NCBI GenBank assembly: GCA_017462915.1
Contig: JAFTQG010000049.1
Coordinates: 62,001 to 126,000, forward strand
DNA from: Prevotella sp.
GTDB taxonomy: Bacteria > Bacteroidota > Bacteroidia > Bacteroidales > Bacteroidaceae
Direction: 5' to 3'
Length of the DNA stretch: 64,000 nucleotides
The notes under the pieces are model-generated. The model saw nothing but the letters and a program-made list of their open reading frames with translations, was not told where the DNA came from and did no database searches. Shown here piece after piece: positions 1 through 64,000 of the stretch (position 1 is its first letter; the number at the start of each line of letters is the position of its first letter). A program made the position numbers and the translations under genes.

Positions 1-980
1 GAGTTGTACATGACCTCGTATGCGACAAGTCCATTTGCCGATGTCTTGACGAGATACACACCGACAGGAAGCTGCGGACGCTCAAGTGTGTCATTCACTA
101 TCTCCCATGGCTTGCTGGAAGAGTAGTCGCGCGATATGACATGAACGGCCTTGCCGTCCACAAGTTTCAGCAGTTTCGCCATGTCGGCCTTGTTTTCCAC
201 ATCCAAATCCAGCGTGCCGTCGGCACGGAGAGGGAGAAATTCGATGGCGAGCTTGCCTATGTTCCTTACATTCCGCACTATAAGTTTGTCATCGATAGAC
301 AGCCCAAACTGTGAGCATGTGATGCGGTTGAGCTGGTTCTTGAAGAAGTTGACATACTTGTTGTCGCTGTATCGGCTGATGCAGTCCAGCAGATATGCAT
401 GACGTGACTGGTTGGAGATGTCATCATCGTTGAGCATAACAGTGTAATACTCCTGTGCCAGCAGCGCCACTTCCTCTATGTCCTTATATCTCTGCATACC
501 GCTCTCCAGCATCTGGCGCTTGTGCGTCATTGACAGTTCGTCGTTGCTTATGTCAAGGTTGCGCACCTCAAAAAACAGTTCCACACAAGCCGCCTTACGG
601 TTTCCTATACTGTCATAGTATTCCTTGAGGAAACCGTAACGGCCAGCCTGATGGCCGATGATACTGAGCAGGTCATTGTTCCACAGCGCATCATCCGCAC
701 CTTTGTTTATTATACGTTTCCACGGTGTTGACTTCTCCCTTGCCAGAAGGTCAGGATTCGCCAGAGCCTTGTCGTAATCTTGCTTTATAGTATAATAGAC
801 AGCGGCAAGCACAGGATCCTTCTCTGCCAACTTCTCTATCTTCTGAAGCTGTTCCTGAGCGTCCTGATACATGTCTTTCTCGACAGCCTCACAATATTTT
901 TTCCATATCGTGTCATAGTCTGCGGCAGAGACTGTCAGAGACAAAGCCACAGAGAACATCATTGCAAGAATCTTTTTCAT
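1..980 (-). CDS. N-terminal part of a probable alpha-2-macroglobulin-like exported protein
   Basis: Partial: the frame is open from the ATG at 980 to the window edge, giving about 326 residues with no stop. It begins with a lipid-free signal peptide (MKKILAMMFSVALSLTVSAA), then a long helical, TPR-like stretch (YDTIWKKY, repeated AEK/DKA), and by residue 310 a beta-rich segment (LPVGVYLVKTSANG) typical of a macroglobulin (MG) domain. Large Bacteroidetes alpha-2-macroglobulin family proteins start this way, with helical repeats before the MG domains. They are envelope proteins thought to trap foreign proteases. The assignment rests on the overall pattern and not on a thioester motif, which would lie outside the window. 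Confidence 0.6.
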   Translation of the reverse strand, partial: MKKILAMMFSVALSLTVSAADYDTIWKKYCEAVEKDMYQDAQEQLQKIEKLAEKDPVLAAVYYTIKQDYDKALANPDLLAREKSTPWKRIINKGADDALWNNDLLSIIGHQAGRYGFLKEYYDSIGNRKAACVELFFEVRNLDISNDELSMTHKRQMLESGMQRYKDIEEVALLAQEYYTVMLNDDDISNQSRHAYLLDCISRYSDNKYVNFFKNQLNRITCSQFGLSIDDKLIVRNVRNIGKLAIEFLPLRADGTLDLDVENKADMAKLLKLVDGKAVHVISRDYSSSKPWEIVNDTLERPQLPVGVYLVKTSANGLVAYEVMYN

Positions 981-1087
981 AAGATGTTATGTCTTGTTTG
1001 TCGTGTTATCATTCGGATTGCTGGCACTTTATATAAAGGCGACGGCAACCTCATCTGCTGATTATGATGGATTTATCCTGTCAAGAA

Positions 1088-2854
1088 TTATCTTGTCCGC
1101 TGGCCGGCAATGTTGTAATCGCCTATCATAATACGGCCGTCTTTGACCGTTTTCCTTGGAGCAGTCTCCTGTTCCGTGCCGGCATTGATGTCTACGATGC
1201 CAGTACCTCCTCCCATGAACCTGAAGCTGACACTGCCGTCATCATTTTGCCTGATATCTGTAATCGGGAATTTGATTGACATCTCCGCACCAGAATAATT
1301 ATTATAGGCACCTACTGCCGTAACCTCTTTAACGCCTGGATACGGGTCTCCCTTCAGCTCATTGTCAAACATCTCCCTTGTCACTTGCTGCGCCCGGCCG
1401 TCATACCATACAGTCTCGCCTACAGAGTACAGGGCAAGCAGGAATCCGTCAGCAGGTACAATAGTAAGGTTCGGGTGCTTGTATGTATTGTTAGGTGTCA
1501 TTCCGTATCTGCTGATATCATGGACATGAGTAATGAGAAGGCCTGAGGACTGCTTACGTGCCTGATACTCATTCCATGTCACCTTGCCGAAATTCTCCAA
1601 GACATAGTATTCGTTGGCGTTTGCTGGGTTTGTGACACGGAAGGCCTTGCCATTCTCGCTGTCGAGTGGATAGATGGTAACATCGGCAGGAGAGTCCAAC
1701 TCTTCAAGCTTCATCCATCCCATTATATCCCTCTCCCACGCAGCATACTGCACTGGCCAGAAGCCGTTGAAAAGGTTTTCGCCGCCATCCATCAGGTCCC
1801 AGTCTTCCGGTCCGCAGTTGTTCCAGTCGGCATATCCATGCTCGTCTACAGGCGCATTATTGGACGTATTATACAAATCAGGCAACCCGAGTCCATGGCT
1901 CATCTCATGGCATAGGACTCCGATGCCCGCACGCAAGGCCGTCCCTTGATTGTCTGCTGCGGTGACAGCGAGTTCATTGGACAGCCCTACTATCCTTATG
2001 TTCTTGCCGTCCTGCTGATAGTTGTAGCCGTAATAGCATTGAGGCCATATATCGGACATGTTCCCGCTGATGTTCGCTCCCGTTCCAGCATACAGGATAT
2101 AGACCATATCGACCTTGCCGTCATTGTTAGAATCATATCTGGAGAAATCAATATCGGTACCGGCAAGGGCAAGGGCTTCACTGATTATATCGCTTGTATT
2201 GGCTGTATTGTATCCGTAATAGTCATGAGGATGCGCTACGGTATATACTCCATACAGGTCAAATTCTGGAGTAAAGTTTCCGAAACTTGCATCGGAAAAA
2301 TACTGACCTACTGAGCTATGTCCCTTGAATCGTGTATCGTTTGACATCGGAAACCGTTCCGTGCCATTGAAATATTCTTCCCAGACACTTCTGTCCTGGA
2401 ATGTAAACTTCACATCAGGGTATTCAACCATTATAATCGGGATGCGGACATTGCCCGTATGCGGACAGAAGTTCGCGCTCGGATAGCCTGCTATTGCTTT
2501 ACGCTTGGCATGGGCAACCTCTGCTCCCTTTGCGAAAAAGAGTTTCCTGTCTTGCGCCGCAGCAAGCGACCGCTCACCAGCCTCCCGGGAATCGAGATTA
2601 TGCGCCAGCACTCCTGTGCTCTTCAAAGCCCCGTCGGCACATATTTCGGCGATATAGAAAGCATTGTCCTTGCCTACGACAATGATGCCGTCCATGGTCT
2701 GATACCATGAGAAATGCTCATCACCGAGAAGACGCACCATGAGCGTCGTGCCATCAGGTTGCCTCACAGCTTTAGGAGTTCCCGACGACTTCGCCGCATA
2801 AACGCCTGTGGCCGTAGCGAATAAAAATATTAATGATAACACTATCTGCTTCAT
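1088..2854 (-). CDS. M6 family (immune-inhibitor-A-like) secreted metalloprotease
   Basis: A 588-residue exported zinc protease. The ATG at 2854 gives a clean signal peptide (MKQIVLSLIFLFATATGVYA); an in-frame ATG 30 nt upstream would add a charged leader and is less likely. The catalytic motif HEMSHGLGLPDLYN sits near residues 316-329, matching the M6 HExxHxxGxxD signature, and a calcium-binding-like loop DSNNDGKVD lies near residue 241. The last ~40 residues (GIVDINAG...GDYNIAGQ) resemble the C-terminal tail region of type IX secretion substrates but look shortened. The gene stands alone and is divergent from folA. A TAACTTTG -7 box on the minus strand is present at 2911-2918. Confidence 0.85.
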   Translation of the reverse strand: MKQIVLSLIFLFATATGVYAAKSSGTPKAVRQPDGTTLMVRLLGDEHFSWYQTMDGIIVVGKDNAFYIAEICADGALKSTGVLAHNLDSREAGERSLAAAQDRKLFFAKGAEVAHAKRKAIAGYPSANFCPHTGNVRIPIIMVEYPDVKFTFQDRSVWEEYFNGTERFPMSNDTRFKGHSSVGQYFSDASFGNFTPEFDLYGVYTVAHPHDYYGYNTANTSDIISEALALAGTDIDFSRYDSNNDGKVDMVYILYAGTGANISGNMSDIWPQCYYGYNYQQDGKNIRIVGLSNELAVTAADNQGTALRAGIGVLCHEMSHGLGLPDLYNTSNNAPVDEHGYADWNNCGPEDWDLMDGGENLFNGFWPVQYAAWERDIMGWMKLEELDSPADVTIYPLDSENGKAFRVTNPANANEYYVLENFGKVTWNEYQARKQSSGLLITHVHDISRYGMTPNNTYKHPNLTIVPADGFLLALYSVGETVWYDGRAQQVTREMFDNELKGDPYPGVKEVTAVGAYNNYSGAEMSIKFPITDIRQNDDGSVSFRFMGGGTGIVDINAGTEQETAPRKTVKDGRIMIGDYNIAGQRTR

Positions 2855-2983
2855 GATAGCATGGCTTGTCTTTTTTGTACACATGATGCTTTTCCTTTTA
2901 CATTAGGATACAAAGTTACGAATAATACCTGAAATAAATGTAATATTTAAGCTTTTTTATTCGTTCGTCAACGAAATTATGCT

Positions 2984-2991
2984 TACCTTTG
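2984..2991 (+). promoter_or_regulatory. Bacteroidetes -7 box for folA
   Basis: TACCTTTG fits the TAnnTTTG consensus of the Bacteroidetes primary sigma factor and lies about 140 nt before the folA start. No clear TTTG -33 box is visible, only a T-rich tract at the expected distance. Confidence 0.45.
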
Positions 2992-3131
2992 CAAAAATGT
3001 GTATACAGGGCTGTATCTGAGCTTTATGGATAGGCTGCCATATATCATAAAACAAACGATACATGGCAACATCCGCCCTGCTGGTTACAGGTCTAAACGC
3101 ATACAAGAAAAATCATTTCAATCAATAAAAT

Positions 3132-3647
3132 ATGAGAATAAACATTATCGCCGCAGTGGCAGAGAACCGCGCCATAGGATATGGCAACAAACTGATATAT
3201 TGGTTGCCGGACGACCTTAAAAGGTTCAAGGCTCTCACTACGGGACATACAATCATCATGGGCAGGAAGACATTCGAGTCATTGCCGAAAGGTGCACTGC
3301 CCAACCGCCGAAACATCGTCTTGAGCAAGAGCGTTTTTGAAGCGTCAGCACAGCCGGCTGACACTGCCAAGATGTTTCCTGGATGTGATGTATATCCTTC
3401 ACTTGATGTCGCACTGCAACATTGCGCAGAAAACGAGGATGTATACATCATAGGTGGTGCTTCGGTATATGGACAGGCATTGTCTATCGCTGACAGGCTG
3501 TGTCTTACAGAGGTATTTGACACTCCAGAAAAGGCTGATGCGTTCTTCCCTGAATACACGGGTTGGCATGAGACATGGAGCGAAACGCACGAAACGGACG
3601 AGAAACACAAACAGCGTTTCCGCTTTGTCGACTACGAACGGGAATGA
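3132..3647 (+). CDS. folA: dihydrofolate reductase
   Basis: 171 residues, the normal length for bacterial DHFR. It reduces dihydrofolate to tetrahydrofolate with NADPH for thymidylate, purine and methionine synthesis. Visible family features are the N-terminal IIAAVAENRAIGYGNKLIYWLPDDLKRFK (substrate loop, acidic active-site residue in the WLPDDL segment), TIIMGRKTFESLP, RRNIVLS, and IIGGASVYGQAL. In related genomes folA often follows thyA; here it is alone, followed by a strong hairpin terminator shared with the convergent FKBP gene. Confidence 0.95.
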   Translation: MRINIIAAVAENRAIGYGNKLIYWLPDDLKRFKALTTGHTIIMGRKTFESLPKGALPNRRNIVLSKSVFEASAQPADTAKMFPGCDVYPSLDVALQHCAENEDVYIIGGASVYGQALSIADRLCLTEVFDTPEKADAFFPEYTGWHETWSETHETDEKHKQRFRFVDYERE

Positions 3648-3749
3648 TAAGTTAGTCACAAAAATCAAACGATACTATCTATTATAAATCAAGTGCTTAC
3701 ATCTTGTATGCATTCCCAAATCAAATATCAGGTTGGGGACGAAAACAAA

Positions 3750-3797
3750 AAACAGGATTGCCACATGTCATTTACGATATATGTGACAATCCTGTTT
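3750..3797. terminator. bidirectional hairpin terminator between folA and FKBP gene
   Basis: Arms AAACAGGATTG and CAATCCTGTTT, with an inner CACAT/ATGTG pairing, form a long stem in the convergent folA/FKBP gap. A-runs on the left and T-runs on the right allow termination in both directions. Confidence 0.8.
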
Positions 3798-3867
3798 CTT
3801 AATTTATCATTACATGATGTAACTAACGTATATTTTCTATAATATGGCGTAACTAACGTACAGCATA

Positions 3868-4266
3868 TCATGCGATACCCAATAGTTCTATTTCAAAAAC
3901 CAGTGTTGAACCTCCCGGTATACCTGGTTGGGAAAATTTGCCATATCCCATTTCAGCAGGAATATATACTTCCCAAATATCGCCTATATGCATCTGCTGT
4001 AAAGCCACAATCCATCCTTCGATAAGATCGCAGAGACGGCAAGCCAACGGAACACCACCACGACTGCTGTCAAACTGGCGTCCATCTATAGTCTTGCCAG
4101 TATAATGTACAGTTATGATGCTTCTTGCAGAAGGCTTTTCGCTTGGCATCGTCCCTTGCGACAGCACTTTATAAAAGATGCTTTTAGGAAGCGGCAAGAC
4201 GCCGTTCTCTTTGGACTTTTCCACAAGCCATTGCTTGTTGGCTTGTATGTAGTCTCTCTTTGCCAT
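3868..4266 (-). CDS. FKBP-type peptidyl-prolyl cis-trans isomerase
   Basis: 132 residues with one FKBP domain covering roughly residues 45-132: ITVHYTGKTIDGRQFDSS, then PLACRLCDLIEGWIVALQQMHIGD, then IPAEMGYG and GSTLVFEIELL. It catalyses proline isomerisation during folding. There is no signal peptide, so a cytoplasmic location is inferred, unlike the many periplasmic FKBPs of this phylum. Usual FKBP active-site residues (Tyr in HYTG, Asp in FDSS, Ile-Trp in EGWI) are present. It starts 13 nt from the end of the amylase gene on the same strand and may be co-transcribed with it. Confidence 0.92.
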   Translation of the reverse strand: MAKRDYIQANKQWLVEKSKENGVLPLPKSIFYKVLSQGTMPSEKPSARSIITVHYTGKTIDGRQFDSSRGGVPLACRLCDLIEGWIVALQQMHIGDIWEVYIPAEMGYGKFSQPGIPGGSTLVFEIELLGIA

Positions 4267-4278
4267 ACCCTATAATGT

Positions 4279-5964
4279 CTACAAAGATACTTTCAATACT
4301 ACGCCTCCATAGGCAGGAACAGTGAACTTTGCGTTCCTACTACATGACAGATGGATTGATATGTCTTTCTTGGACAGAAGGTCCTTAGCCTTGTATTTGC
4401 CTGACGCAATGTCCAGATAGTCAAGAGCTGCCTGAGGAATATTGAGCTGCATGGACTCACTCTTGTCTGAGAAGTTTGCGACAACAAGCAATATCTCATT
4501 CCCATGGCCACGCATGAAGGCGTATTGCTGATACAGATGCTGGTTGACATACATGAGATCGAAGAACTTCCCGCAGGAGACAGCATCTTCTGAAGTTGCA
4601 ATATTGAGTATTTGTGAGTGGATTTTCTCCAGAGCCTTCTCGTCTTTATCCAGTTCCTTACGGGCATAATAGCCTTTACGCAAAGTGTCGACACACCAAT
4701 AGTCGAATATTGTAGTACGACCGTCACAGCCAGAGAACCCTTCGGCATCCATGCCTCTCTCACCGAATTCCTCGCCAGCATAGAGCATGAACGGATTGTG
4801 CTGAAGAAGAGCTGAAACGATAAGTCCCGGAATGCCTTTCTCGGCAGAACCGGCAAAGAAATCAGATGCAATACGCTGTTCATCATGATTCTCAAGGAAA
4901 TAGAGCATATTGTCCTTGATGTCATCCGTCGCCTGCCACTGACGTGTGATTTCCTGCGTAGAGCAATGTCCGCAAGTCACAGCACGGACGGTGTCATACA
5001 TGCCCACCTTATCATAGAGGTAATCGAATCCTGCGGCAATATAATTGCGGTACTGGCTGGGATCGTACACTTCACCTATGAATGTAATCCATGGATAGAT
5101 AGCCTTGACTTCTTCTGTAGCATAATGCCAGAAAGCCGTCGGCACCATCTCTGCCATGTCACAGCGGAAACCGTCAACACCTTTCGACGCCCAAAACAAC
5201 AGTATCTGCGTCATCTTGAACCATGTATCAGGCACATTTCCGTCAGCATCGGCAAAATGCTCTGAACGTCCTCCTGCATCACAATAGTCTATGCCATAAT
5301 TGAGCTTGACTGTCTCATACCAGTCGTTCCTTCCCGGCTGGGACGAGAACACATCATTTCCTGTTGCCTTGGCAGGTTGCTCCACATACGGTGTGACAGC
5401 GTTGCCGTCACTGTCATGTGATGTGTCAAAGTCTGGACGGAACTCCTGTCCCCAACAATAATAGAAGTTGTTATTGACAGAAAAATGCCAGTCCTTATTA
5501 TCGTCGGCACCGAGGTCTTTAACATTATGCGGACAGCAGATGGAATGATACTCACGGGCTACATGGTTAGGGACGAAGTCCATGATGACTTTCAGGCCAG
5601 CCTTATGAGCCCGTGCTACCAGCTGCTCGTACTCATCCATGCGCTTCATGACATTTGTCGCCAAATCCGGGTCGACATCATAGTAGTCTACTATAGCGTA
5701 AGGTGAACCAGCCTTTCCCTTTATTACCGCAGGATGGTTTCCCGGTATCCCATATTGGGAATAATCCGTGGCAGTAGCATGACGTATTACACCTGTAAAC
5801 CATACATGTGTACAGCCAAGTTTCTTGATTCGGCGGAGCACAGTGAGATCAATGTCATTGAACTTTCCAACACCGTTCTCAGCCATAGAGGCATTCACCC
5901 GCCTGCTGACATTCTTGTTGCCAAACAAGCGGGTGAACATCTGATATATTACAATCTTTTCCAT
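4279..5964 (-). CDS. alpha-amylase family (GH13) glycoside hydrolase, intracellular
   Basis: 561 residues with a (beta/alpha)8 GH13 domain over most of the chain and a C-terminal beta domain (ILLVVANFSDKSESM...). Conserved regions are DFVPNH (129-134), GFRCDMAEM with the nucleophile Asp269, FIGEVYD with the acid Glu298, and ENHDEQR (His360-Asp361). There is no signal peptide, so it probably acts on imported or stored alpha-glucans. This subgroup occurs in Bacteroidetes as a cytoplasmic alpha-amylase; exact specificity cannot be read from sequence. It lies 26 nt downstream of fabD on the same strand. Confidence 0.9.
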   Translation of the reverse strand: MEKIVIYQMFTRLFGNKNVSRRVNASMAENGVGKFNDIDLTVLRRIKKLGCTHVWFTGVIRHATATDYSQYGIPGNHPAVIKGKAGSPYAIVDYYDVDPDLATNVMKRMDEYEQLVARAHKAGLKVIMDFVPNHVAREYHSICCPHNVKDLGADDNKDWHFSVNNNFYYCWGQEFRPDFDTSHDSDGNAVTPYVEQPAKATGNDVFSSQPGRNDWYETVKLNYGIDYCDAGGRSEHFADADGNVPDTWFKMTQILLFWASKGVDGFRCDMAEMVPTAFWHYATEEVKAIYPWITFIGEVYDPSQYRNYIAAGFDYLYDKVGMYDTVRAVTCGHCSTQEITRQWQATDDIKDNMLYFLENHDEQRIASDFFAGSAEKGIPGLIVSALLQHNPFMLYAGEEFGERGMDAEGFSGCDGRTTIFDYWCVDTLRKGYYARKELDKDEKALEKIHSQILNIATSEDAVSCGKFFDLMYVNQHLYQQYAFMRGHGNEILLVVANFSDKSESMQLNIPQAALDYLDIASGKYKAKDLLSKKDISIHLSCSRNAKFTVPAYGGVVLKVSL

Positions 5965-5990
5965 TTCACAAATAAGATAGAATGCGAATT

Positions 5991-6887
5991 CTATGCAATG
6001 CCTGAAATCGTCACGGCATCATTGCCTTTGGCGATCTTTGCTATCATTCCCTGAAGAGCCTTTCCTGGGCCACACTCCACAAAGTCTGTAACACCGTCTG
6101 CTATCATCTGCTGCACCTCGTATGTCCATTTTACAGGAGCTGTGAGCTGGGCGATAAGGTTCTCTTTTATCTCCACAGGGTTAGTGTGTGCCTTGGCATC
6201 AACATTCTGGTAGACAGGAACCTTCGGTGTCTGGAACTCTGTAGCCTCAATGGCTGCCTGAAGCTCATCCTTGGCTGGCTGCATGAGAGGAGAATGGAAG
6301 GCTCCGCCTACAGGGAGCGGGAGTGCACGCTTCGCACCAGCAGCCTTCAGCTGTTCGCAAGCCTCAGCGATAGCCTCTTTGTTTCCGGAAATGACGAGCT
6401 GTCCTGGATTGTTATAGTTGGCAGGGACAACAATATTGTCGTCCTTGGATATGCCTGCACAGATTTCCTCTATCTTTGCGTCCTCAAGACCAATGATGGC
6501 TGCCATTGTAGAAGGTGCTGCTTCGCAAGCCTTCTGCATGGCCATGGCACGCTTGGAAACCAGTTTCAGACCATCTTCAAAAGACAAAGCTCCAGCTGCT
6601 ACAAGGGCGGAGAACTCACCGAGCGAGTGGCCGGCAACCATCTCAGCGTCAAACTGTTCACCGAGACATATAGCAGAGATTACAGAGTGAAGGAATACAG
6701 CAGGCTGTGTCACTTTCGTCTGCTTCAGTTCTTCTGCAGTACCTTCAAACATTATCTTCGTTATCTCGAAACCAAGGATTTCGTTTGCCTTGTCGAAAAG
6801 TTCCTTTGCCTTAGGGTTATTGTCATAAAGATCCTTGCCCATTCCTGAGAACTGGGCTCCCTGACCTGGGAATACAAATGCTTTCAT
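5991..6887 (-). CDS. fabD: malonyl-CoA:ACP transacylase
   Basis: 298 residues, typical length. It transfers malonyl groups from CoA to acyl carrier protein for type II fatty acid synthesis. Motifs: FPGQGAQFSGMG at the N-terminus, the nucleophile elbow GHSLGE with Ser88, and the catalytic His198 in GGAFHSPLM. It is separated from the ribosomal protein operon upstream by a hairpin terminator (6930-6962), so it is probably transcribed separately. Confidence 0.96.
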   Translation of the reverse strand: MKAFVFPGQGAQFSGMGKDLYDNNPKAKELFDKANEILGFEITKIMFEGTAEELKQTKVTQPAVFLHSVISAICLGEQFDAEMVAGHSLGEFSALVAAGALSFEDGLKLVSKRAMAMQKACEAAPSTMAAIIGLEDAKIEEICAGISKDDNIVVPANYNNPGQLVISGNKEAIAEACEQLKAAGAKRALPLPVGGAFHSPLMQPAKDELQAAIEATEFQTPKVPVYQNVDAKAHTNPVEIKENLIAQLTAPVKWTYEVQQMIADGVTDFVECGPGKALQGMIAKIAKGNDAVTISGIA

Positions 6888-6929
6888 AATTGAATATAAA
6901 TTAAAGATTCGTTGGTTCCATTAAAGAAA

Positions 6930-6962
6930 AAAGTCCCAAACAGACTGGCTGCCTGGGACTTT
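6930..6962 (-). terminator. terminator of the rpsF-rpsR-rplI operon
   Basis: Arms AAAGTCCCA and TGGGACTTT around a 15-nt loop, 30 nt after the rplI stop. The minus strand reads into TTTTCTTTAA after the stem, as expected for an intrinsic terminator. Confidence 0.8.
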
Positions 6963-6991
6963 CGTATAGGATGTGCTTTTATGCAAAATAA

Positions 6992-7513
6992 TTACTCTGC
7001 AACCTCCTCAGCAGGAGCCTCTACCACCTCAGCCTCAACTGCAGGAGCCTCCTCCTTTACAGGAGCGGTCTCGCCTTCAGCAAGGACTGTCACAGGTATC
7101 TCAACCTTGACTTCCTTGTGGAAGATAACTGTAGCAGCATACTCGCCTACGAACTTGATGTCCTTCATGACGATACGCTTGCGGTCAATCTCGATGCCCT
7201 GCTTAGCGAGCTCTGCTGCAACTGTGGCAGCTGTCACAGAACCATAGAGCGCACCTGTTGTAGAAACCTTGCCCTCTATTGTTACAGAAACGCCATTGAG
7301 CTTAGAAGCCTCTTCCTCTGCCTTTGCGAGAATAGCCGCAAGCTTGTGAGCCTGCTGCTTGAGATTCTCAGCGAGAACTTTCTTTGCTGAAGGAGAAGCA
7401 ATGATAGCTTTGCCCTGTGGAATGAGGTAGTTACGGCCGTAACCAGACTTCACCTCAACTATATCGTTCTTGTATCCAAGACCGATAACATCTTCTCTCA
7501 GAATGATTTCCAT
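6992..7513 (-). CDS. rplI: 50S ribosomal protein L9
   Basis: 173 residues. The N-terminal domain MEIILREDVIGLGYKNDIVEVKSGYGRNYLIPQGKA is the classical L9 signature, followed by the long connecting helix and a C-terminal rRNA-binding domain. Beyond the usual ~148 residues there is an acidic, Ala/Glu/Val-rich tail (EEAPAVEAEVVEAPAEEVAE), a low-complexity extension. Last gene of the rpsF-rpsR-rplI operon. Confidence 0.97.
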   Translation of the reverse strand: MEIILREDVIGLGYKNDIVEVKSGYGRNYLIPQGKAIIASPSAKKVLAENLKQQAHKLAAILAKAEEEASKLNGVSVTIEGKVSTTGALYGSVTAATVAAELAKQGIEIDRKRIVMKDIKFVGEYAATVIFHKEVKVEIPVTVLAEGETAPVKEEAPAVEAEVVEAPAEEVAE

Positions 7514-7535
7514 ATATTGTAGTCCTCCAGTTTTA

Positions 7536-7802
7536 TTACTTCATCATATCTGTTACATAAGGAAGAAGTGCTATCTGGCGGCAACGCTTGATAGCTGTAG
7601 CCACGCGACGCTGATACTTCAGAGATGTACCTGTGATACGGCGTGGGAGAATCTTACCCTGCTCGTTCAGGAACTTCTTGAGGAACTCAGGATCCTTATA
7701 GTCAATGTACTTGATTCCGCTCTTCTTGAAACGGCAATACTTCTTCTTCTTAACGTCGATTGTAGGGGCGGTAAGATATCTGATTTCTGACTGCTCTGCC
7801 AT
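7536..7802 (-). CDS. rpsR: 30S ribosomal protein S18
   Basis: 88 residues. Contains the S18 core: [24 protein letters not shown] and [26 protein letters not shown]. It begins 2 nt after the rpsF stop, and the order S6-S18-L9 is conserved in bacteria. Binds 16S rRNA as a heterodimer with S6. Confidence 0.97.
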
Positions 7803-7804
7803 AG

Positions 7805-8149
7805 TTATGCCTCCTTGTTTGAAAGTTTGTTACGACGCTTCTCCGCATACTGTGCAGCATATTTGTCAAGCTTGACAGTCATAAAGCGGATAACTTTTTC
7901 CTCACGGCGGAAACCTGTCTCGAGTGTAGCGATGACATTTGGCTCTGCCTTAAACTCAACGAGGTTGTAGAAACCTGTAGACTTCTTGTCGATAGCATAA
8001 GCCATCTTCTTGAGTCCCCAGTTCTCCTCGTTCACGATCTCTGCTCCGTTGTTCTTGAGCAGTGTTGTGAATTTAGCAACTGTCTCCTTTGCCTGTTCGT
8101 CAGACAAAACGGGAGTAAGAATGAAGACAGTTTCGTACTGATTCATCAT
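7805..8149 (-). CDS. rpsF: 30S ribosomal protein S6
   Basis: 114 residues, with [18 protein letters not shown] at the start and [24 protein letters not shown] in the middle, both characteristic of S6. First gene of the operon. The promoter -7 box is at 8242-8249. Confidence 0.97.
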
Positions 8150-8241
8150 AATTGATTGAATGTTAATTGAATATTTATAAAATATATGTTTTCAGAGCGT
8201 TCCGTGGCATACATAGCATACCATTTCGCGCAAATCGGATG

Positions 8242-8249
8242 CAAAGATA
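8242..8249 (-). promoter_or_regulatory. -7 box of the rpsF operon promoter
   Basis: On the minus strand this reads TATCTTTG, matching TAnnTTTG, 93 nt before the rpsF start. The implied leader (about 85 nt) could host autoregulation by S6:S18, as known in other bacteria, but no specific fold was identified. Confidence 0.5.
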
Positions 8250-8548
8250 ATAATAATTTTACAATCATGAGGCCTTGCAATACACAACAACAACGATAAT
8301 TATTGTTTTTTAACCTTTAAGCTCTCAATTCAAACAAGTAAAAGCCACTCCATCCAGCTTTCCCTCACAGGAACAACGTAGACAGAGAGGCTCTTTTTTT
8401 GAACTGACTGTGTTGAATTTCAATTGCTTCTGCTATATTCAGCTTGCTTGCGATTTATTTTTCTAAGAAAATAGAGACACCTCTTATTACTTTTGTTGTA
8501 CCTATTGTTTCTAATACAAACAACAACCGTCTGACTGCAGAAACATTC
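8250..8548. other. intergenic, no gene seen
   Basis: AT-rich stretch between the rpsF promoter and the 3' end of the TonB receptor gene. It has a weak complementarity (AAAAGCC near 8339 with GGCTCTTTTTTT near 8391) that might be a poor terminator for neither flanking gene in particular. Open frames here are antisense extensions into the receptor gene. Confidence 0.4.
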
Positions 8549-10726
8549 TTACAACCGAATTTTCACGCCAGCATTAAACACAAAACCCTCGAGCGGAGCA
8601 TAAATATCGCGGAACTCCGGATTGGTGACCGTGCCGTTGTTGATTGTATCGAAACGTGTCTGACGCCTGTCCGTGAAATTCTCGAAATTAGCAAAGAGAG
8701 AAAAATGTTCCCATATCTTCTCAACCATAAATCCGAACATGGTGTAAGGCTTGCCCTCCTTGCCATCACTGAGTTTCTGTTTGCTGTAGTAATACGATTC
8801 CAGACCAACGCGCCAACTGTCTTCTACCTCATACATGAGCATGGCGTTAAGGCGATGCTTTGGCGTGAGGAAATTCTCATACTTGCCATACTCGTCACTT
8901 GTGCGAACATCAGTGTAGGTATAGCCGAGATAGAGATGGAGGTCATCGTAACCAAGCTTCAGGTTTGTCTCTATACCCTTTGTGTCGATATGTCCGTCAA
9001 TGTTTGCCATACGATAGAGACCCTCGTCTGTATCTGTCATAAGCAGCGGAGAGTTGATACGGGTATAGAAAAACAGCTGGTTGACAGAGAACGAGATACA
9101 ATCGTCGAAGAGCGATGTAGTATAATTGATGTCCCAGTTTGCTCCGTAGCTGCGTTCGAGTTTGTTGAGGTCCTTGCTTATAGGCAGTACATCCCGGTAC
9201 TGTATCCGCTCTGTGTCCTCTGTAAAGATTGTCGGAGCCTTATAGCCCATACCGCCGCTAATACGTGACGACAACCCAGGCGCAATCTTGAACAGAGCCG
9301 AGATACGCGGCAATACAGCCCAGCCATAGTCAAACACGCGGTCAGCACGCAGACCTGTCTCTACATCAAGCCATTTTGCCGCCGCCCACGTATTCTGCAC
9401 AAACGCACCGGCGGCTGTCTGACTATAGTCTCTCTTGCCTACAGCACCAGGATGGCTCTCATTGAAATCGTCGGTCCAGAGGTTAAGACCTGCTACCCAT
9501 TCCGTCTTCTCTCGCGTATGTGTCATAGAAAGTTCGGCAAATGAAGACCACTGGTCACCATCGAAGTCATACCCTGGCACCTTCATGACACGGTCATAGT
9601 ATGTGAGACTTGCCTTTGCCGCCATTCGGGTACGCTGGTCGAAGACATGAGTCAGCGAAGCCTGCAGCGAGTGACGCTGTGTCTCGTTCTTTTCAAAATA
9701 AGAGTGCATGTCATCGCCATGCCCCTTGACATACTCGAGGTCGCCTCCGAGACGGTTCTCAAACATGGTATTCAGAGTAATATTCATCTCTGTCTTGTCA
9801 GAGAAATACAGGAACAGGCGCGGATTGAACGTGAAACGGTCAAACTCCGGTATAGCCGTGAAGCCCGTATCCGAGGGGTCATAGCCCCAGTTGCGGTTAT
9901 AGGAGAACAGTGCCGTAGTGCCTATCTTGCCGAACCTCTGGCTATAGAAAGCGCTGGCATCCAAGCCTCTGCCCGACGTTCCGTTGAGCAGGAAACTCAG
10001 TTCACGCTTCTCCTCTGGAGTCTTTGATATGAGGTTCACAAGGCCGGCTATAGCGCCACCGCCGTAGAGAGTGGATGACGAGCCCTTGATTATCTCCACC
10101 TGCTTGAGGTCAAGTGGCGGAGTCTGCAACAGTCCAAGACCGCTGGCAGCACCGGAGAATGTAGGGAATCCGTCTTTCAGTATCTGTGTGTAGCGTCCGT
10201 CAAGTCCCTGTATGCGTATTGTGGCATTTCCCGAGATTGCCGATGTCTGCTGTGTGGCAATACCCGTACTCTCGCTGAGAAGCATACGTATATCGCCCGG
10301 TTTCATGCTTGCCTTCTCATCAAGCTCCTCTCCGGAGATGAATTCCACGCGTGTAGGAATATTCATTATGGTACGCGTGCCACGGGTAGTGAGTACAACA
10401 ACCTCGCCAAGATTCATCTCGTCTTCTTCCATCTCGATGGTTATCACCTTGTCTGAAGAGAGAGGAAAGGTAAATGTCACAGTCTTCTCCTCGTAGCCGA
10501 TATAGCTGAATGTTACTGTATGTGTGCCGTTCGGGATATTGCTTACCGTAATATTGCCATCGGCATCGGAAACCGCTGTAATATCCGTTCCTTTTACTTT
10601 AGCAGTCACCCCTATCAGGGCTTCCTCGCTTCCCTCTTCCTTGACTGTCGCTCTCAATATGTTCTGTGAATATGCGTCATTTGCCCACATGGCAATAGCC
10701 ATGAGGAAAAACAGTATTTTCTTCAT
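8549..10726 (-). CDS. TonB-dependent outer-membrane receptor
   Basis: 725 residues. Signal peptide MKKILFFLMAIAMWANDAYS, then a carboxypeptidase-regulatory-like beta domain (residues ~22-100, ALIGVTAKVKGTDITAVSDADGNITVSNIPNG, SYIGYEEKTV), a plug domain (GDIRMLLSESTGIATQQ, IRIQGLDGRYTQILKDG, VEIIKGSSSTLYGGGAIAGLVNLISK), and a 22-strand barrel ending in aromatic-rich strands (FNAGVKIRL). No SusD partner is adjacent, so the substrate is more likely a metal chelate, haem or cobalamin-type ligand than a glycan. The neighbouring Cys/His-rich exported protein supports a metal-linked role, which is inference only. Confidence 0.9.
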   Translation of the reverse strand: MKKILFFLMAIAMWANDAYSQNILRATVKEEGSEEALIGVTAKVKGTDITAVSDADGNITVSNIPNGTHTVTFSYIGYEEKTVTFTFPLSSDKVITIEMEEDEMNLGEVVVLTTRGTRTIMNIPTRVEFISGEELDEKASMKPGDIRMLLSESTGIATQQTSAISGNATIRIQGLDGRYTQILKDGFPTFSGAASGLGLLQTPPLDLKQVEIIKGSSSTLYGGGAIAGLVNLISKTPEEKRELSFLLNGTSGRGLDASAFYSQRFGKIGTTALFSYNRNWGYDPSDTGFTAIPEFDRFTFNPRLFLYFSDKTEMNITLNTMFENRLGGDLEYVKGHGDDMHSYFEKNETQRHSLQASLTHVFDQRTRMAAKASLTYYDRVMKVPGYDFDGDQWSSFAELSMTHTREKTEWVAGLNLWTDDFNESHPGAVGKRDYSQTAAGAFVQNTWAAAKWLDVETGLRADRVFDYGWAVLPRISALFKIAPGLSSRISGGMGYKAPTIFTEDTERIQYRDVLPISKDLNKLERSYGANWDINYTTSLFDDCISFSVNQLFFYTRINSPLLMTDTDEGLYRMANIDGHIDTKGIETNLKLGYDDLHLYLGYTYTDVRTSDEYGKYENFLTPKHRLNAMLMYEVEDSWRVGLESYYYSKQKLSDGKEGKPYTMFGFMVEKIWEHFSLFANFENFTDRRQTRFDTINNGTVTNPEFRDIYAPLEGFVFNAGVKIRL

Positions 10727-10755
10727 TATTGTTAGTTCTTTTAGTCTTTTATGTT

Positions 10756-10780
10756 GGCCTGATAATACAAGAAACAGGCC
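10756..10780. repeat. small inverted repeat in the receptor leader
   Basis: GGCCTG and CAGGCC separated by 13 nt, 30 nt before the receptor start. It could form a short leader hairpin or operator. Function unknown. Confidence 0.35.
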
Positions 10781-10959
10781 TGATTTCTGTTTTCATACGT
10801 CCACAGCATGTCCCAAAAAGACATGCAATATCTCGCACTGCCCAAACACAAGGAGGGCAGAGCATAGGACTAAACTAATTATATGTCACCATTGCCGATG
10901 ATATTATTAAAGAATTCTCCATATTATACCGCCCATATATACGGTATAATATGCCGCTA

Positions 10960-11271
10960 TCAGGCTCTTGGCGGCTGGAAAACGGCAGAAAGGAAGGGCT
11001 GTAACGCTTCTTCCTTATAATAAAAGACAGTCTCAGGAGCTGTCTGTATGAATATCTTCTCCAGCGATGCTGTCTGCGGACAGATACATCCAGAGCAAGT
11101 GTTGCAATGCATGAACGGCGAGCAGAGGTCGGTATCGGCACATGAGCCGTCATCATCATGAGGACAGTTCTCTTCCATCCCAGAGAACAGGCATCTGTCA
11201 TATAAGAAACATGGCATTGTCGACATTGACAATGTCATGATTACAAATAATATGGACAGATATCTTGCCAC
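10960..11271 (-). CDS. small exported Cys/His-rich protein next to TonB receptor
   Basis: 103 residues starting at GTG. Hydrophobic N-terminus (YLSILFVIMTLSMSTMPC) followed by a Cys/Asp/His cluster (CPHDDDGSCADTDLCSPF, then HCNTCSGCICPQ) and a polar tail. The arrangement CSPFxxCxxC is like small Bacteroidetes proteins of unknown function that sit beside TonB receptors (DUF6660-like, from memory). Nine or so Cys residues plus His and Asp suggest metal binding. It is 233 nt upstream of the receptor on the same strand, and a well-formed promoter precedes it, so the two are probably co-transcribed. Confidence 0.6.
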   Translation of the reverse strand: MARYLSILFVIMTLSMSTMPCFLYDRCLFSGMEENCPHDDDGSCADTDLCSPFMHCNTCSGCICPQTASLEKIFIQTAPETVFYYKEEALQPFLSAVFQPPRA

Positions 11272-11323
11272 TTCGATTATCTTTTCCTCTATGGGAGTTT
11301 TATAAGGTGTCGTGATTCTATTG

Positions 11324-11355
11324 CAAAGTTAAGTATTTTTACCTGCATTAGCAAA
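11324..11355 (-). promoter_or_regulatory. promoter for the Cys-rich protein/TonB receptor unit
   Basis: Minus-strand TAACTTTG (11324-11331) with TTTG (11352-11355) 20 nt upstream of it, a close match to the Bacteroidetes consensus. Confidence 0.6.
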
Positions 11356-11456
11356 TGTACATATACTCACGTCTGCTTTTTTTTGCATTGTTTAACAATT
11401 TGACAATATAAGATTGACGGACACCCAATTATAGAAACAACACATCCACCCTATTC

Positions 11457-11948
11457 CTATCTTTCTTGCGCCTGATTCTTTGTACGTGGCTTTTGTGTAT
11501 CTCTATTTGCAGATTTCCTTGGATGACGGTGACTTCTGCTCATCTGACGGAATTTCATCTGGTCAAACTTCTCCGACTGACGCAAAGCCTCCATAACCTT
11601 AGAAGCCGGCAAGACCTTGAGCATACGCAAGTGATATTTCTGCTGCAGTTGTTTCCGCGCGATGTCAAGCTTATCCCTTTCGATGATGGCCTTGCGGCAT
11701 TCCTCTTCCGTCGCAGGACGTTGCTTCTTATGCTTGTGCATCTGCTTGAAAAGCTGACGTTCCTTGGCACGCATCTCGTCATAGATGGAGAAAAACGCCT
11801 TTGCTTCCTCCTTTGTCAGCTTTGCTTCACGGATAACGAACTGATGCTGTTCTTTCTCATACGCTGCCCTGTCAAATTTAGGACGGTCGCTTGCCATAAC
11901 CGTTACGGCAATAAAGAAAAACAATATAAAATGAAGTAATCTGTTCAT
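11457..11948 (-). CDS. Spy/CpxP-like periplasmic protein of a sigma-factor locus
   Basis: 163 residues: signal peptide MNRLLHFILFFFIAVTVMA, then a highly charged all-helical domain (KLTKEEAKAFFSIYDEMRAKERQLFKQMHKHKK..., KLDIARKQLQQKYHLRMLKVLPASKVMEALR) that resembles the LTxxQ-type helical hairpins of Spy/CpxP, ending in a basic tail. Such proteins occur next to ECF sigma genes in Bacteroidetes and are sometimes called sensors of ECF sigma factors. Here it is third in the order sigma, membrane protein, this gene, suggesting it senses or buffers envelope stress. The function is inferred from context. Confidence 0.65.
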   Translation of the reverse strand: MNRLLHFILFFFIAVTVMASDRPKFDRAAYEKEQHQFVIREAKLTKEEAKAFFSIYDEMRAKERQLFKQMHKHKKQRPATEEECRKAIIERDKLDIARKQLQQKYHLRMLKVLPASKVMEALRQSEKFDQMKFRQMSRSHRHPRKSANRDTQKPRTKNQAQER

Positions 11949-11984
11949 CGTAGTATCATATTATTCATTTCCTACCTTGCGGAA

Positions 11985-12341
11985 TCATTCCGCTATCATC
12001 TCATAAATATCCTGATTGTCAGACATTGTATAATACGCTGCCTCATCAATCGTGTACGCATACTGGTCTGCCGAAGCTCCTGCATCCGTCTCAGCAACAT
12101 ACGTATGGCTATCCTGCCCCATGTGCGTTATGCCTACAACGGCAACAATGAGCAACGATACGGCAACCGAGGCTGCATAATACGGCATCCTCGACCTGTT
12201 CCAAGACCATGCCAGAAGCCGCGGCTTCACCTCCACAGGTTCCTGCTCAGGAATATTAGCCATTATCTGTGAAGTAAGATTCTCAAAGTAACCTTCTGGT
12301 ACTTTGAAATGCTCCTTTATGTTAAAATCCTTGTCGCTCAT
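11985..12341 (-). CDS. single-pass membrane protein, probable anti-sigma factor
   Basis: 118 residues from the ATG at 12341; the open frame extends upstream only through a TTG codon. The cytoplasmic part MSDKDFNIKEHFKVPEGYFENLTSQIM is followed by a basic segment and one transmembrane helix (YYAASVAVSLLIVAVVGI, about residues 59-77), then an acidic periplasmic tail (ETDAGASADQYAYTIDEAAYYTM). The size, topology and position directly after an ECF sigma gene fit an anti-sigma factor, although no zinc-binding HxxxCxxC motif is present. The N-terminal VPEGYFENL phrase is common in Bacteroidetes proteins at this position. Confidence 0.65.
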   Translation of the reverse strand: MSDKDFNIKEHFKVPEGYFENLTSQIMANIPEQEPVEVKPRLLAWSWNRSRMPYYAASVAVSLLIVAVVGITHMGQDSHTYVAETDAGASADQYAYTIDEAAYYTMSDNQDIYEMIAE

Positions 12342-12405
12342 AGTGATACAATATGTATTTGACAATTATTCTTTTATGAATAAGATGGTGAAAATCAAGA
12401 AAGGT

Positions 12406-12915
12406 TTAATCGTGTTGCTCTAAAAATGCGGAAATTTTCTTTACAGCGATATGGTAACTTGCCTTCAGCGTCCCTTCCGACTTGCCGAGTATCTCGCTTA
12501 TCTCCGAATATTTCTTACCTTCAAAGTATTTCAGCTGGAATACCAGTCTCTGCATCTGCGGCAATTCTGCTACAGCCTGTTGCAGCTTTGCAGCAGTCTC
12601 GTCGCCGTCGAAATACTCGTCTGCCATAAGCCGTGACGCAACGGAGCACCCCTCACTGTCACTGTCTGAAAGCGAAAGATACTGTTTCTTTTTTCTAAGA
12701 AAGTCAAGGGCTTCATTTACGGCTATGCGGTAAAGCCAGGAAGAAAGGTGTGCCCTGCCCTCAAACGAAGGCAAGCCGTTCCACGCCTTTATAAAAGTGT
12801 TCTGGAGCACGTCGTTGGCGTCATCATGGTCCAATACCATACGACGTATTTGCCTATACAGCCTTTCGCCGTATTGGTCAACGATCTGTTCAAATTCTTT
12901 TCTTCTGGAGTCCAT
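12406..12915 (-). CDS. RNA polymerase ECF sigma factor
   Basis: 169 residues from the ATG at 12915. Sigma region 2 (FEQIVDQYGERLYRQIRRMVLDHDDANDVLQNTFIKAW, WLYRIAVNEALDFLRKKK) and region 4 (LPQMQRLVFQLKYFEGKKYSEISEILGKSEGTLKASYHIAVKKI, a helix-turn-helix that reads the -35 region) are intact. First of a three-gene set with the membrane protein and Spy-like protein downstream, consistent with sigma/anti-sigma control of an envelope response. Confidence 0.93.
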   Translation of the reverse strand: MDSRRKEFEQIVDQYGERLYRQIRRMVLDHDDANDVLQNTFIKAWNGLPSFEGRAHLSSWLYRIAVNEALDFLRKKKQYLSLSDSDSEGCSVASRLMADEYFDGDETAAKLQQAVAELPQMQRLVFQLKYFEGKKYSEISEILGKSEGTLKASYHIAVKKISAFLEQHD

Positions 12916-12997
12916 CAGCAAAAAAGAAGTCGCCTCTACACGGCCAGGGAACAGCCCAGCATGTGTTGTCGAGGCAAGAGGGAAAGGTCACACCCTG

Positions 12998-13300
12998 CTA
13001 TCTGATGGAAATCTTGCGGACAGTCTTGCCTACCTTTATTATATAGCAACCTTTCGGGAGATTAAGGTCATAATGGCGGTCATGCCCGTCAACTACAATG
13101 CTTTTCACACGTACACCAGCCACGTTGTACACATACAGCATCTGTCCGTTGGCATTGACGACGTGGATTGTCGACTCGTTGGTGACAGAGACAACCGGCT
13201 GCTGCTCCTGCTCAATGATTTCCACATTTGCCATCGCGCCCTGTGGCACAACGACTGTCAAGGTCATTATAAATAGAATGGAGTATATGTATTTCATCAT
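12998..13300 (-). CDS. exported protein made almost only of a C-terminal sorting-like domain
   Basis: 100 residues: signal peptide (MMKYIYSILFIMTLTVVVPQGAMA), a short linker, then a ~65-residue beta domain (VVSVTNESTIHVVNANGQMLYVYNVAGVRVKSIVVDGHDRHYDLNLPKGCYIIKVGKTVRKISIR). The second half closely resembles the type-A C-terminal sorting domain of type IX secretion substrates (NxxGQxxxVYNxxGxxV ... LxxGxYIxKxG). There is no cargo domain before it. It lies 83 nt upstream of the sigma gene on the same strand and may lead that transcript. Confidence 0.7.
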   Translation of the reverse strand: MMKYIYSILFIMTLTVVVPQGAMANVEIIEQEQQPVVSVTNESTIHVVNANGQMLYVYNVAGVRVKSIVVDGHDRHYDLNLPKGCYIIKVGKTVRKISIR

Positions 13301-13328
13301 AAGCGACTATTTTTTGGTATTCGATATG

Positions 13329-13360
13329 CAAAAATAGCAATTAATCCTGAAAACGGCAAA
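13329..13360 (-). promoter_or_regulatory. promoter upstream of the sorting-domain gene and sigma locus
   Basis: Minus-strand TATTTTTG (13329-13336) with TTTG (13357-13360) 20 nt upstream, matching the Bacteroidetes promoter consensus, 29 nt before the start at 13300. Confidence 0.6.
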
Positions 13361-13433
13361 AAATGATTTTCCGAAATACATCAAATTAGTTTTTTTTAAC
13401 CTTACAAAGCTGAATTGCAAAGCAAGGGGTAGC

Positions 13434-13838
13434 GTTTACATACGGAATATCATCGCCGATATTCTCTACAAGGCAAGCGAGATATTCAGGCAAACCGTTG
13501 ACGCGATTATCCATCTCGCCACGGAGCAGCACAAGTCAATCTTCTCTCCCTCCGAAGCCGCCGACATCAAGAGCGTTATGCAGAGCTACGGCGAGACCAC
13601 CGAGCAGCAGAAAGCGGTCGGCGCATGGCTCTGTGATTATGCGGAACACCGACAGCCCTTTGATGAAATAAAACATCGCCACACACTCAATGAGGTTGGC
13701 GATGTCGCGGAAGGTCGGTATGATTGGAAAATTGATAGAGGACGAGGTGGAGTCAGCCTGCAATCCCTTTATAACTCTCACATAGCCAAAATCGGTTATC
13801 CGTCAACTTCAATCTATGATGTAGGCTTCGGATGTTAA
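13434..13838 (+). pseudogene. C-terminal fragment of a mobilisation/relaxase-type protein
   Basis: An open frame without a plausible start encodes about 100 residues of a recognisable type: VDAIIHLATEQHKSIFSPSEAADIKSVMQSYGETTEQQKAVGAWLCDY, then EVGDVAEGRYDWKIDRG. From memory this resembles the C-terminal helical tail of Bacteroidetes plasmid/transposon mobilisation proteins. The similarity appears to stop near position 13745, after which the frame runs into DNA that encodes the neighbouring gene on the other strand. There is no N-terminal catalytic part. It probably marks the scar of a lost mobile element at the edge of the immunity island. The identification is tentative. Confidence 0.4.
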
Positions 13839-14177
13839 AATATCTACGATGTGTTCGGTTGTCTTTATTGCATAGTGCTTTACGTTTAGAGAAGATCCAT
13901 ACAACGCACTCATCCCAGTTGCCATGATTTCTCCCAGATAAGAGGAATTTTCCACTTCGTATAAGGGGCTGGAAGTCAATCCCACCATAACCTCAGTCAT
14001 TCTAAAGTGTTCCAGAGTTACACGATAAGCAAATACATTCCTAAATCGAATGGTAATCGTTCCTCTGTTGTCAAAACGATCAAGAAAAATCTTAAGGTCG
14101 GTAGCGTCATAATCTATTGAATTGATTGAACATTCGCAATCAATTACATTTATCTGATGGTATATCTCACTTTCCAT
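13809..14177 (-). CDS. hypothetical protein of the immunity island
   Basis: 122 residues from the ATG at 14177. No signal peptide or membrane segment; mixed alpha/beta with an acidic character (INVIDCECSINSIDYDATDLKIFLDRFDNRGTITIRFRNVFAYRVT). I do not recognise the family. Its size, lack of export signals and place at the end of a run of immunity-like genes make an immunity protein the most likely role. Its 3' end overlaps the mobilisation fragment on the other strand by about 30 nt, so the junction of the island lies close by. Confidence 0.5.
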   Translation of the reverse strand: MESEIYHQINVIDCECSINSIDYDATDLKIFLDRFDNRGTITIRFRNVFAYRVTLEHFRMTEVMVGLTSSPLYEVENSSYLGEIMATGMSALYGSSLNVKHYAIKTTEHIVDILTSEAYIID

Positions 14178-14215
14178 ATCCAAAATAGTTTATCGGTCAG
14201 TTTCATCGCTTGACA

Positions 14216-14881
14216 TTATTTTAACGGCCAATGTTTTTCTATCATTATGCCATCACGTGTGTAATACTTCCATATCCCGATATTATCCGTGTAGTCGCCT
14301 TCTCTATTCCAATCATGGAGCATCCATCCTTCTGCTGCAAGTTTCCCATCCTCATAGTATTGCCGGCAATAAATCAGCGAATCTGGAGCAGACGGATATA
14401 TTGTATTGATGCTGTCTGTGTTTGCACGAAGACTATCATATTTCCATACGGGCTTATATGACTGGAACACTTCCTCGAATAGTTCTTCTTGCTTTTCCGC
14501 TGTCAGGTTCTGGTCATAATCCCATATCCAGTATTTACGCTGTGAATAATAGGTATAATTCTCATCAGGTCCAAACGTAACGGTAAGCCAATATTGTCCG
14601 TCTTTTGCTGGTTCATAATAAAACAGATAACCCTGATATTCGTATGTCTCGCTCCTATCCGTGAAAGGACTTCCTAACTCATTAAGACCAACTGGCAACC
14701 GGTTATTCCTTTTTTGAAAATTATCAATCATTCCAATAATTTCATTTCCCGCACGCTCTATATCAACGGTATCAGTTGTCATACATCTTTTTAAAAGCAC
14801 AACACTCGCAAACAATATTGCGAGAATCAACACTACAAAAAGAGTGCTACAATTACAGAATCGTTTATCAGTCAGTTTCAT
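14216..14881 (-). CDS. hypothetical membrane-anchored protein
   Basis: 221 residues from the ATG at 14881 (224 from the ATG at 14890). One N-terminal transmembrane segment (TLFVVLILAILFASVVLL) followed by a soluble domain rich in Tyr and Trp. The middle (EIIGMIDNFQKRNNRLPVGLNELG, WLTVTFGPDENYTYYSQRKYWIWDYD) recalls pseudopilin-like folds, and the end (YYEDGKLAAEGWMLHDWNREGDYTDNIGIWKYYTRDG) contains a MORN/YwqK-like repeat phrase, a type seen in toxin-antidote proteins of Bacteroidetes. The function is unknown. The start overlaps the stop of the gene upstream. Confidence 0.55.
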   Translation of the reverse strand: MKLTDKRFCNCSTLFVVLILAILFASVVLLKRCMTTDTVDIERAGNEIIGMIDNFQKRNNRLPVGLNELGSPFTDRSETYEYQGYLFYYEPAKDGQYWLTVTFGPDENYTYYSQRKYWIWDYDQNLTAEKQEELFEEVFQSYKPVWKYDSLRANTDSINTIYPSAPDSLIYCRQYYEDGKLAAEGWMLHDWNREGDYTDNIGIWKYYTRDGIMIEKHWPLK

Positions 14882-15134
14882 ATTTTTCAACTATTAAATC
14901 TAACGAGCCATCTTCCAATGAATTGTATTCGTCCAAATGGATATGTGTGCCACAAGGCACACCTGTCTGTGACAAGTTGAGCAAATGATTTGCCAACGAA
15001 AGCAGCCCCTCTCGATTAGCAGAGATAATGACTTCATTGTCATTCGTAGAAACTTTGATGGAGTAATCATCGCTCCAGCAAAGCCGAAGTCCTGTGTTTA
15101 CGTTATACTCAGGTATATCTATTTCCATATCCAT
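14868..15134 (-). CDS. small Imm32-like immunity protein
   Basis: 88 residues. The central and C-terminal part EVIISANREGLLSLANHLLNLSQ ... GTHIHLDEYNSLEDGSLDLIVEKYE matches my memory of the Imm32 family of polymorphic-toxin immunity proteins (REGLLxLAxxLL plus HIHxDxYNxLExGSxxLIxE). Family assignment is from pattern only. Cytoplasmic. It overlaps the following membrane-protein gene by about 14-23 nt, indicating co-transcription. Confidence 0.55.
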   Translation of the reverse strand: MDMEIDIPEYNVNTGLRLCWSDDYSIKVSTNDNEVIISANREGLLSLANHLLNLSQTGVPCGTHIHLDEYNSLEDGSLDLIVEKYETD

Positions 15135-15140
15135 GTTATG

Positions 15141-15386
15141 TTATTTAGCTATTAGAATCAGAATCACAGCGAAAACGAGGAAGCCGAGAAATCCGTTGGC
15201 AAGGTTGTTGTCGGCGTGGTCTATGTCTCTAAAATCTTCCGACCCATAGCGAATTTTCCTGTATGACACTTTCCGCCCGCGACGGAGCAACCGCAGACAA
15301 CCGTACCGAAGCCCGGCTCCGATATGAAAAATCGCCGAACCGAACCATGACCGTATGAATATTTCGGCTATAAATTCCATAATCAT
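15141..15386 (-). CDS. small membrane protein of the immunity island
   Basis: 81 residues. Hydrophobic ends (MEFIAEIFIRSWFGSAIFHIGAGLRYG and ANGFLGFLVFAVILILIAK, the latter a clear transmembrane helix) with a basic middle (RLLRRGRKVSYRKIRYGSEDF). Small proteins of this kind recur next to immunity genes in Bacteroidales, sometimes as membrane immunity factors. It overlaps the CdiI-like gene upstream by 4 nt (ATGA). Confidence 0.5.
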   Translation of the reverse strand: MIMEFIAEIFIRSWFGSAIFHIGAGLRYGCLRLLRRGRKVSYRKIRYGSEDFRDIDHADNNLANGFLGFLVFAVILILIAK

Positions 15387-16129
15387 GAATTATCGTAATC
15401 TATGCTAATCCAATAAACGTAATTACAGTTAATCGTGCTATTTTGAGAGTCAGCAACAAAGGAATTGCCGATTTTATCTGCCGGAGTCCATTTACAGGCA
15501 ATGCGTTTACGCAGAATGTCAAAGGGAATGACAGTGGAAATCAAAGCTGTAATTTCTCCTTGATTGTCAGATTTCCAATACTGCACATAGTCTGAAAATT
15601 CCACATCAGCAGACATATCATCTTCAATAACACGATATATAAAGTCCTTAATATCATCAATCGGTTGTTGATAATCTTTAGTGATTATTCTCACCCAATA
15701 TGATTTTCGATAATCAGTCCATAAGTCAAACAACTGTCTGAGTTCTCTGTTGCCGCCATAGTCATACATGACCTGTTGACTGGTTTTCAAAGAAACTAAA
15801 GATGCGATTCTAATAAAGTCCTCTGTGTGATGTTGATAATATGTTGTCGGCACCGAAAGAACAGCTTTTAGCAAATCTCCCGGATAAAATTCGCAATCAA
15901 TAAGCAAATCATCGCTTAATATGGCGACGGCCATTGGCAGAGTGTATTGTAAACCCTTTTCTTGACTGACTGCGAGGTATATATCTGATGGAGTATATTG
16001 GCATAGTTTCTTTTTGCTGATTCTATCCAGTTCAATCGTAAGGCGGTCCATCTCCGACAGCTCACGGAGCCAGCTCCACGCACTAAGTTCACGTAATGAC
16101 TTATTAAGGTATTCATCAGTTCGTTTCAT
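15383..16129 (-). CDS. CdiI-like contact-dependent inhibition immunity protein
   Basis: 248 residues, no signal peptide. The N-terminal ~110 residues follow the pattern of the CDI immunity family: SLRELSAWSW, an acidic helix, LCQYTPSDIYLAVSQEKGLQYTLPMAVAIL, then EFYPGDLLKAVLSVP (compare DLRxxIGQxxGLxYLxPLA ... EGDxYEGDLLxxVL). The C-terminal half (DYRKSYWVRIITKDYQ..., DVEFSDYVQYWKSDNQ) is not recognised and could be a second domain. It would protect the cell by binding a toxin delivered by neighbours. No cognate toxin gene is nearby. The gene overlaps both neighbours by 4 nt. Confidence 0.6.
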   Translation of the reverse strand: MKRTDEYLNKSLRELSAWSWLRELSEMDRLTIELDRISKKKLCQYTPSDIYLAVSQEKGLQYTLPMAVAILSDDLLIDCEFYPGDLLKAVLSVPTTYYQHHTEDFIRIASLVSLKTSQQVMYDYGGNRELRQLFDLWTDYRKSYWVRIITKDYQQPIDDIKDFIYRVIEDDMSADVEFSDYVQYWKSDNQGEITALISTVIPFDILRKRIACKWTPADKIGNSFVADSQNSTINCNYVYWISIDYDNS

Positions 16130-16539
16130 CGCTTACCTCCTCTGCTATAGTCTTTTTTCTTACTTTGGGGTTCGAGCCAAAACAGGAAAGACAGAATAAA
16201 TAAGGCAAAGCCAAAAGGCACACCTCTTTCAATACCCGAATCACGGCAAAAGACTCTATCAAGTACCCCATCATAGTAAAACACGGTATTGTTTTCCCCA
16301 AGGGATAAACTATCGGTTAAATTTATAGTTATAGAGGGATAGTATTCCTTGCCGCTATAAATTATTTTTGCTGAAGGGTAATGTCTATAACCATGTCTCA
16401 AATCCAGTTCTATTATGTCACAAGTTATATTATCCTGAGTACTCTGAATCTCTGTTTCTCTGACATAACAAGCATACGTATATAATGTAAACAGTCCGGC
16501 AGCAACATTTATCACAACTATGGCAATTCTCCGTTTCAT
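16126..16539 (-). CDS. hypothetical two-helix membrane protein
   Basis: 137 residues. N-terminal helix (RIAIVVINVAAGLFTLYTYA), a ~65-residue extracytoplasmic beta-rich loop (CDIIELDLRHGYRHYPSAKIIYSGKEYYPSITINLTDSLSLGENNTVFYYDG) and a second helix (FGFALFILSFLFWL), then a basic tail. Resembles DUF3592-like proteins (two helices with a small beta domain) only in layout. Membrane proteins in immunity clusters can guard against pore-forming or periplasmic toxins. Linked by ATGA overlaps to both neighbours. Confidence 0.5.
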   Translation of the reverse strand: MKRRIAIVVINVAAGLFTLYTYACYVRETEIQSTQDNITCDIIELDLRHGYRHYPSAKIIYSGKEYYPSITINLTDSLSLGENNTVFYYDGVLDRVFCRDSGIERGVPFGFALFILSFLFWLEPQSKKKDYSRGGKR

Positions 16540-16775
16540 CGTTTACCTCCTTTCCGCCAAAGGCAAATGAACAAGAATACTATAATGAGATAATTAGCCA
16601 ATACGAGATACCCGATATTCAATAAGGCATCATGAGAATCGGACAGGACTCTTTCGACAGAAGGGTGTCCTTTAATATACATAGTTTGCATATCTGACAA
16701 CCCATATATTACGAAATTTATTATCGCCAATATTGCAAGCGACACTATGCCTGCTATTTTCTGCCACTTTTTCAT
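16536..16775 (-). CDS. hypothetical small two-helix membrane protein
   Basis: 79 residues with two transmembrane helices (IAGIVSLAILAIINFVIYGL and LNIGYLVLANYLIIVFLFICLW) around a 30-residue loop and the same basic ending (RKGGKR) as the next gene (SRGGKR). Overlaps KilA-N and the next membrane gene by 4 nt each. The function is unknown, probably part of the same immunity operon. Confidence 0.5.
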   Translation of the reverse strand: MKKWQKIAGIVSLAILAIINFVIYGLSDMQTMYIKGHPSVERVLSDSHDALLNIGYLVLANYLIIVFLFICLWRKGGKR

Positions 16776-17578
16776 TTCAACAACTTTCCGTCACCGTTTT
16801 CGCCGCTTTCCAATACGCTCATCTGATGAATGGCTATCTGGTTCAACTTGACAAGTCGCTCGCTCTGCATCATACCCTGCCCGATGAAAACCGCATTGAG
16901 GTTTTCCATATTCGACAGGCAGATAAGTACGTTGATGGTGGCGTAGTCGCGTATGTTTCCTTTAAGGTCGGGATTGGCTTCGCGCCATTGCTTTGCCGTC
17001 ATACCGAACATCGCAACATTGAGCACATCGGCTTCATTGGCGTAGATGATGCTCGCCTGTGCAGGAGTAACCTCTGCAGGGATAAGGTTCTGCTTTATGG
17101 CATCGGTATGTATGCGATAGTTGATTTTAGACAGTTCACGTTTCGCCGACCAACCCAACTGCCGCTGTTCCTCCGTTTTGAGCCGTTGAAATTCCTTGAC
17201 TATATAGATTTTGAACTCAGGGCTTATCCACATCGCAAACTCAAAAGCTATATCCTTGTGAGCGTATGTACCGCCATATCTACCTGCTTTTGCCTGAACG
17301 CTTATAGCATTTGTTCTCGCTACAAATTCCTTGACGCTTATTTTGAAACTATTCAGACCGGACTGATTCCTAATTATGGCGAATTCGCCATAATTAAAAT
17401 TAGGATTATACACTTTCTCCCAAATGCCGATATATTCAAGTGTATTACGGTTGCGCAACCAATCTGTTATGAAAAAATCTCCGTCTTTGGCACGCAACAT
17501 ATCCGTCAGGCAGATATAGTCTTCACCATCTACTTTTATAACATTGACTTCGGTAGTCTGTACGGTGATTTTTGTCAT
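16772..17578 (-). CDS. KilA-N domain protein
   Basis: 268 residues from the ATG at 17578; an upstream ATG at 17638 would add 20 residues with no clear support. KilA-N DNA-binding domain at residues ~1-125: VNVIKVDGEDYICLTDMLRAK, FFITDWLRNRNTLEYIGIWEKVYNPNFNYGEF, FKISVKEFVARTNAISVQAKAGRYGGTYAHKDIAFEFAMWISPEFKIYIVKEFQRLK. The rest is helical (VTPAQASIIYANEADVLNVAMFGMTAKQWREANP). KilA-N proteins are typical of phages and mobile islands in this group. It is the first gene after tRNA-Gly on the same strand and heads an overlapping operon of immunity-like genes, so it may regulate them. Context and AT-rich composition point to acquisition by transfer. Confidence 0.88.
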   Translation of the reverse strand: MTKITVQTTEVNVIKVDGEDYICLTDMLRAKDGDFFITDWLRNRNTLEYIGIWEKVYNPNFNYGEFAIIRNQSGLNSFKISVKEFVARTNAISVQAKAGRYGGTYAHKDIAFEFAMWISPEFKIYIVKEFQRLKTEEQRQLGWSAKRELSKINYRIHTDAIKQNLIPAEVTPAQASIIYANEADVLNVAMFGMTAKQWREANPDLKGNIRDYATINVLICLSNMENLNAVFIGQGMMQSERLVKLNQIAIHQMSVLESGENGDGKLLK

Positions 17579-17675
17579 AATAATATTTTTTACGGAACCA
17601 AGATACACCAATTTGGCTTTATTGCAAATAAAGTTCATAATAAATCAATTCCACATGGGATGTGTATCTATGATA

Positions 17676-17751
17676 TGGAGCGGAATGCGGGACTCGAACC
17701 CGTGACATTCGGCTTGGGAAGCCGACGCTCTACCAACTGAGCTAATTCCGC
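17676..17751 (-). tRNA. tRNA-Gly (anticodon CCC)
   Basis: 76 nt including an encoded CCA end. On the minus strand: acceptor GCGGAAT/ATTCCGC, D arm GCTC/GAGC, anticodon stem TCGGC/GCCGA with loop TTCCCAA (anticodon CCC), T arm ACGGG/CCCGC with TTCGAGT loop. There is one A-C mismatch at the base of the T stem. Its 3' end faces the accessory island, the classic orientation for integration of mobile elements. Confidence 0.93.
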
Positions 17752-18078
17752 AATAAAATCCAGACCGGCACAGGAGTCGTCAAGAGTGACGAGGAAGAGA
17801 GTTGCTCTGCAACATTCTTTCCTATTATCCACCAAAACAATGTCAAAGGCCTCTCGAAACCTATTCTAACGATGGATTATCATGCCGACCATGCCGTAAG
17901 GACTGAAACCTTCCACAAAGGTAATGTTTTATTTGCAAATAAGGCATTATCATCCTGCAAATAATCCACAACCACCGCTTTTTTAACTATTTTTCAGCTT
18001 TCAGCGCATCTGAAAAAGGGATTTTCCGCACGATATGTTCCCTGTTCCCATACGGGAAGGCGTGCGTCAATCACCGTC
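17752..18078. other. intergenic region upstream of tRNA-Gly
   Basis: No coding sequence. It contains a minus-strand -7-like box (TACCTTTG, 17916-17923) that could drive the tRNA, and a ~50-bp element (17858-17910) repeated at 36667-36716. The rest has no recognised structure. Confidence 0.5.
17858..17910 (+). repeat. dispersed ~50-bp element, copy 1
   Basis: Starts AACCTATTC and ends in CGTAAGGACTGAAACC. The second copy at 36667-36716 shares the ends exactly or nearly so and about 70% of the middle, in the same orientation. Unknown family. Confidence 0.5.
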
Positions 18079-18744
18079 TCAATACTGTCTCTCACCGAAA
18101 ATGTATGTCCCTACACGCACCATAGTAGAGCGGCACTGCATGGCTATCTTGAAATCGGACGACATGCCCCATGAACGTTCACGGAAATTATCGTCATCGG
18201 CAAAGTATTCCGCCTTTACCTCGTCGAAGAAATCCGCTGCGACAGTGAACTCGCGGCGTATCTGCTCCTCATCATCGGTGTTAGACGCCATCATCATCAG
18301 TCCACAGATGCTCACATGCTTCATATCACGCCACTCGCCATCGGCAAGCAACTGACGGCAGTCATCGAGCGAAAGCCCATATTTAGACTCCTCCTCGGCA
18401 ATATGAAGTTCAAGCAAGACCTTTATGACACGGCCGTTCTTTGCCGCCTGCTTCTCTATCTCTTTCATCAGTTTGAGAGAGTCGCAGGCTTCGACCATAT
18501 CGATATAAGGTGCTATATACTTCACCTTATTCGTCTGAAGATGTCCGATGAAATGCCATTCGATGTCTTTCGGCAACAGCTCATGTTTCTGCCTTATTTC
18601 CTGCTCGTGGCTTTCACCGAATACACGTTGTCCCTCTTTGTAGCAGGCAAGTATCGCTTCTGCCGGATGGTACTTGCTTACTGCGACGAGACGACATCCC
18701 GGCGTAAGGCTGTCAAGGACATTATGTAATCTTTCCTGTATCAC
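18079..18744 (-). CDS. yggS: YggS-family pyridoxal-phosphate homeostasis protein
   Basis: 221 residues starting at GTG (no ATG in frame; the GTG lies at the border of a repeat tract). PLP-binding Lys in VAVSKYHPAEAI; GESHEQEIRQKHELLPKDIEWHFIGHLQTNKVKYI; SKYGLSLDD; GLMMMA; MSSDFKIAMQCRSTMVRVGTYIFG are the family signatures. It binds PLP and balances vitamin B6 and amino-acid pools; it has no confirmed enzymatic activity. It follows the DUF4494 gene on the same strand after a repeat-filled 103-nt gap. Confidence 0.93.
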   Translation of the reverse strand: MIQERLHNVLDSLTPGCRLVAVSKYHPAEAILACYKEGQRVFGESHEQEIRQKHELLPKDIEWHFIGHLQTNKVKYIAPYIDMVEACDSLKLMKEIEKQAAKNGRVIKVLLELHIAEEESKYGLSLDDCRQLLADGEWRDMKHVSICGLMMMASNTDDEEQIRREFTVAADFFDEVKAEYFADDDNFRERSWGMSSDFKIAMQCRSTMVRVGTYIFGERQY

Positions 18745-18750
18745 GGGAGT

Positions 18751-18850
18751 ACGGTTTGTGCGGTTATGCGGTTATACGGTTATGCGGTTTTGGGTTGTAG
18801 GTTGTAGGTTGTAGGTTGTAGGTTTATTACCGACAACCATCAACCGACTA
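18751..18850. repeat. GGTTATGC/GGTTGTA tandem repeat tract
   Basis: Begins with GGTT units at 8-nt pitch (GGTTATGC, GGTTATAC, GGTTATGC), switches to four GGTTGTA units at 7-nt pitch, then has a short opposite arm (ACCGACAACCATCAACCGAC). It fills the gap between the DUF4494 stop and the yggS start. Same family as six other tracts in this window. Confidence 0.8.
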
Positions 18851-19336
18851 CTGCTCATATTCTGGTTTGTCGTTCACCTCCTGCTTCTTTGCGGCGTTAT
18901 GCTCGAAGATATCCATTATCGCGGTATCCTGAATAGCAGAGAAGATATAGTCTATGGCTGTTCCGCCCATCATATCCTCAACATATTTCACTGCCTGCTG
19001 GAGAGTGTGTGCCTGCACAAGATATGTCACAGGAGACAGCTTCTCCTTCTGCGACTTCTCGTCTATGGTAATGAACTTCAGCTTCACCTTGAAGAACTTG
19101 TCGTCTGTATCGGCATCGGAGAAGAGTATCTCGCCATATCCTGCCTGTGATATGCCTGTCACCCTGAAGTCTCCGCTGATATAGCTCGACATCTCCTCGA
19201 TGATGGAAGCCTCCGCCTCTGTAAACGAAAGGGCATCAACGACATAGAGCTCCGTAACCATCTTCTGACGTCCGTCCTCCATCATCTTCTCATAACGTAT
19301 CTTGGTCTCAAACCAGTTTGCTGTTCTTGATCTCAT
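18848..19336 (-). CDS. DUF4494 domain protein
   Basis: 162 residues, cytoplasmic. WFETKIRYEKMMEDGRQKMVTELYVVDALSFTEAEASI, GYGEILFSDADTDDKFFKVKLKFITIDEKSQKEKLSPVTYLVQAHTLQQAVKYVEDMMGGTAIDY matches the Bacteroidetes-restricted DUF4494 family (WFExKxxY ... DALSFTEAE). The molecular role is unknown. The gene is preceded by a promoter flanked by a perfect 16-bp inverted repeat (19375-19434). Confidence 0.85.
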   Translation of the reverse strand: MRSRTANWFETKIRYEKMMEDGRQKMVTELYVVDALSFTEAEASIIEEMSSYISGDFRVTGISQAGYGEILFSDADTDDKFFKVKLKFITIDEKSQKEKLSPVTYLVQAHTLQQAVKYVEDMMGGTAIDYIFSAIQDTAIMDIFEHNAAKKQEVNDKPEYEQ

Positions 19337-19374
19337 ATCTTGTATTCTATAAATAAGTGTTTTTTCTTAATGAC

Positions 19375-19434
19375 TTTGAGTGCTTATGCGTTTTTCTGCA
19401 TACTCGATTGCAAAATTACGCATAAGCACTCAAA
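19375..19434. promoter_or_regulatory. perfect 16-bp inverted repeat spanning the DUF4494 promoter
   Basis: Arms TTTGAGTGCTTATGCG (19375-19390) and CGCATAAGCACTCAAA (19419-19434). In the 28-nt space lies the minus-strand -7 box TAATTTTG (19411-19418). One arm therefore lies just upstream of the -7 box and the other in the early transcript, which suits an operator for a dimeric regulator. Confidence 0.6.
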
Positions 19435-19539
19435 CCGCAAAGTTTTCCGCGTTATTTTTTCAATTATTTAGCAGAGAGCCTCCCGCCTTGAAGATTTGCC
19501 GTGCAGACAATGCAGGACAGCCATTCCACCCTGTAGCTG

Positions 19540-22071
19540 TTAGTCTTCACCGCCTCCGCTGTATGAACCGGAGATGTCATCGTCACCGCCCTGGTTGTTT
19601 TCCATGCCCGGTTTCTTCTTCGCATTGTTCTTGCCGAAAGCCCATGTGACCGTCAGATTGAACTTGCGCGCATGTCTCCAGTTCTCGCTGTACTGTTCGA
19701 ATGTGTCGCTGCCCGTGACGGTCTTCCTGCGGCGTGAGTCGAGCAGGTCACGGCAGTTGAGCGCGACGGTCAGCTTCTTGTCCATGAAGCTCTTGCGTAT
19801 GCCGAGGTCTATGCCGTAGCTCGGCTTCCTGTAGCCCTGCGTTATCACACGGCGCGAGCGGTAGTTGCCCTTCACCTGCACGGAGAAGTCCCAAGGCAGG
19901 ATGACGCTTGCCTGTATGCGTGCGTTCCAAGAGAAACGGCTGTCGCTGTCGCCTGTGACATGCACAGTCTTGCCCATGAGCGGGTCTATGAGTTCGTAGT
20001 CGAAACCGTCGAGCTTATAGTAGAAGGCGCTCGCCGTTGTGGTGAGGTCAAATATACGGAAGAACTTGTTTTTCAGCGTCAGCTCAAGACCGGAATTGAC
20101 ACTCTCGCTGAGGTTCATGCTTGTGGAGAATGTGCGGTCGTCGCCGTCTATCATATACCTCACACGCTGTATGACATCGGTCGTAGGGCGATAATATGCG
20201 GAAATGAGGAACGAGTGGTTGGAGAACGTCTTCAGATAGTTCAGCTGGAACGAGTTGCTGTACTCTGGCGTAAGCTCCGGATTACCGAAAGACACGCTGG
20301 TAGCCGAACGGGTATCCATAAAGGAATTGAGCTCTCCGCCCCACGGACGGCGCAGACGGCGCGTGACATTCAGCTGCAACTGGTCGCTCTCCGTGAACTG
20401 GTAAGAGAGGAAAAGGCTCGGGAAGAGCTTGAAGAAGTCCTTCTTGTAAGGAGCGTTGAGGGCGTTTCCGAGAAATTCCTGACCGTAGTCATAGCTCTCG
20501 GTGTGCACCTTCCAGTATTCGCCACGCAGGCCTGCCATGACACCGAACTTGCCGAACTTCATCGTAGCCGTGGCATATAGCGCGTGAGTGTCCATATTAT
20601 ACTTGAACCTGTTGTAGTAAGCCTCGTCGATAACGGCATCTGTACCGTCATAACTGTCTGAAGTCCACGACTCCTGCGGTGTATTCTCACGACTGAACAT
20701 GCCGTTGTAGCCTGCCTGGATCATGACCTTCTCAGAGATAGGGTTCTCGTAGTCGAGCTTCACGTCGGTATGGCTGTTGCGGATATTCATCGGCCTGTAC
20801 TGGTAGCTCTCCCTGTCGGCATCGCCGTTGTCATAGACAGTACGGTCCTGATACCAGTTGTCGTTGTCGGAATGCCATGAGCCACGGCTCACCGTGAAGT
20901 CAAGGTAATGAGTGTCCGTGAAGTTGTGACGGTATCCGAACTCATAGTGGAGCATCTGCATCTTGCCCTTTCCCGTCGTCTGACGGGTGAGTATATGTGT
21001 CTGCACAGGTGCGAGCTTGTCTGCACCGAGGTATGTGCCATAATAGTAAGGAGTATTGGAACTGCTGTTGTTGCCTCCGTACATGAACATTCCGCCCACG
21101 GTGAAGTCATCCTTTGCCGTAGCGTGGAGGGTGGCGCCGGCACGCGTGAAGAGGTTGTTGCCGCGCCGGTCGGAGACGGTACGGGAGTTCTGGTATGAAG
21201 CCAAAGTCCCGTTACTGAAGATGTCCTGATTGGAGACAGAGCCGCTCTCGTCCTCATGATGACGGTAACCGACACTGGCATAAGCATCTACCCACTTTGA
21301 GTTGACGTTTATGTTCACACTTGTATTGGCACCGCCGGCAGTGTTTCCGCCTGCCTGTACCGAACCGTAATATCCTGCCTTGCGGTCACGCTTCAGGATG
21401 ATATTGATGATACCCGAGCTGCCCTCTGCCGAAAATTTCGACGAGGGGTTGTCTATAACCTCGATACGGTCGATGCTCTCGGCAGGTATCTGCTGCAGGA
21501 TTGTGCCGCGGTTGTCGGATGTCAGACCGCTGCTCTTGCCGTTGATCCACACCTCCACACTCGTGCTGCCGCGGAGAGAGATGTTGCCGTCCTGGTCCAC
21601 CTCTACGGAAGGGATATTCTCCAGTGCCTCAGAGGCACTCGCACCTACATTGGCGAGGTCGCCGGAGACATCGTACGACTTGCGGTCGACCTCCAGCTTG
21701 ACGGCAGACCTCTGGCCGGTCACCGTCACCTCCCCGAGCTGATGGGCATCTTCAAAGAAGAGTATCTTCCCGAGATAGGCAATAGGCTTGTCTTTGTTTA
21801 CGGTGACAGACTTTGTCACTGTCTTGTATCCTACGAACGAAATCTGCACGTCATACGTCCCGAACTGCAATCCCGAGAGGTCGAAACGTCCTTCCATATC
21901 CGTGAGACCGCCCTTTACCATGGCCGTCTGGCCGGGCTTCGTTATCTTGATGTTTACGTACGACAGGGCTTCTCCTGACGCATCTTCCACTACGGTACCC
22001 TTGACCGTGCCTTGTGCTGCCATCACTATGGTGTAGAGGCAGAAGAGAATAAGAGTTGTAAATCGTTGCAT
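19540..22071 (-). CDS. TonB-dependent outer-membrane beta-barrel receptor (OMP_b-brl_3 type)
   Basis: About 843 residues from the ATG at 22071 (an ATG 15 nt upstream is also possible). Signal peptide (MQRFTTLILFCLYTIVMAAQ), carboxypeptidase-like domain (VKGTVVEDASGEALSYVNIKI ... GYKTVTKSVTV), plug (NIPSVEVDQDGNISLRGSTSVEVWINGKSSG, AESIDRIEVIDNPSSKFSAEGSSGIINIILKR) and a long barrel (YRHNFTDTHYLDF, RRLRRPWGGELNSF, FQLNYLKTF). The Gly/Asp-rich tail GGDDDISGSYSGGGED is unusual because it follows the last strand. No SusD neighbour; substrate unknown. A good promoter lies upstream (22116-22147). Confidence 0.88.
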   Translation of the reverse strand: MQRFTTLILFCLYTIVMAAQGTVKGTVVEDASGEALSYVNIKITKPGQTAMVKGGLTDMEGRFDLSGLQFGTYDVQISFVGYKTVTKSVTVNKDKPIAYLGKILFFEDAHQLGEVTVTGQRSAVKLEVDRKSYDVSGDLANVGASASEALENIPSVEVDQDGNISLRGSTSVEVWINGKSSGLTSDNRGTILQQIPAESIDRIEVIDNPSSKFSAEGSSGIINIILKRDRKAGYYGSVQAGGNTAGGANTSVNINVNSKWVDAYASVGYRHHEDESGSVSNQDIFSNGTLASYQNSRTVSDRRGNNLFTRAGATLHATAKDDFTVGGMFMYGGNNSSSNTPYYYGTYLGADKLAPVQTHILTRQTTGKGKMQMLHYEFGYRHNFTDTHYLDFTVSRGSWHSDNDNWYQDRTVYDNGDADRESYQYRPMNIRNSHTDVKLDYENPISEKVMIQAGYNGMFSRENTPQESWTSDSYDGTDAVIDEAYYNRFKYNMDTHALYATATMKFGKFGVMAGLRGEYWKVHTESYDYGQEFLGNALNAPYKKDFFKLFPSLFLSYQFTESDQLQLNVTRRLRRPWGGELNSFMDTRSATSVSFGNPELTPEYSNSFQLNYLKTFSNHSFLISAYYRPTTDVIQRVRYMIDGDDRTFSTSMNLSESVNSGLELTLKNKFFRIFDLTTTASAFYYKLDGFDYELIDPLMGKTVHVTGDSDSRFSWNARIQASVILPWDFSVQVKGNYRSRRVITQGYRKPSYGIDLGIRKSFMDKKLTVALNCRDLLDSRRRKTVTGSDTFEQYSENWRHARKFNLTVTWAFGKNNAKKKPGMENNQGGDDDISGSYSGGGED

Positions 22072-22115
22072 ACTTCTTAGATGCATTATGATACTAAAAG
22101 TTTATTTTCGGCGTG

Positions 22116-22147
22116 CAAAATTACAAAAAAATATTGATTCGGGCAAA
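22116..22147 (-). promoter_or_regulatory. promoter of the beta-barrel receptor gene
   Basis: Minus-strand TAATTTTG (22116-22123) and TTTG (22144-22147) with 20 nt between them, 45 nt before the likely start. Confidence 0.6.
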
Positions 22148-22237
22148 TCCATGGGACATCCGCACGCTCCATATCGGTCTCCTGGCAATGGTGTCTTCAC
22201 GTTTTTACATGCAGGAGATTACGGAACGGCTTGCGGA

Positions 22238-22325
22238 GGGTGACACTTTGCCAAGTAAAGGGTCACCTTTCACACGGCAAAGGGTGACCTTCCGCATGAC
22301 GAAAGGTCACCCTCTGGAAGACGCT
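22238..22325. repeat. 22-bp-pitch palindromic array 1 (GGTNACC type)
   Basis: Four units starting at 22238, 22260, 22282 and 22304, exactly 22 bp apart. Each contains GGTGAC or GGTCACC inside an A-rich/T-rich surround (AAAGGTNACCTTT); the remaining ~9-15 bases differ between units. It lies in the divergent gap between the receptor gene and a small OMP gene. A frame can be read through it but 22 is not a multiple of 3, so coding is unlikely. Confidence 0.85.
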
Positions 22326-22388
22326 TCATGACAGGCGGATTTCATATCTTCACAATTAGTATTGTATTTTGTACAATATTCTTATTAT

Positions 22389-22410
22389 GAACATGTTACA
22401 AGACATGTTC
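22389..22410. repeat. short inverted repeat
   Basis: GAACATGT and ACATGTTC with a 6-nt loop in an AT-rich intergenic region. No T-run follows, so it is not a good terminator. Possibly an operator. Confidence 0.3.
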
Positions 22411-22597
22411 TTCTGGCGTTTTCCATGGTTTCAGATGTCCTTTTCGGATGGTTTTATAGACATGCACAAGCTGGTTTCTTGCATGATTTCACGGCATAAA
22501 ACACAGTGGTCTTTCTTATATAATAATGTATATATAGAAGAATATGTCTGAAAACGCGCGCTATAAAGTTAAGTTTTGTTAATTATATCTTCACATG

Positions 22598-22629
22598 CTT
22601 GCAGATGCAAACATAAAACCATATCTTTG
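22598..22629 (+). promoter_or_regulatory. promoter of the small OMP gene
   Basis: CTTG (22598-22601), 20 nt, then TATCTTTG (22622-22629), 58 nt before the start at 22688. Close to the Bacteroidetes consensus. Confidence 0.6.
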
Positions 22630-22687
22630 TGACAACTTAATTCTAATACTTAATCCTATTTACAAACATCTAAAAAATTACTGAGTT

Positions 22688-23284
22688 ATGAAAAAGATTT
22701 TTATGATTGCAGTTATGGCTGTGGCAACTCTTTCTGCCAATGCACAGATTTGGGTGGGTGGTAACCTCGGTTTCAACACGTCAAAAGACAAGGTGAAGGT
22801 TGACAATGTCACTGTTGACAACACTTCTACAAGTTTCTATATCGCTCCGGAAATAGGATACAATCTCGATGACGACTGGGCTGTTGCCGTAAGACTGGGA
22901 TACTCTCACAACCCATCTTATGCCATCGACCTTGATGACGAGAGCTATACAGGCAGGGCAAACTCGTTTGAGATAAACCCATACGTCCGTTACAAGTTCG
23001 TTAAGGCAGGCAATTTCTACGCATTCCTTGACGGCGGCATAGCTTTCGCGACTACACACCTGAACGGCATGGGTGACTATGTGGACAACATCAAAGGACT
23101 GAGCATCGGATTCAATCCTGGCATTGCTTACAATGTAAGTCCAAAGGTGACTCTCGTAGCCCATATCGGTGATCTCTCTTACAACCGTATATGGACAAAA
23201 GCTGGCGAATCAAAACTGTCCCGCGACTCGTTCAACCTCAACCTGACAAACAGCATCAGCTTCGGTGCATACGTCAATTTCTGA
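22688..23284 (+). CDS. small outer-membrane beta-barrel protein
   Basis: 198 residues. Signal peptide MKKIFMIAVMAVATLSANA followed by an 8-strand-like barrel: alternating hydrophobic strands (IWVGGNLGFN, SFYIAPEIGYNLDDDWAVAVRLGYSH, FEINPYVRYKFVKAGNFYAFLDGGIAFA, GFNPGIAYNVSPKVTLVAHIGDLSYN) and a terminal strand ending in Phe (SISFGAYVNF), the usual BAM signal. Belongs to the porin/OmpW-like beta-barrel group (OMP_b-brl). Monocistronic with its own promoter and strong terminator. The role is structural or unknown. Confidence 0.85.
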   Translation: MKKIFMIAVMAVATLSANAQIWVGGNLGFNTSKDKVKVDNVTVDNTSTSFYIAPEIGYNLDDDWAVAVRLGYSHNPSYAIDLDDESYTGRANSFEINPYVRYKFVKAGNFYAFLDGGIAFATTHLNGMGDYVDNIKGLSIGFNPGIAYNVSPKVTLVAHIGDLSYNRIWTKAGESKLSRDSFNLNLTNSISFGAYVNF

Positions 23285-23323
23285 TGATACTGCGCCATAA
23301 GGGCGCGATAAATACATAACGGA

Positions 23324-23367
23324 AGGAAGCCGTTCCTCTACCCTCTTCGGGAAAGGAACGGCTTCCT
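23324..23367. terminator. strong terminator after the small OMP gene
   Basis: Arms AGGAAGCCGTTCCT and AGGAACGGCTTCCT around a 16-nt loop, followed by CTTATCTTG. It lies in the convergent gap before the M48 gene and may serve both. Confidence 0.85.
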
Positions 23368-23424
23368 CTTATCTTGTTGCATGTGGATGTTTCCTGAAAT
23401 CCATGTCAGGAAACCCGCATTTCC

Positions 23425-24231
23425 TTATTTCTTTGCCGTTGCAGGCTCTGCGATACCCTCAGATTTTGCACGCTCCTCCATGCGCTTGATACGCATATCG
23501 AGATCTGGATGTGAAGAGAACAGCTGGTTTACCTTGCTGGTCTTCTTGGCTCCAGCCTCTTCCTGCATTTGCTTCAGACGACGGAAAGAGTAAGCCATGG
23601 ACCACGGATTCTTGCCTGCCTTCTTGAGAAATTCATATCCATAGTCGTCAGCAGCCTTCTCCTGCTTCTGAGAATAGGTAGAGTTGGCAAGGGCTTCGCC
23701 GAGCGAACCCAGCTGTGAGTCGGTGAGAGCGGCTGCCTTGTTGCTGCTTGAGGATATACCGTCCTTGAGTGCGGAAGTGAGCAGAGCTGTGCGGAATCCC
23801 TTCTTGGAGTCGCGGTGTGCCACATGACCTATCTCGTGGCCTATCACTCCCAGGAGCTCCTCGTCGGTCATGATGTCCATGAGTGACGAGAATACGCGTA
23901 CACTGCCGTCAGCACAGGCGAAGGCATTGACATCGATAACCCAGTAGACCTTGAAATTGAGAGGTATGCCGTCGGCATCTTTCAGCCCCTCGGTGAGCTT
24001 GTTCAGGCGCAGTGTATAAGGGTCATTGGCATCACATACCTTGTTGTGTGTGTCCATCCAGTCGATGTACTCCTTGACATACTGGGCCATCTGCTCGTCA
24101 GTAAGCGTCGCCGCCTGTGCCACCTTGGTAGCTCCGTTGATGGCTTTCTTCAGGTTGAACTGTGCCATGGCTGGCGTAGCAAGTGCTGCGCAGAATACAG
24201 CCGCAGCACATTTCATTGCGATTTTCTTCAT
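23425..24231 (-). CDS. M48 family metalloprotease, exported
   Basis: 268 residues. Signal peptide (MKKIAMKCAAAVFCAALATPAMA), then the M48 catalytic domain with HEIGHVAHRD and downstream EKAADDYGYEFL (third zinc ligand Glu) and SSHPDLDMRIKRM. This is the BepA/LoiP-like type of periplasmic Zn protease linked to outer-membrane protein quality control. Preceded by a minus-strand TAACTTTG box at 24271-24278. Confidence 0.9.
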   Translation of the reverse strand: MKKIAMKCAAAVFCAALATPAMAQFNLKKAINGATKVAQAATLTDEQMAQYVKEYIDWMDTHNKVCDANDPYTLRLNKLTEGLKDADGIPLNFKVYWVIDVNAFACADGSVRVFSSLMDIMTDEELLGVIGHEIGHVAHRDSKKGFRTALLTSALKDGISSSSNKAAALTDSQLGSLGEALANSTYSQKQEKAADDYGYEFLKKAGKNPWSMAYSFRRLKQMQEEAGAKKTSKVNQLFSSHPDLDMRIKRMEERAKSEGIAEPATAKK

Positions 24232-24415
24232 AGTTTTTACTTTAGTTGTGTGGTTTTATAAATTACGATGCAAAGTTAATGCTTTTTATTCAATAATGAG
24301 ATGATGACAGGCTGTTATTTTCACGACAAAGGCAAAATGAGGCTGAATATGCATCTTATTTGCATTATATTTGAAATAACAAGATGAACTTCTACCGATT
24401 TTGCAGGATTTTACG

Positions 24416-24423
24416 TATCTTTG
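24416..24423 (+). promoter_or_regulatory. -7 box before the small membrane protein gene
   Basis: TATCTTTG lies 39 nt before the ATG at 24462. This decides the start, since the longer open frame from 24384 would begin upstream of the promoter. Confidence 0.5.
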
Positions 24424-24461
24424 CACGGCTTTTGCTTACCGGACATAAAAAAGATATTGTC

Positions 24462-25001
24462 ATGAAAAGAAATGTGGTATACGCTGTGCGCGTCATCATG
24501 ATGATGATAGTGCTGACATTGGGCATCTTGGGTTATATCTATTACGAGAAGACTCTGGTGGTCTGGTGGTTGCCGGTCGTTGTGGCAGTGACAGCCGTGG
24601 TCGCAACTATCCCTTGGGCACGCAGCGGCTGGCGATGGTTTGTAGGGGATGACAAGACATTTAATATCCTCTGCCATATCTTCGCCGTGGGCTGCATAAC
24701 ATATTTCCTGATGATGGGAGGCAACTATCTTCTTGCCGACAAGGATTCCATGCAAAAGGAGGAGGTGATGGTGGAAGACAAAAAGCATAATGTCCGCAAG
24801 ACCGGTTACAGGTCTGGAAGGCATTACCGCCGTTCAAACCGTACGACGCACAGCTATTATCTAACGGTAAGACTGGACGACGGCACTCTGAAAGAGATGC
24901 CTGTGACGGCTTCGTTATACAACCGTGTGCGTGCAGGAAGACCTATTGAAATCTGTCTGCAGGAAGGGGCTTTAGGCTTCAGGGTGATAAAGGAAGATTG
25001 A
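24462..25001 (+). CDS. hypothetical membrane protein with basic soluble tail
   Basis: 179 residues. Three transmembrane helices (VVYAVRVIMMMIVLTLGILGYIYY, VVWWLPVVVAVTAVVATIPWA, NILCHIFAVGCITYFLMMGGNYLL) followed by a ~75-residue basic domain (KTGYRSGRHYRRSNRTTHSYYLTVRLDDGTLKEMPVTASLYNRVRAGRPIEICLQEGALGFRVI) with a small beta fold. Not recognised beyond this. Monocistronic with a hairpin terminator. Confidence 0.7.
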   Translation: MKRNVVYAVRVIMMMIVLTLGILGYIYYEKTLVVWWLPVVVAVTAVVATIPWARSGWRWFVGDDKTFNILCHIFAVGCITYFLMMGGNYLLADKDSMQKEEVMVEDKKHNVRKTGYRSGRHYRRSNRTTHSYYLTVRLDDGTLKEMPVTASLYNRVRAGRPIEICLQEGALGFRVIKED

Positions 25002-25049
25002 ACTCCTGTCCGGATGAATCAAGAGACATGGCTTTGCCAATATAAAGAA

Positions 25050-25088
25050 AATGCGTAAAGTGTTGATGTCCAAGTCACTTTACGCATT
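25050..25088. terminator. hairpin terminator between convergent genes
   Basis: AATGCGTAAAGTG paired with CACTTTACGCATT over a 13-nt loop, preceded by AAAGAAA and followed by TATCGTTTATTTT, 50 nt after the membrane protein stop. Confidence 0.75.
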
Positions 25089-25133
25089 TATCGTTTATTT
25101 TGCAAGCGGTTATACTGCAGTATGGGAGAGAGT

Positions 25134-28100
25134 TTACATCTCAATGTCCGGGATTACGACCAGCAAGGTGTCTGCCTCCAGTGTAGTGCCACACCGATGA
25201 AGGGCGAATTGCTCACCAAGATCACGCACTATCTGTGTGCAGATTCTGATGCGTATATCGTCATATCTTGTAATGGCGATACGGTAAACGAGATATTTCC
25301 CATCGGTCTTTTCGGGCTGTATCTCCACCTTTCTCTGTCCGCTCAGACGGGCAAGGTGACGGAGGAGGATATCGCGCAGGACAAGGGGCGGCAGCTGGTG
25401 CGTGCAGTTGGACATCGCCTGCTGTGACAATATGCCGTAAACGGCACGATAATAGCGTGCCACTTCGTCAAGCTCACGGTATGAAGAACCGTCTCCTGCA
25501 TCGGAAAGCAACTGGCGGATGCGCGACGGGTAATACATCGTCTCGTGCTTGATGGCAGAGAACGAGTTGGACATCACATTGTCAAGGACATGGAGCCTGT
25601 CGCGCTCGAAAGACAGTCTGCCGTTTCTGTCGCGCAGTTCTGCAAGCCTCAGCTTTCGCACAGCCTTCTCGCGGCGCATCTTTTCAAGGGCTTTGCGGAC
25701 GTCCTGGATGACGTATTTATAATACGAGAAATAGTATACTGGGAGAAAAAGGAAAAGGAGTATCACAAGCATGACAATGGCTACATTGCGGTTGGTCTCC
25801 GTCACCTGCATACGTCGACAGTATTCCGCGAGCGTGGTGTCGGCATAATATTCCTTATACATCTGCGTGTATATCCTATTGTTGTATGTATACAGGTCCC
25901 ATTTGTGCAGGGCGAGAGCCGAGACGGCTATCTCATTGCGCACAGACATGAGCAACTGATAGTCCATCGGCACAGAGTCTCTCAGCCAGCGCATATCGGC
26001 AGCATAACCCATTTCCCTGTCGAAGAACATGAGCGTATCGTTGCGCAGGCCGCCGTCGGCGACATATCTCCTGTTTATCTCTCCTATGCAACGCTCGGCA
26101 AAGACAAGGGCATCGGCATATTTCCCCTTGACATTGCAGTCGTAGACGCTGTCTGCAAGTGCTGTAAAATCCTGCGCATTGACCGACAGGGATAATGCGA
26201 ACGCCACGAATGCCATATAGATGCGGCGCACACCCTTAGGCAGGCGGAAGAAGAAGCGTGAACCTCTGCCCTCTTCGCTCTCCACGCCTATCATGCAGGA
26301 GGAGAAGAGGGAGTTGGTCTTCTTGTATTTCTCTATGATTCCTTTACAGTTGAGCAGGCCGAAACCGTGTGACATCCCGGAACGGGCTTTGCCGTTTGTC
26401 ACCTCGTCTACAATAGGTTTGACATCAAAGATGTGCTCCATCTGCCGCTCGTCCATGCCACATCCGTTGTCCTCAACGGAGAGTTCTACCATATCACCGT
26501 CGACAGCCTTTGCGCTGACCCTTACGAAACCGCCATGTGCCGTGAACTTTCGGGCGTTGTCGCACAGTGTATTGAGCATGAAAAGCGTAAGGCTTCTGTC
26601 TGCCTTTACTGTCTCGGAGGTGTCATCCACTTCAAGGCGCAGACCTTGATGGGTATAGCTGGCGGTGTTCTTGCGTATGATGTCGAGCAACGGCTGTATA
26701 GGGAATGTCTCGATATTCAGGGACAGCTCACCCTGTTTCAGCTTTATCCATTCGGTAAGAACGTCATTCTGGCTGTTTATCCGCTCGGCAAGCTCCGCTA
26801 TATACTGCCGGCGTTCCTCACGCACGCCGTCATCCTCGGTCTTCGCGCAGAGTGCCGATGTCTCGTGGAGCATACGGTCTATAAGCGGTGTCATGGAGTT
26901 TATGAGGTGCATCTTGGCACGATGCTCGACATATATCTCCTGAAGCGAGGACAGCTCGTGCGCTGTCACGGCACACTGTTCCTCACTCTCTTCCAGTTGT
27001 TCGTCAAGAGCCGCTATGCTACGCATACCGTCTTCCTCCATCGAAGTCATCTGTCCCAATGGCTTTCCTGCACGTGACATGCGCTTGCGCCGCACAAGGA
27101 GATAGAGCAAAAGGAGCATAAGCGCGGCAACGACACATATTATTATATATATGAGGATATTGAGCCATTGCACTTGACCTGCGAGTTGTTCTGCCCGTGC
27201 CTCAAGCTGTTTGTCCTGACGGGTGTTTTCGTAAAGGTCAAGATACATGTTGCGGTGACGGTCGCTCTCAGGTTTCATGTCCATTGCCGAGAAGGCTATG
27301 GAGAACTGTTCGTGTAGGGAAGCCATGAGAGCCGGAGCCTGAACGACTGCCGTATCTGTCTTCATGGCCTGCTGGAGCGAATAGACAGCTCCAGGATAGT
27401 CACCGATACGGGTATAACAGCGTGACAGCGTACGCCATGCAGCAGCCTGCTGATAGACGTCACCATAGTCCTTGAAGAGCTTCAGGGCATGGTCTGCGAG
27501 GGCTCCTGCTGCAAAAGAGCCATGCAGACTGTCAACTCCGAGATACCTGTATGCCATGCGTTCGTCAGACATCTCCATGTCCGGATTGTCCATCATCTGC
27601 TCACTGAAAGCCTGTTGCACATTTGCACACCAGTAGGTATAGCCGTTTTCCTTGGATATTATATAGCACATCATCAGGCATTCCTGCTCCTGATGGGCTA
27701 TATTCTCTTTTGTCCCATGCCTGAGTATTCCGCCGGAGCCTACATTATACAGATAGGCAACATACTGTGCCGTATCACGCTTCAGTTCGACAATGCTGTC
27801 CATCTTCTGATGGGATGCTACAGCGGCGTCCGTGTTTCCGACATAATAGTCATAGACGGAAGAGACAAGATAAAGCTCGCTCTCGGCATAAAGCAAGCGG
27901 TCTCGCTCATGCGCGGAAAGCTCAGGTTGCTCCGTCTTTATACGTTTCAGACGCTGCAAGGCACGTTGCCGGTGCTGATAATAGTCTTTGTTGTCGGACT
28001 TTCGCTGGCAGATGCGCATATTCTGGACCGATGCCACAAGAAGCTCAATGTTATTGTCTGTAGTCCTGTATACTTCACGCAAGAGCGAGTCGGCGACATT

Positions 28101-28361
28101 ATACCGCATCTTGCCTATATGGTAGAACGCCATATTGTTAAGTGCCTCTGCCCTCTGGTCTGCCGATACATCGGCAAGATGCAGCACACTGTCTGCATAC
28201 AGCCTTGTCTTTTCAAGTGAACGGTAATGCTGGGAATAGGCTATCTCGTTGAGACGTTCCGCCTCTCTGTCGTTATCGGAGCAGGCATAAAAAGAAAGCA
28301 GACTTCCCATCATCATGATGATGATAGAAAGTCTGCCTGATATGTTATTTATAAATGACAA
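25134..28361 (-). CDS. large membrane sensor histidine kinase with DUF5112/DUF5113-type regions
   Basis: 1,075 residues from a TTG start (an in-frame stop lies three codons before it; the first ATG is at 28316). A lipoprotein-like signal (GSLLSFYACSDN) leads into TPR-like helical repeats (~40-400), a transmembrane helix (ILIYIIICVVAALMLLLLYLLV), a coiled coil (~450-520), and an HATPase domain at ~560-690 with N box LNTLCDNARKF, G1 box VEDNGCGMD and G2 box GFGLLNCKG. Unusually the chain continues with a second hydrophobic, signal-like segment (RRIYMAFVAFALSLSVNAQ), another helical sensor region, another transmembrane helix (VAIVMLVILLFLFLPVYYFSYY) and a second cytoplasmic region. The phospho-acceptor is unclear. 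No response regulator is adjacent. Confidence 0.75.
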   Translation of the reverse strand: MSFINNISGRLSIIIMMMGSLLSFYACSDNDREAERLNEIAYSQHYRSLEKTRLYADSVLHLADVSADQRAEALNNMAFYHIGKMRYNVADSLLREVYRTTDNNIELLVASVQNMRICQRKSDNKDYYQHRQRALQRLKRIKTEQPELSAHERDRLLYAESELYLVSSVYDYYVGNTDAAVASHQKMDSIVELKRDTAQYVAYLYNVGSGGILRHGTKENIAHQEQECLMMCYIISKENGYTYWCANVQQAFSEQMMDNPDMEMSDERMAYRYLGVDSLHGSFAAGALADHALKLFKDYGDVYQQAAAWRTLSRCYTRIGDYPGAVYSLQQAMKTDTAVVQAPALMASLHEQFSIAFSAMDMKPESDRHRNMYLDLYENTRQDKQLEARAEQLAGQVQWLNILIYIIICVVAALMLLLLYLLVRRKRMSRAGKPLGQMTSMEEDGMRSIAALDEQLEESEEQCAVTAHELSSLQEIYVEHRAKMHLINSMTPLIDRMLHETSALCAKTEDDGVREERRQYIAELAERINSQNDVLTEWIKLKQGELSLNIETFPIQPLLDIIRKNTASYTHQGLRLEVDDTSETVKADRSLTLFMLNTLCDNARKFTAHGGFVRVSAKAVDGDMVELSVEDNGCGMDERQMEHIFDVKPIVDEVTNGKARSGMSHGFGLLNCKGIIEKYKKTNSLFSSCMIGVESEEGRGSRFFFRLPKGVRRIYMAFVAFALSLSVNAQDFTALADSVYDCNVKGKYADALVFAERCIGEINRRYVADGGLRNDTLMFFDREMGYAADMRWLRDSVPMDYQLLMSVRNEIAVSALALHKWDLYTYNNRIYTQMYKEYYADTTLAEYCRRMQVTETNRNVAIVMLVILLFLFLPVYYFSYYKYVIQDVRKALEKMRREKAVRKLRLAELRDRNGRLSFERDRLHVLDNVMSNSFSAIKHETMYYPSRIRQLLSDAGDGSSYRELDEVARYYRAVYGILSQQAMSNCTHQLPPLVLRDILLRHLARLSGQRKVEIQPEKTDGKYLVYRIAITRYDDIRIRICTQIVRDLGEQFALHRCGTTLEADTLLVVIPDIEM

Positions 28362-28442
28362 CTTGTATTATGCAATTATCATTTACGGCAGTTCACATGA
28401 AGAGCATTCGCGGCAACATGCGTCCTGCCTTATGTCATGTTA

Positions 28443-29102
28443 TTACTTCTTGCAGTAGCTGAGTGCTTCCTTGCACTTGTCTGTAACATACTGCCAGTCG
28501 CCGGCAGCGACCTTGTCCTTCGGGAAGAGCTTTGAGCCCATGCCTACGCAGAAGACGCCGGCAGCGAACCACTTCTCAAGGTTCTCCTTCTCTGGAGCGA
28601 CACCGCCGGTAACCATAATCTTAGACCAAGGCATAGGAGCCATAAGACCCTTGATGAGGTTTGTACCTACGACATCACCTGGGAATACCTTTGTGAAGTC
28701 ACATCCAACCTCCTGTGCCTTACCGATTTCTGACGGTGTGAGACATCCTGGGCAGTATGTAACGCAACGACGGTTACAAACGACAGCCACGTCTGGGTTG
28801 AAGAGAGGACCTACTACGAAGTTTGCACCAAGCTGAAGATAAAGGGCAGCTGTAGGAGCATCAACGACAGAGCCTATACCGAGAGCGAGCTCAGGGCACT
28901 CTGTATTAGCCCACTTTGAGAGCTCTCCGAACACCTCGTGTGCAAAATCGCCACGGTTAGTGAACTCGAAAGCGCGTACACCGCCCTCATAGCAAGCCTT
29001 GATTACATTCTTACATACTTCAACGTCCTTATTGTAAAAAACAGGAACCATAGGTGCAGCGGCGATTTTCGCCATCACCTGAAACTTATCAAACTTAGCC
29101 AT
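28443..29102 (-). CDS. eda: 2-dehydro-3-deoxy-phosphogluconate (KDPG) aldolase
   Basis: 219 residues, a class I aldolase splitting KDPG into pyruvate and glyceraldehyde 3-phosphate, the last step of hexuronate breakdown. Motifs: [19 protein letters not shown] (family ExxxR region), [25 protein letters not shown], and the Schiff-base Lys in [14 protein letters not shown]. Downstream of kdgK on the same strand with a hairpin between them. Confidence 0.93.
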
Positions 29103-29142
29103 ATTCCTTATTTCTGTTATAAAAGTTTTATTTATCCATGAG

Positions 29143-29193
29143 AAAAAGGCTCATGGAATATCCATATAGACAGGATATTCCACAAGCCTTTTT
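29143..29193. terminator. hairpin between kdgK and eda
   Basis: AAAAAGGCT/AGCCTTTTT outer stem and GGAATATC/GATATTCC inner stem, followed on both strands by T-runs. On the minus strand it lies just after the kdgK stop, so it probably partly terminates before eda or protects the processed transcript end. Confidence 0.75.
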
Positions 29194-29204
29194 ATTGTTA
29201 TTGA

Positions 29205-30227
29205 TTAGCGCTGAACGCGGCCATTTGCATTACCGCCAGCAAGAGACTCTACCTCAGAAGCGTTAACGAGGTTGTAGTCACCGTTGATAGTATGCTTGAG
29301 AGCAGAAGCAGCAACAGCGAACTCAAGAGCCTCGCCCTGTGTCTCCTTAGTGAGAAGGCCATGGATAAGGCCACCGGAGAATGAGTCACCACCACCTACA
29401 CGGTCAATGATAGGATTGATTTCGTATCTCTTTGACTGATAGAACTCCTTACCGTCGTAGATAAGAGCCTTCCAGCCGTTGAATGTAGCAGAGAAAGACT
29501 CACGGAGAGTAGATACTACATACTTGAAGCCGAACTCTTCCTTCATCTGCTTGAAGATGCCCTCATAGCCTGCAGCATTTGTCTCGCCACCTTCTACATC
29601 AGCATCAGGCTTGAAGCCAAGGCAGAGCTCTGCATCCTCCTCATTGCCGATGCAGACATCAACATACTGCATGAGCGGACGCATGATTGAGATAGCCTTC
29701 TCTGATGTCCAGAGCTTCTTGCGGAAGTTAAGGTCTACAGAAACTGTCACACCATGACGCTTTGCTGCCTCACAAGCAAGCTTTGTCAGCTCGGCGGCCT
29801 TGTCAGAAATAGCAGGAGTAATGCCAGACCAGTGGAACCAATCAGCACCTTCCATGATTGCATCGAAGTCGAAATCCTCTGGATTAGCCTCAGCGATAGC
29901 TGAGTTTGCACGGTCATAGATGACCTTTGAAGGACGCATTGACGCGCCTGTCTCGCAATAGTAAAGGCCTACACGGTCACCGCCACGGGCAATGAACTTT
30001 GTGTTGACACCGTAACGACGGAGAGAATTAACGGCAATCTGACCAATCTCATGAGCAGGAAGCTTTGTCACGAGATATGCATCGTGACCATAGTTGGCAC
30101 AGCTAACTGCGACATTGGCTTCACCACCACCAGGGATGATTCGGAAAATGTCTGTCTGAATGAAACGATCCTGTCCGTTAGGACTGAGGCGAAGCATAAT
30201 CTCGCCAAGTGTCACTACTTTTGCCAT
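29205..30227 (-). CDS. kdgK: 2-dehydro-3-deoxygluconate (KDG) kinase, PfkB family
   Basis: 340 residues. Ribokinase/PfkB fold: VVTLGEIMLRLSPNG at the start, GGGEANVAVSCANYGHDAYLVTKL (substrate site), and the C-terminal signature DRVGGGDSFSGGLIHGLL with the catalytic Asp. Phosphorylates KDG to KDPG, feeding Eda. Context (eda downstream, divergent LacI regulator and altronate dehydratase) supports KDG rather than fructose as substrate. Confidence 0.9.
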   Translation of the reverse strand: MAKVVTLGEIMLRLSPNGQDRFIQTDIFRIIPGGGEANVAVSCANYGHDAYLVTKLPAHEIGQIAVNSLRRYGVNTKFIARGGDRVGLYYCETGASMRPSKVIYDRANSAIAEANPEDFDFDAIMEGADWFHWSGITPAISDKAAELTKLACEAAKRHGVTVSVDLNFRKKLWTSEKAISIMRPLMQYVDVCIGNEEDAELCLGFKPDADVEGGETNAAGYEGIFKQMKEEFGFKYVVSTLRESFSATFNGWKALIYDGKEFYQSKRYEINPIIDRVGGGDSFSGGLIHGLLTKETQGEALEFAVAASALKHTINGDYNLVNASEVESLAGGNANGRVQR

Positions 30228-30415
30228 AGTTTTGTTCTGATTTAAGTTATTATATTATGAATCTATTATATATGATATACCAAATTGTATATACTTGATT
30301 AAAATCATCTACAAAACTACACATAATTTTGCTAATAAAAGAAGAAAATCACGAAAAAATTACTTTTTTTAATATTTTTATGTACTGTGTGTTCGCACAA
30401 TTCAAATTTTATTGC

Positions 30416-30423
30416 TATTTTTG
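30416..30423 (+). promoter_or_regulatory. -7 box of the LacI-family regulator gene
   Basis: TATTTTTG, 31 nt before the ATG at 30454. The divergent 227-nt gap to kdgK also holds TAGTTTTG on the minus strand (30312-30319). The regulator probably binds here, but no operator palindrome was singled out. Confidence 0.45.
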
Positions 30424-30453
30424 CAGAGAATTCCCGAATAACGTTTTCAATCA

Positions 30454-31518
30454 ATGAGCCAAAAGGTAACAATCAAGGATATAGCTAAGCGCGCTGGAGT
30501 GTCTGTAGGAACTGTCGACAGGGTCCTGCACAATCGCCCCAACGTGTCAAAATCTTCATTGGAAAAGGTAAAGAAAGTACTGGAGACCATCAATTACGAA
30601 CCGAACGCATACGCATCGGCGATGGCAGCAAACCGTCATTGTACATTCTATCTTCTGCTGCCTAAGCAGGAGTCAGAGGACTACTGGGCAGAAGTGGAGG
30701 AAGGGGCAATGAATGCCGTGGAGACACACCGCGATTTCAAAATCAATGTACGTACCATACGTTACAACCGTTTCAGAGAAGACTCTTTCCACGATGCATG
30801 CAGGCAATGCATGGCAAAGAAACCTGACGGGGTAATCATCGTACCTGCTACCCTTGACTCTACACGTAGCTTTACCGACAAGCTTCACGACCTTGATATA
30901 CCATTCATATTCCTTGATGCAAACGTCCCTGACCTCAAGCCCTTGGCTTTTTACGGACAAGACTCTTTCTGTTCCGGTCTCTTTGCGGCAAAGATGATGA
31001 TGCTCATTGCAGGAAAGGAGCAGGAGATTATGCTCATGAAGCAGACAAAAAACGGCAGCATAGCATCCAGGCAGCAGTATAACCGTGAGGTTGGCTTCCG
31101 GCATTACATGAGCGAGCATCATCCTGAAATAAAAATCATAGAGCTGGATTTGCCGATGGAGAAAGACAGTAAGGTACATAATGACTTGCTGGAGCAATTC
31201 TTCAAAGACCATCCTCACACACACCACTGCATCACATTCACCTCTAAGGCGTACATTGTAGGAGAGTTTATCCTTCACAACAACCGCAGAAATATACAGA
31301 TAATGGGATATGACATGATAGAGAAGAATGCGGAATGTGTAAGGCAAGGGAGCATATCGTTCCTCATTGCACAGCATGGCTACATGCAAGGCTACAACTG
31401 TGTGGACGCTCTGTTCCGCGCTATCATACTGAAGCATGAAGTCAACCCTGTAAATTACATGCCTATAGAGCTTCTTACGAAAGAGAACATCCAATTCTAC
31501 CAGAAGACACAGACATAA
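30454..31518 (+). CDS. LacI-family transcriptional regulator of hexuronate use
   Basis: 354 residues. N-terminal helix-turn-helix (VTIKDIAKRAGVSVGTVDRVLHNRPNVSKSSLEKVKKVLETINYEPN) and a periplasmic-binding-like effector domain (residues ~62-345). The DNA-recognition helix reads SVGTVDRVLHNR, differing from the classical SxxTVSRVLN by the Asp. Divergent from kdgK-eda and followed by uxaA, so it probably controls both in response to a pectin-derived sugar acid. Confidence 0.9.
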   Translation: MSQKVTIKDIAKRAGVSVGTVDRVLHNRPNVSKSSLEKVKKVLETINYEPNAYASAMAANRHCTFYLLLPKQESEDYWAEVEEGAMNAVETHRDFKINVRTIRYNRFREDSFHDACRQCMAKKPDGVIIVPATLDSTRSFTDKLHDLDIPFIFLDANVPDLKPLAFYGQDSFCSGLFAAKMMMLIAGKEQEIMLMKQTKNGSIASRQQYNREVGFRHYMSEHHPEIKIIELDLPMEKDSKVHNDLLEQFFKDHPHTHHCITFTSKAYIVGEFILHNNRRNIQIMGYDMIEKNAECVRQGSISFLIAQHGYMQGYNCVDALFRAIILKHEVNPVNYMPIELLTKENIQFYQKTQT

Positions 31519-31656
31519 TACAGCCCTTACAACACTCCACAAAAGGCATGCACATCGCCATGACAAGCGGCAATAGCCATAACGGTTCCGCATGAAAAGG
31601 CACAGCACATACCAACAGAGAATATCAAATCTTATAAACATAAATCTAACAAAATT

Positions 31657-33153
31657 ATGAAGCAGCAAGCATTCTTAAAAATCAATCCTGCCGACTCAGT
31701 AGTCGTTTGCCTACAGCCTATCGCGAAAGGCACACAGATCGAAGTCGACGGTAAGTCCATCACCCTACTTCAGGACACTCCTGCAGGCCACAAAGTGCTC
31801 ATCGACGACAAGGCCGAGGGCGAGAACATCATAAAGTACGGTTACCCGATAGGACACGCGAAGGCTGCTCTGAAAGCCGGCGAGTGGGTCAACGAGGACA
31901 ATCTCAAGACAAACCTTTCCGGCAAACTCGAGTACACATACAACCCTGTCGACGAGAAACTGACCATTCCTTGTGAGAACCGCACATTCAAAGGCTATGT
32001 ACGCAAGAACGGCGATGTCGGTGTCCGCAATGAGGTTTGGATTGTGCCGACAGTAGGATGCGTCAACGGCATTGCTGAGAAACTTGCAGAGAAGCTCCGC
32101 GAGGAGACTAAATGCGAGGGAATAGATGCCGTATACACATGGCATCACAACTACGGATGCTCACAGCTTTCTGAAGACCACGAGAATACAAGGAAGGTGC
32201 TCCGCGACCTCGTGCTCCATCCTAACGCAGGTGCTGTGCTCGTACTGTCTCTCGGATGTGAGAACAACCAGCCGAAGGATTTCATGGAAATGCTGGGCGA
32301 TTACGACAAAGACCGTATCAAGCTCCTCATCACACAGGATGTCGACGGTGACGAGATAGAGGCCGGAATGGAAATCCTGCGCGACCTTTACCAGAAGGCC
32401 AAGGAGGACAAGCGTGAGGATGTCCCTGTCTCCAAGCTCCGTGTCGGCCTTAAATGCGGTGGCTCTGACGGCTTCTCAGGCATCACGGCCAACCCTCTTG
32501 TAGGCGAGTTCTCCGACTGGCTCGTGGCGCAAGGCGGCACATCAATCCTCACGGAGGTTCCTGAAATGTTCGGTGCAGAGACCATTCTCATGAACCGCTG
32601 CGAGACAAAGGAACTCTTCGAGGACACTGTAAAACTTGTCAACGACTTCAAGGAGTACTTCCTCTCTCATGGCGAGCCTGTCGGCGAGAACCCTTCACCG
32701 GGCAACAAGAAGGGCGGCATCTCCACACTTGAGGACAAGGCTCTCGGATGTACACAGAAGTGCGGACGTGCTCCTGTCAGCGGTGTACTCGGCTACGGCG
32801 ACCGTCTCAAGGTCAACGGACTCAACCTCCTCTCCGCTCCTGGCAACGACCTCGTGGCTTCTACCGCCCTCGCAAGTGCAGGATGCCATATCGTGCTCTT
32901 CACTACAGGCCGCGGAACGCCGTTCGGCACATTCGTACCGACAATGAAGGTTGCCACGAACCCTACCCTTGCAAGCCGCAAGGCCAACTGGATAGACTTC
33001 AATGCCGGCCAGCTTATCGAGGGCAAGGACATGCTCACCGTACGCAATGAGTTTATCGACAAGGTTCTTGCCGTGGCTTCCGGCGAGCCGTCACGCAACG
33101 AAATCAACGGCTACCGTGAGATTTCCATCTTCAAGAACGGCGTGACACTGTAA
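31657..33153 (+). CDS. uxaA: altronate dehydratase (UxaA family)
   Basis: 498 residues, full length. N-terminal SAF domain (~1-90) and the large dehydratase domain with GYVRKNGDVGVRNEVWIVPTVGCVN, HHNYGCSQL, VLSLGCENNQ, LKCGGSDGFSGITANPLVG, and TGRGTPFGTFVPTMKVATNP. Converts altronate to 2-keto-3-deoxygluconate, the substrate of KdgK. The reductase (uxaB) and isomerase (uxaC) of the pathway are not in the window. Confidence 0.93.
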   Translation: MKQQAFLKINPADSVVVCLQPIAKGTQIEVDGKSITLLQDTPAGHKVLIDDKAEGENIIKYGYPIGHAKAALKAGEWVNEDNLKTNLSGKLEYTYNPVDEKLTIPCENRTFKGYVRKNGDVGVRNEVWIVPTVGCVNGIAEKLAEKLREETKCEGIDAVYTWHHNYGCSQLSEDHENTRKVLRDLVLHPNAGAVLVLSLGCENNQPKDFMEMLGDYDKDRIKLLITQDVDGDEIEAGMEILRDLYQKAKEDKREDVPVSKLRVGLKCGGSDGFSGITANPLVGEFSDWLVAQGGTSILTEVPEMFGAETILMNRCETKELFEDTVKLVNDFKEYFLSHGEPVGENPSPGNKKGGISTLEDKALGCTQKCGRAPVSGVLGYGDRLKVNGLNLLSAPGNDLVASTALASAGCHIVLFTTGRGTPFGTFVPTMKVATNPTLASRKANWIDFNAGQLIEGKDMLTVRNEFIDKVLAVASGEPSRNEINGYREISIFKNGVTL

Positions 33154-33276
33154 ACGGAAAACGTAAAACACCAGTCTAAAAGAGTGGACAAAATCAGCCC
33201 TACCCCACTTGCAAGCCTGCAAGCGAGCTGATTTTGTTCACTTTAAAAATACACATCTGCCTGAATCCTATACCAC

Positions 33277-34542
33277 ATGGCACTACTCCCACTATTCACA
33301 TTCATAGCACTATACCTTATAGTATCCATCGTAATGGGCGATTTCTACAAAGTCCCCATAACGGTGGCTTTTTTGGTTTCTGCCATAGTGGCCGTAGCGA
33401 CGTTGAGAAAAAGGACGCTGGCAGAACGCATAAAGGTCTTCTCACGTGGCGCAAGTTCCGACAAGATGATGCTCATGATGCTCATATTCATCCTCGCCGG
33501 AGCCTTCGCCTCCTCTGCAAAGGAGATGGGAAGCATAGACAACACTGTCAACCTCACCCTCGCCTATCTTCCGCCAGACATGCTCATGGCAGGAATATTC
33601 CTTGCCTCATGCTTCATCTCCATATCCATCGGCACCAGCGTCGGCACCGTCGTGGCACTTGTGCCGATAGCCTCCGGCCTTGCCTCGTCTACAGGCATGA
33701 GCGTCGCCATGATGAGCGCCGTGGTAGTTGGAGGAGCATTCTTCGGCGACAACCTGTCGTTCATCTCCGACACAACCGTCGTCGCCACACAGACACAGGG
33801 ATGCAAGATGAGCGACAAGTTCCGCGCGAACCTGTTCATCGCCGCCCCGGCAGCCATCATGGTGTTTCTCCTATATATGATTATAGGCAGCAACGCTGGC
33901 TCTCCCGCCTCTGTCCCTGATGTCGACTTCCTGAAAGTGATGCCCTATCTCGTCGTCCTCGTGATGGCCGCCGCAGGTCTTAATGTGCTGACAGTCCTCA
34001 CAATAGGCATAATGCTGACAGGCATGATAGGCATTATGGACGGAGCCTTTGACGTATTCGGATGGATGCAGGCCATGAACACAGGAATACTCGGCATGTC
34101 CGAGCTCATCATCGTCACCATGCTCGCCGGAGGAATGCTGGAGACTGTCCGCGAAAACGGCGGCATAAACATCATCATCAACCTCCTCACCCGTCACATA
34201 GACAGCCGCCGCGGAGGCGAGGCAGCCATCGCGGCACTCGTCACGATAGTCAATTTCTGTACAGCAAACAATACCGTGGCGATACTCACCGTCGGTCCGA
34301 TAGCCAGACAGATAGCCGAGAGATTCCGTATAGACCCGCGACGCTCCGCATCGATACTCGACTCCTTTTCATGCTTTGCACAAGGCATAATACCTTACGG
34401 AGCGCAACTGCTCATGGCCGGCGGACTTGCAGCCATCGCACCAATAGAGATCATTCCATACCTGTTCTACCCTTACGCCCTCGGCCTCTGCGCCACAGTG
34501 GCTATAATAACGGGCCGGCCACGCCGGTTTACAGACAAATGA
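33277..34542 (+). CDS. NhaC-family Na+/H+ antiporter
   Basis: 421 residues with about 11 transmembrane helices. The signature stretch ISIGTSVGTVVALVPIASGLA plus VVGGAFFGDNLSFISDTTVVATQTQGCKMSDKFRANL is characteristic of NhaC transporters (GxFGDxxSPxSDTT). An inner-membrane protein exchanging sodium (or organic substrates) with protons. It follows uxaA by 123 nt; co-transcription and a link to uronate uptake are possible but unproven. Confidence 0.9.
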   Translation: MALLPLFTFIALYLIVSIVMGDFYKVPITVAFLVSAIVAVATLRKRTLAERIKVFSRGASSDKMMLMMLIFILAGAFASSAKEMGSIDNTVNLTLAYLPPDMLMAGIFLASCFISISIGTSVGTVVALVPIASGLASSTGMSVAMMSAVVVGGAFFGDNLSFISDTTVVATQTQGCKMSDKFRANLFIAAPAAIMVFLLYMIIGSNAGSPASVPDVDFLKVMPYLVVLVMAAAGLNVLTVLTIGIMLTGMIGIMDGAFDVFGWMQAMNTGILGMSELIIVTMLAGGMLETVRENGGINIIINLLTRHIDSRRGGEAAIAALVTIVNFCTANNTVAILTVGPIARQIAERFRIDPRRSASILDSFSCFAQGIIPYGAQLLMAGGLAAIAPIEIIPYLFYPYALGLCATVAIITGRPRRFTDK

Positions 34543-35195
34543 ACAAGACTACCGACATCATCTTCGAGAACCTCTTCATCCAGCTGCGCAGGAAGGCTTT
34601 CGGCTCGGATGAGGCTGATATACCCATGTCACAATGGAAATGGCAACAGGCAGACCTCCTCATGAAGAAGGCTGAAGAAGAGGCAGAACCGTATTCCTGT
34701 GCAAAGACCTACCACTTCGTAAGCAAGTTTCAGGAGAAGAAAAGGGAGGCCATCTGCGCCGAAGAGCCGCACACCATCGACACATCGACCGAGACTCTGG
34801 AGTTCCTTAACCTTATTATATATAATATAGACCATATCGAGAGGCTCGGCATCTCCATCCCCGGCATCATCCTCATAGGCAAGTATCTCCGCCAGCGTGG
34901 AGACCGTGTGGACTTTGTGAAGCTCGACAACTGGATAAACAAGCTGCATATCCGCCGCATGACGTCACTCATAGGGTCCATGCTGATAGACATCTTCCAT
35001 TTTGAGGCCGACGAACTGCCGTTCCTTCACAAGAGATACAGGAAGGCACGCGCACTGCTGTGCACACAGCTGCAACGCGGTACCGCTACCGGCTTCGTAG
35101 GAAAGACGAGCTCACTCCTGCGATATTCGCCTTTCGGTGCCGTCGGCTACTGGACACAACTGACGAAAAACGCCATAGACAGCATCGAGGAATAG
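34539..35195 (+). CDS. hypothetical cytoplasmic protein coupled to nhaC
   Basis: 218 residues from the ATG at 34539, which overlaps the nhaC stop (ATGA), indicating translational coupling. All-helical and charged, no signal or membrane segment: IIFENLFIQLRRKAFGSDEADIPMSQWKWQQADLLMKKAEEEAEPYSC, FLNLIIYNIDHIERLGISIPGIILIGKYLRQRGDRVDFVKLDNWINKLHIRRMTSLIGSMLIDIFHFEADELPF. Resembles uncharacterised Bacteroidales proteins; no function assigned. Confidence 0.75.
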   Translation: MNKTTDIIFENLFIQLRRKAFGSDEADIPMSQWKWQQADLLMKKAEEEAEPYSCAKTYHFVSKFQEKKREAICAEEPHTIDTSTETLEFLNLIIYNIDHIERLGISIPGIILIGKYLRQRGDRVDFVKLDNWINKLHIRRMTSLIGSMLIDIFHFEADELPFLHKRYRKARALLCTQLQRGTATGFVGKTSSLLRYSPFGAVGYWTQLTKNAIDSIEE

Positions 35196-35374
35196 CTCTC
35201 AGACGATAAACCAAGTCAGTTTCATGGCTACTTGTTTGTACAGGAAAGGTACATTTTACACCAAATACATAAACAAAGATTAGTATTAACATTATTTTAA
35301 CTTTCGGTGTCGTTTGATTATCAACAAGTTACAGAAAAGTTACACATAACCTCTAAAAAAAAACATAAAAAAAC

Positions 35375-35405
35375 TTTGCTGGTATCAAAAAAGTATGTAC
35401 CTTTG
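35375..35405 (+). promoter_or_regulatory. near-perfect Bacteroidetes promoter for the small lipoprotein
   Basis: TTTG (35375-35378), 19 nt, TACCTTTG (35398-35405), with A-rich DNA around. The ATG follows about 50 nt later, so a strong monocistronic transcript is expected. Confidence 0.75.
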
Positions 35406-35455
35406 CAACGTTTTAATAACAATTGATTGTTTTACAGATTTAAAAGCTTAAAGAA

Positions 35456-35617
35456 ATGAAGAAATTGGCATTTATGTTCGTAGCTATGGTAGCTATCTCA
35501 TTCGCATCATGTGGTAACAAGACTGAGCAGGCTGAGGCTACTGACACTGTTGACACAGTTGCAGTTGACACAGTTGCTGCTGACACAGTTGCTGCTGACA
35601 CAACAGTTGCTGAGTAA
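35456..35617 (+). CDS. tiny repetitive lipoprotein
   Basis: 53 residues. Lipoprotein signal MKKLAFMFVAMVAISFASC with Cys19 as the lipidation site, then a short polar linker (GNKTEQAEATD) and an acidic repeat tract built from DTVA units (DTVDTVAVDTVAADTVAADTT). It has its own strong promoter and strong terminator. The codons are repeated almost identically (GACACAGTTGC), so the tract probably grows and shrinks by slippage. No homologue recognised; similar tiny Asp/Thr/Val/Ala lipoproteins occur in this order. Confidence 0.85.
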   Translation: MKKLAFMFVAMVAISFASCGNKTEQAEATDTVDTVAVDTVAADTVAADTTVAE

Positions 35618-35647
35618 TCTACTCGGTACGAACAGTACAACAGACAC

Positions 35648-35680
35648 GACCGCTGACTCTCAGAGTCGGCGGTCTTTTTG
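35648..35680 (+). terminator. terminator of the small lipoprotein gene
   Basis: GACCGCTGACTCT pairs with AGAGTCGGCGGTC over a minimal loop, followed by TTTTTG. A textbook intrinsic terminator. Confidence 0.9.
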
Positions 35681-35799
35681 TTTACTCTCATGATGCAAAG
35701 GCTTCAGCAATATCCTGACAGCCCCCCCACATGCACAGCCATGCATCACGAAAAGAGAACGGGAAAAACATACAACAACCTCATTTTGCCCATCCAACC

Positions 35800-36609
35800 A
35801 TGATAGATAAAGTAAAAGAAACCGTGCTTGAGGCTTCGCGCCTTATGGCAACAGACACTTTCGAGATAGAGGAGAAAGACGGAATGTCAAATATCGTGAC
35901 ATCTTCAGATGTCGCCGTGCAGGATTTCCTATGCAAGAGACTTGGCGAGATACTGCCCGGCAGCGGCTTCCTGTGTGAGGAAAAAGATATCAGCGATGTG
36001 TCGCAGGAGTACACCTGGATTATCGACCCTATCGACGGCACGGCAAACTACAGCCGGGGCATAGCACAGTGTGCCGTATGCGTCGGCCTGCGCAAAGACG
36101 ATGCCATGCTACTGGGAATAGTCTATGTGCCGATGACCGGCGAACTCTTCTTTGCCGAGAAAGGCAAGGGAGCATTCCTCGAGATAATCGACTGCGAGAC
36201 AAAAACGACTGTCAAGCCTGCAAGACGCGTCAGCGTGTCCCGACGCCCTTTCGCCAATGCGCTGCTGTGTACCGCACTCCCCGTCTACCATAAAGAACAT
36301 TCGGACGTATGCTCGGAGATTATCAGCGAGGCATTTCCGCAAATCAACGATCTCAGACGCTTCGGAGCCTGCGCACCGGAGCTCTGCTATGTAGCCATGG
36401 GACGCTGCGAACTTTATTTCGAGTATATACTCAGCCCATGGGATTACGCCGCGGCATCCCTCATCCTTACAGAGGCAGGAGGTATCATCACCGACCTTGA
36501 AGGCAACGCCGTGACATGTGTAAACCCGTGCGGCCTCATCGCAGGAAACTCTCCTGAGAACCACAGAAGGATGCTTGACATCGTCCGCAATCACATCATC
36601 AAGCAATAG
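35800..36609 (+). CDS. inositol monophosphatase family protein
   Basis: 269 residues from the ATG at 35800. Metal-binding motifs of the family are present: EEK (residues ~68-70, CEEKDI), WIIDPIDGTANYSRG (DPxDGT) and WDYAAASLILTEAGG near residue 222. It hydrolyses a small phosphate ester such as inositol-1-phosphate or, as CysQ relatives do, 3'-phosphoadenosine 5'-phosphate. Sequence alone does not decide which. Confidence 0.9.
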   Translation: MIDKVKETVLEASRLMATDTFEIEEKDGMSNIVTSSDVAVQDFLCKRLGEILPGSGFLCEEKDISDVSQEYTWIIDPIDGTANYSRGIAQCAVCVGLRKDDAMLLGIVYVPMTGELFFAEKGKGAFLEIIDCETKTTVKPARRVSVSRRPFANALLCTALPVYHKEHSDVCSEIISEAFPQINDLRRFGACAPELCYVAMGRCELYFEYILSPWDYAAASLILTEAGGIITDLEGNAVTCVNPCGLIAGNSPENHRRMLDIVRNHIIKQ

Positions 36610-36612
36610 GAT

Positions 36613-36652
36613 TGGCGGTTTTGCGGTTCATCGGTTTTACGGTTAGGCGGTC
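36613..36652. repeat. GGTT-repeat tract after the IMPase gene
   Basis: Degenerate 8-10-nt units (GCGGTTTT, GCGGTTCATC, GGTTTTAC, GGTTAGGC, GGTC) directly after the stop codon. Only the left arm is present; no opposite arm follows. Confidence 0.6.
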
Positions 36653-36666
36653 GGCAGATTTTAGAT

Positions 36667-36716
36667 AACCTATCCGCACTGCATACTTCAGCGACAATGG
36701 CGTAAGGACTGAAACC
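36667..36716 (+). repeat. dispersed ~50-bp element, copy 2
   Basis: Begins AACCTATCC and ends CGTAAGGACTGAAACC, as at 17858-17910. It lies between a GGTT tract and a 22-bp-pitch array, so three repeat families meet in one 300-bp gap. Confidence 0.5.
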
Positions 36717-36765
36717 GCAAAACAAAACCATTCACATCAACATCTGCCGACACCTATAAAATGGA

Positions 36766-36845
36766 GGGTGACGGTTTGCAAAGCAGAGGGTGACATTTCA
36801 CACAACAGACTGTCACCTTTTACCTTGCAAACCGTCACCCTTTTC
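36766..36845. repeat. 22-bp-pitch palindromic array 2 (GGTNACC type)
   Basis: Units start at 36766, 36788, 36810 and 36832 with GGGTGAC, GGGTGAC, CTGTCACC and CCGTCACC cores. The pitch is exactly 22 bp. Convergent intergenic position. Confidence 0.85.
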
Positions 36846-36919
36846 CCGTTTATTCTACAGGATTGATTTACTGATATTTACACTATAGTCATTCTATTTC
36901 TTGCATAACAGACAGCAGG

Positions 36920-37459
36920 TTACACCTGCGCGCCCCTATTCCCTAATGTCACGACATCAAGATCCTTCATCTGCCCGCCGTCAATGGTCAGACGCACCAG
37001 CGTCCTCTCCACATGCCAGCCCTGTATGCCCGCAGCTCCCGGATTGATATGCAGCAGACCGAGCGACTTGTCGGCCATGACTTTCAGTATATGCGAGTGG
37101 CCTGATATGAACAGCTGGGGAGGATTGCTGTGTATCTGGCGCACGATGGAACTGTCATATCTGCCCGGATAACCGCCGATATGCTTCATCATAACCTCCA
37201 CACCCTCGCATCTCCAGCGCAAGATCTCGGGGAAGGCGAGGCGGAGGTCGCCACCGTCACAGTTGCCGCATACAGCCCTGACGATACGGGTCTTCGGGCT
37301 TCCCTCGCTGTCCGTGCCGAACGGTGCTCCGAGACGCTCTATGATATCCATGCCGCCGATGTCGCCGGCATGCCATATCTCGTCACATTCCTCAAAATAC
37401 TGCAAGTATTTATCATCCCACCAAGAGTGAGTGTCGCTGATTATTCCTATCCTTTTCAT
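36920..37459 (-). CDS. YfcE-type metallophosphoesterase
   Basis: 179 residues from the ATG at 37459; the longer frame upstream reads through AT-rich non-coding DNA. Metal-ligand motifs: GIISDTHSWWDD (DxH), WHAGDIGG (GD), AVCGNCDGG (GNC/HD), MMKHIGGYP (in place of GHG-type HG), ISGHSHILKV (GHTH-like) and LHINPGAAG (family NPGS). A phosphodiesterase on an unknown substrate, cytoplasmic. Confidence 0.88.
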   Translation of the reverse strand: MKRIGIISDTHSWWDDKYLQYFEECDEIWHAGDIGGMDIIERLGAPFGTDSEGSPKTRIVRAVCGNCDGGDLRLAFPEILRWRCEGVEVMMKHIGGYPGRYDSSIVRQIHSNPPQLFISGHSHILKVMADKSLGLLHINPGAAGIQGWHVERTLVRLTIDGGQMKDLDVVTLGNRGAQV

Positions 37460-37808
37460 AGCAAGAAATATTTTCCCGGGACGCCGCCTGCCACCATACG
37501 CAGACATTGAATCCCTTCTGCAAATATACAATATTCCCCGTGTATTTCCAAATACGGCTTCAGGCTTTTCAATAACAAAAGTCAAATACAACATCGTTTA
37601 ACAATTACGGTTCGCCAGATGCCAAACGCGAAATCGGCGCAGAAACGCTCATTTTGGCCTTAAAAAGACGATTTTACACCTAATTTGTAAGATTTTCACA
37701 CATAAAGAGCACTTTTCGTGGTAATTTTGCAACACGTTTACGAATCATCTTTTATCAGATTATAATATTCAAATCTATCAAACCGGCATAACAAAGCCAA
37801 TTAACCTA
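37460..37808. other. non-coding stretch with orphan promoter
   Basis: No intact gene. A plus-strand TAATTTTG box (37722-37729) remains at the proper distance to drive the pectate-lyase relic that follows. Confidence 0.45.
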
Positions 37809-37940
37809 ATGATGTGTCAGCTCTTTATGCCCATGCTGGCAAAGAGGCAGACACTCGCATTTTCCACAGCCGAATGCTTCGGCAAGTATGCAAGTGGTGG
37901 GCGAGGCGGTGAAGTCGTCGATGTGACAAAACTCATGTGA
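37809..37940 (+). pseudogene. N-terminal relic of a pectate lyase (polysaccharide lyase family 1 type)
   Basis: A 43-codon open frame reads MMCQLFMPMLAKRQTLAFSTAECFGKYASGG then RGGEVVDVTKLM. The AFxxAExFGKYxxGGRGGxVxxVTNL pattern is the conserved start of secreted Bacteroidetes pectate lyases. It stops where the next motif (NDSGxGS) should appear; the next frame does read DDSAC, so a frameshift preceded loss of the remaining several hundred residues. The signal peptide is also degraded. Its presence suits the pectin-sugar catabolism genes 5-9 kb away. Confidence 0.7.
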
Positions 37941-38040
37941 CGACTCCGCCTGCCACCCGAAGACTTTTTTTATGAAAGTTAAACTAAAATCGGTCATTAG
38001 ACCGACATACGGTAATATTCTGTTATTGTTATATGGTCTT

Positions 38041-38151
38041 TTCGTTCGTTTCGCCTTTCTCTCCGTTGTCTTGCTTCCCGTTCCGTCTCGACATAGCCCG
38101 ATATGCCTTCGACGAAATGGTAAGCAAGACAACGGAGATAAAAACGAAACG
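38041..38151. repeat. large imperfect palindrome
   Basis: A perfect 16-bp pair CTCCGTTGTCTTGCTT (38061-38076) and AAGCAAGACAACGGAG (38122-38137), extended outward by TTCGTTTCG/CGAAACGAA. A 61-codon frame (37972-38157) runs through it but is unlikely to be a gene. It may be a hairpin transcript or an element end. Confidence 0.65.
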
Positions 38152-38170
38152 AAGTGAAATCTAATATTAC

Positions 38171-38435
38171 TGTCCGCTAAACATGTTTAAAGCCTTATTC
38201 CTGTTGCTTTTAATAGATGACAAGCCCCTTTCTTTCCAATGATACCGGCTGTCCGACAAAAGCATCCTCTATTTTACAATAGAACTAAACATAATAGTAT
38301 GTGAAATTCGTTTGAGATGCAATATAACGGACAGATAAGCCATTTTTTTGTGATTTTAGTAGTCCTATACGCTGGTTGTATCGGCTGTCCGATAAGTTTG
38401 AAAATGGAAAACTTATCCAAAAGTTTTACCGGACA
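38171..38435. mobile_element. IS-end-like/MITE-like element with TGTCCG termini
   Basis: Imperfect terminal inverted repeats TGTCCGCTAAAC (38171-38182) and GTTTTACCGGACA (38423-38435, reverse complement TGTCCGGTAAAAC) enclose 265 bp without coding capacity. Three further TGTCCG copies lie inside (38250 +, 38328 -, 38386 +), suggesting nested or partly deleted insertion-sequence ends. No convincing target-site duplication; CTAATA occurs near both sides. Confidence 0.5.
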
Positions 38436-38453
38436 CTAATAATATATAATAAG

Positions 38454-38506
38454 GTGTGGAACTGTACCGACATCAATATATGTCACTACTGTTCCACACT
38501 CTTTTT
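38454..38506 (+). terminator. orphan terminator hairpin
   Basis: GTGTGGAAC (38454-38462) pairs with GTTCCACAC (38491-38499), followed by TCTTTTTC. No intact gene lies upstream on this strand for 500 bp. It may terminate a small RNA or be left from a lost gene. Confidence 0.6.
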
Positions 38507-38635
38507 CATACACCATCGCGGTGTTTTACCATACGATTCAGCACGTTGTAACACATCCCGAAGCATCTGATGCCACCGCACAAAACACGACCTTGCAAGC
38601 AACTGATAACCAACCATATATCCCCACACAAAATT

Positions 38636-38713
38636 GTCTTATAAGACTTTTTTAATTGTCCTATAAGACATTTTAAATTGTCTTATAAGAGTGTAAAAAT
38701 TGTCTTATAAGAC
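38636..38713. repeat. 22-bp-pitch palindromic array 3 (GTCTTATAAGAC type)
   Basis: Cores at 38636, 38658, 38680 and 38702: GTCTTATAAGAC, GTCCTATAAGAC, GTCTTATAAGAG, GTCTTATAAGAC. Pitch exactly 22 bp, four units, each preceded by AATT. Same geometry as the GGTNACC arrays but a different core. Lies 75 bp from the 3' end of the regulator gene. Confidence 0.9.
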
Positions 38714-38790
38714 TTTTTCGAAGCTATGTCAATATGAGAAAAGGGGGCATGAGGGCTTTTTCAAACAGTAGCTGTCATGCAGATATGCCG

Positions 38791-41181
38791 TCAAAGCGTT
38801 TCCTTGTACTCCTTCAGGCTGCGACCCATGATTTTCCTGAAACATCTGCTGAAATACTTCGGGTCGGAGAATCCGCACTTGTACGCTATCTCGGCGACAC
38901 TCGCATCGGGCTGACGCTCGACAAGCATCGCGGCATACTTTATGCGCAACGTCTGTATATAGTTGTTAGGCGTGTAGCCGAGATTCTTCTTGCATTTTAT
39001 GTACAGCAAGGAATTGCTCATGTTCATGTGCCTTGCGAAATCACTTACAGACAGGTCGGAGTTTGCCACATTATCCATAACGAACTCTTTTGCCTTGTCG
39101 GCAAAAGACATCTCGTCTGGCTCACCCTCTACGTCCTCCTCTATCTCGGTCTTGGAGTTGACAAGTTCCGTGACCCTGTTTTCAAGATAGTCGAGCTTTG
39201 CATCCGTCTCCTTCCTGTGCTCATCCATCTCGCTTTTCAGCCGCATGATGTATCTGTAGGTCTTGTATATGCCGATCAATGCCAGCACAAGCAACATGCC
39301 GTAAAGCATCCATGAGTACCACATCTCATGGAAAGCGGCTTTGCGGCAGATGGTTATGACACGCTCGTTGTCCACCCAGATGCCGTCGGAATTTGTCGAA
39401 GCGATATGCAGAGTGTATGTACCTATCGGGAAGTTGGTGTATTCTATGAAATTCTCCTTCGTGTAATGCCAGCCGTCGTCTATCCCCTCAAGCCTGTATT
39501 TGTACACGATATCCTCGTTGCGGTTGTAGTCGAGAGCGGCAAACTCTATCCTTACATTCCTCTCTCCCGGCTGAAGAGTGATGTTGTCCGGGCCGTTAAG
39601 GGCTATATTCGGCACATAACTGCTTTTCTCTATGCTGCGCGGGTCAAACATGAGGAAGCCTTGCGTCGTGCCCATGACGATATTGCCGTCGGGCAGACAG
39701 AGCGGGCGCACCTCGGAGAAGATCGTCACATCGTCAGAGAATCCCTTCTCGTAATTGACGACATTCTGCTTGTGCATGTCACTGATTTCCGTCAGTGCAA
39801 ACTTTCCCACGCCCCAGATATGCTGACGTCCGTCAACAGCAAGCGTGAGATACACGTCTGTGGCAAGACCTTCCCTTGAGGTAAACGAACGGAATCTTAT
39901 GCTGTCGCTGAGGAGATTGTCCGACAGTATCTTGCTGATGCCTCCGCCGCAGGTAGTGACATATATCTGTCCGTCAGCGGCACAGACGACATCCGTTATG
40001 TTGTTCGCCCCGATGCTCGAAGCGTCCTTGTTACGTCTCACATTCCTGTAGAATCTCATTCTCTCGGGCCGGAGACCGAGATTGCATGTGTACAGTCCTT
40101 TATCTGTCCCGACAACCAGTACGCTCTTGTCCTTGCAAACATCCATGCCGTGTATGTACAGAAGATTATCAGGACTGTGTCTGAGGAGATTGTTGCAGTT
40201 GATGAATGTCCTCGAACCGTCTTTCTTCTCGTTCACAAGATTAAGCCCGCCGCCCAATGTTCCTATCCATATACGTCTGTATCTGTCTTCCGTAATGGAA
40301 TACACGGCATCGGAGCTTATGCTGTAGGCATCTTTCTCTGAGTGCGAATAACGTGTCACCTTGTAATTCCCGTTCTTGGGCTCAAGGAGAAACAGGCCGT
40401 CAGGTTTTGTACCAATCCATATCCTGCCTCGGCTGTCTTCAAAAAATACATAGACATTATGTCCGAACAGCACACGCTTTCCCGAAAGCGCACCGTTACG
40501 CCCAAGATACTGTGGCGTCATGGCTCCATTATTGTATATCCTTACACTGCCGTTCTTGTCTGCAACCCATAGCCTTCCGGAACGGTCATAAAGCAGTCCG
40601 CGTATGATTTCTTCCTTAGCAGCAGCATTGTCCTTATGGCTACGTACCTTGTCCTTTACAAACATGACACGCTCCAGCCCTCGTGTAGAAGTGATCCATA
40701 TGCCGCCCTGACGGTCAACAAGCCTTATCTTCGCTCTGTAACCTTTGTATTCCTCCACAAGCCTCAACTTGTCGTAATAAGCCTTGAAGCGGCTCTCGCT
40801 ATGCCATCTGCCCTCTATCGTGTCGCGTGTCTCCTCAAACTTCTCTGTGTCACGGCGGAATCTGAAATACTTCTTGTTCGAGTAACACAGTATATCATGG
40901 TTCTTGTCCTCTCCGATATAGTTTATCCTGTTGACAAACAACGGACTGTCATCGCCTGGATAGACCTTGTATGTCTTGAACGCATGGCCGTCATATCTGA
41001 CAAGTCCGTCATGGGTAGAGAGCCAGATGTACCCTACACTGTCCTGCAATGCACATGAGACATCGGCATCCATCAGACCGTCAGAACTGTCATATCTTAT
41101 TATATGCACATCATGGCCTATGCCTTCTGCCATGATACGGCAGAAGAGCATAACAAGAACTATGATGGAAAGCCTTCTCAT
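38791..41181 (-). CDS. two-component-propeller sensor fused to AraC-type DNA-binding domain, without kinase
   Basis: 796 residues from the ATG at 41181; the upstream extension of the frame is repeat DNA. Signal (MRRLSIIVLVMLFCRIMAEG), then two beta-propeller halves made of regulator-propeller repeats (SVGYIWLSTHDGLVRYDG, SRGRIWIGTKPDGLF, RYRRIWIGTLGGGLNLV), a Y_Y_Y domain (IEFAALDYNRNEDIVYKYRLEGIDDGWHYT), one transmembrane helix (WYSWMLYGMLLVLALIGIY), a coiled coil, and a C-terminal AraC HTH (FVMDNVANSDLSVSDFARHMNMSNSLLYIKCK, SVAEIAYKCGFSDPKYFSRCFRKIMG). The kinase and receiver domains of hybrid two-component systems are absent, so it is a membrane one-component regulator. Likely ligand: a glycan fragment. 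Confidence 0.88.
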   Translation of the reverse strand: MRRLSIIVLVMLFCRIMAEGIGHDVHIIRYDSSDGLMDADVSCALQDSVGYIWLSTHDGLVRYDGHAFKTYKVYPGDDSPLFVNRINYIGEDKNHDILCYSNKKYFRFRRDTEKFEETRDTIEGRWHSESRFKAYYDKLRLVEEYKGYRAKIRLVDRQGGIWITSTRGLERVMFVKDKVRSHKDNAAAKEEIIRGLLYDRSGRLWVADKNGSVRIYNNGAMTPQYLGRNGALSGKRVLFGHNVYVFFEDSRGRIWIGTKPDGLFLLEPKNGNYKVTRYSHSEKDAYSISSDAVYSITEDRYRRIWIGTLGGGLNLVNEKKDGSRTFINCNNLLRHSPDNLLYIHGMDVCKDKSVLVVGTDKGLYTCNLGLRPERMRFYRNVRRNKDASSIGANNITDVVCAADGQIYVTTCGGGISKILSDNLLSDSIRFRSFTSREGLATDVYLTLAVDGRQHIWGVGKFALTEISDMHKQNVVNYEKGFSDDVTIFSEVRPLCLPDGNIVMGTTQGFLMFDPRSIEKSSYVPNIALNGPDNITLQPGERNVRIEFAALDYNRNEDIVYKYRLEGIDDGWHYTKENFIEYTNFPIGTYTLHIASTNSDGIWVDNERVITICRKAAFHEMWYSWMLYGMLLVLALIGIYKTYRYIMRLKSEMDEHRKETDAKLDYLENRVTELVNSKTEIEEDVEGEPDEMSFADKAKEFVMDNVANSDLSVSDFARHMNMSNSLLYIKCKKNLGYTPNNYIQTLRIKYAAMLVERQPDASVAEIAYKCGFSDPKYFSRCFRKIMGRSLKEYKETL

Positions 41182-41182
41182 T

Positions 41183-41320
41183 TTTGGTTGTTGGTTGCAG
41201 GTTGTAGGTGTTTGGTTGTTTAGTTGTAGGTGTTTGGTTGCAGGTTGTAGGTATTTGGTATGGGTTATAAACCTAAAACCGACAACCAAACCACTAAACA
41301 ACTAAACAACCAAACCACTA
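41183..41320. repeat. GGTTGT-type inverted repeat tract between ligA and the AraC regulator
   Basis: Left arm of GGTTGT/GGTTGCA/GGTTGTA units, right arm of AACAACC/AACCACT units. Contains a perfect 16-bp pair TTTGGTTGTTTAGTTG (41211-41226) and CAACTAAACAACCAAA (41299-41314). It lies just upstream of the regulator start and ends at the ligA stop. Confidence 0.85.
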
Positions 41321-41322
41321 CT

Positions 41323-43419
<2,097 letters not shown>

Positions 43420-43455
43420 TCACAACAATATATTCACAAGAATGGGAAAAATGTG

Positions 43456-43463
43456 TATCTTTG
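43456..43463 (+). promoter_or_regulatory. -7 box of the MaoC-like gene
   Basis: TATCTTTG, 100 nt before the start codon at 43563. No convincing -33 box. Confidence 0.4.
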
Positions 43464-43562
43464 CAAATGGAAAATACAGGTCAGGGAATGACGGAAGCCG
43501 CACATTCCCAAGCAGAGCTATGAAAACAACCGTAAAGGCAAGACTAAAACATCAATAATAAA

Positions 43563-44030
43563 ATGGCAAAAGTTATTATCAACTCATACGATGAGTTTGC
43601 AGAATATCTCGGCAAGGAGATAGGTACAACAGAGTGGTTTAAGATAGATCAGGAGCGCATCAATCTTTTTGCTGACGCGACACTGGACTACCAATGGATT
43701 CATGTAGACGTAGAGCGTGCAAAGGCTGAAAGCCCTTTCAAGTCTACAATAGCCCACGGATACCTGACAATGTCCCTCCTTCCGAAGCTGTGGTATGACA
43801 CCATAGAGGTAAACAATGTGGCACAGCTCGTGAATTACGGTCTTGACAAGATGAAATTCGGTATGCCTGTAATCACAGGAAGCTCTATCCGCATGAAGAC
43901 CGTCCTCCACAATATCCAGAATCTCCGCGGCGTCTGCAAGGCAGAGATAAAGTTCACTATCGAGATTCAGGACCAGCGTAAGCCTGCCCTTGAAGGCATT
44001 GCAACATTCCTTTATTACTTCAATAAGTAA
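43563..44030 (+). CDS. MaoC-like (R)-specific hydratase/dehydratase
   Basis: 155 residues with a hot-dog fold. The hydratase motif is visible: FADATLDYQWIHVDVERAKAESPFKSTIAHGYLTMSLLPKL (catalytic Asp and His in DxxxxH). Such enzymes hydrate enoyl-CoA or enoyl-ACP. A nodulation-protein-N-like subgroup has the same layout. Monocistronic with a strong terminator. Confidence 0.9.
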   Translation: MAKVIINSYDEFAEYLGKEIGTTEWFKIDQERINLFADATLDYQWIHVDVERAKAESPFKSTIAHGYLTMSLLPKLWYDTIEVNNVAQLVNYGLDKMKFGMPVITGSSIRMKTVLHNIQNLRGVCKAEIKFTIEIQDQRKPALEGIATFLYYFNK

Positions 44031-44080
44031 GTGAATATCGGCCTGATTGTAAAACAGCTGGCCTGAATATCATTACGTTA

Positions 44081-44121
44081 ACAGTCCCAAAAAGTTTACA
44101 TGAGAAACTTTTTGGGACTGT
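44081..44121 (+). terminator. terminator after the MaoC-like gene
   Basis: 17-bp stem ACAGTCCCAAAAAGTTT/AAACTTTTTGGGACTGT with a 7-nt loop. Shares the AGTCCC/GGGACT base with two other terminators in the window. Confidence 0.8.
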
Positions 44122-44337
44122 CTCGTTATACACACCCTATTGCGTCATCGGGCTTCCAGCCTTATCCTACCGGCTTTTTCCTGCTTCGCCTGCATATCTT
44201 TTCACACGGTCATTCAGTAATACTGCACCTAAGAGCATGTTGCGCCATAGGCTATTATATATCCTCATTGCTGCCGATTGGCCTTCATGCAGTCTCATGT
44301 ACTTACATTGTTTTTATCTTTCTGCAGGCAACTGGTG

Positions 44338-45345
44338 TCAGAACTGTTCAAGAATCTTTATGCGCTTGGCCGTATCCGGATGAGTGGAGAACAAATTGCC
44401 CATAAAAGAACTGAGACCCGACAATGCCATCTTTGGGTGGATGATGAACATCTGCGCCACATCATCGCGACCTGTACGTCCAAGTCCCGGGTCACCGGAA
44501 ATCTTCCTCAGTGCGGAAGCCAGCGCAAGCGGATTGCCACACAGCTCTGCGCCGCCAGCATCTGCCATATACTCGCGCTTTCTGGAGATTGCGAAACGTG
44601 TCATCATCGTAAACAGATATGCTATCGCACAGCAGAATATGCCTATCAGCATCACCATTGCCATGGACAGCCCGCTGCCTTTCTCGTCGTCACGGCTACT
44701 GCGGCTGCCACCGCCGAACCACAGCATGTGATAGAACATATTGTACACCATGCTCATGACCGTAGACACTATGCCCACAAAGACTATGCTGATGACCAGC
44801 AGACGGGTGTCATGATTGCGGATATGTGTCAGTTCGTGACCTATCACTCCTGCCAGTTCGTCATCGTCAAGAAGGTCGAGAAGACCTGTCGTCACTGTCA
44901 CTGTATACGACTTGCTGTCAATACCTGATGCAAAAGCGTTGAGCTGCGGGTCATCGATGACGTTGATTTTCGGCATCTCCATGCCGCAGGCCATAGTAAG
45001 ATTCTCCACGATATTGTACACACGCGGATTCTCACGGCGCTCCAGCGGACGTGCTCCCATGGCGGAACGTATCATTGCGGTATTGCCCCAATATGCTATG
45101 GCAAACCACACTCCTACTCCACCGATCACCCATGGAAGAGCACTGAGGAAATAGTAATTGACGGCATCGGCGTCAAGCTGATGCACCAGTTCGCCGTATT
45201 CATTATAATATCCGCCACCAAAATAATTTACCAGAGCAAGGAACACCCACACCATGCCGAGCATGATGACAGGAAACATGATGAGGAGAATGACGCTCAT
45301 CGTGTTGTTCCTCGACTGCTGGGTATGCATTCCTACATATTTCAT
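44338..45345 (-). CDS. HtpX-like M48 membrane metalloprotease
   Basis: 335 residues. Two N-terminal transmembrane helices (VILLIMFPVIMLGMVWVFLALVNYF and LPWVIGGVGVWFAIAYWG), catalytic GHELTHIRNHD, two further helices (LLVISIVFVGIVSTVMSMVY, MAMVMLIGIFCCAIAYLFTMM), and third ligand region SRKREYMADAGGAEL. Active site faces the cytoplasm; it degrades misfolded membrane proteins. Downstream of lemA with which it commonly pairs; the gap holds a GGTT repeat tract. Confidence 0.93.
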   Translation of the reverse strand: MKYVGMHTQQSRNNTMSVILLIMFPVIMLGMVWVFLALVNYFGGGYYNEYGELVHQLDADAVNYYFLSALPWVIGGVGVWFAIAYWGNTAMIRSAMGARPLERRENPRVYNIVENLTMACGMEMPKINVIDDPQLNAFASGIDSKSYTVTVTTGLLDLLDDDELAGVIGHELTHIRNHDTRLLVISIVFVGIVSTVMSMVYNMFYHMLWFGGGSRSSRDDEKGSGLSMAMVMLIGIFCCAIAYLFTMMTRFAISRKREYMADAGGAELCGNPLALASALRKISGDPGLGRTGRDDVAQMFIIHPKMALSGLSSFMGNLFSTHPDTAKRIKILEQF

Positions 45346-45346
45346 A

Positions 45347-45489
45347 TACGGTTGTAAGGTTGTACGGTTCTTGCGGTTATGCGGTCAGGCAGTTGTGAGT
45401 TATGAGTTATGAATTGTGAGTTACAAGTTGTGAGCTATAGGAGAGTCATCTCCATATAACCGTCAAACCGTATGACCGCATAACCGTAT
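45347..45489. repeat. GGTTATGC-type inverted repeat tract between lemA and htpX-like
   Basis: Left arm (GGTTGTAA, GGTTGTAC, GGTTCTTGC, GGTTATGC), middle of 7-nt GAGTTAT units, core AGGAGAGTCATCTCC, and right arm of AACCGTCA/AACCGTAT/GACCGCAT/AACCGTA units ending at the lemA stop codon. Core also seen at 53980 and 60700. Confidence 0.85.
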
Positions 45490-46053
45490 TTAGAAGCTCA
45501 CTTCCGGTGCCTTTTCCATTGCGGCACGGTTCTCCTGAGCAATCTCAAACATAGGTTCTGTCTGGAAGCCGAACGCTCCGGCGAGGAGATTTCCAGGGAA
45601 GGTCTGCACGGCATTGTTCAGTTCACGTGTCGTGGAATTGAAGAAACGGCGTGTTGCCGCGAGCTTGTTCTCTATATCAGACAGCTCTGTCTGCAACTGA
45701 AGGAAATTCTGGTTTGCCTTCAGCTCAGGGTAAGCCTCGACGGAGACTTTCAGCCCTGTGAGTGCACTTGACAGCAGATTGTCTGCAGCAATCTTGTCAT
45801 TGACACTTGTCGCCGACATGCAAGCAGAGCGTGCTGCCGTCACCGCCTCAAGCAGTTCCTTCTCGTGCTTGGCATATCCCTTTACGGTAGCCACCAGCTG
45901 CGGCACGAGATCATAGCGCTGTTTCAGCTGCACATCGATGTTGCTGAAAGCATTCGCACGGTTATTGCGCAAGCGCACAAGGTTGTTGTAGATGGAAATC
46001 ACCCAGAGTACTACCAGCACCACTACGGCGATAATGACGATTGTTGTTACCAT
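45490..46053 (-). CDS. lemA: LemA family protein
   Basis: 187 residues: N-terminal transmembrane helix (VVLVVLWVISIYNNLV), then the three-helix LemA domain (NNRANAFSNIDVQLKQRYDLVPQLVATVKGYAKHEKELLEAVTAAR, NFLQLQTELSDIENKLAATRRFFNSTTRELNNAVQTFPGNLLAGAFGF). Outer face or periplasm; function unknown but typically paired with a membrane M48 protease, as here. Confidence 0.94.
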   Translation of the reverse strand: MVTTIVIIAVVVLVVLWVISIYNNLVRLRNNRANAFSNIDVQLKQRYDLVPQLVATVKGYAKHEKELLEAVTAARSACMSATSVNDKIAADNLLSSALTGLKVSVEAYPELKANQNFLQLQTELSDIENKLAATRRFFNSTTRELNNAVQTFPGNLLAGAFGFQTEPMFEIAQENRAAMEKAPEVSF

Positions 46054-46250
46054 ATTTTCTTGTTCTTGTTATATTCCTTACATATTCATTTGCTTGTATG
46101 CCACAATATGCCCGATTGTCATGACAGGCATGTCACGCATAACATTCAAGATACAAAAATAACGCCAAATGTCGAGACTGACAAATTGGCGTTGATTTTT
46201 TATGCTTTATTACACATTTTCAAAAGAAATTGTGGATAAACACGAGTGTC

Positions 46251-46664
46251 TCACTTCATTGCCGCAAGCACTTTCCTGTAATACCTGTTCGTGCTCTTCA
46301 CGCGGTAGTTCACTCCGCCGTTCCAAGCCCTGATGGCTTTCTCCACGTTGTTGTCCTTGTTGTAATGCTCCTGTATGAGCAGGAACATCTCCTTGGACTT
46401 CTTTACCGAGAACCTGTCCTGAAGGGTGTAACGCTTCTTTGAGTTGCGTGCCTTGAGAATATTGTTGCAGTCCTTCACCAATATCGGGTTTATCTGCATC
46501 GCTCCGCACGACATGCCGTTGACGGCCTTCGGGTCTCCCTCGCTCTCCACCTGTATGATGGCTGCCATTACCGGCTCCCAGTCAAACGGCTTCGCCGCGG
46601 TTGTGGACACTGTTGAAATAAATAATACTACAAATACTAATACGCTTTTTAATCTTAAAGTCAT
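46251..46664 (-). CDS. lysozyme-like lytic transglycosylase (SLT type), exported
   Basis: 137 residues. Signal peptide (MTLRLKSVLVFVVLFISTVSTTAA), then a compact SLT domain with catalytic Glu in IIQVESEGDPKAVNGMSCGAMQINPI and RAWNGGVNYRVKSTNRYYRKVLAAM at the end. The S-E-G-D-P...G-A-M-Q-I pattern is that of goose-type/SLT lysozymes. Cleaves peptidoglycan, probably during remodelling. It may have a long structured leader (46798-46911). Confidence 0.88.
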   Translation of the reverse strand: MTLRLKSVLVFVVLFISTVSTTAAKPFDWEPVMAAIIQVESEGDPKAVNGMSCGAMQINPILVKDCNNILKARNSKKRYTLQDRFSVKKSKEMFLLIQEHYNKDNNVEKAIRAWNGGVNYRVKSTNRYYRKVLAAMK

Positions 46665-46797
46665 TATTCATATCTTTCTGGCGCTTTGGCAATGACATCA
46701 CGTCAATCCGCGAACTGCTATACTCTGGGATATGAGCATCCGTATATTTACTATATTACTTTTACCCTTGGATTCTCATCCATTCTATTATAATATA

Positions 46798-46911
46798 GAA
46801 TAAGGTGTTGCGTACGGAAGTTAGCAGCTCTAAGCGCCAATTAATACTGAGGGGAATCCCCTTCCGAAAGCCTGTGGCTGAGGGAAGAATCCCGGACACC
46901 CCACTGTTAAC
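46798..46911 (-). ncRNA. candidate structured RNA (strand most likely minus)
   Basis: A 110-nt region with nested complementarity: outer stem GGTGT/ACACC, inner stem CGGAAG/CTTCCG, and small hairpins GGGGATTCCCC, GGGATTCTTCCC, GCCACAGGC and TTAG...CTAA. A consensus-like minus-strand promoter (TTTG, 18 nt, TACCTTTG at 46917-46946) sits just upstream, putting the start near 46911. The layout (closing stem, large asymmetric bubble, apical arm) is compatible with a 6S-type RNA or with a leader/riboswitch of the transglycosylase gene. Not matched to a known family. Confidence 0.45.
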
Positions 46912-46916
46912 GTCGG

Positions 46917-46946
46917 CAAAGGTACTGCTTTATTATGACATACAAA
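46917..46946 (-). promoter_or_regulatory. promoter for the candidate RNA
   Basis: Minus-strand TACCTTTG (46917-46924) with TTTG (46943-46946) 18 nt upstream, an excellent Bacteroidetes match pointing into the structured region, 250 nt from the nearest start codon. Confidence 0.6.
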
Positions 46947-47079
46947 AAACTTCGGTGCTGATTTATAATATCTTACGCGATTTTTTATTTTATGTCAAAT
47001 ATACATCTGCACAAAACAAATACATTGAGCAATAATCGGGGCTATTTTACACGTATCTCAAACTTTACATGGATTTTTC

Positions 47080-47110
47080 TTGCTAATGTGCAGAAAAAGA
47101 ATTAATTTTG
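47080..47110 (+). promoter_or_regulatory. promoter of the acyl-CoA ligase gene
   Basis: TTG (47080-47082), 20 nt, TAATTTTG (47103-47110), 38 nt before the ATG at 47149. Confidence 0.55.
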
Positions 47111-47148
47111 CACATTGAACACATATTTTGTGCAAAAACAATACATAT

Positions 47149-48846
47149 ATGAAATTAGACAAAACGACTATGGAGAGACTCGGTATCCCTGCTGAGATTC
47201 CCAGTTTCAACGCATCTATAGAGAAGTCCATAATAGACCATTGGGACCTTAATGCACTCACGGACTATCAGGGTGCGACGCTCCAGTACAAGGACGTGGC
47301 GCGCAAGATAGAGAAGATGCACATCCTTTTCGAGAACAGTGATGTCAAGCCTGGCGATAAAGTAGCCATCTGCGGCAGGAACATGAGCCACTGGGCTGTG
47401 GCCTTCCTTGCCACAATGACTTACGGAGCCGTGATTGTTCCTATACTCCACGAGTTCACACCGGAGCAGATTCATAATATCGTGAACCACTCCGACGCCA
47501 AACTGCTCTTCGTCGGAGATGTCGTGGCAAACCAGATTACCCCTTCCGAGATGCCAGCCCTTCAGGGCATTATCAATCTCATGGACTTCTCGGTCATGGA
47601 GTCACGCACAGAGAAACTGACATACGCCCGTGAGCATCTCAACGAACTGTTCGGCAGGAAATTCCCGAAATATTTCCGTAAGGAGCATGTATCCTATTTC
47701 CGCGAGGCAGACTCCGAGGATCTTGCCATGATAAACTACACATCAGGCACTACAGGATTCTCCAAGGGTGTCATGATACCTTACCGTGCACTGTGGGGCA
47801 ATCTCGACTTCGCCCATAACGCCCTCGGCGGCTTTGTCAAGCCCGGCTACAAGACAATCTCCATCCTGCCTATGGCACACATGTACGGAATGGCGTTTGA
47901 ATTCATATACGAGTTCGTGGCAGGATGCCATATCCACTATCTCACACGTGTCCCTTCGCCGGCTATCGTCGCAAAGGCATTCGCCGATATCAGGCCATGC
48001 ATCATCATAGCCGTACCGCTCATCATCGAGAAAATCATCAAGAAGAAGGTTCTCCCGAAGGTTTCTTCCGCCCCTGTCAAGGCCCTGCTGAAGACTCCTG
48101 TCGTAGGAACGAAACTGAAAGCGCGCATACGCGAGCAGGTATATCAGGCGTTCGGAGGCAGGCTGTATGAGATTATCGTGGGAGGAGCGGCACTGAACCA
48201 GGAGGTGGAGCAGTTCCTTTCCGATATAGGATTCCCTATTACCGTAGGATATGGTGCAACAGAGTGCGCGCCGATTATCTCGTATGACGACTGGCAGAAC
48301 CGTGCTGTAGGCTCATGCGGACGTGCGGCATGTCACATGGAGGTGAAGATTGACTCTCCTGACCCTCAGAAAATCCCTGGCGAGATACTCACACGCGGAT
48401 GCAACACCATGCTCGGTTACTACAAGAACGAGGAGGCTACAAAGGATGTTCTTGTAGACGGATGGTACTGCACAGGCGACCTCGGCGTGATGAATGCCGA
48501 AGGACAGATATTCATCAAGGGACGCTCCAAGAACATGCTCCTCGGCGCAAACGGACAGAATATCTATCCTGAGGAGATTGAGGACGCGCTGTCGAGCCTC
48601 AACATGGTGAGCGAATGTCTTGTCGTGCAACGCGGAGAGAAGCTCGTGGGACTGGTCTACCCTGACTACGAGGAGGCGAAAAAGAACAATATAAGCAACG
48701 AGACGCTGAAGGAGATAATGGAGCAGAACCGCAATGAGCTCAACTCCATACAGCCTGCATATCAGAAACTTGCGGCCATAGAACTGATGGAGACGGAATT
48801 CCAGAAGACTCCTAAGAAATCAATAAAGAGGTATCTTTACAACTAA
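47149..48846 (+). CDS. long-chain fatty acid--CoA ligase (AMP-binding)
   Basis: 565 residues from the ATG at 47149. ANL adenylating family: P-loop-like INYTSGTTGFSKGVMIP, VGYGATECAPI, GWYCTGDLGVMNAEGQIFIKGRSKNMLLGANGQNIYPEEIE, and C-terminal Lys in QKTPKKSIKRYLY. Activates a fatty acid with ATP to acyl-AMP then acyl-CoA. Cytoplasmic or membrane associated. Monocistronic with strong terminator. Confidence 0.92.
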   Translation: MKLDKTTMERLGIPAEIPSFNASIEKSIIDHWDLNALTDYQGATLQYKDVARKIEKMHILFENSDVKPGDKVAICGRNMSHWAVAFLATMTYGAVIVPILHEFTPEQIHNIVNHSDAKLLFVGDVVANQITPSEMPALQGIINLMDFSVMESRTEKLTYAREHLNELFGRKFPKYFRKEHVSYFREADSEDLAMINYTSGTTGFSKGVMIPYRALWGNLDFAHNALGGFVKPGYKTISILPMAHMYGMAFEFIYEFVAGCHIHYLTRVPSPAIVAKAFADIRPCIIIAVPLIIEKIIKKKVLPKVSSAPVKALLKTPVVGTKLKARIREQVYQAFGGRLYEIIVGGAALNQEVEQFLSDIGFPITVGYGATECAPIISYDDWQNRAVGSCGRAACHMEVKIDSPDPQKIPGEILTRGCNTMLGYYKNEEATKDVLVDGWYCTGDLGVMNAEGQIFIKGRSKNMLLGANGQNIYPEEIEDALSSLNMVSECLVVQRGEKLVGLVYPDYEEAKKNNISNETLKEIMEQNRNELNSIQPAYQKLAAIELMETEFQKTPKKSIKRYLYN

Positions 48847-48886
48847 AGCAAGCTCAAGACATTACATTCCTACATGCTATAATCCA

Positions 48887-48930
48887 ATGAAAAAGCCCTG
48901 CAACAACATCGTTGCAGGGCTTTTTCATTG
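48887..48930 (+). terminator. terminator after the acyl-CoA ligase gene
   Basis: AATGAAAAAGCCCTGCAAC / GTTGCAGGGCTTTTTCATT with a 6-nt loop: a long perfect stem with A and T tracts on the flanks. Confidence 0.9.
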
Positions 48931-49071
48931 AAATGTCTTGGAGATGTCAAAATAAATCATTACTTTTGTGACTGCAATGCGTCATAGACATGCATCTTGC
49001 GCAAAAACCTTAATACAAAATCCCCTTGTATCGGTCTGATGACCGATGTGGGTTAATACTATGCAGCTATC

Positions 49072-49932
49072 ATGGCAAAGGAAAACAAGACGCCGACCTG
49101 GGACGGACTGATAGAGTCTATGTCAACCTCGGCACAGCACCCCAACGACACGGCATGGAACATCTACCGATACCTGTCTGCACACTACAAAGAAATGGGT
49201 TCGGAGGAAGCACGCACACTGCTGGCGGCATACATGAAGATTCCTCTCGTACATCCATCCCTCCTCCATTCCTGCATCCTCGGCGTAGCACTGAAAATGG
49301 CGAAGATATACGACGACTTCCGCCTTCCGGCATTCCTCGAACGGTGGGGATTCCCGGCAAACCTGCGCAGTGAGGACATGCAATGGCGCACAGGAAGCAA
49401 CGGGCGCACATTCCCGTCGCTGAAAGAGCAGACAGAGAGGGCCGTCCGCGAATACAGGCAAGTGCATGTAGACAAAGCGCAGAAGGTCATAGGATATGTC
49501 AGCCGCTATGACCCGAAACACCGCCATTACCATATCTTCGACCCTCTTTCGCGCCATTTCGTCGCTATAGATCCCAAGAGTCCGCCTGCCGTTGGTGAGT
49601 TTGTGTGGTTTGCACCGGTGATTCCTGAGAAGGGAAACTTCAAGACAGCCGTGGCTCTATCACCTGAAAACCACAAGGAAGGACAACGGGCTTTCGGCAT
49701 CACTAAAGCCGTTGTAAAATTCATCAACAGCGAGAAGGGCTACCTCGGTTATGAGATTGTCTCTCCTATCGCCCCGACTGCCGAAGGGGAGGTGACGACC
49801 GAGGGATATGCCAATCTGTCGCTTGCCGCCAATGCCACGCTCTCCGTCGGTCAGGAGATAGGGCTCATCCTTTTCCTGAAGCGCGGAAAAGACGGCAAGA
49901 AGCGTAACTATGTCGCGGAGATGATATTATAG
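49072..49932 (+). CDS. conserved hypothetical protein with helical and OB-like parts
   Basis: 286 residues, cytoplasmic. N-terminal ~110 residues helical (GLIESMSTSAQHPNDTAWNIYRYLSAHYKEMGSEEARTLLAAYMKI, HPSLLHSCILGVALKMAKIYDDFRLPAFLERWGFP), then two small beta modules (KVIGYVSRYDPKHRHYHIFDPLSRHFVAID... and VVKFINSEKGYLGYEIVSPIA...EGYANLSLAANATLSVGQEIGLILFLKRGKDGKK) that read like OB-fold/RNA-binding units. I do not recognise the family. The helical N-terminus and paired OB-like modules suggest a nucleic-acid role, which is only an inference. Confidence 0.75.
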   Translation: MAKENKTPTWDGLIESMSTSAQHPNDTAWNIYRYLSAHYKEMGSEEARTLLAAYMKIPLVHPSLLHSCILGVALKMAKIYDDFRLPAFLERWGFPANLRSEDMQWRTGSNGRTFPSLKEQTERAVREYRQVHVDKAQKVIGYVSRYDPKHRHYHIFDPLSRHFVAIDPKSPPAVGEFVWFAPVIPEKGNFKTAVALSPENHKEGQRAFGITKAVVKFINSEKGYLGYEIVSPIAPTAEGEVTTEGYANLSLAANATLSVGQEIGLILFLKRGKDGKKRNYVAEMIL

Positions 49933-49986
49933 CCGTTTCTTCATCATGTCGGGCAAGAAACCGATAGACAGAATAGCCGTTTCTGA

Positions 49987-50074
49987 GGGTGACCCTTCAC
50001 CGTGTAAAAGGTGACGCTTTATCATGTCAAAGGTGACCGTTTTCCCATCGAAAGGTGACCTTCCGCCTGTCATG
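49987..50074. repeat. 22-bp-pitch palindromic array 4 (GGTNACC type)
   Basis: Units begin at 49987, 50009, 50031 and 50053, each A/GGGTGAC(C/G); pitch exactly 22 bp. Convergent intergenic gap. A degenerate fifth half-unit may follow at 50075. Confidence 0.88.
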
Positions 50075-50138
50075 TTTGACAGTCCTCCCTACTAACCATC
50101 TCAAAATCTGTTTTCATTCGACACTTCTGCAAAAAAAG

Positions 50139-50181
50139 AAAGCGTGGATTCATATCTTTCCGTGATATGAATCCACGCTTT
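50139..50181 (-). terminator. terminator of the DNA glycosylase gene
   Basis: 18-bp perfect stem AAAGCGTGGATTCATATC/GATATGAATCCACGCTTT; the minus strand continues CTTTTTTT. Confidence 0.88.
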
Positions 50182-50227
50182 ACTATTCTATTGTCTCAAA
50201 GAAATTCTTATGGCGTGAGAGAGCAGA

Positions 50228-50854
50228 CTAAACGAAGAGGCGGCGGTAAAGCTCTGCCTTTTTCTCCAATTTCAGCGGGTATGCACGCGACGACGACGGC
50301 ATACGCCACCACCGCAGACGTCGGCCATAGACGTCAAGCTCCACGCTTTCACCTATGGCTGGCATCGGGACAAGCTGATGTGTCTGTGCGCAAGACTCGT
50401 TGGTCAGCACCAGTTGGCCGTCGCCACATATCGCCGCAGACAGCTGCGCCTGCAACTCCTCACTCGCTTTTCCGCCTGTCGTGACGACAGTGTGACACCG
50501 TGGCATGACCGAAAGCATTGAGGCGATGTCGGCAGGTTCCAGTATCTCAAGGAAATTGTCGCTGGCATTGTCCTTATGACGGCATACCTTCGCTGCCGTA
50601 TCATAGAAGGCAAGTCCTGCGCGCTCTGCAAAACCGATGATCTTTTCCCTGTCGAAACGCTTCTCTCCGCTGACCTCAAAATGGGTCTTGTCCCCGAAAT
50701 GTATCAGTCCCATAAGACGCCAGAAGTCGTTTATCCAGTTAGGGTAGAAGAACTCCATGGACCATCGGGCCTTTGGCGGAGGGAAACTGCCGAGAAAGAG
50801 TATGCGCCCTTCCGCCGGCAGGAACGGCTTGAGAGGATGCTTTTCTATAGTCAT
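50228..50854 (-). CDS. uracil-DNA glycosylase family protein (Mug/inosine type)
   Basis: 208 residues. The N-terminal motif GRILFLGSFPPPKAR and the F-x-P-x-W environment (EFFYPNWINDFWRLMGLI) match UDG-superfamily members annotated as DNA-deoxyinosine glycosylases; later VVTTGGKASEEL and RRLRWWRMPSSSRAYPLKLEKK carry the substrate loop and catalytic-His-replacing segment (PSSSRAYP). Removes deaminated bases in repair. Overlaps the phosphatase gene by 4 nt. Confidence 0.85.
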   Translation of the reverse strand: MTIEKHPLKPFLPAEGRILFLGSFPPPKARWSMEFFYPNWINDFWRLMGLIHFGDKTHFEVSGEKRFDREKIIGFAERAGLAFYDTAAKVCRHKDNASDNFLEILEPADIASMLSVMPRCHTVVTTGGKASEELQAQLSAAICGDGQLVLTNESCAQTHQLVPMPAIGESVELDVYGRRLRWWRMPSSSRAYPLKLEKKAELYRRLFV

Positions 50855-51300
50855 AGCGTCTCAAGCAATGCGCGGCAACCGTCGAGACAGTCACGGTATG
50901 TCGCATCAAAATTTCCTGTATACCACGGGTCTGCAACATCTCCCGGGCGGTCGGTGTAGTCAAGAAGGAGGCGAATCTTCCCCTCCGGATCACCGCCACA
51001 CATACGGTTCATATTGCGTATATTATAGGAGTCCATACCTATAAGCAGGTCGTAACGGTCATAATCGTCACGCCGCAACTGGCGCGCCGTCTTCCCTTCA
51101 CAACTTATACCGTGCTCCGCCAGTTTACGGCGTGCAGGAGGATATACGGCGTTGCCTATCTCCTCTGTGCTCGTTGCGGCTGACGCTATTTCAAACTCGC
51201 CTTCCCTGCCTGCATCGCAGACAAGGCGTTTCATGATAAACTCCGCCATCGGACTCCTGCATATATTGCCATGGCAGACGAACAGTATCTTTGTCTTCAA
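50851..51300 (-). CDS. low-molecular-weight protein-tyrosine phosphatase
   Basis: 149 residues from a TTG start (TTGAAGACAAAG; no ATG available). P-loop VCHGNICRSPMAE (CX5R(S/T)) and the general acid Asp in DPWYTGN near residue 123. Dephosphorylates tyrosine on proteins, often in capsule/exopolysaccharide control. Usual length for the family. Four-base overlap with the glycosylase gene. Confidence 0.93.
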   Translation of the reverse strand: MKTKILFVCHGNICRSPMAEFIMKRLVCDAGREGEFEIASAATSTEEIGNAVYPPARRKLAEHGISCEGKTARQLRRDDYDRYDLLIGMDSYNIRNMNRMCGGDPEGKIRLLLDYTDRPGDVADPWYTGNFDATYRDCLDGCRALLETL

Positions 51301-51411
51301 GGTCTATGGTTGTTTTTATTGTCTAAAAATATCAGTAAGCAAACAAGATAAGACGACATTGTCAATGGTAAAGCCTATGCCTTTCCTTATGTAAGCAAGG
51401 AGATTTTCAGG

Positions 51412-52983
51412 CTATTTCTCCACCACCATGTCAGGTCCCGGCGTGTTCCAGCCATATTTTTCCTTCTGTATGGAAGGGTCCACTTTCAGCGAATTGTCGC
51501 GCACGGTATATCCGTCCGTGCATGCATCGAAATAGATAGGGAATGCACGGAAGTTGGTAGCGTATGGCGACGGATACGGTGCGCTGACGGTATTCTTCTC
51601 TATGAGCGACCCTGGCTGGTTGGACATCGTGTAGATTCCGCCTGCATCGTAGAGCACGCGGGCATAGTCGGAGACGGTATTGCCTATGATGCGGTTGTTG
51701 CGCATTCCTGTATTCTCTGGTGTCCAGCCCCATCCGACACAGATACCTGAGTAGTTTACCTTGGAGATGTTATTCCCCTTGATGGTGAAATCACGCACAT
51801 ATCCGCAGCCTATAGCCACTGCGCCCCAATCGCGGTTTGTGGCATCATGGATAGTATTGCCCTCTATGACAAATCCGCCGGTATTGGTATACTCGCGCGG
51901 ATGATGCACCTCACACGGGCCTTCGCCAAACGAACCTGCCATAATGGCTGTGCCGCCGATGTTCTCAAACCTGTTGCCGATGATGATAGCGTCATTGCAA
52001 TGGTGAGCATAGTCAAGGGCTGTGGAGGCAAGTCGTGTGAATGTGCAGTCCTTGAAGTCCACACGCTCGGCATACGTCAGCGAGACAGCCGCCTCTGGAC
52101 GTGTCACCCACGCCTGGTTTTCAAGGGTCGGAGCCCATGGAGTGCCCTCGTTTTCCGTGAGTTTGTAAGCGTCTATTATCGGGAAACCGCCCTGCAACGT
52201 CACATGACCGTACTTCAGCGGACGCTCCCATGACGCGTTTTCAAAGGTCACGCCTTCAAAGGAGATGTCGTGCACCATGCCGAATTCTGAGCCTTCTACC
52301 GTCACGAGGCGTGACAGAAGGCCGGAAGGTGTCGGTATAGGTCGTATGAGAAAGCTCGACGATCCTCTTTCCTCGCCTATCACAGGCTGTGGCCAAGGGT
52401 GTGAAAATTCCCAGCGCGACTCGGGGTTACGGAACGATACAATGGCTTTATCGCCTGAGAGGCGTATGTCCTTGATGCGCAATATCGCTATCGCCCAGCG
52501 CTGATGCACGACCATTTCATACTTGTCGGCGGCAGTGATGTCCGTGATGCCGTATCTTTTCAGTGATGCCGCCGGGATGACAATCTGCTCCTGCTCCTTG
52601 TCAAAGGCGAGCATACGTTCCATGACAGGATAGTCATTTTGAGCAGATGTGTCCTCCGCCATGCCACCGGAGATTGTCGCTCCGGTGATTACAGTACGGC
52701 TGTCGGGCATACCACTGTCCTCAGGACGGATATAAAGCGGCTCGTCCAGCACGAAGGTCTCTCCCTTTGCAAGATGTATTGTGATACCGCCGTCAGCCTT
52801 AGGATTGGAAGTTCGGCGCCACTCTCTTGCTATGCGGAGAGCGCGTTGTATAGTCTGTACAGGAGCATTCTCCTCGCCGGAAGCCCTGTCGCTTCCCTTG
52901 ATGGAGACGTATATGTCACCTGCTGAGCAATGGGAGGCCATCACTGTAAGCAGGAAAAATGTTGCAAGAAGGTTCTTTTTCAT
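51412..52983 (-). CDS. exported right-handed parallel beta-helix protein
   Basis: 523 residues from the ATG at 52983. Signal peptide (MKKNLLATFFLLTVMASHCSAG), then DIYVSIKGSDRASGEENAPVQTIQRALRIAREW ... GGITIHLAKGETFVLDEPLYIRPEDSG, the typical entry of the beta-helix carbohydrate-active enzymes, and repeats such as GFVIEGNTIHDATNRDWGAVAIGCG, DFTIKGNNISKVNYSGICVGWG. Aromatic and Asp-rich loops suggest a glycoside hydrolase or lyase; the start resembles GH141-like proteins, but catalytic residues were not identified. Periplasmic or surface. Confidence 0.8.
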   Translation of the reverse strand: MKKNLLATFFLLTVMASHCSAGDIYVSIKGSDRASGEENAPVQTIQRALRIAREWRRTSNPKADGGITIHLAKGETFVLDEPLYIRPEDSGMPDSRTVITGATISGGMAEDTSAQNDYPVMERMLAFDKEQEQIVIPAASLKRYGITDITAADKYEMVVHQRWAIAILRIKDIRLSGDKAIVSFRNPESRWEFSHPWPQPVIGEERGSSSFLIRPIPTPSGLLSRLVTVEGSEFGMVHDISFEGVTFENASWERPLKYGHVTLQGGFPIIDAYKLTENEGTPWAPTLENQAWVTRPEAAVSLTYAERVDFKDCTFTRLASTALDYAHHCNDAIIIGNRFENIGGTAIMAGSFGEGPCEVHHPREYTNTGGFVIEGNTIHDATNRDWGAVAIGCGYVRDFTIKGNNISKVNYSGICVGWGWTPENTGMRNNRIIGNTVSDYARVLYDAGGIYTMSNQPGSLIEKNTVSAPYPSPYATNFRAFPIYFDACTDGYTVRDNSLKVDPSIQKEKYGWNTPGPDMVVEK

Positions 52984-53095
52984 AGTAGGTTGTTTAGTTA
53001 GCGGTGTATTTTCAATAGATTCTCGTATGTATAGGGATTCGTTTTTCCATGACATGCACGGCTTGCACGTCATGGAAAAAGCGTTAAAAGCGGAT

Positions 53096-53869
53096 TCAAT
53101 ACATCTTTCCAAGTACCCAGTTTATGAAAGATGTAGGGAACAGGCGTCCGGCAAAGAGGAAAAGATGGTACATGATGCCAGTGGTATTGAACGCCCAAGG
53201 ACGGCTGGCTGTGGCTGTGCGGTATATGCAACGTGCGATTTGCTCTGCCGACATGCCGTTCTCCTCGTCGTGTTCCATCTGCTCCACAGCCTTGTTCATG
53301 TGGGTATAGATGCCTGCTCCTTCAACGATTTTCTTTCTCTGGAAGTTCGTCTTGACGTCTCCCGGCAATACACTTGCCACTGAAATGCCAAACGGGCGCA
53401 CCTCGTTTGCCAAGGCGAGGGCCATGGAATTGAGGGCTGCCTTAGAGGCGGAATAGAACGCCTGGAACGGTATGGCATAGACGGCGGCGACACTGCTCGT
53501 GAAGATTATGCGTCCCTGACGGCGCTCACGCATATAGGGAAGGACGGCCTGCGTAATGTTCAGCGCGCCGAAGAAGTTCACCTCAAACTGTCTCTTGGCG
53601 TCTTCGAGCTTCGTGAACTCTATCGCACCGGAGATTCCCATGCCGGCATTGCATACCAGCAGGTCTATCTTGCCGGAACGGGCAAGAACCTGCTCCACTG
53701 CCTTGCGGCACATGTCAGGATTCGTCACATCACAGTCCACATGGCTGATGCCGTCACGGCTTTCTCCATGACGTGAAAATTCGTAGACCTCATAGTTTTT
53801 TCTGGAGAACAGTTCTGCGGCAGCCTTCCCTATTCCGGAACTGCCGCCGGTAAGTATTATTGTCTTCAT
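53096..53869 (-). CDS. short-chain dehydrogenase/reductase
   Basis: 257 residues. Rossmann NAD(P) motif TGGSSGIG (positions 7-14), NAG (CNAGMGISG), catalytic Ser in FTSSVAAV and YSASK (Tyr-xxx-Lys), all intact. Substrate unknown. C-terminal hydrophobic segment (MYHLFLFAGRLFPTSFINWVLGKMY) suggests membrane association. Followed upstream by a repeat tract and kdsC. Confidence 0.9.
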   Translation of the reverse strand: MKTIILTGGSSGIGKAAAELFSRKNYEVYEFSRHGESRDGISHVDCDVTNPDMCRKAVEQVLARSGKIDLLVCNAGMGISGAIEFTKLEDAKRQFEVNFFGALNITQAVLPYMRERRQGRIIFTSSVAAVYAIPFQAFYSASKAALNSMALALANEVRPFGISVASVLPGDVKTNFQRKKIVEGAGIYTHMNKAVEQMEHDEENGMSAEQIARCIYRTATASRPWAFNTTGIMYHLFLFAGRLFPTSFINWVLGKMY

Positions 53870-53870
53870 G

Positions 53871-54048
53871 TTATACGGTTATTCGGTTGAACACGGTTTT
53901 ACGGTTGGGCGGTCTTACAGTTAGACGATAATAGGTTGTGGGTTTTAGGTTGTGAGTTATGAATTATAAGTTATGAGTTATAGGAAGAGTAATCTCCGTA
54001 CAACCGCATAACCGTTAAACCGTATAACCGTATTCAACCGTCAAACCG
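53871..54048. repeat. GGTTATGC-type inverted repeat tract between kdsC and the SDR gene
   Basis: Left arm GGTT units, 7-nt GTTATGA/GTTATAA middle, core AGGAAGAGTAATCTCC, right arm of AACCGCAT/AACCGTTA/AACCGTAT/CAACCGTC units. About 180 bp, the most complete copy in the window. Left end directly abuts the SDR start codon. Confidence 0.88.
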
Positions 54049-54059
54049 AAAAAAAGCAC

Positions 54060-54578
54060 TCACCACCCGAAGGCCTTGGCGTCATTCATCCACAGCCCTT
54101 TTGCACGGAGAACTTGCTCTATGACATCCCTGCCACAGCCATATCCGCCATTATATGGAGAGACATAGATACTTATGCCACGGATGTCGCTGCACGCATC
54201 CTTAGGACAGCACGGACATCCGACACGACGCATCACCTCATAATCGGGGATGTCATCTCCCATATAAAGTATCTCCTCGTCAGCAAGGCCAGTGTCTGCA
54301 AGGAACCTGTCGTATGTCTCTATCTTCACCTCACAACCTAAAAAGATGTCCCTGACACCGAGATTCTCATATCTCTTGCGTACAGAAGGTGTATTTCCTC
54401 CCGACAATATGACAATCTTCAGCCCCTGCTTCACGGCAAACTGGATGGCATAGCCGTCCTTTATATTCACCGTGCGTAACGGAATGCCAGCACTGTCCAT
54501 AGGGATAGTTCCGGCAGAGAGGACACCGTCAACATCGAAGATGACGGCCTTTATCTTTGTAAGGTCATAGGGTATCAC
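54060..54578 (-). CDS. kdsC: 3-deoxy-D-manno-octulosonate 8-phosphate phosphatase (KdsC, HAD family)
   Basis: 172 residues starting at GTG (no ATG; the preceding gene ends 1 nt upstream). HAD motif I DVDGVLSAG, motif II SGGNT, motif III Lys in GCEVKIETYDRFL, motif IV MGDDIPDYEVMR. Dephosphorylates KDO-8-phosphate in lipopolysaccharide biosynthesis. Co-transcribed with coaW. Confidence 0.9.
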   Translation of the reverse strand: MIPYDLTKIKAVIFDVDGVLSAGTIPMDSAGIPLRTVNIKDGYAIQFAVKQGLKIVILSGGNTPSVRKRYENLGVRDIFLGCEVKIETYDRFLADTGLADEEILYMGDDIPDYEVMRRVGCPCCPKDACSDIRGISIYVSPYNGGYGCGRDVIEQVLRAKGLWMNDAKAFGW

Positions 54579-54579
54579 G

Positions 54580-55410
54580 TCACAGGTCTTGTTTCTTGAA
54601 ATAATTCAGTGCCGAACCGATAGCGGTGGCAAACTCCGAATGTTTCGGAATATGGTAACGCACTCCGTAAATCTGCTCCATCATGCCGAAGACTTTCTTG
54701 CATTGAGGCAGGAGAGTAAGGTTGCCTATCATGACAAAGTCCTTGATGCCGCTACTGATAGATGCGAGAATAGCTGCAGAACCGATGGTCTGAACCACGG
54801 TACATATAATGCCCAGCGCGATGTCTTCATGAGTTGACGTCGCCTTGGCATTACCGAAAAGCGAGGCTGTGGCAAACGCCGGAAGGCCAGGAATCTCCTC
54901 TGCACAGATGTCCCCTATCTGCAGGTCTATCTTGGAGATATTGCCGTTTTTCGCAAGACTGGAGATATGCTTTATGTCGTCTGTACCGAGAAGCAAGCGC
55001 GACAGGCCTGCAAGCGTTCCGCCGCCGACGCCTATGCCACCGATATGATGCACAGCCCCGTTGTCATACTTCACGAGTGTCGTTCCCGTTCCCATGGAGA
55101 CGACAATCATGCGGTCAAGACCACTCTCATACTGTGCACCCAGACCGTCTGCGACAAACTCGTCGGTACGGTCCGTAGGGAGACCGTAGATGTCTCCCTT
55201 GATATACGCCGCGCCGACGCCTGTCAGCATAACCTGCTCGATATCACTAAGGGTAAGGTTGTTCTCGTTGATGTATTTCCCGAAAGCGCCGTACAGAGAG
55301 GTGACGGGATCCGTCGCCTTGATACGTATCGGAGAGACTATCTTCCCGTCGCGGATACCGACAATCTTTGTCGTGGAGATGCCTACATCTATTCCTATCA
55401 CTGTCTTCAT
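54580..55410 (-). CDS. coaW: type II pantothenate kinase
   Basis: 276 residues of the ASKHA fold: GIDVGISTTKIVGIRDGKI (phosphate 1), SMGTGTTLVKYDN, GGIGVGGGTLAGLSRLLLG and SFGNAKATST-type region (LFGNAKATSTHEDIALG), HSEFATAIGSAL at the end. Phosphorylates pantothenate, the first step of CoA synthesis. Type II enzymes of this sort occur in staphylococci and some Bacteroidetes. A 1-nt gap to kdsC. Confidence 0.85.
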   Translation of the reverse strand: MKTVIGIDVGISTTKIVGIRDGKIVSPIRIKATDPVTSLYGAFGKYINENNLTLSDIEQVMLTGVGAAYIKGDIYGLPTDRTDEFVADGLGAQYESGLDRMIVVSMGTGTTLVKYDNGAVHHIGGIGVGGGTLAGLSRLLLGTDDIKHISSLAKNGNISKIDLQIGDICAEEIPGLPAFATASLFGNAKATSTHEDIALGIICTVVQTIGSAAILASISSGIKDFVMIGNLTLLPQCKKVFGMMEQIYGVRYHIPKHSEFATAIGSALNYFKKQDL

Positions 55411-55474
55411 GTCACAAAAGGCTGATATTACGTTTCGTTGTCATTGTATCATTATATCATCAAATGCCGTGACA

Positions 55475-57715
55475 TCACTTCACGACAATGGTCTTGACAT
55501 TGGCAAGATCCATGTCATCGGTAGAGTCAACCTCATCGTCATAGACCTTGATTTCGGCACCTGGACGGCAGAATACCGGCATCTCGTCAAGAGGGACATC
55601 GACATTCCTGTACCATTTGCCACCTTCAAAATGCTCACCGGTGAAGAAATTCACCCATTCGCCCTCCGGCAGATAGATGTCGCGACAGTCATTGCCGTTC
55701 ATTACAGGACAGACAAGGAACTTGCGGCCGAAATAATATTCATCGTCTATATGCCATACGGTCTTGTCTTCCGGATGATGCATCAGCAACGCCTGTACCA
55801 TAGGCCAGCCTGACTCCGTGGCCACGCGTGCCTCCTCTATAATATAAGGTATGAGGCGATAGCGCAGACGCCACCACTTCTTGATGCTTTCCGCGATGGT
55901 CGGATAGTGCCAAGGCTCTCGCTTGTGCGAACCGTGATAGCGCATGTGGGAAGAGAACACGCCGAACTGTGTCCAGCGCATATACACCTTCGGGTCTATG
56001 ACGGAGTTCATGAAGTCCGGTTCGCTATGGAATCCCGGCACATCATGGCTCCAGAAAGCAAAGCCCGAGAGACCGAAATGAAGACCTCCCTTCAACGAGC
56101 CAGCCAGTCCTGCCCAAGAGCTCTCGGAGTCTCCGCCCCAATGCAGCGGATAACGCTGGCAACCGGCCCATGCTGCGCGTGCCCAGACGATACCATCGCC
56201 TGTGACATCCTTAGTGATTTCGTATGCCGCCTTCTGATAAAGCAGGGAGTATATGTTATTCAACTGCTCGGGAGTCATGGACTCGTATGTCGCGTCCATG
56301 TGGATATTCTCTCCGAAATCGGTCTTTATGCACTTGACACCCATATCGAGAAGATTCTTCAGCAACCCTTTGTACCACTCTGTAGCCTTCTCCGACGTGA
56401 AGTCTATCGTGCCTGCATAGTCGAGCGTAGAAAAGTTTGACGCACCTGAAGTGCCGGCAGCGTTCTCCCATCCTCCAACAGGAGTGGAGATATACTTGTT
56501 CTCTTTCGCCTCATCTATCTGCTCCGCACCGTTTGCGACGTAAGGCAACTGCCACAGAGAGACCTTGTATCCGTTGTCGGAAAGGCGCTTCAGGAAGCCC
56601 TTTGGGTCAGGGAAACGCTCAGGATTGAACTTCCATTCGCAGAGCCAGTCTGTACGGAACCATCCTGTATCAAGATGGATGACATCGCAAGGATAATGCT
56701 CTGCACGGAGCCTGTCGCATATCTCGTTCACCTCATCGGCAGAGAAATATGTCATGCGGGACATCCATATACCGAATGACCATAGTGGAAGCATCGGAGG
56801 GAAACCCGTAAGCTGACGGTAATGGAAGAGGATACGCTCCGGCGTCTCTCCGCCTATGATGAATGTATCGATAGTGGCACGGTCATTGCGGAACTGCACA
56901 GAGCGTGTAGAATGGTCTGCAAGAGACAGACGGCAGTAGTCGGATGTGTGGTAGAAGACACCGTACATGCGGCTGGACATATAGAACGGGATATTCTTAT
57001 ACGCACGCCTGTTGTTCACGCCCTGTCCGTCCTGGTTCTTCAGGTAGAATGTCTGGCCGGAGAGATCCATCTTGCGGAAACGCTCACCCGTGCCCACGAA
57101 GCACTCGTCTGCCTCACACTTGAAAGAGACTGTGGCACGGTCGGGCTGACCGTCCGTAAGGCAGAAGCCAATCGGCAAGGCATCATAGCGTGGAGGAGAG
57201 AAATGGTCGTCGCTGAGTTCCACACCCTTTGCGAGGTTGCCGTCAGGGTATATCGTGAGATGTATCGTAGGCTGCGGTCCCGGCTGCAGGTCGCTCCACC
57301 ACTCTGTCTTATACGGCGTGAGGTCTATCCTTGCACGTGTCCTGCCGTCGGCATCGGTTACGGTGTATACATCATCGGCAAAAGACACGGACAATGCCTT
57401 GTTCCCCAACGCCTTGTCTATCTCCAGCATGTAGCTGTCGCCGTCCTTCATCTCGTCGCCCACCATGGAAGTGAACATGCGCACCACGGAATCGCCATAC
57501 GCACGTAGACGCAACGTATACATCCTCTGCGGCACATCAGTGTCCGCGAGCATATCCTCCTGCAACACCTGCTTCTGGTAAGGCACGGTGATGAGTATAT
57601 CGCCGTCCACAGCCTGCACATCAGTAGACGTATAGGCCTTCCACAGCGACTCGTCCTTTGACAAGTGTTCGTCAAAGTCCATCCAATCAAATAGGTAGTA
57701 GTTTGTCTGTTTCAT
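55475..57715 (-). CDS. GH31 family alpha-glucosidase/alpha-xylosidase, cytoplasmic
   Basis: 746 residues from the ATG at 57715. Catalytic nucleophile region IKTDFGENIH and acid/base HWGGDSESSWAG are both present, with IWMSRMTYFSADEVNEICDRLRAEHYPCDVIHLDTGWF and AFWSHDVPGFHSEPD as further GH31 signatures. No signal peptide, so it likely acts on imported oligosaccharides (isoprimeverose-type alpha-xylosides, YicI-like, or alpha-glucosides). The region upstream of the start holds only the 75-nt gap to typA. Confidence 0.92.
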   Translation of the reverse strand: MKQTNYYLFDWMDFDEHLSKDESLWKAYTSTDVQAVDGDILITVPYQKQVLQEDMLADTDVPQRMYTLRLRAYGDSVVRMFTSMVGDEMKDGDSYMLEIDKALGNKALSVSFADDVYTVTDADGRTRARIDLTPYKTEWWSDLQPGPQPTIHLTIYPDGNLAKGVELSDDHFSPPRYDALPIGFCLTDGQPDRATVSFKCEADECFVGTGERFRKMDLSGQTFYLKNQDGQGVNNRRAYKNIPFYMSSRMYGVFYHTSDYCRLSLADHSTRSVQFRNDRATIDTFIIGGETPERILFHYRQLTGFPPMLPLWSFGIWMSRMTYFSADEVNEICDRLRAEHYPCDVIHLDTGWFRTDWLCEWKFNPERFPDPKGFLKRLSDNGYKVSLWQLPYVANGAEQIDEAKENKYISTPVGGWENAAGTSGASNFSTLDYAGTIDFTSEKATEWYKGLLKNLLDMGVKCIKTDFGENIHMDATYESMTPEQLNNIYSLLYQKAAYEITKDVTGDGIVWARAAWAGCQRYPLHWGGDSESSWAGLAGSLKGGLHFGLSGFAFWSHDVPGFHSEPDFMNSVIDPKVYMRWTQFGVFSSHMRYHGSHKREPWHYPTIAESIKKWWRLRYRLIPYIIEEARVATESGWPMVQALLMHHPEDKTVWHIDDEYYFGRKFLVCPVMNGNDCRDIYLPEGEWVNFFTGEHFEGGKWYRNVDVPLDEMPVFCRPGAEIKVYDDEVDSTDDMDLANVKTIVVK

Positions 57716-57791
57716 TGTATCCTTTGTGAACATTCGGCGACGGCGGACTACGCGACACAGTTGCCGGCAATCCGCCGTCCGTATAATAATC

Positions 57792-59594
57792 TTACTCCTT
57801 ATTAGCCTTCTTGCGCTCGTTATGGTCAAGTATCGTCTTGCGTATGCGCATGGATTTCGGAGTTACCTCCACCAGTTCGTCGGCCTTGATATACTCAAGA
57901 CACTCCTCAAGAGACAGGACCGTCTTCGGGATGATGCGCGCCTTGTCGTCGGAACCCGATGCACGGACATTGGTAAGCTGCTTCGCCTTGGTGACATTTA
58001 TCACAAGGTCGTTGTCATGAACATGCTCACCTACGACCTGTCCGTAGTAAACATCCTCGCCCGGGTCTATGAAGAACTTGCCTCTGTCCTGCAGCTTGTC
58101 TATGGAATATGCAAAGGCATTGCCTGTCTCGAGAGCAATCATCGAACCGTTTGTACGGCGGAGTATATCGCCCTTATACGGTTCGTACTTCTTGAAACGG
58201 TGTGCCATGATGGCTTCACCCTGCGATGCAGTGAGGACATTGGTGCGGAGTCCCATGATGCCGCGCGAAGGGATGTCGAACTCGATGTTCACACGCTCGC
58301 CCTGCGCCTCCATGGAGGTCATCTCGCCCTTGCGGCGTGTCACCATGTCTATCATCTTGGAAGAGAATTCCTCTGGTACGTTTATGGTAAGTTCCTCTAT
58401 AGGCTCACATCTCACACCGTCTATCTCCTTGTATATTACCGTAGGCTGACCGACCTGCAGTTCATAGCCCTCACGGCGCATCGTCTCTATGAGCACCGAG
58501 AGATGGAGCACACCACGGCCACTGACAATCCACTTGTCGGTAGAGTCACCGAAAGGTTCCACACGCAACGCGAGGTTTTTCTCGAGTTCCTTCTCGAGAC
58601 GGTCGTTGATATGGCGCGAGGTGACAAACTTGCCTTCCTTGCCGAAGAACGGCGAGTCGTTGATGGTGAAGAGCATAGACATAGTAGGTTCGTCAATGGC
58701 AATAGGCTCCATCGGCTCAGGAGACTCAAAGTCGCATATCGTGTCGCCTATCTCGAACTTTTCCAGTCCTATTATCGCACAGATGTCACCGCTCTGCACC
58801 TCCGCAGCCTTGACATGAGCCATGCCCTCGAATACATGCACCTCCTTGATACGCGTCTTCTCCATGCTGCCGTCACGGTGTGCTATGGTGACGTTCATGC
58901 CCTCTTTCAGAGAGCCGCGGTGTACACGTCCCACGGCGATGCGGCCAGTATAGCTGGAGTAGTCGAGCGATGTGATGAGCATCTGCGGAGTGCCTTCAAG
59001 CACCGTCGGAGCAGGTATCACCTCGACAATCTTGTCGAGAAGATAGTCGATGTTGTCTGTAGGGACATTATAGTCCTCCGACATCCATCCGTTCTTGGCA
59101 GAGCCGTACACCACAGGGAAGTCCAGCTGGTCCTCTGTAGCGTCGAGGGAGAACATCAGGTCGAAGACCATCTCGTAGACTTCCTCAGGACGGCAGTTGG
59201 GCTTGTCTACCTTGTTTACCACGACAATCGGCTTCAGACCTATCTGCAAGGCCTTCTGCAACACGAAGCGCGTCTGAGGCATCGGTCCCTCGAAAGCATC
59301 GACAAGGAGGATACAGCCGTCGGCCATATTCAGCACACGCTCCACCTCGCCACCGAAGTCGGAGTGTCCCGGAGTGTCGATGATATTGATTTTCGTCCCC
59401 TTCCAGTTGATGGAGACATTCTTCGACAAGATAGTTATGCCACGCTCCCTCTCAAGGTCGTTGGCATCAAGCACCTGGCCGGAATTGTTCTGGCCTTCGC
59501 GGAAAAGCTTTCCCGCAAGCATCATCTTGTCGACCAAGGTCGTCTTGCCATGGTCGACATGCGCGATAATCGCGATATTCCTGATATCCTGCAT
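57792..59594 (-). CDS. typA: translational GTPase TypA/BipA
   Basis: 600 residues from the ATG at 59594; the open frame runs 255 nt further upstream but without coding character. GTPase motifs IIAHVDHGKTTLVDKM (P loop), RERGITILSKN (G2), DTPGHSDFGGEVERVL (G3) and VNKVDKP (G4), then EF-G-like domains (VGRVHRGSLKEGMNVTI, EIDGVRCEPIEELTINVPEEFSSKMIDMVTRRKGEM) and a family-specific C-terminus. Ribosome-associated GTPase in stress adaptation and 50S assembly. Confidence 0.96.
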   Translation of the reverse strand: MQDIRNIAIIAHVDHGKTTLVDKMMLAGKLFREGQNNSGQVLDANDLERERGITILSKNVSINWKGTKINIIDTPGHSDFGGEVERVLNMADGCILLVDAFEGPMPQTRFVLQKALQIGLKPIVVVNKVDKPNCRPEEVYEMVFDLMFSLDATEDQLDFPVVYGSAKNGWMSEDYNVPTDNIDYLLDKIVEVIPAPTVLEGTPQMLITSLDYSSYTGRIAVGRVHRGSLKEGMNVTIAHRDGSMEKTRIKEVHVFEGMAHVKAAEVQSGDICAIIGLEKFEIGDTICDFESPEPMEPIAIDEPTMSMLFTINDSPFFGKEGKFVTSRHINDRLEKELEKNLALRVEPFGDSTDKWIVSGRGVLHLSVLIETMRREGYELQVGQPTVIYKEIDGVRCEPIEELTINVPEEFSSKMIDMVTRRKGEMTSMEAQGERVNIEFDIPSRGIMGLRTNVLTASQGEAIMAHRFKKYEPYKGDILRRTNGSMIALETGNAFAYSIDKLQDRGKFFIDPGEDVYYGQVVGEHVHDNDLVINVTKAKQLTNVRASGSDDKARIIPKTVLSLEECLEYIKADELVEVTPKSMRIRKTILDHNERKKANKE

Positions 59595-59789
59595 AGTCTT
59601 CTTACGTCTTTTTTCTTTTACGTCTTTCCGGCGAGACACACTGGCAAACCTCTCCGTCGTGCATCCCCTGCCACGCCACAGCCTCTGGGGAAATCCCCAT
59701 ACCACACTGCCGACACGCAGGGAAACGCCGGATTTTATCCTACATGTTAATGATTTTCGGTGCAAAATTACAAAAAATATATTAAATAT

Positions 59790-59820
59790 TTTGCTGATAG
59801 CGGAAAAAGTTGTAATTTTG
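59790..59820 (+). promoter_or_regulatory. promoter of rpsO
   Basis: TTTG (59790-59793), 19 nt, TAATTTTG (59813-59820); the leader is about 105 nt. A TAATTTTG box on the minus strand (59763-59770) may drive typA. The 338-bp divergent gap holds nothing else recognised. Confidence 0.7.
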
Positions 59821-59932
59821 CAACGCATTTTCACTAAGAGATGCTGCATTCGACGATGTATCGGGGCTACGATTAAGGTCTCGGCAACATCAGAAGAACG
59901 TAATTTAACAAACCATTAATCACACTAAATTC

Positions 59933-60202
59933 ATGTATTTAGATCAGACAAAGAAGACGGAGATCTTCACACAGTTCGGAAACGGTGCTACTGACACAGG
60001 TTCTGCAGAGAGCCAGATAGCACTCTTCTCTTACCGCATCAAGCACCTCACAGAGCACCTGAAGGTAAACCACAAGGACTTCAGGACAGCACGCTCACTG
60101 ACAAAGCTCGTCGGCAAGCGTCGTGCTCTCCTTGACTACCTCTACGACCGCGACATCAACCGCTATCGTGCCATCATCAAGGCTCTCGGTCTCCGTCGAT
60201 AA
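59933..60202 (+). CDS. rpsO: 30S ribosomal protein S15
   Basis: 89 residues, exactly the normal length. FGNGATDTGSAESQIALFSYRIKHLTEHLKVNHKDFRTARSLTKLVGKRRALLDYLYDRDINRYRAIIKALGLRR is the S15 core. Binds 16S rRNA central domain early in assembly. In many bacteria pnp follows; here it does not. Confidence 0.97.
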   Translation: MYLDQTKKTEIFTQFGNGATDTGSAESQIALFSYRIKHLTEHLKVNHKDFRTARSLTKLVGKRRALLDYLYDRDINRYRAIIKALGLRR

Positions 60203-60258
60203 GACTGCCTCGTGAGGGTATATCCCTCCATAAGGACACTCTTTGGATTAATGAAAGA

Positions 60259-60292
60259 AAAAGTCCCGTCTCCACCGTGGAGACGGGACTTT
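60259..60292 (+). terminator. terminator after rpsO
   Basis: AAAGTCCCGTCTCC/GGAGACGGGACTTT with a 5-nt loop, preceded by AGAAA and followed by ATTTTATG. Shares the AGTCCC base with the rplI terminator. Confidence 0.88.
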
Positions 60293-60468
60293 ATTTTATG
60301 CATTACATATTTATCTGTATGGCAACGGCTGTCTGAACGGCATACACTGCGTACAAGTCCGACAGCATAAACAGACATTACAGCTATAGTCTGAAAGGCA
60401 TTATATAGCCAACATATCCTTTATATATAACACCCATACATTCAACACATTACACAATATACAACAAA

Positions 60469-60556
60469 AGGTAACCTTTTGCCATGCAAAGGGTTACCTT
60501 TTATTCTGTCAAACGTCACATTCCGCACGGCAAAGGGTCACCCTCCAGAATGTGTA
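60469..60556. repeat. 22-bp-pitch palindromic array 5 (GGTNACC type)
   Basis: Units start at 60469 (AGGTAACC), 60491 (GGGTTACC), 60513 (ACGTCAC) and 60535 (GGGTCACC); exact 22-bp pitch. Central base of the core varies (A, T, C). Convergent gap between rpsO and xth. Confidence 0.85.
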
Positions 60557-60642
60557 ACGTATCTCCATTGTAAAACAACTGTCGTTCCGTGCTTTCTTTC
60601 CGTATGTCCCTATACGGCAAAAGCACTTGTATAATTAGCTGG

Positions 60643-60777
60643 GCAGTTGTAAGTTATGAGTTGTAAGTTGTGAGTTATAAGTTATAGGTTAAAGTTATAG
60701 GAAGATTAATCTCCGCATAACCGCATAACCGTATAACCGCAAGACCGTAAAACCGCACAACCGCATGGCCGTATGCG
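60643..60777. repeat. GGTTATGC-family tract before the xth stop
   Basis: Middle of 7-nt GTTATGA/GTTGTAA units, core AGGAAGATTAATCTCC, then right arm of seven or more AACCGCAT/AACCGTAT/GACCGTAA units that runs into the xth 3' end. The left GGTT arm is missing. Confidence 0.85.
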
Positions 60778-61548
60778 TCAAACCGTAACCACAAGTTCCA
60801 CGGGGCAGTGGTCGCTGCCGAAGATATCGGTATGGATTGACGCGCTTTCCACCTGCGGCATGAGGCGGTCCGAGACGACGAAATAGTCTATGCGCCAGCC
60901 CACGTTCTTCTCGCGGGCATGGAAACGGTATGACCACCATGAGAATATCTGTTCCTCGGGGTGCAGGGTGCGGAAGGTATCCGTGAAGCCGTCGGCCAGC
61001 AAAGTGGAGAACTTGCCGCGCTCTTCGTCGGTGAAGCCTGGATTCTTGTGGTTTGTCTTCGGATTTTTCAGGTCAATCTCTTCATGCGCGACATTGAGGT
61101 CGCCACAGAAAATGACAGGTTTCCGTGCGTCAAGGGTCTTGATGTAGCGGAGGAAATCGTCTTCCCACTGCATACGGTAGTCAAGGCGGCGAAGCCCGTC
61201 CTGCGCATTGGGGACATAGACGGTGACGAGATAGAAGGTGTCGTACTCAAGGGTGATGACGCGTCCTTCATGGTCATGGACATCAGCATCGGCACCGAGC
61301 ACGGGAGACATGCCGTATATCACGGCGAGAGGCTCATGCTTCGCATAGATGGCTGTGCCGGAATAGCCTTTCTTGTCGGCATAGTTCCAGTAGGAACGGT
61401 ATCCGGGGAACTGCAAATCCAGCTGGCCTGCCTGCATCTTTGTCTCCTGAAGACAGAAAAAGTCTGCGTCGAGCGCAAGGAAAGATTTCTCGAAATCTTT
61501 CCCTACGCAGGCACGCAGACCGTTTACATTCCATGAAATGAATTTCAT
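60778..61548 (-). CDS. xth: exodeoxyribonuclease III (AP endonuclease)
   Basis: 256 residues. EEP fold: ISWNVNGLRAC, CLQETKMQ (catalytic Glu), GYSGTAIYAKHEP, GDLNVAHEEIDL (Asp/Asn pair), RIDYFVVSD and GSDHCPVEL (catalytic Asp-His). 3'-5' exonuclease and AP endonuclease in base-excision repair. The downstream end contains the terminal part of a repeat tract. Confidence 0.95.
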   Translation of the reverse strand: MKFISWNVNGLRACVGKDFEKSFLALDADFFCLQETKMQAGQLDLQFPGYRSYWNYADKKGYSGTAIYAKHEPLAVIYGMSPVLGADADVHDHEGRVITLEYDTFYLVTVYVPNAQDGLRRLDYRMQWEDDFLRYIKTLDARKPVIFCGDLNVAHEEIDLKNPKTNHKNPGFTDEERGKFSTLLADGFTDTFRTLHPEEQIFSWWSYRFHAREKNVGWRIDYFVVSDRLMPQVESASIHTDIFGSDHCPVELVVTV

Positions 61549-61563
61549 CTCAGACAGCTTATA

Positions 61564-62994
61564 TTACTCGTGTACATAGAGGTCCCATCCGAGATATGTC
61601 TCGATGGCCTCGCGGAGGATATCGACTACATCGGTGCGGACCATAGCGACATGGTGCTCGAAGCCGTTCTTGCAGATGAACTTCATGAGGCCCTGAAGGT
61701 TAGGCACCTTAGTCACAGCTATGCAACCGTCCATTCCGTAAGGGTCATTGGTCATCTCGCCCTTGCCAAGGTATGCCTTGATGCAGCCAAGGGTGTCATC
61801 GGTAGAGATGCGGAAGTATGTAAACTCGCCTTCTGTACACTTGCCATAAACCGCGCCGAAGGTGCGCACCTTGCCGAGCGTACGTCCGAGAACGCCGAGA
61901 GGACCGAGCTTTATCTCGTTACGGATAAACGACTTAGGGAAGTTGCCGCAGTGTGTTACGACACACTTCTCACGGTCTTCTGCAAAGTTATTGTTCCAGT
62001 CTGCAAGGGCAGGAGCAAGCTCTGAGGCGAGATGCAGGGCGTACATTGCCACAGCACCGGCAAGGTCTGTCTCGCAGGCGCAAGGGATGCCCTTCTCGCC
62101 GAGCATAGACATCGTGACGCAGGCGGCACAGCCGTAGTTTACCTCAAGTGAGTCCCAGCACTGCATTGCCACACAGTCGACCTCGTTGGCCTCTATCCAA
62201 TTCTCCACGGCAACACCGAACTTCGCCTGTGTCTTCACCTTATCATCATAAGCCTCTGGCACTGTAGCGTATCCGCGTACGGCAGCCATCTTCCCGATGA
62301 GCTTAGGGTCGTTATCGTCTATGCGCTCTGCATTGTAGAGTATTTCAGAAAGGTCTACAGGTACAACGGTGATGCCGGAAGCCTGCAACAGCTTCTCTGA
62401 CGCGCGGCAAGTGTTGAAGCCGAGAGGACGGGTGCCTATCTGGCCTACACGGCAGTGTGTGAGTTTCTTGACTACACGGCACACGGCGGCAAACCTGTTG
62501 ACGTCCTGCATCATCAGAGGAGAGTTGATGGAGTATGTGTGGAGCGTGGTATCCGTGAACGGGATGCCGTACTGGTAAAGGTTGTTGCAGACGGAAATCT
62601 TTCCGCAGAAAGAGTCGCGGCGGTGGTCAAGGTCTACCTTGTCGTTCTCGTCGTCACATGCCTGTACGAGCACCGGCACATTAAGCTCTGCACGGGAGAT
62701 GGCATTGATGATTCCTATCTCGAAGCCGAAGTTCGGGAGAGACACGATAATGCCGTCGATCTCGTCGCGGTGCTTGCGGAAAAGCTCGGCACACTTCTTG
62801 CCGTCCTCCACTGTCTCCATGGCACCTGCCGTCACTGTCTCGTCCTCGTCCAGGAGCACGAAGCCGTAACCTGCCTTGGTGAGTTCGTTGATAAGAGTGT
62901 TGCGCACGTCAATGGCAAGCTCATAATTGAAATAGGCGCGTGTGCCTATGATGAGACCGAAAGTCTCCTTACCTGGTTTAGCTGGTTGATACAT
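61564..62994 (-). CDS. L-fucose/L-arabinose isomerase family protein
   Basis: 476 residues. Matches the fucose/arabinose isomerase superfamily: FGLIIGTRAYFNYELAIDVRNTLINELTKAGY, DGIIVSLPNFGFEIGIINAI, VGQIGTRPLGFNTCRASEKLL, VAMQCWDSLEVNYGCAACVTMSMLGEKGIPCACETDLAGAVAMYAL, and a C-terminal domain with VVTHCGNFPKSF. Mn-ligand positions (Glu/Asp/His) are compatible but I cannot fix the sugar. Cytoplasmic, same strand as the adjacent FGGY kinase gene, which together suggest an isomerase-kinase sugar route. Confidence 0.82.
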   Translation of the reverse strand: MYQPAKPGKETFGLIIGTRAYFNYELAIDVRNTLINELTKAGYGFVLLDEDETVTAGAMETVEDGKKCAELFRKHRDEIDGIIVSLPNFGFEIGIINAISRAELNVPVLVQACDDENDKVDLDHRRDSFCGKISVCNNLYQYGIPFTDTTLHTYSINSPLMMQDVNRFAAVCRVVKKLTHCRVGQIGTRPLGFNTCRASEKLLQASGITVVPVDLSEILYNAERIDDNDPKLIGKMAAVRGYATVPEAYDDKVKTQAKFGVAVENWIEANEVDCVAMQCWDSLEVNYGCAACVTMSMLGEKGIPCACETDLAGAVAMYALHLASELAPALADWNNNFAEDREKCVVTHCGNFPKSFIRNEIKLGPLGVLGRTLGKVRTFGAVYGKCTEGEFTYFRISTDDTLGCIKAYLGKGEMTNDPYGMDGCIAVTKVPNLQGLMKFICKNGFEHHVAMVRTDVVDILREAIETYLGWDLYVHE

Positions 62995-62999
62995 GATTT

Positions 63000-63165
63000 T
63001 TGGGTTGTTTAGTTGTTAGTGGTTTAGTTGGTTGGTGGTTTGGTCGTTTAGTTGTGAGTTATGAGTGGTGAGTTGAGCTTCGCTCGAAGTTCCTTCCGCT
63101 CGACAGTCTTGAAAGCAGGCTTTCGAATGTTCTCGCCTAATCGGGACGTTGACTAAACGACCAGA
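63000..63165. repeat. GGTTGTTTAG-type inverted tract between the kinase and isomerase genes
   Basis: GGTTGTTTAGTTG-like units at 63003-63055, followed by GAGTTATGAGTGG and, 100 nt on, the inverted copy ACTAAACGACC (63152-63162) of GGTCGTTTAGT (63042-63052). The right half overlaps the kinase stop region. Same family as the tract at 41183. Confidence 0.7.
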
Positions 63166-64000
63166 CTCCTCACAGCCTTCTGCCATCCTGCATACGCCGG
63201 TGCCATATCTGCCTCGGTATGTGCCGGGAGTGTGGAGTCGAGAGCTGTCCATGCCTGCTGAGCTTCGTCAAAGGTTTTCCACACGCCGAGGGCGAAACGG
63301 TTCATGACAAGTGCTCCGAAGGCGGAAGCGTCCTCTACCTCCGAGCGCACGACAGGCACTTGGAGCAGGTCGGACTGCATCTGCATGAGGAACTTATTCT
63401 TTGTAGGTCCGCCGTCGACACGTATCTCCTTCAGGTTTATCCCTGCCTTGCCTGTCATCGTCTTGATAAGGTCAGTCACCTGATATGCTATGCTTTCGAG
63501 CGCCGCGCGTACCACATGAGCCTTTGTAGAGGCGAGGGACAGACCGGAGATGCAGGCCTTTGCTTCAGCGTTCCACCATGGTGCACCGAGACCTGAGAAT
63601 GCCGGGACGAAATATACGCCACCGTTGTCAGGGACAGATGTCGCCATAGCCTCAACCTCCTGCGGTCCGTTGATGAGCTGGAGCTGGTCACGAAGCCAGT
63701 TGAGCGTGGCACCTGTGCAATGGATGTTACCCTCGAAAGCATAGAATGTCTTGCCGAGAGCAGAGAATCCGACCGATGTCACGAGGCCGTCAGGTGCAGG
63801 AGCACAGTGCTCACCGATATTTACCATGACAGAAGAGCCTGTGCCGTATGTCGCCTTGCCGAAGCCTTCGGCGAAGCACATCTGTCCGCTGAGCGCACCA
63901 TGGCTGTCGCCGAGGATTCCGGCAATCTTCACCGGACCTGCATTATATCCGAGCATGGCAAGGACATCGTCACAGACCTCGCCGTAAACGGCATCGCAAG
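63153..64000 (-). CDS. FGGY-family carbohydrate kinase, C-terminal part
   Basis: Partial: the frame is open to the window edge, giving 281 residues of the C-terminal half. The ATPase domain shows AGILGDSHGALSGQMCFAEGFGKATYGTGSSVMVNIGE, GLGAPWWNAEAKACISGLSLAST, RAALESIAYQVTDLI and VDGGPTKNKFLMQMQSDLLQVPV, typical of FGGY kinases (glycerol kinase/xylulokinase group). Phosphorylates a sugar or polyol, probably the product of the neighbouring isomerase. Specificity cannot be told. Confidence 0.85.
   Translation of the reverse strand, partial: CDAVYGEVCDDVLAMLGYNAGPVKIAGILGDSHGALSGQMCFAEGFGKATYGTGSSVMVNIGEHCAPAPDGLVTSVGFSALGKTFYAFEGNIHCTGATLNWLRDQLQLINGPQEVEAMATSVPDNGGVYFVPAFSGLGAPWWNAEAKACISGLSLASTKAHVVRAALESIAYQVTDLIKTMTGKAGINLKEIRVDGGPTKNKFLMQMQSDLLQVPVVRSEVEDASAFGALVMNRFALGVWKTFDEAQQAWTALDSTLPAHTEADMAPAYAGWQKAVRSLVV

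Follow-up and report, generated by a model that had tools for sequence, protein, structure and literature searches.

Evenly spaced four-unit palindromic arrays with a 22-bp pitch in Prevotella genomes, candidate cooperative binding platforms for a dimeric protein

Why should a Prevotella chromosome carry, dispersed between its genes, short arrays of four palindromic units at a constant 22-bp step, and what might read them? The question arose from a 64-kb stretch of DNA (the window; contig C30, positions 62001-126000, of a 2.93-Mb home genome in 59 contigs), in which a sequence-only reading had placed four such arrays at 22238, 36766, 49987 and 60469. All four are present, with a pitch of 22 bp at every step, and the gene context given for them (three convergent, one divergent) is correct. 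The arrays of the window, including one of a second family, are the following.

Array 1, 22227..22323: cores at 22239, 22261, 22283 and 22305 (GGTGACA, GGTCACC, GGTGACC, GGTCACC), in a divergent intergenic region
Array 2, 36755..36851: cores at 36767, 36789, 36811 and 36833 (GGTGACG, GGTGACA, TGTCACC, CGTCACC), between convergent genes
Second-family array, 38631..38718: four 22-bp units of the TTGTCYTATARGACAA type, on the 3' side of an 836-aa ORF, 38791-41301(-)
Array 3, 49976..50072: cores at 49988, 50010, 50032 and 50054 (GGTGACC, GGTGACG, GGTGACC, GGTGACC), between convergent genes
Array 4, 60458..60554: cores at 60470, 60492, 60514 and 60536 (GGTAACC, GGTTACC, CGTCACA, GGTCACC), neighboured by an 89-aa ORF, 59933-60202(+), that adjoins typA, and by an exodeoxyribonuclease III gene; an ortholog is present in genome G054

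The GGTNACC core that had been ascribed to every unit is not exact in all of them, the exceptions including all four cores of the array at 36766, each with one mismatch, and unit 3 of the array at 60469, with two. Among pairs of cores in the window (at most one mismatch, at most 200 bp apart), a distance of 22 bp occurs 12 times and one of 44 bp ten times, the runners-up being 66 and 164 bp with five each. In the first 456 kb of home sequence, at least three cores follow one another in 30 chains with a pitch of 22 and in 11 with twice that pitch, 44, and in none with any pitch from 15 to 21 or from 23 to 30; the check that had been proposed, whether the pitch of GGTNACC differs from chance, thus excludes chance. 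Over the whole home genome a three-core pattern allowing up to three mismatches, for which a single array yields several matches, gave 542 + 524 matches versus 21 + 30 for the reversed control. A weight matrix applied to 812 kb of the home genome (the window plus 40 stretches, 28% of the total) detected 52 arrays and none on the reversed sequence; Array 1 scored 102.6 bits, the best score in the reversed-sequence control being 4.6. Extrapolation gives approximately 187 arrays for the home genome, the fixed pitch of the matrix meaning that indel-bearing arrays would be missed or score low. A motif-blind detector refound 52 of the 52 matrix arrays and added three at pitch 22, i.e. two of the second family and one at C12:18128; across the twelve pitches tested, it otherwise gave one extra match each at 14, 18 and 21.

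Each unit comprises GGTNACC followed by a 15-bp linker, YTTYRC-NNN-GYRAAR, so that the bases between the cores, which had been described as not conserved, are conserved at all but about three positions. The repeating element is a 19-bp palindrome, GYRAARGGTNACCYTTYRC (in the home species GYRAAR-GGTNACC-YTTYRC), with approximately 3 free bases between copies. That the arrays have exactly four units is largely borne out: in 48 of the 52 arrays (four that score low or lie near an end being omitted), at least 5 of the 6 core bases match in 94-96% of cases at units 1-4, compared with 8% at each of units 0 and 5. The central T-N-A is weakly in register outside these limits (44% at unit 0, 27% at unit -1 and 25% at unit 5, with a background of 5.6%). 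The information content in the home genome is 1.04 bit per base within the arrays versus 0.03-0.04 in the flanks, hence no longer element is visible there. Covariation between the two halves of the linker is absent at all nine informative positions (z -1.3 to 1.2), the three central ones being uninformative because they overlap themselves; this, with the unconserved home flanks, argues against RNA hairpins and against recent MITE copies. The half-sites are not fully independent, since 4 of 28 pairs lie beyond |z| 2 (-5.1, 2.7, -2.1 and -2.2); two of these four are linker partners with common central bases and are affected by the overlap.

With respect to placement, 40 of the 52 arrays overlap no called ORF (of at least 80 aa) and 12 overlap one; by eye, the five overlapped ORFs that exceed 150 aa resemble antisense shadow ORFs. 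One of the 40 lies at a contig end, and the other 39 are flanked by gene pairs that are convergent in 13 cases, tandem in 16 and divergent in 10, the home intergenic gaps of at least 110 bp being 67 convergent, 172 tandem and 57 divergent.

The spacing of the arrays along the chromosome is even. On contiguous blocks of the home genome the intervals (n = 42) have a mean of 14.9 kb, a range of 6.9-40.9 kb and a coefficient of variation (CV) of 0.45, whereas equal numbers of arrays scattered at random over these intergenic gaps, in 5000 repetitions, gave a mean CV of 0.95 and a lowest value of 0.56. None of the 42 intervals is shorter than 6.8 kb, versus 15.4 expected, the lowest count in 20000 placements being 5. 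Genome G088, with 15 arrays in 300 kb built on the core AAACGGNCCGTTT, has a mean interval of 17.6 kb and a CV of 0.32 versus 0.89 at random (P 0.0001), and G003, with 8 main-family arrays in 100 kb (leaving out a ninth, of a different type), has a mean interval of 11.1 kb and a CV of 0.29 versus 0.81 (P 0.002). Regular spacing of the kind expected of nucleoid-anchor or insulator sites is therefore found with three motifs in three genomes, parts only of which were measured, and the mean values, from 11 to 18 kb, are of the order generally quoted for bacterial supercoil domains. Selection against neighbouring copies could be an alternative source of such evenness. The longest home gap, of 41 kb, consists mostly of one AT-rich gene cluster on a single strand; this 32-kb cluster (G000:C30:185779-218015) was probably acquired.

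The same geometry is found in relatives, with other palindromes. GGTNACC is not general in the group: of 39 other genomes only G010 has it in number, in the form GRTNAYC, and the near relatives G054 and G075 have the home motif in single arrays. A motif-blind scan at typA loci, which were picked without regard to arrays, revealed 42 four-unit palindromic arrays at pitch 22 in 40 genomes of the genus (790 kb, strict setting), other pitches from 18 to 26 giving 0-4 each. In other families of the order (20 of the 36 genomes with a typA match; 352 kb, strict setting), there were 2 arrays at pitch 22 and 0-1 at other pitches. Under a loose setting, which also yields 0-7 matches at each other pitch, one or more arrays were seen in the typA stretch examined of 25 of the 40 genomes of the genus, the other 15 showing none. 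At 80 named loci, from partly overlapping genomes, the counts were 42 at pitch 22, 12 at pitch 18 and 9 at pitch 21, the latter two classes being a mixture of arrays with 9-bp units, genuine-looking 21-bp arrays, and coding and simple repeats.

The cores differ from genome to genome: G088 has AAACGGNCCGTTT, G074 TCTACATGTAGA, G119 AAATCAATTTGATTT, G051 and G060 AAAAGRCNGYCTTTT, G012 and G059 AAAGCATAGCTTT (adjoining hup in both), and G003 both a TCATCATGATGA type and a GAGAGSCTCTC type; more than one array family occurs in the home genome, G003, G121 and G059. Common to many arrays is a backbone, GYAAAA-N7-TTTTRC, the mean fit to which is 0.675 over 64 arrays; 200 random palindromic templates gave a mean of 0.521 and a maximum of 0.546, the backbone template having been chosen after inspection of the data. 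Across the genus, the array geometry is retained while the core palindrome turns over.

Other geometries were also seen, in a few species. Arrays with 9-bp units (pitch 18) occur at locus L208 of Prevotella ihumii (5849, 9276, 11901 and 15934) and at L184 (7417 and 12339), their types being GTCGGAC, ACGTTCATA and GCTATAGAT; these are perhaps a further pitch class of the same idea. Four-unit palindromic arrays at pitch 21 lie at L215 (9645 and 19192), L218 (9509) and L114 (16063). Beyond Prevotella, 22-bp arrays of four palindromes are present at L133 (349) in G136, which belongs to another family of the order, at L228 (5387) in Bacteroides caecigallinarum and at L230 (1997) in Phocaeicola faecalis, their types being CACATATGTG, CGTTACACG-CGTGTAACG and GTACGCGTA.

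At the one locus compared, an array is vertically inherited: that at 60469 has an ortholog in G054, with identity at 81 of 92 array bases and 341 of 415 flank bases. In G079 (TypA 97% identical) an array with one changed half-site lies about as far upstream of typA, and in G075 (TypA 98%) none was detected at the typA-upstream site, with one array lying 5.5 kb off. The nearest TypA matches in named genomes are Prevotella MAGs at 93% or less, and the closest kin of the home genome are possibly absent from the list. Genus-wide, arrays do not clearly keep their position at typA; 8 genomes have an array within 1.5 kb upstream of typA versus 3.9 expected from a uniform density that ignores intergenic bias. 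No gene-array adjacency was found to be shared between the home genome, G088 and G003, a comparison resting on 29 and 5 reciprocal best hits, too few to judge.

From the sites, with their symmetry, unit number and pitch, their spacing in the parts read, the turnover of the motif and the single vertical inheritance, all of which are observed, we infer a protein, its cooperativity, bending of the DNA and a role in chromosome architecture. Our preferred reading, held with moderate confidence, is that the arrays are cooperative binding platforms of a dimeric protein which sits at regular intervals along the chromosome as a marker or anchor. On each array a single sequence-specific DNA-binding protein would bind as four dimers side by side, with each dimer predicted to read one 19-bp palindrome; as the 22-bp step corresponds to two helical turns, the dimers would lie on nearly one face of the DNA, where mutual contact is possible. 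A bendable T-N-A step would be present at every dyad, and the dimer may bend the DNA there. Recurring about every 15 kb, the platforms would serve as nucleoid anchor or insulation points, i.e. as loop bases or supercoil-domain boundaries, and co-evolution of protein and site would allow the core to drift between species with pitch, unit number and spacing kept.

Some features of this proposal have precedents. The matS sites of MatP, the Noc binding sites, the SlmA sites and parS are, like the arrays, dispersed palindromes read by a chromosome-organising protein, although they are single rather than four in a row and their sequences are conserved among relatives; we know of no even spacing of such sites all round a chromosome. 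Plasmid iterons, bound cooperatively and repeated approximately two helical turns apart, form one cluster beside a rep gene, whereas the arrays are many and dispersed. The arrays also differ from CRISPR arrays, in which a constant repeat alternates with variable spacers of like length and in variable number, since they have four degenerate units whose 19-bp palindromes are separated by about 3 free bases. Porphyromonas gingivalis, which belongs to the same order as Prevotella, has intergenic tandem units of 22-23 bp. As described in the accessible part of the report on that species, its BrickBuilt elements (19 in number) comprise 1 to 22.8 direct repeats of 23 nt with a leader, a tail and terminal inverted repeats, and so differ from the arrays in pitch, number and ends; 22-nt tandem repeats are mentioned there for strain W83, as are 23- and 41-nt tandem repeats for the species (PMC4596501). 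Closer still is PINSR, a 188-bp intergenic, non-coding repeat of the Prevotella intermedia/nigrescens group, which occurs 177 times in a 3.1-Mb genome and 184 times in one of 2.7 Mb (PMC4755523), a copy number and placement shared by the home arrays, with approximately 187 per 2.93 Mb and 40 of 52 overlapping no ORF. The accessible text of that report describes PINSR as a lineage-specific repeat and says nothing of repeating units, of their pitch, of spacing or of related elements in other clades; it records P. disiens ATCC 29426 as PINSR-positive by PCR (PMC4755523). In a 21.8-kb locus of the latter strain we found three candidate 22-bp arrays under the loose setting (with two matches at pitch 21 and one at pitch 23), in one of which 63 bases align with an element of G064 at 79% identity. 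PINSR is probably the P. intermedia form of the arrays, likened to them by description rather than by consensus letters. Among the papers listed by searches of the open-licence PMC literature, none was seen to describe Prevotella repeats with a pitch of 22 bp or with even spacing, the nearest descriptions being those of PINSR and of the P. gingivalis repeats.

The relationship to PINSR raises the alternative that the arrays belong to a non-autonomous mobile or amplifying repeat, PINSR- or MITE-like, of which the four-unit core is the best conserved part and whose spacing arises from selection or target immunity. In G064 and G017, 6 of the 7 copies compared share 193-360 bp, flanks included, at 76-88% identity (the longer repeat being present at L130 11241 and 14849, L289 373, and L067 7282 and 14784), with the seventh (G064e) matching over short stretches only; as the array is there set in a larger conserved repeat, repeat amplification is a fair description for those genomes, and some flank conservation is seen both in them and in G088. 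Pointing the same way, several arrays contain repeats of 13-16 bp in inverted or direct orientation, the second family, whose linkers resemble one another across species, occurs in 11 of 299 genomes of the genus, and the 188-bp PINSR has 177-184 copies (PMC4755523). The home genome argues otherwise: its flanks are almost devoid of information, neither conserved ends nor a leader and tail, as in MITEs or BrickBuilt, delimit a longer element, and the one locus compared is vertically inherited. In the available portion of its description, PINSR is itself without terminal inverted repeats, with about three-quarters of its regions conserved between two strains, and is absent from most strain-specific regions (PMC4755523). 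REP, BIME and REPIN elements, as far as the accessible text of the reports goes, resemble the arrays as dispersed intergenic palindromes in large numbers, regularly spaced within a composite element (PMC3733652, PMC2817692); they form hairpins with GTAG or CGTC tags, the GTAG type being thought to be mobilised by RAYT (PMC3733652), whereas the arrays show no hairpin covariation, and the RAYT (Y1) transposase family PF01797 has 0 matches in the home genome, compared with 5 of 14 control genomes. Overall, we consider a mobile origin unlikely as a general account.

The arrays might instead be operators for a conventional transcription factor whose regulon is very large, as palindromic intergenic sites, 10 of 39 between divergent and 16 of 39 between tandem genes, would allow; that the remaining 13 have convergent neighbours, a setting in which a promoter is unexpected, that the gap counts reveal no lean towards promoter-bearing gaps, and that even spacing would be left unexplained, make this improbable. 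Still less credible is an element acting at the RNA level, such as a bidirectional terminator or a structured transcript: the palindromes and linkers are able to pair, and units 1 and 4 of Array 2 are linked by a perfect 16-bp inverted repeat, but the absence of covariation between linker halves at the nine informative positions, the two-DNA-turn pitch, which has no obvious meaning for RNA, and the 10 arrays between divergent genes all count against it. Intrinsic curvature involving no specific protein, arising from A/T tracts phased at approximately 11 bp, would accord with the AA/TT distribution in 64 arrays (shares of 0.26 at the 11-bp and 0.21 at the 5.5-bp harmonic, versus 0.09 each if even); as curvature alone needs no 7-bp core between the tracts and that core is strongly conserved in the home genome, we deem this explanation very improbable. 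A role as self-DNA tags, i.e. species-specific marks spread for a repair, uptake or defence machinery in the manner of Chi sites or uptake sequences, would suit the species-specific sequence with common geometry, the even spread, the AT-rich one-strand cluster that makes up most of the longest gap, and viral contigs, in which no exact three-unit match to either array family was found. The strict three-unit pattern is insensitive, however, one gap was examined, and known tags of this type are short, single and far denser; we assign such a role a low probability.

Returning to the preferred reading of platforms for a dimeric protein, it may be extended, tentatively, to a genus-wide ruler, in which a fast-evolving dimeric protein and its four-dimer platforms divide the chromosomes of Prevotella into loops some 10-20 kb long, with the core replaced species by species. 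If so, the core would have been replaced at some two hundred sites per species with the architecture fixed, much as centromere or hotspot sequences co-evolve with their binding proteins, but here in bacteria. For the debated question whether supercoil domains have fixed, sequence-coded borders, the arrays provide a correctly spaced sequence mark, present in several species and open to deletion, relocation or pull-down. Motif change at many sites with constant geometry likewise makes a clean case for studies of protein-site co-evolution, and PINSR, a repeat of unknown function reported in 2015, would gain a possible meaning.

The sequence-only reading had proposed a cooperatively binding dimeric protein, possibly nucleoid-structuring, and had argued against recent tandem duplication, a proposal that fits the fixed pitch and number, the lack of linker-half pairing, the even spacing and the vertically inherited array; the protein itself was not found, none of canonical HU, an HU-related protein (HU_rel) and ParB being tied to the main family. 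Under the loose setting, hup is followed by an array in the home genome and in 6 of 20 others, one of these arrays being weak, but not in the three nearest relatives; by a rough estimate the association is not above that expected from intergenic density, and canonical HU was rejected as the binder. Identity of canonical HU to the home protein is 91-94% in the three nearest relatives and 57-82% in the other genus genomes searched, which is loose for HU, that of TypA being 82-99%. HU_rel was rejected as a general binder, because 0 of 15 HU_rel-like matches in G064 and G017 (of 16 found) have an array in the 3' 0.8 kb, compared with 18 of 144 control windows. Two other home HU_rel-like genes (L266 and L267) have no array within the surrounding 3.3 kb, and three home ParB_N genes have none in the 3.2-3.3 kb around each and provided no lead. 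A TTGATWATCAA-like flanking motif, seen near 16 arrays versus 3.6 expected without intergenic control, was dropped after comparison with other intergenic DNA, the ratios being 0.65, 3.11, 0.82 and 2.38 on few matches.

A co-occurring DNA-binding gene, such as the sequence-only reading had suggested looking for, was found for the minor, second family, TTGTCYTATARGACAA, which travels with an HU-like protein. This family has two copies in the home sample, at 38631-38718 of the window and at G000:C24:94691-94778, and is present in 11 of 299 genus genomes, home included (loci L231-L241). Of 119 genomes searched, 6 contain the HU_rel gene (TIGR01201); every one of these carries the second family, with an array approximately 60-215 bp past the 3' end of the gene. 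In G116 an interrupted HU_rel copy occupies the equivalent position; a second, partial HU_rel copy in G282 has no array among the second-family matches, and G017, G064, G077 and G081 have arrays with the HU_rel gene only as distant relatives. The combination looks like a gene-plus-array cassette, of which the HU-like protein may be the reader, and the likeness of the linkers between species suggests horizontal spread. In a plasmid collection there was no match to two array regions, and the HU_rel protein query gave 13 records, all below 60% identity; among viral contigs no relative of the HU_rel protein was found. The link between HU_rel and the second family does not extend to the main families.

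Two smaller observations concern individual copies. The left flank of the longer repeat in G064 and G017, TTTTGTAAAGATAATTCCCTTAAAAAGTGATAACTG, is promoter-like by eye. Downstream of hup on another contig of the home genome (G000:C47; L268, 1823-1910), near-perfect tandem 22-bp repeats, GTGATAGTGCCTTTTCTGTCTT, are followed by a main-family array.
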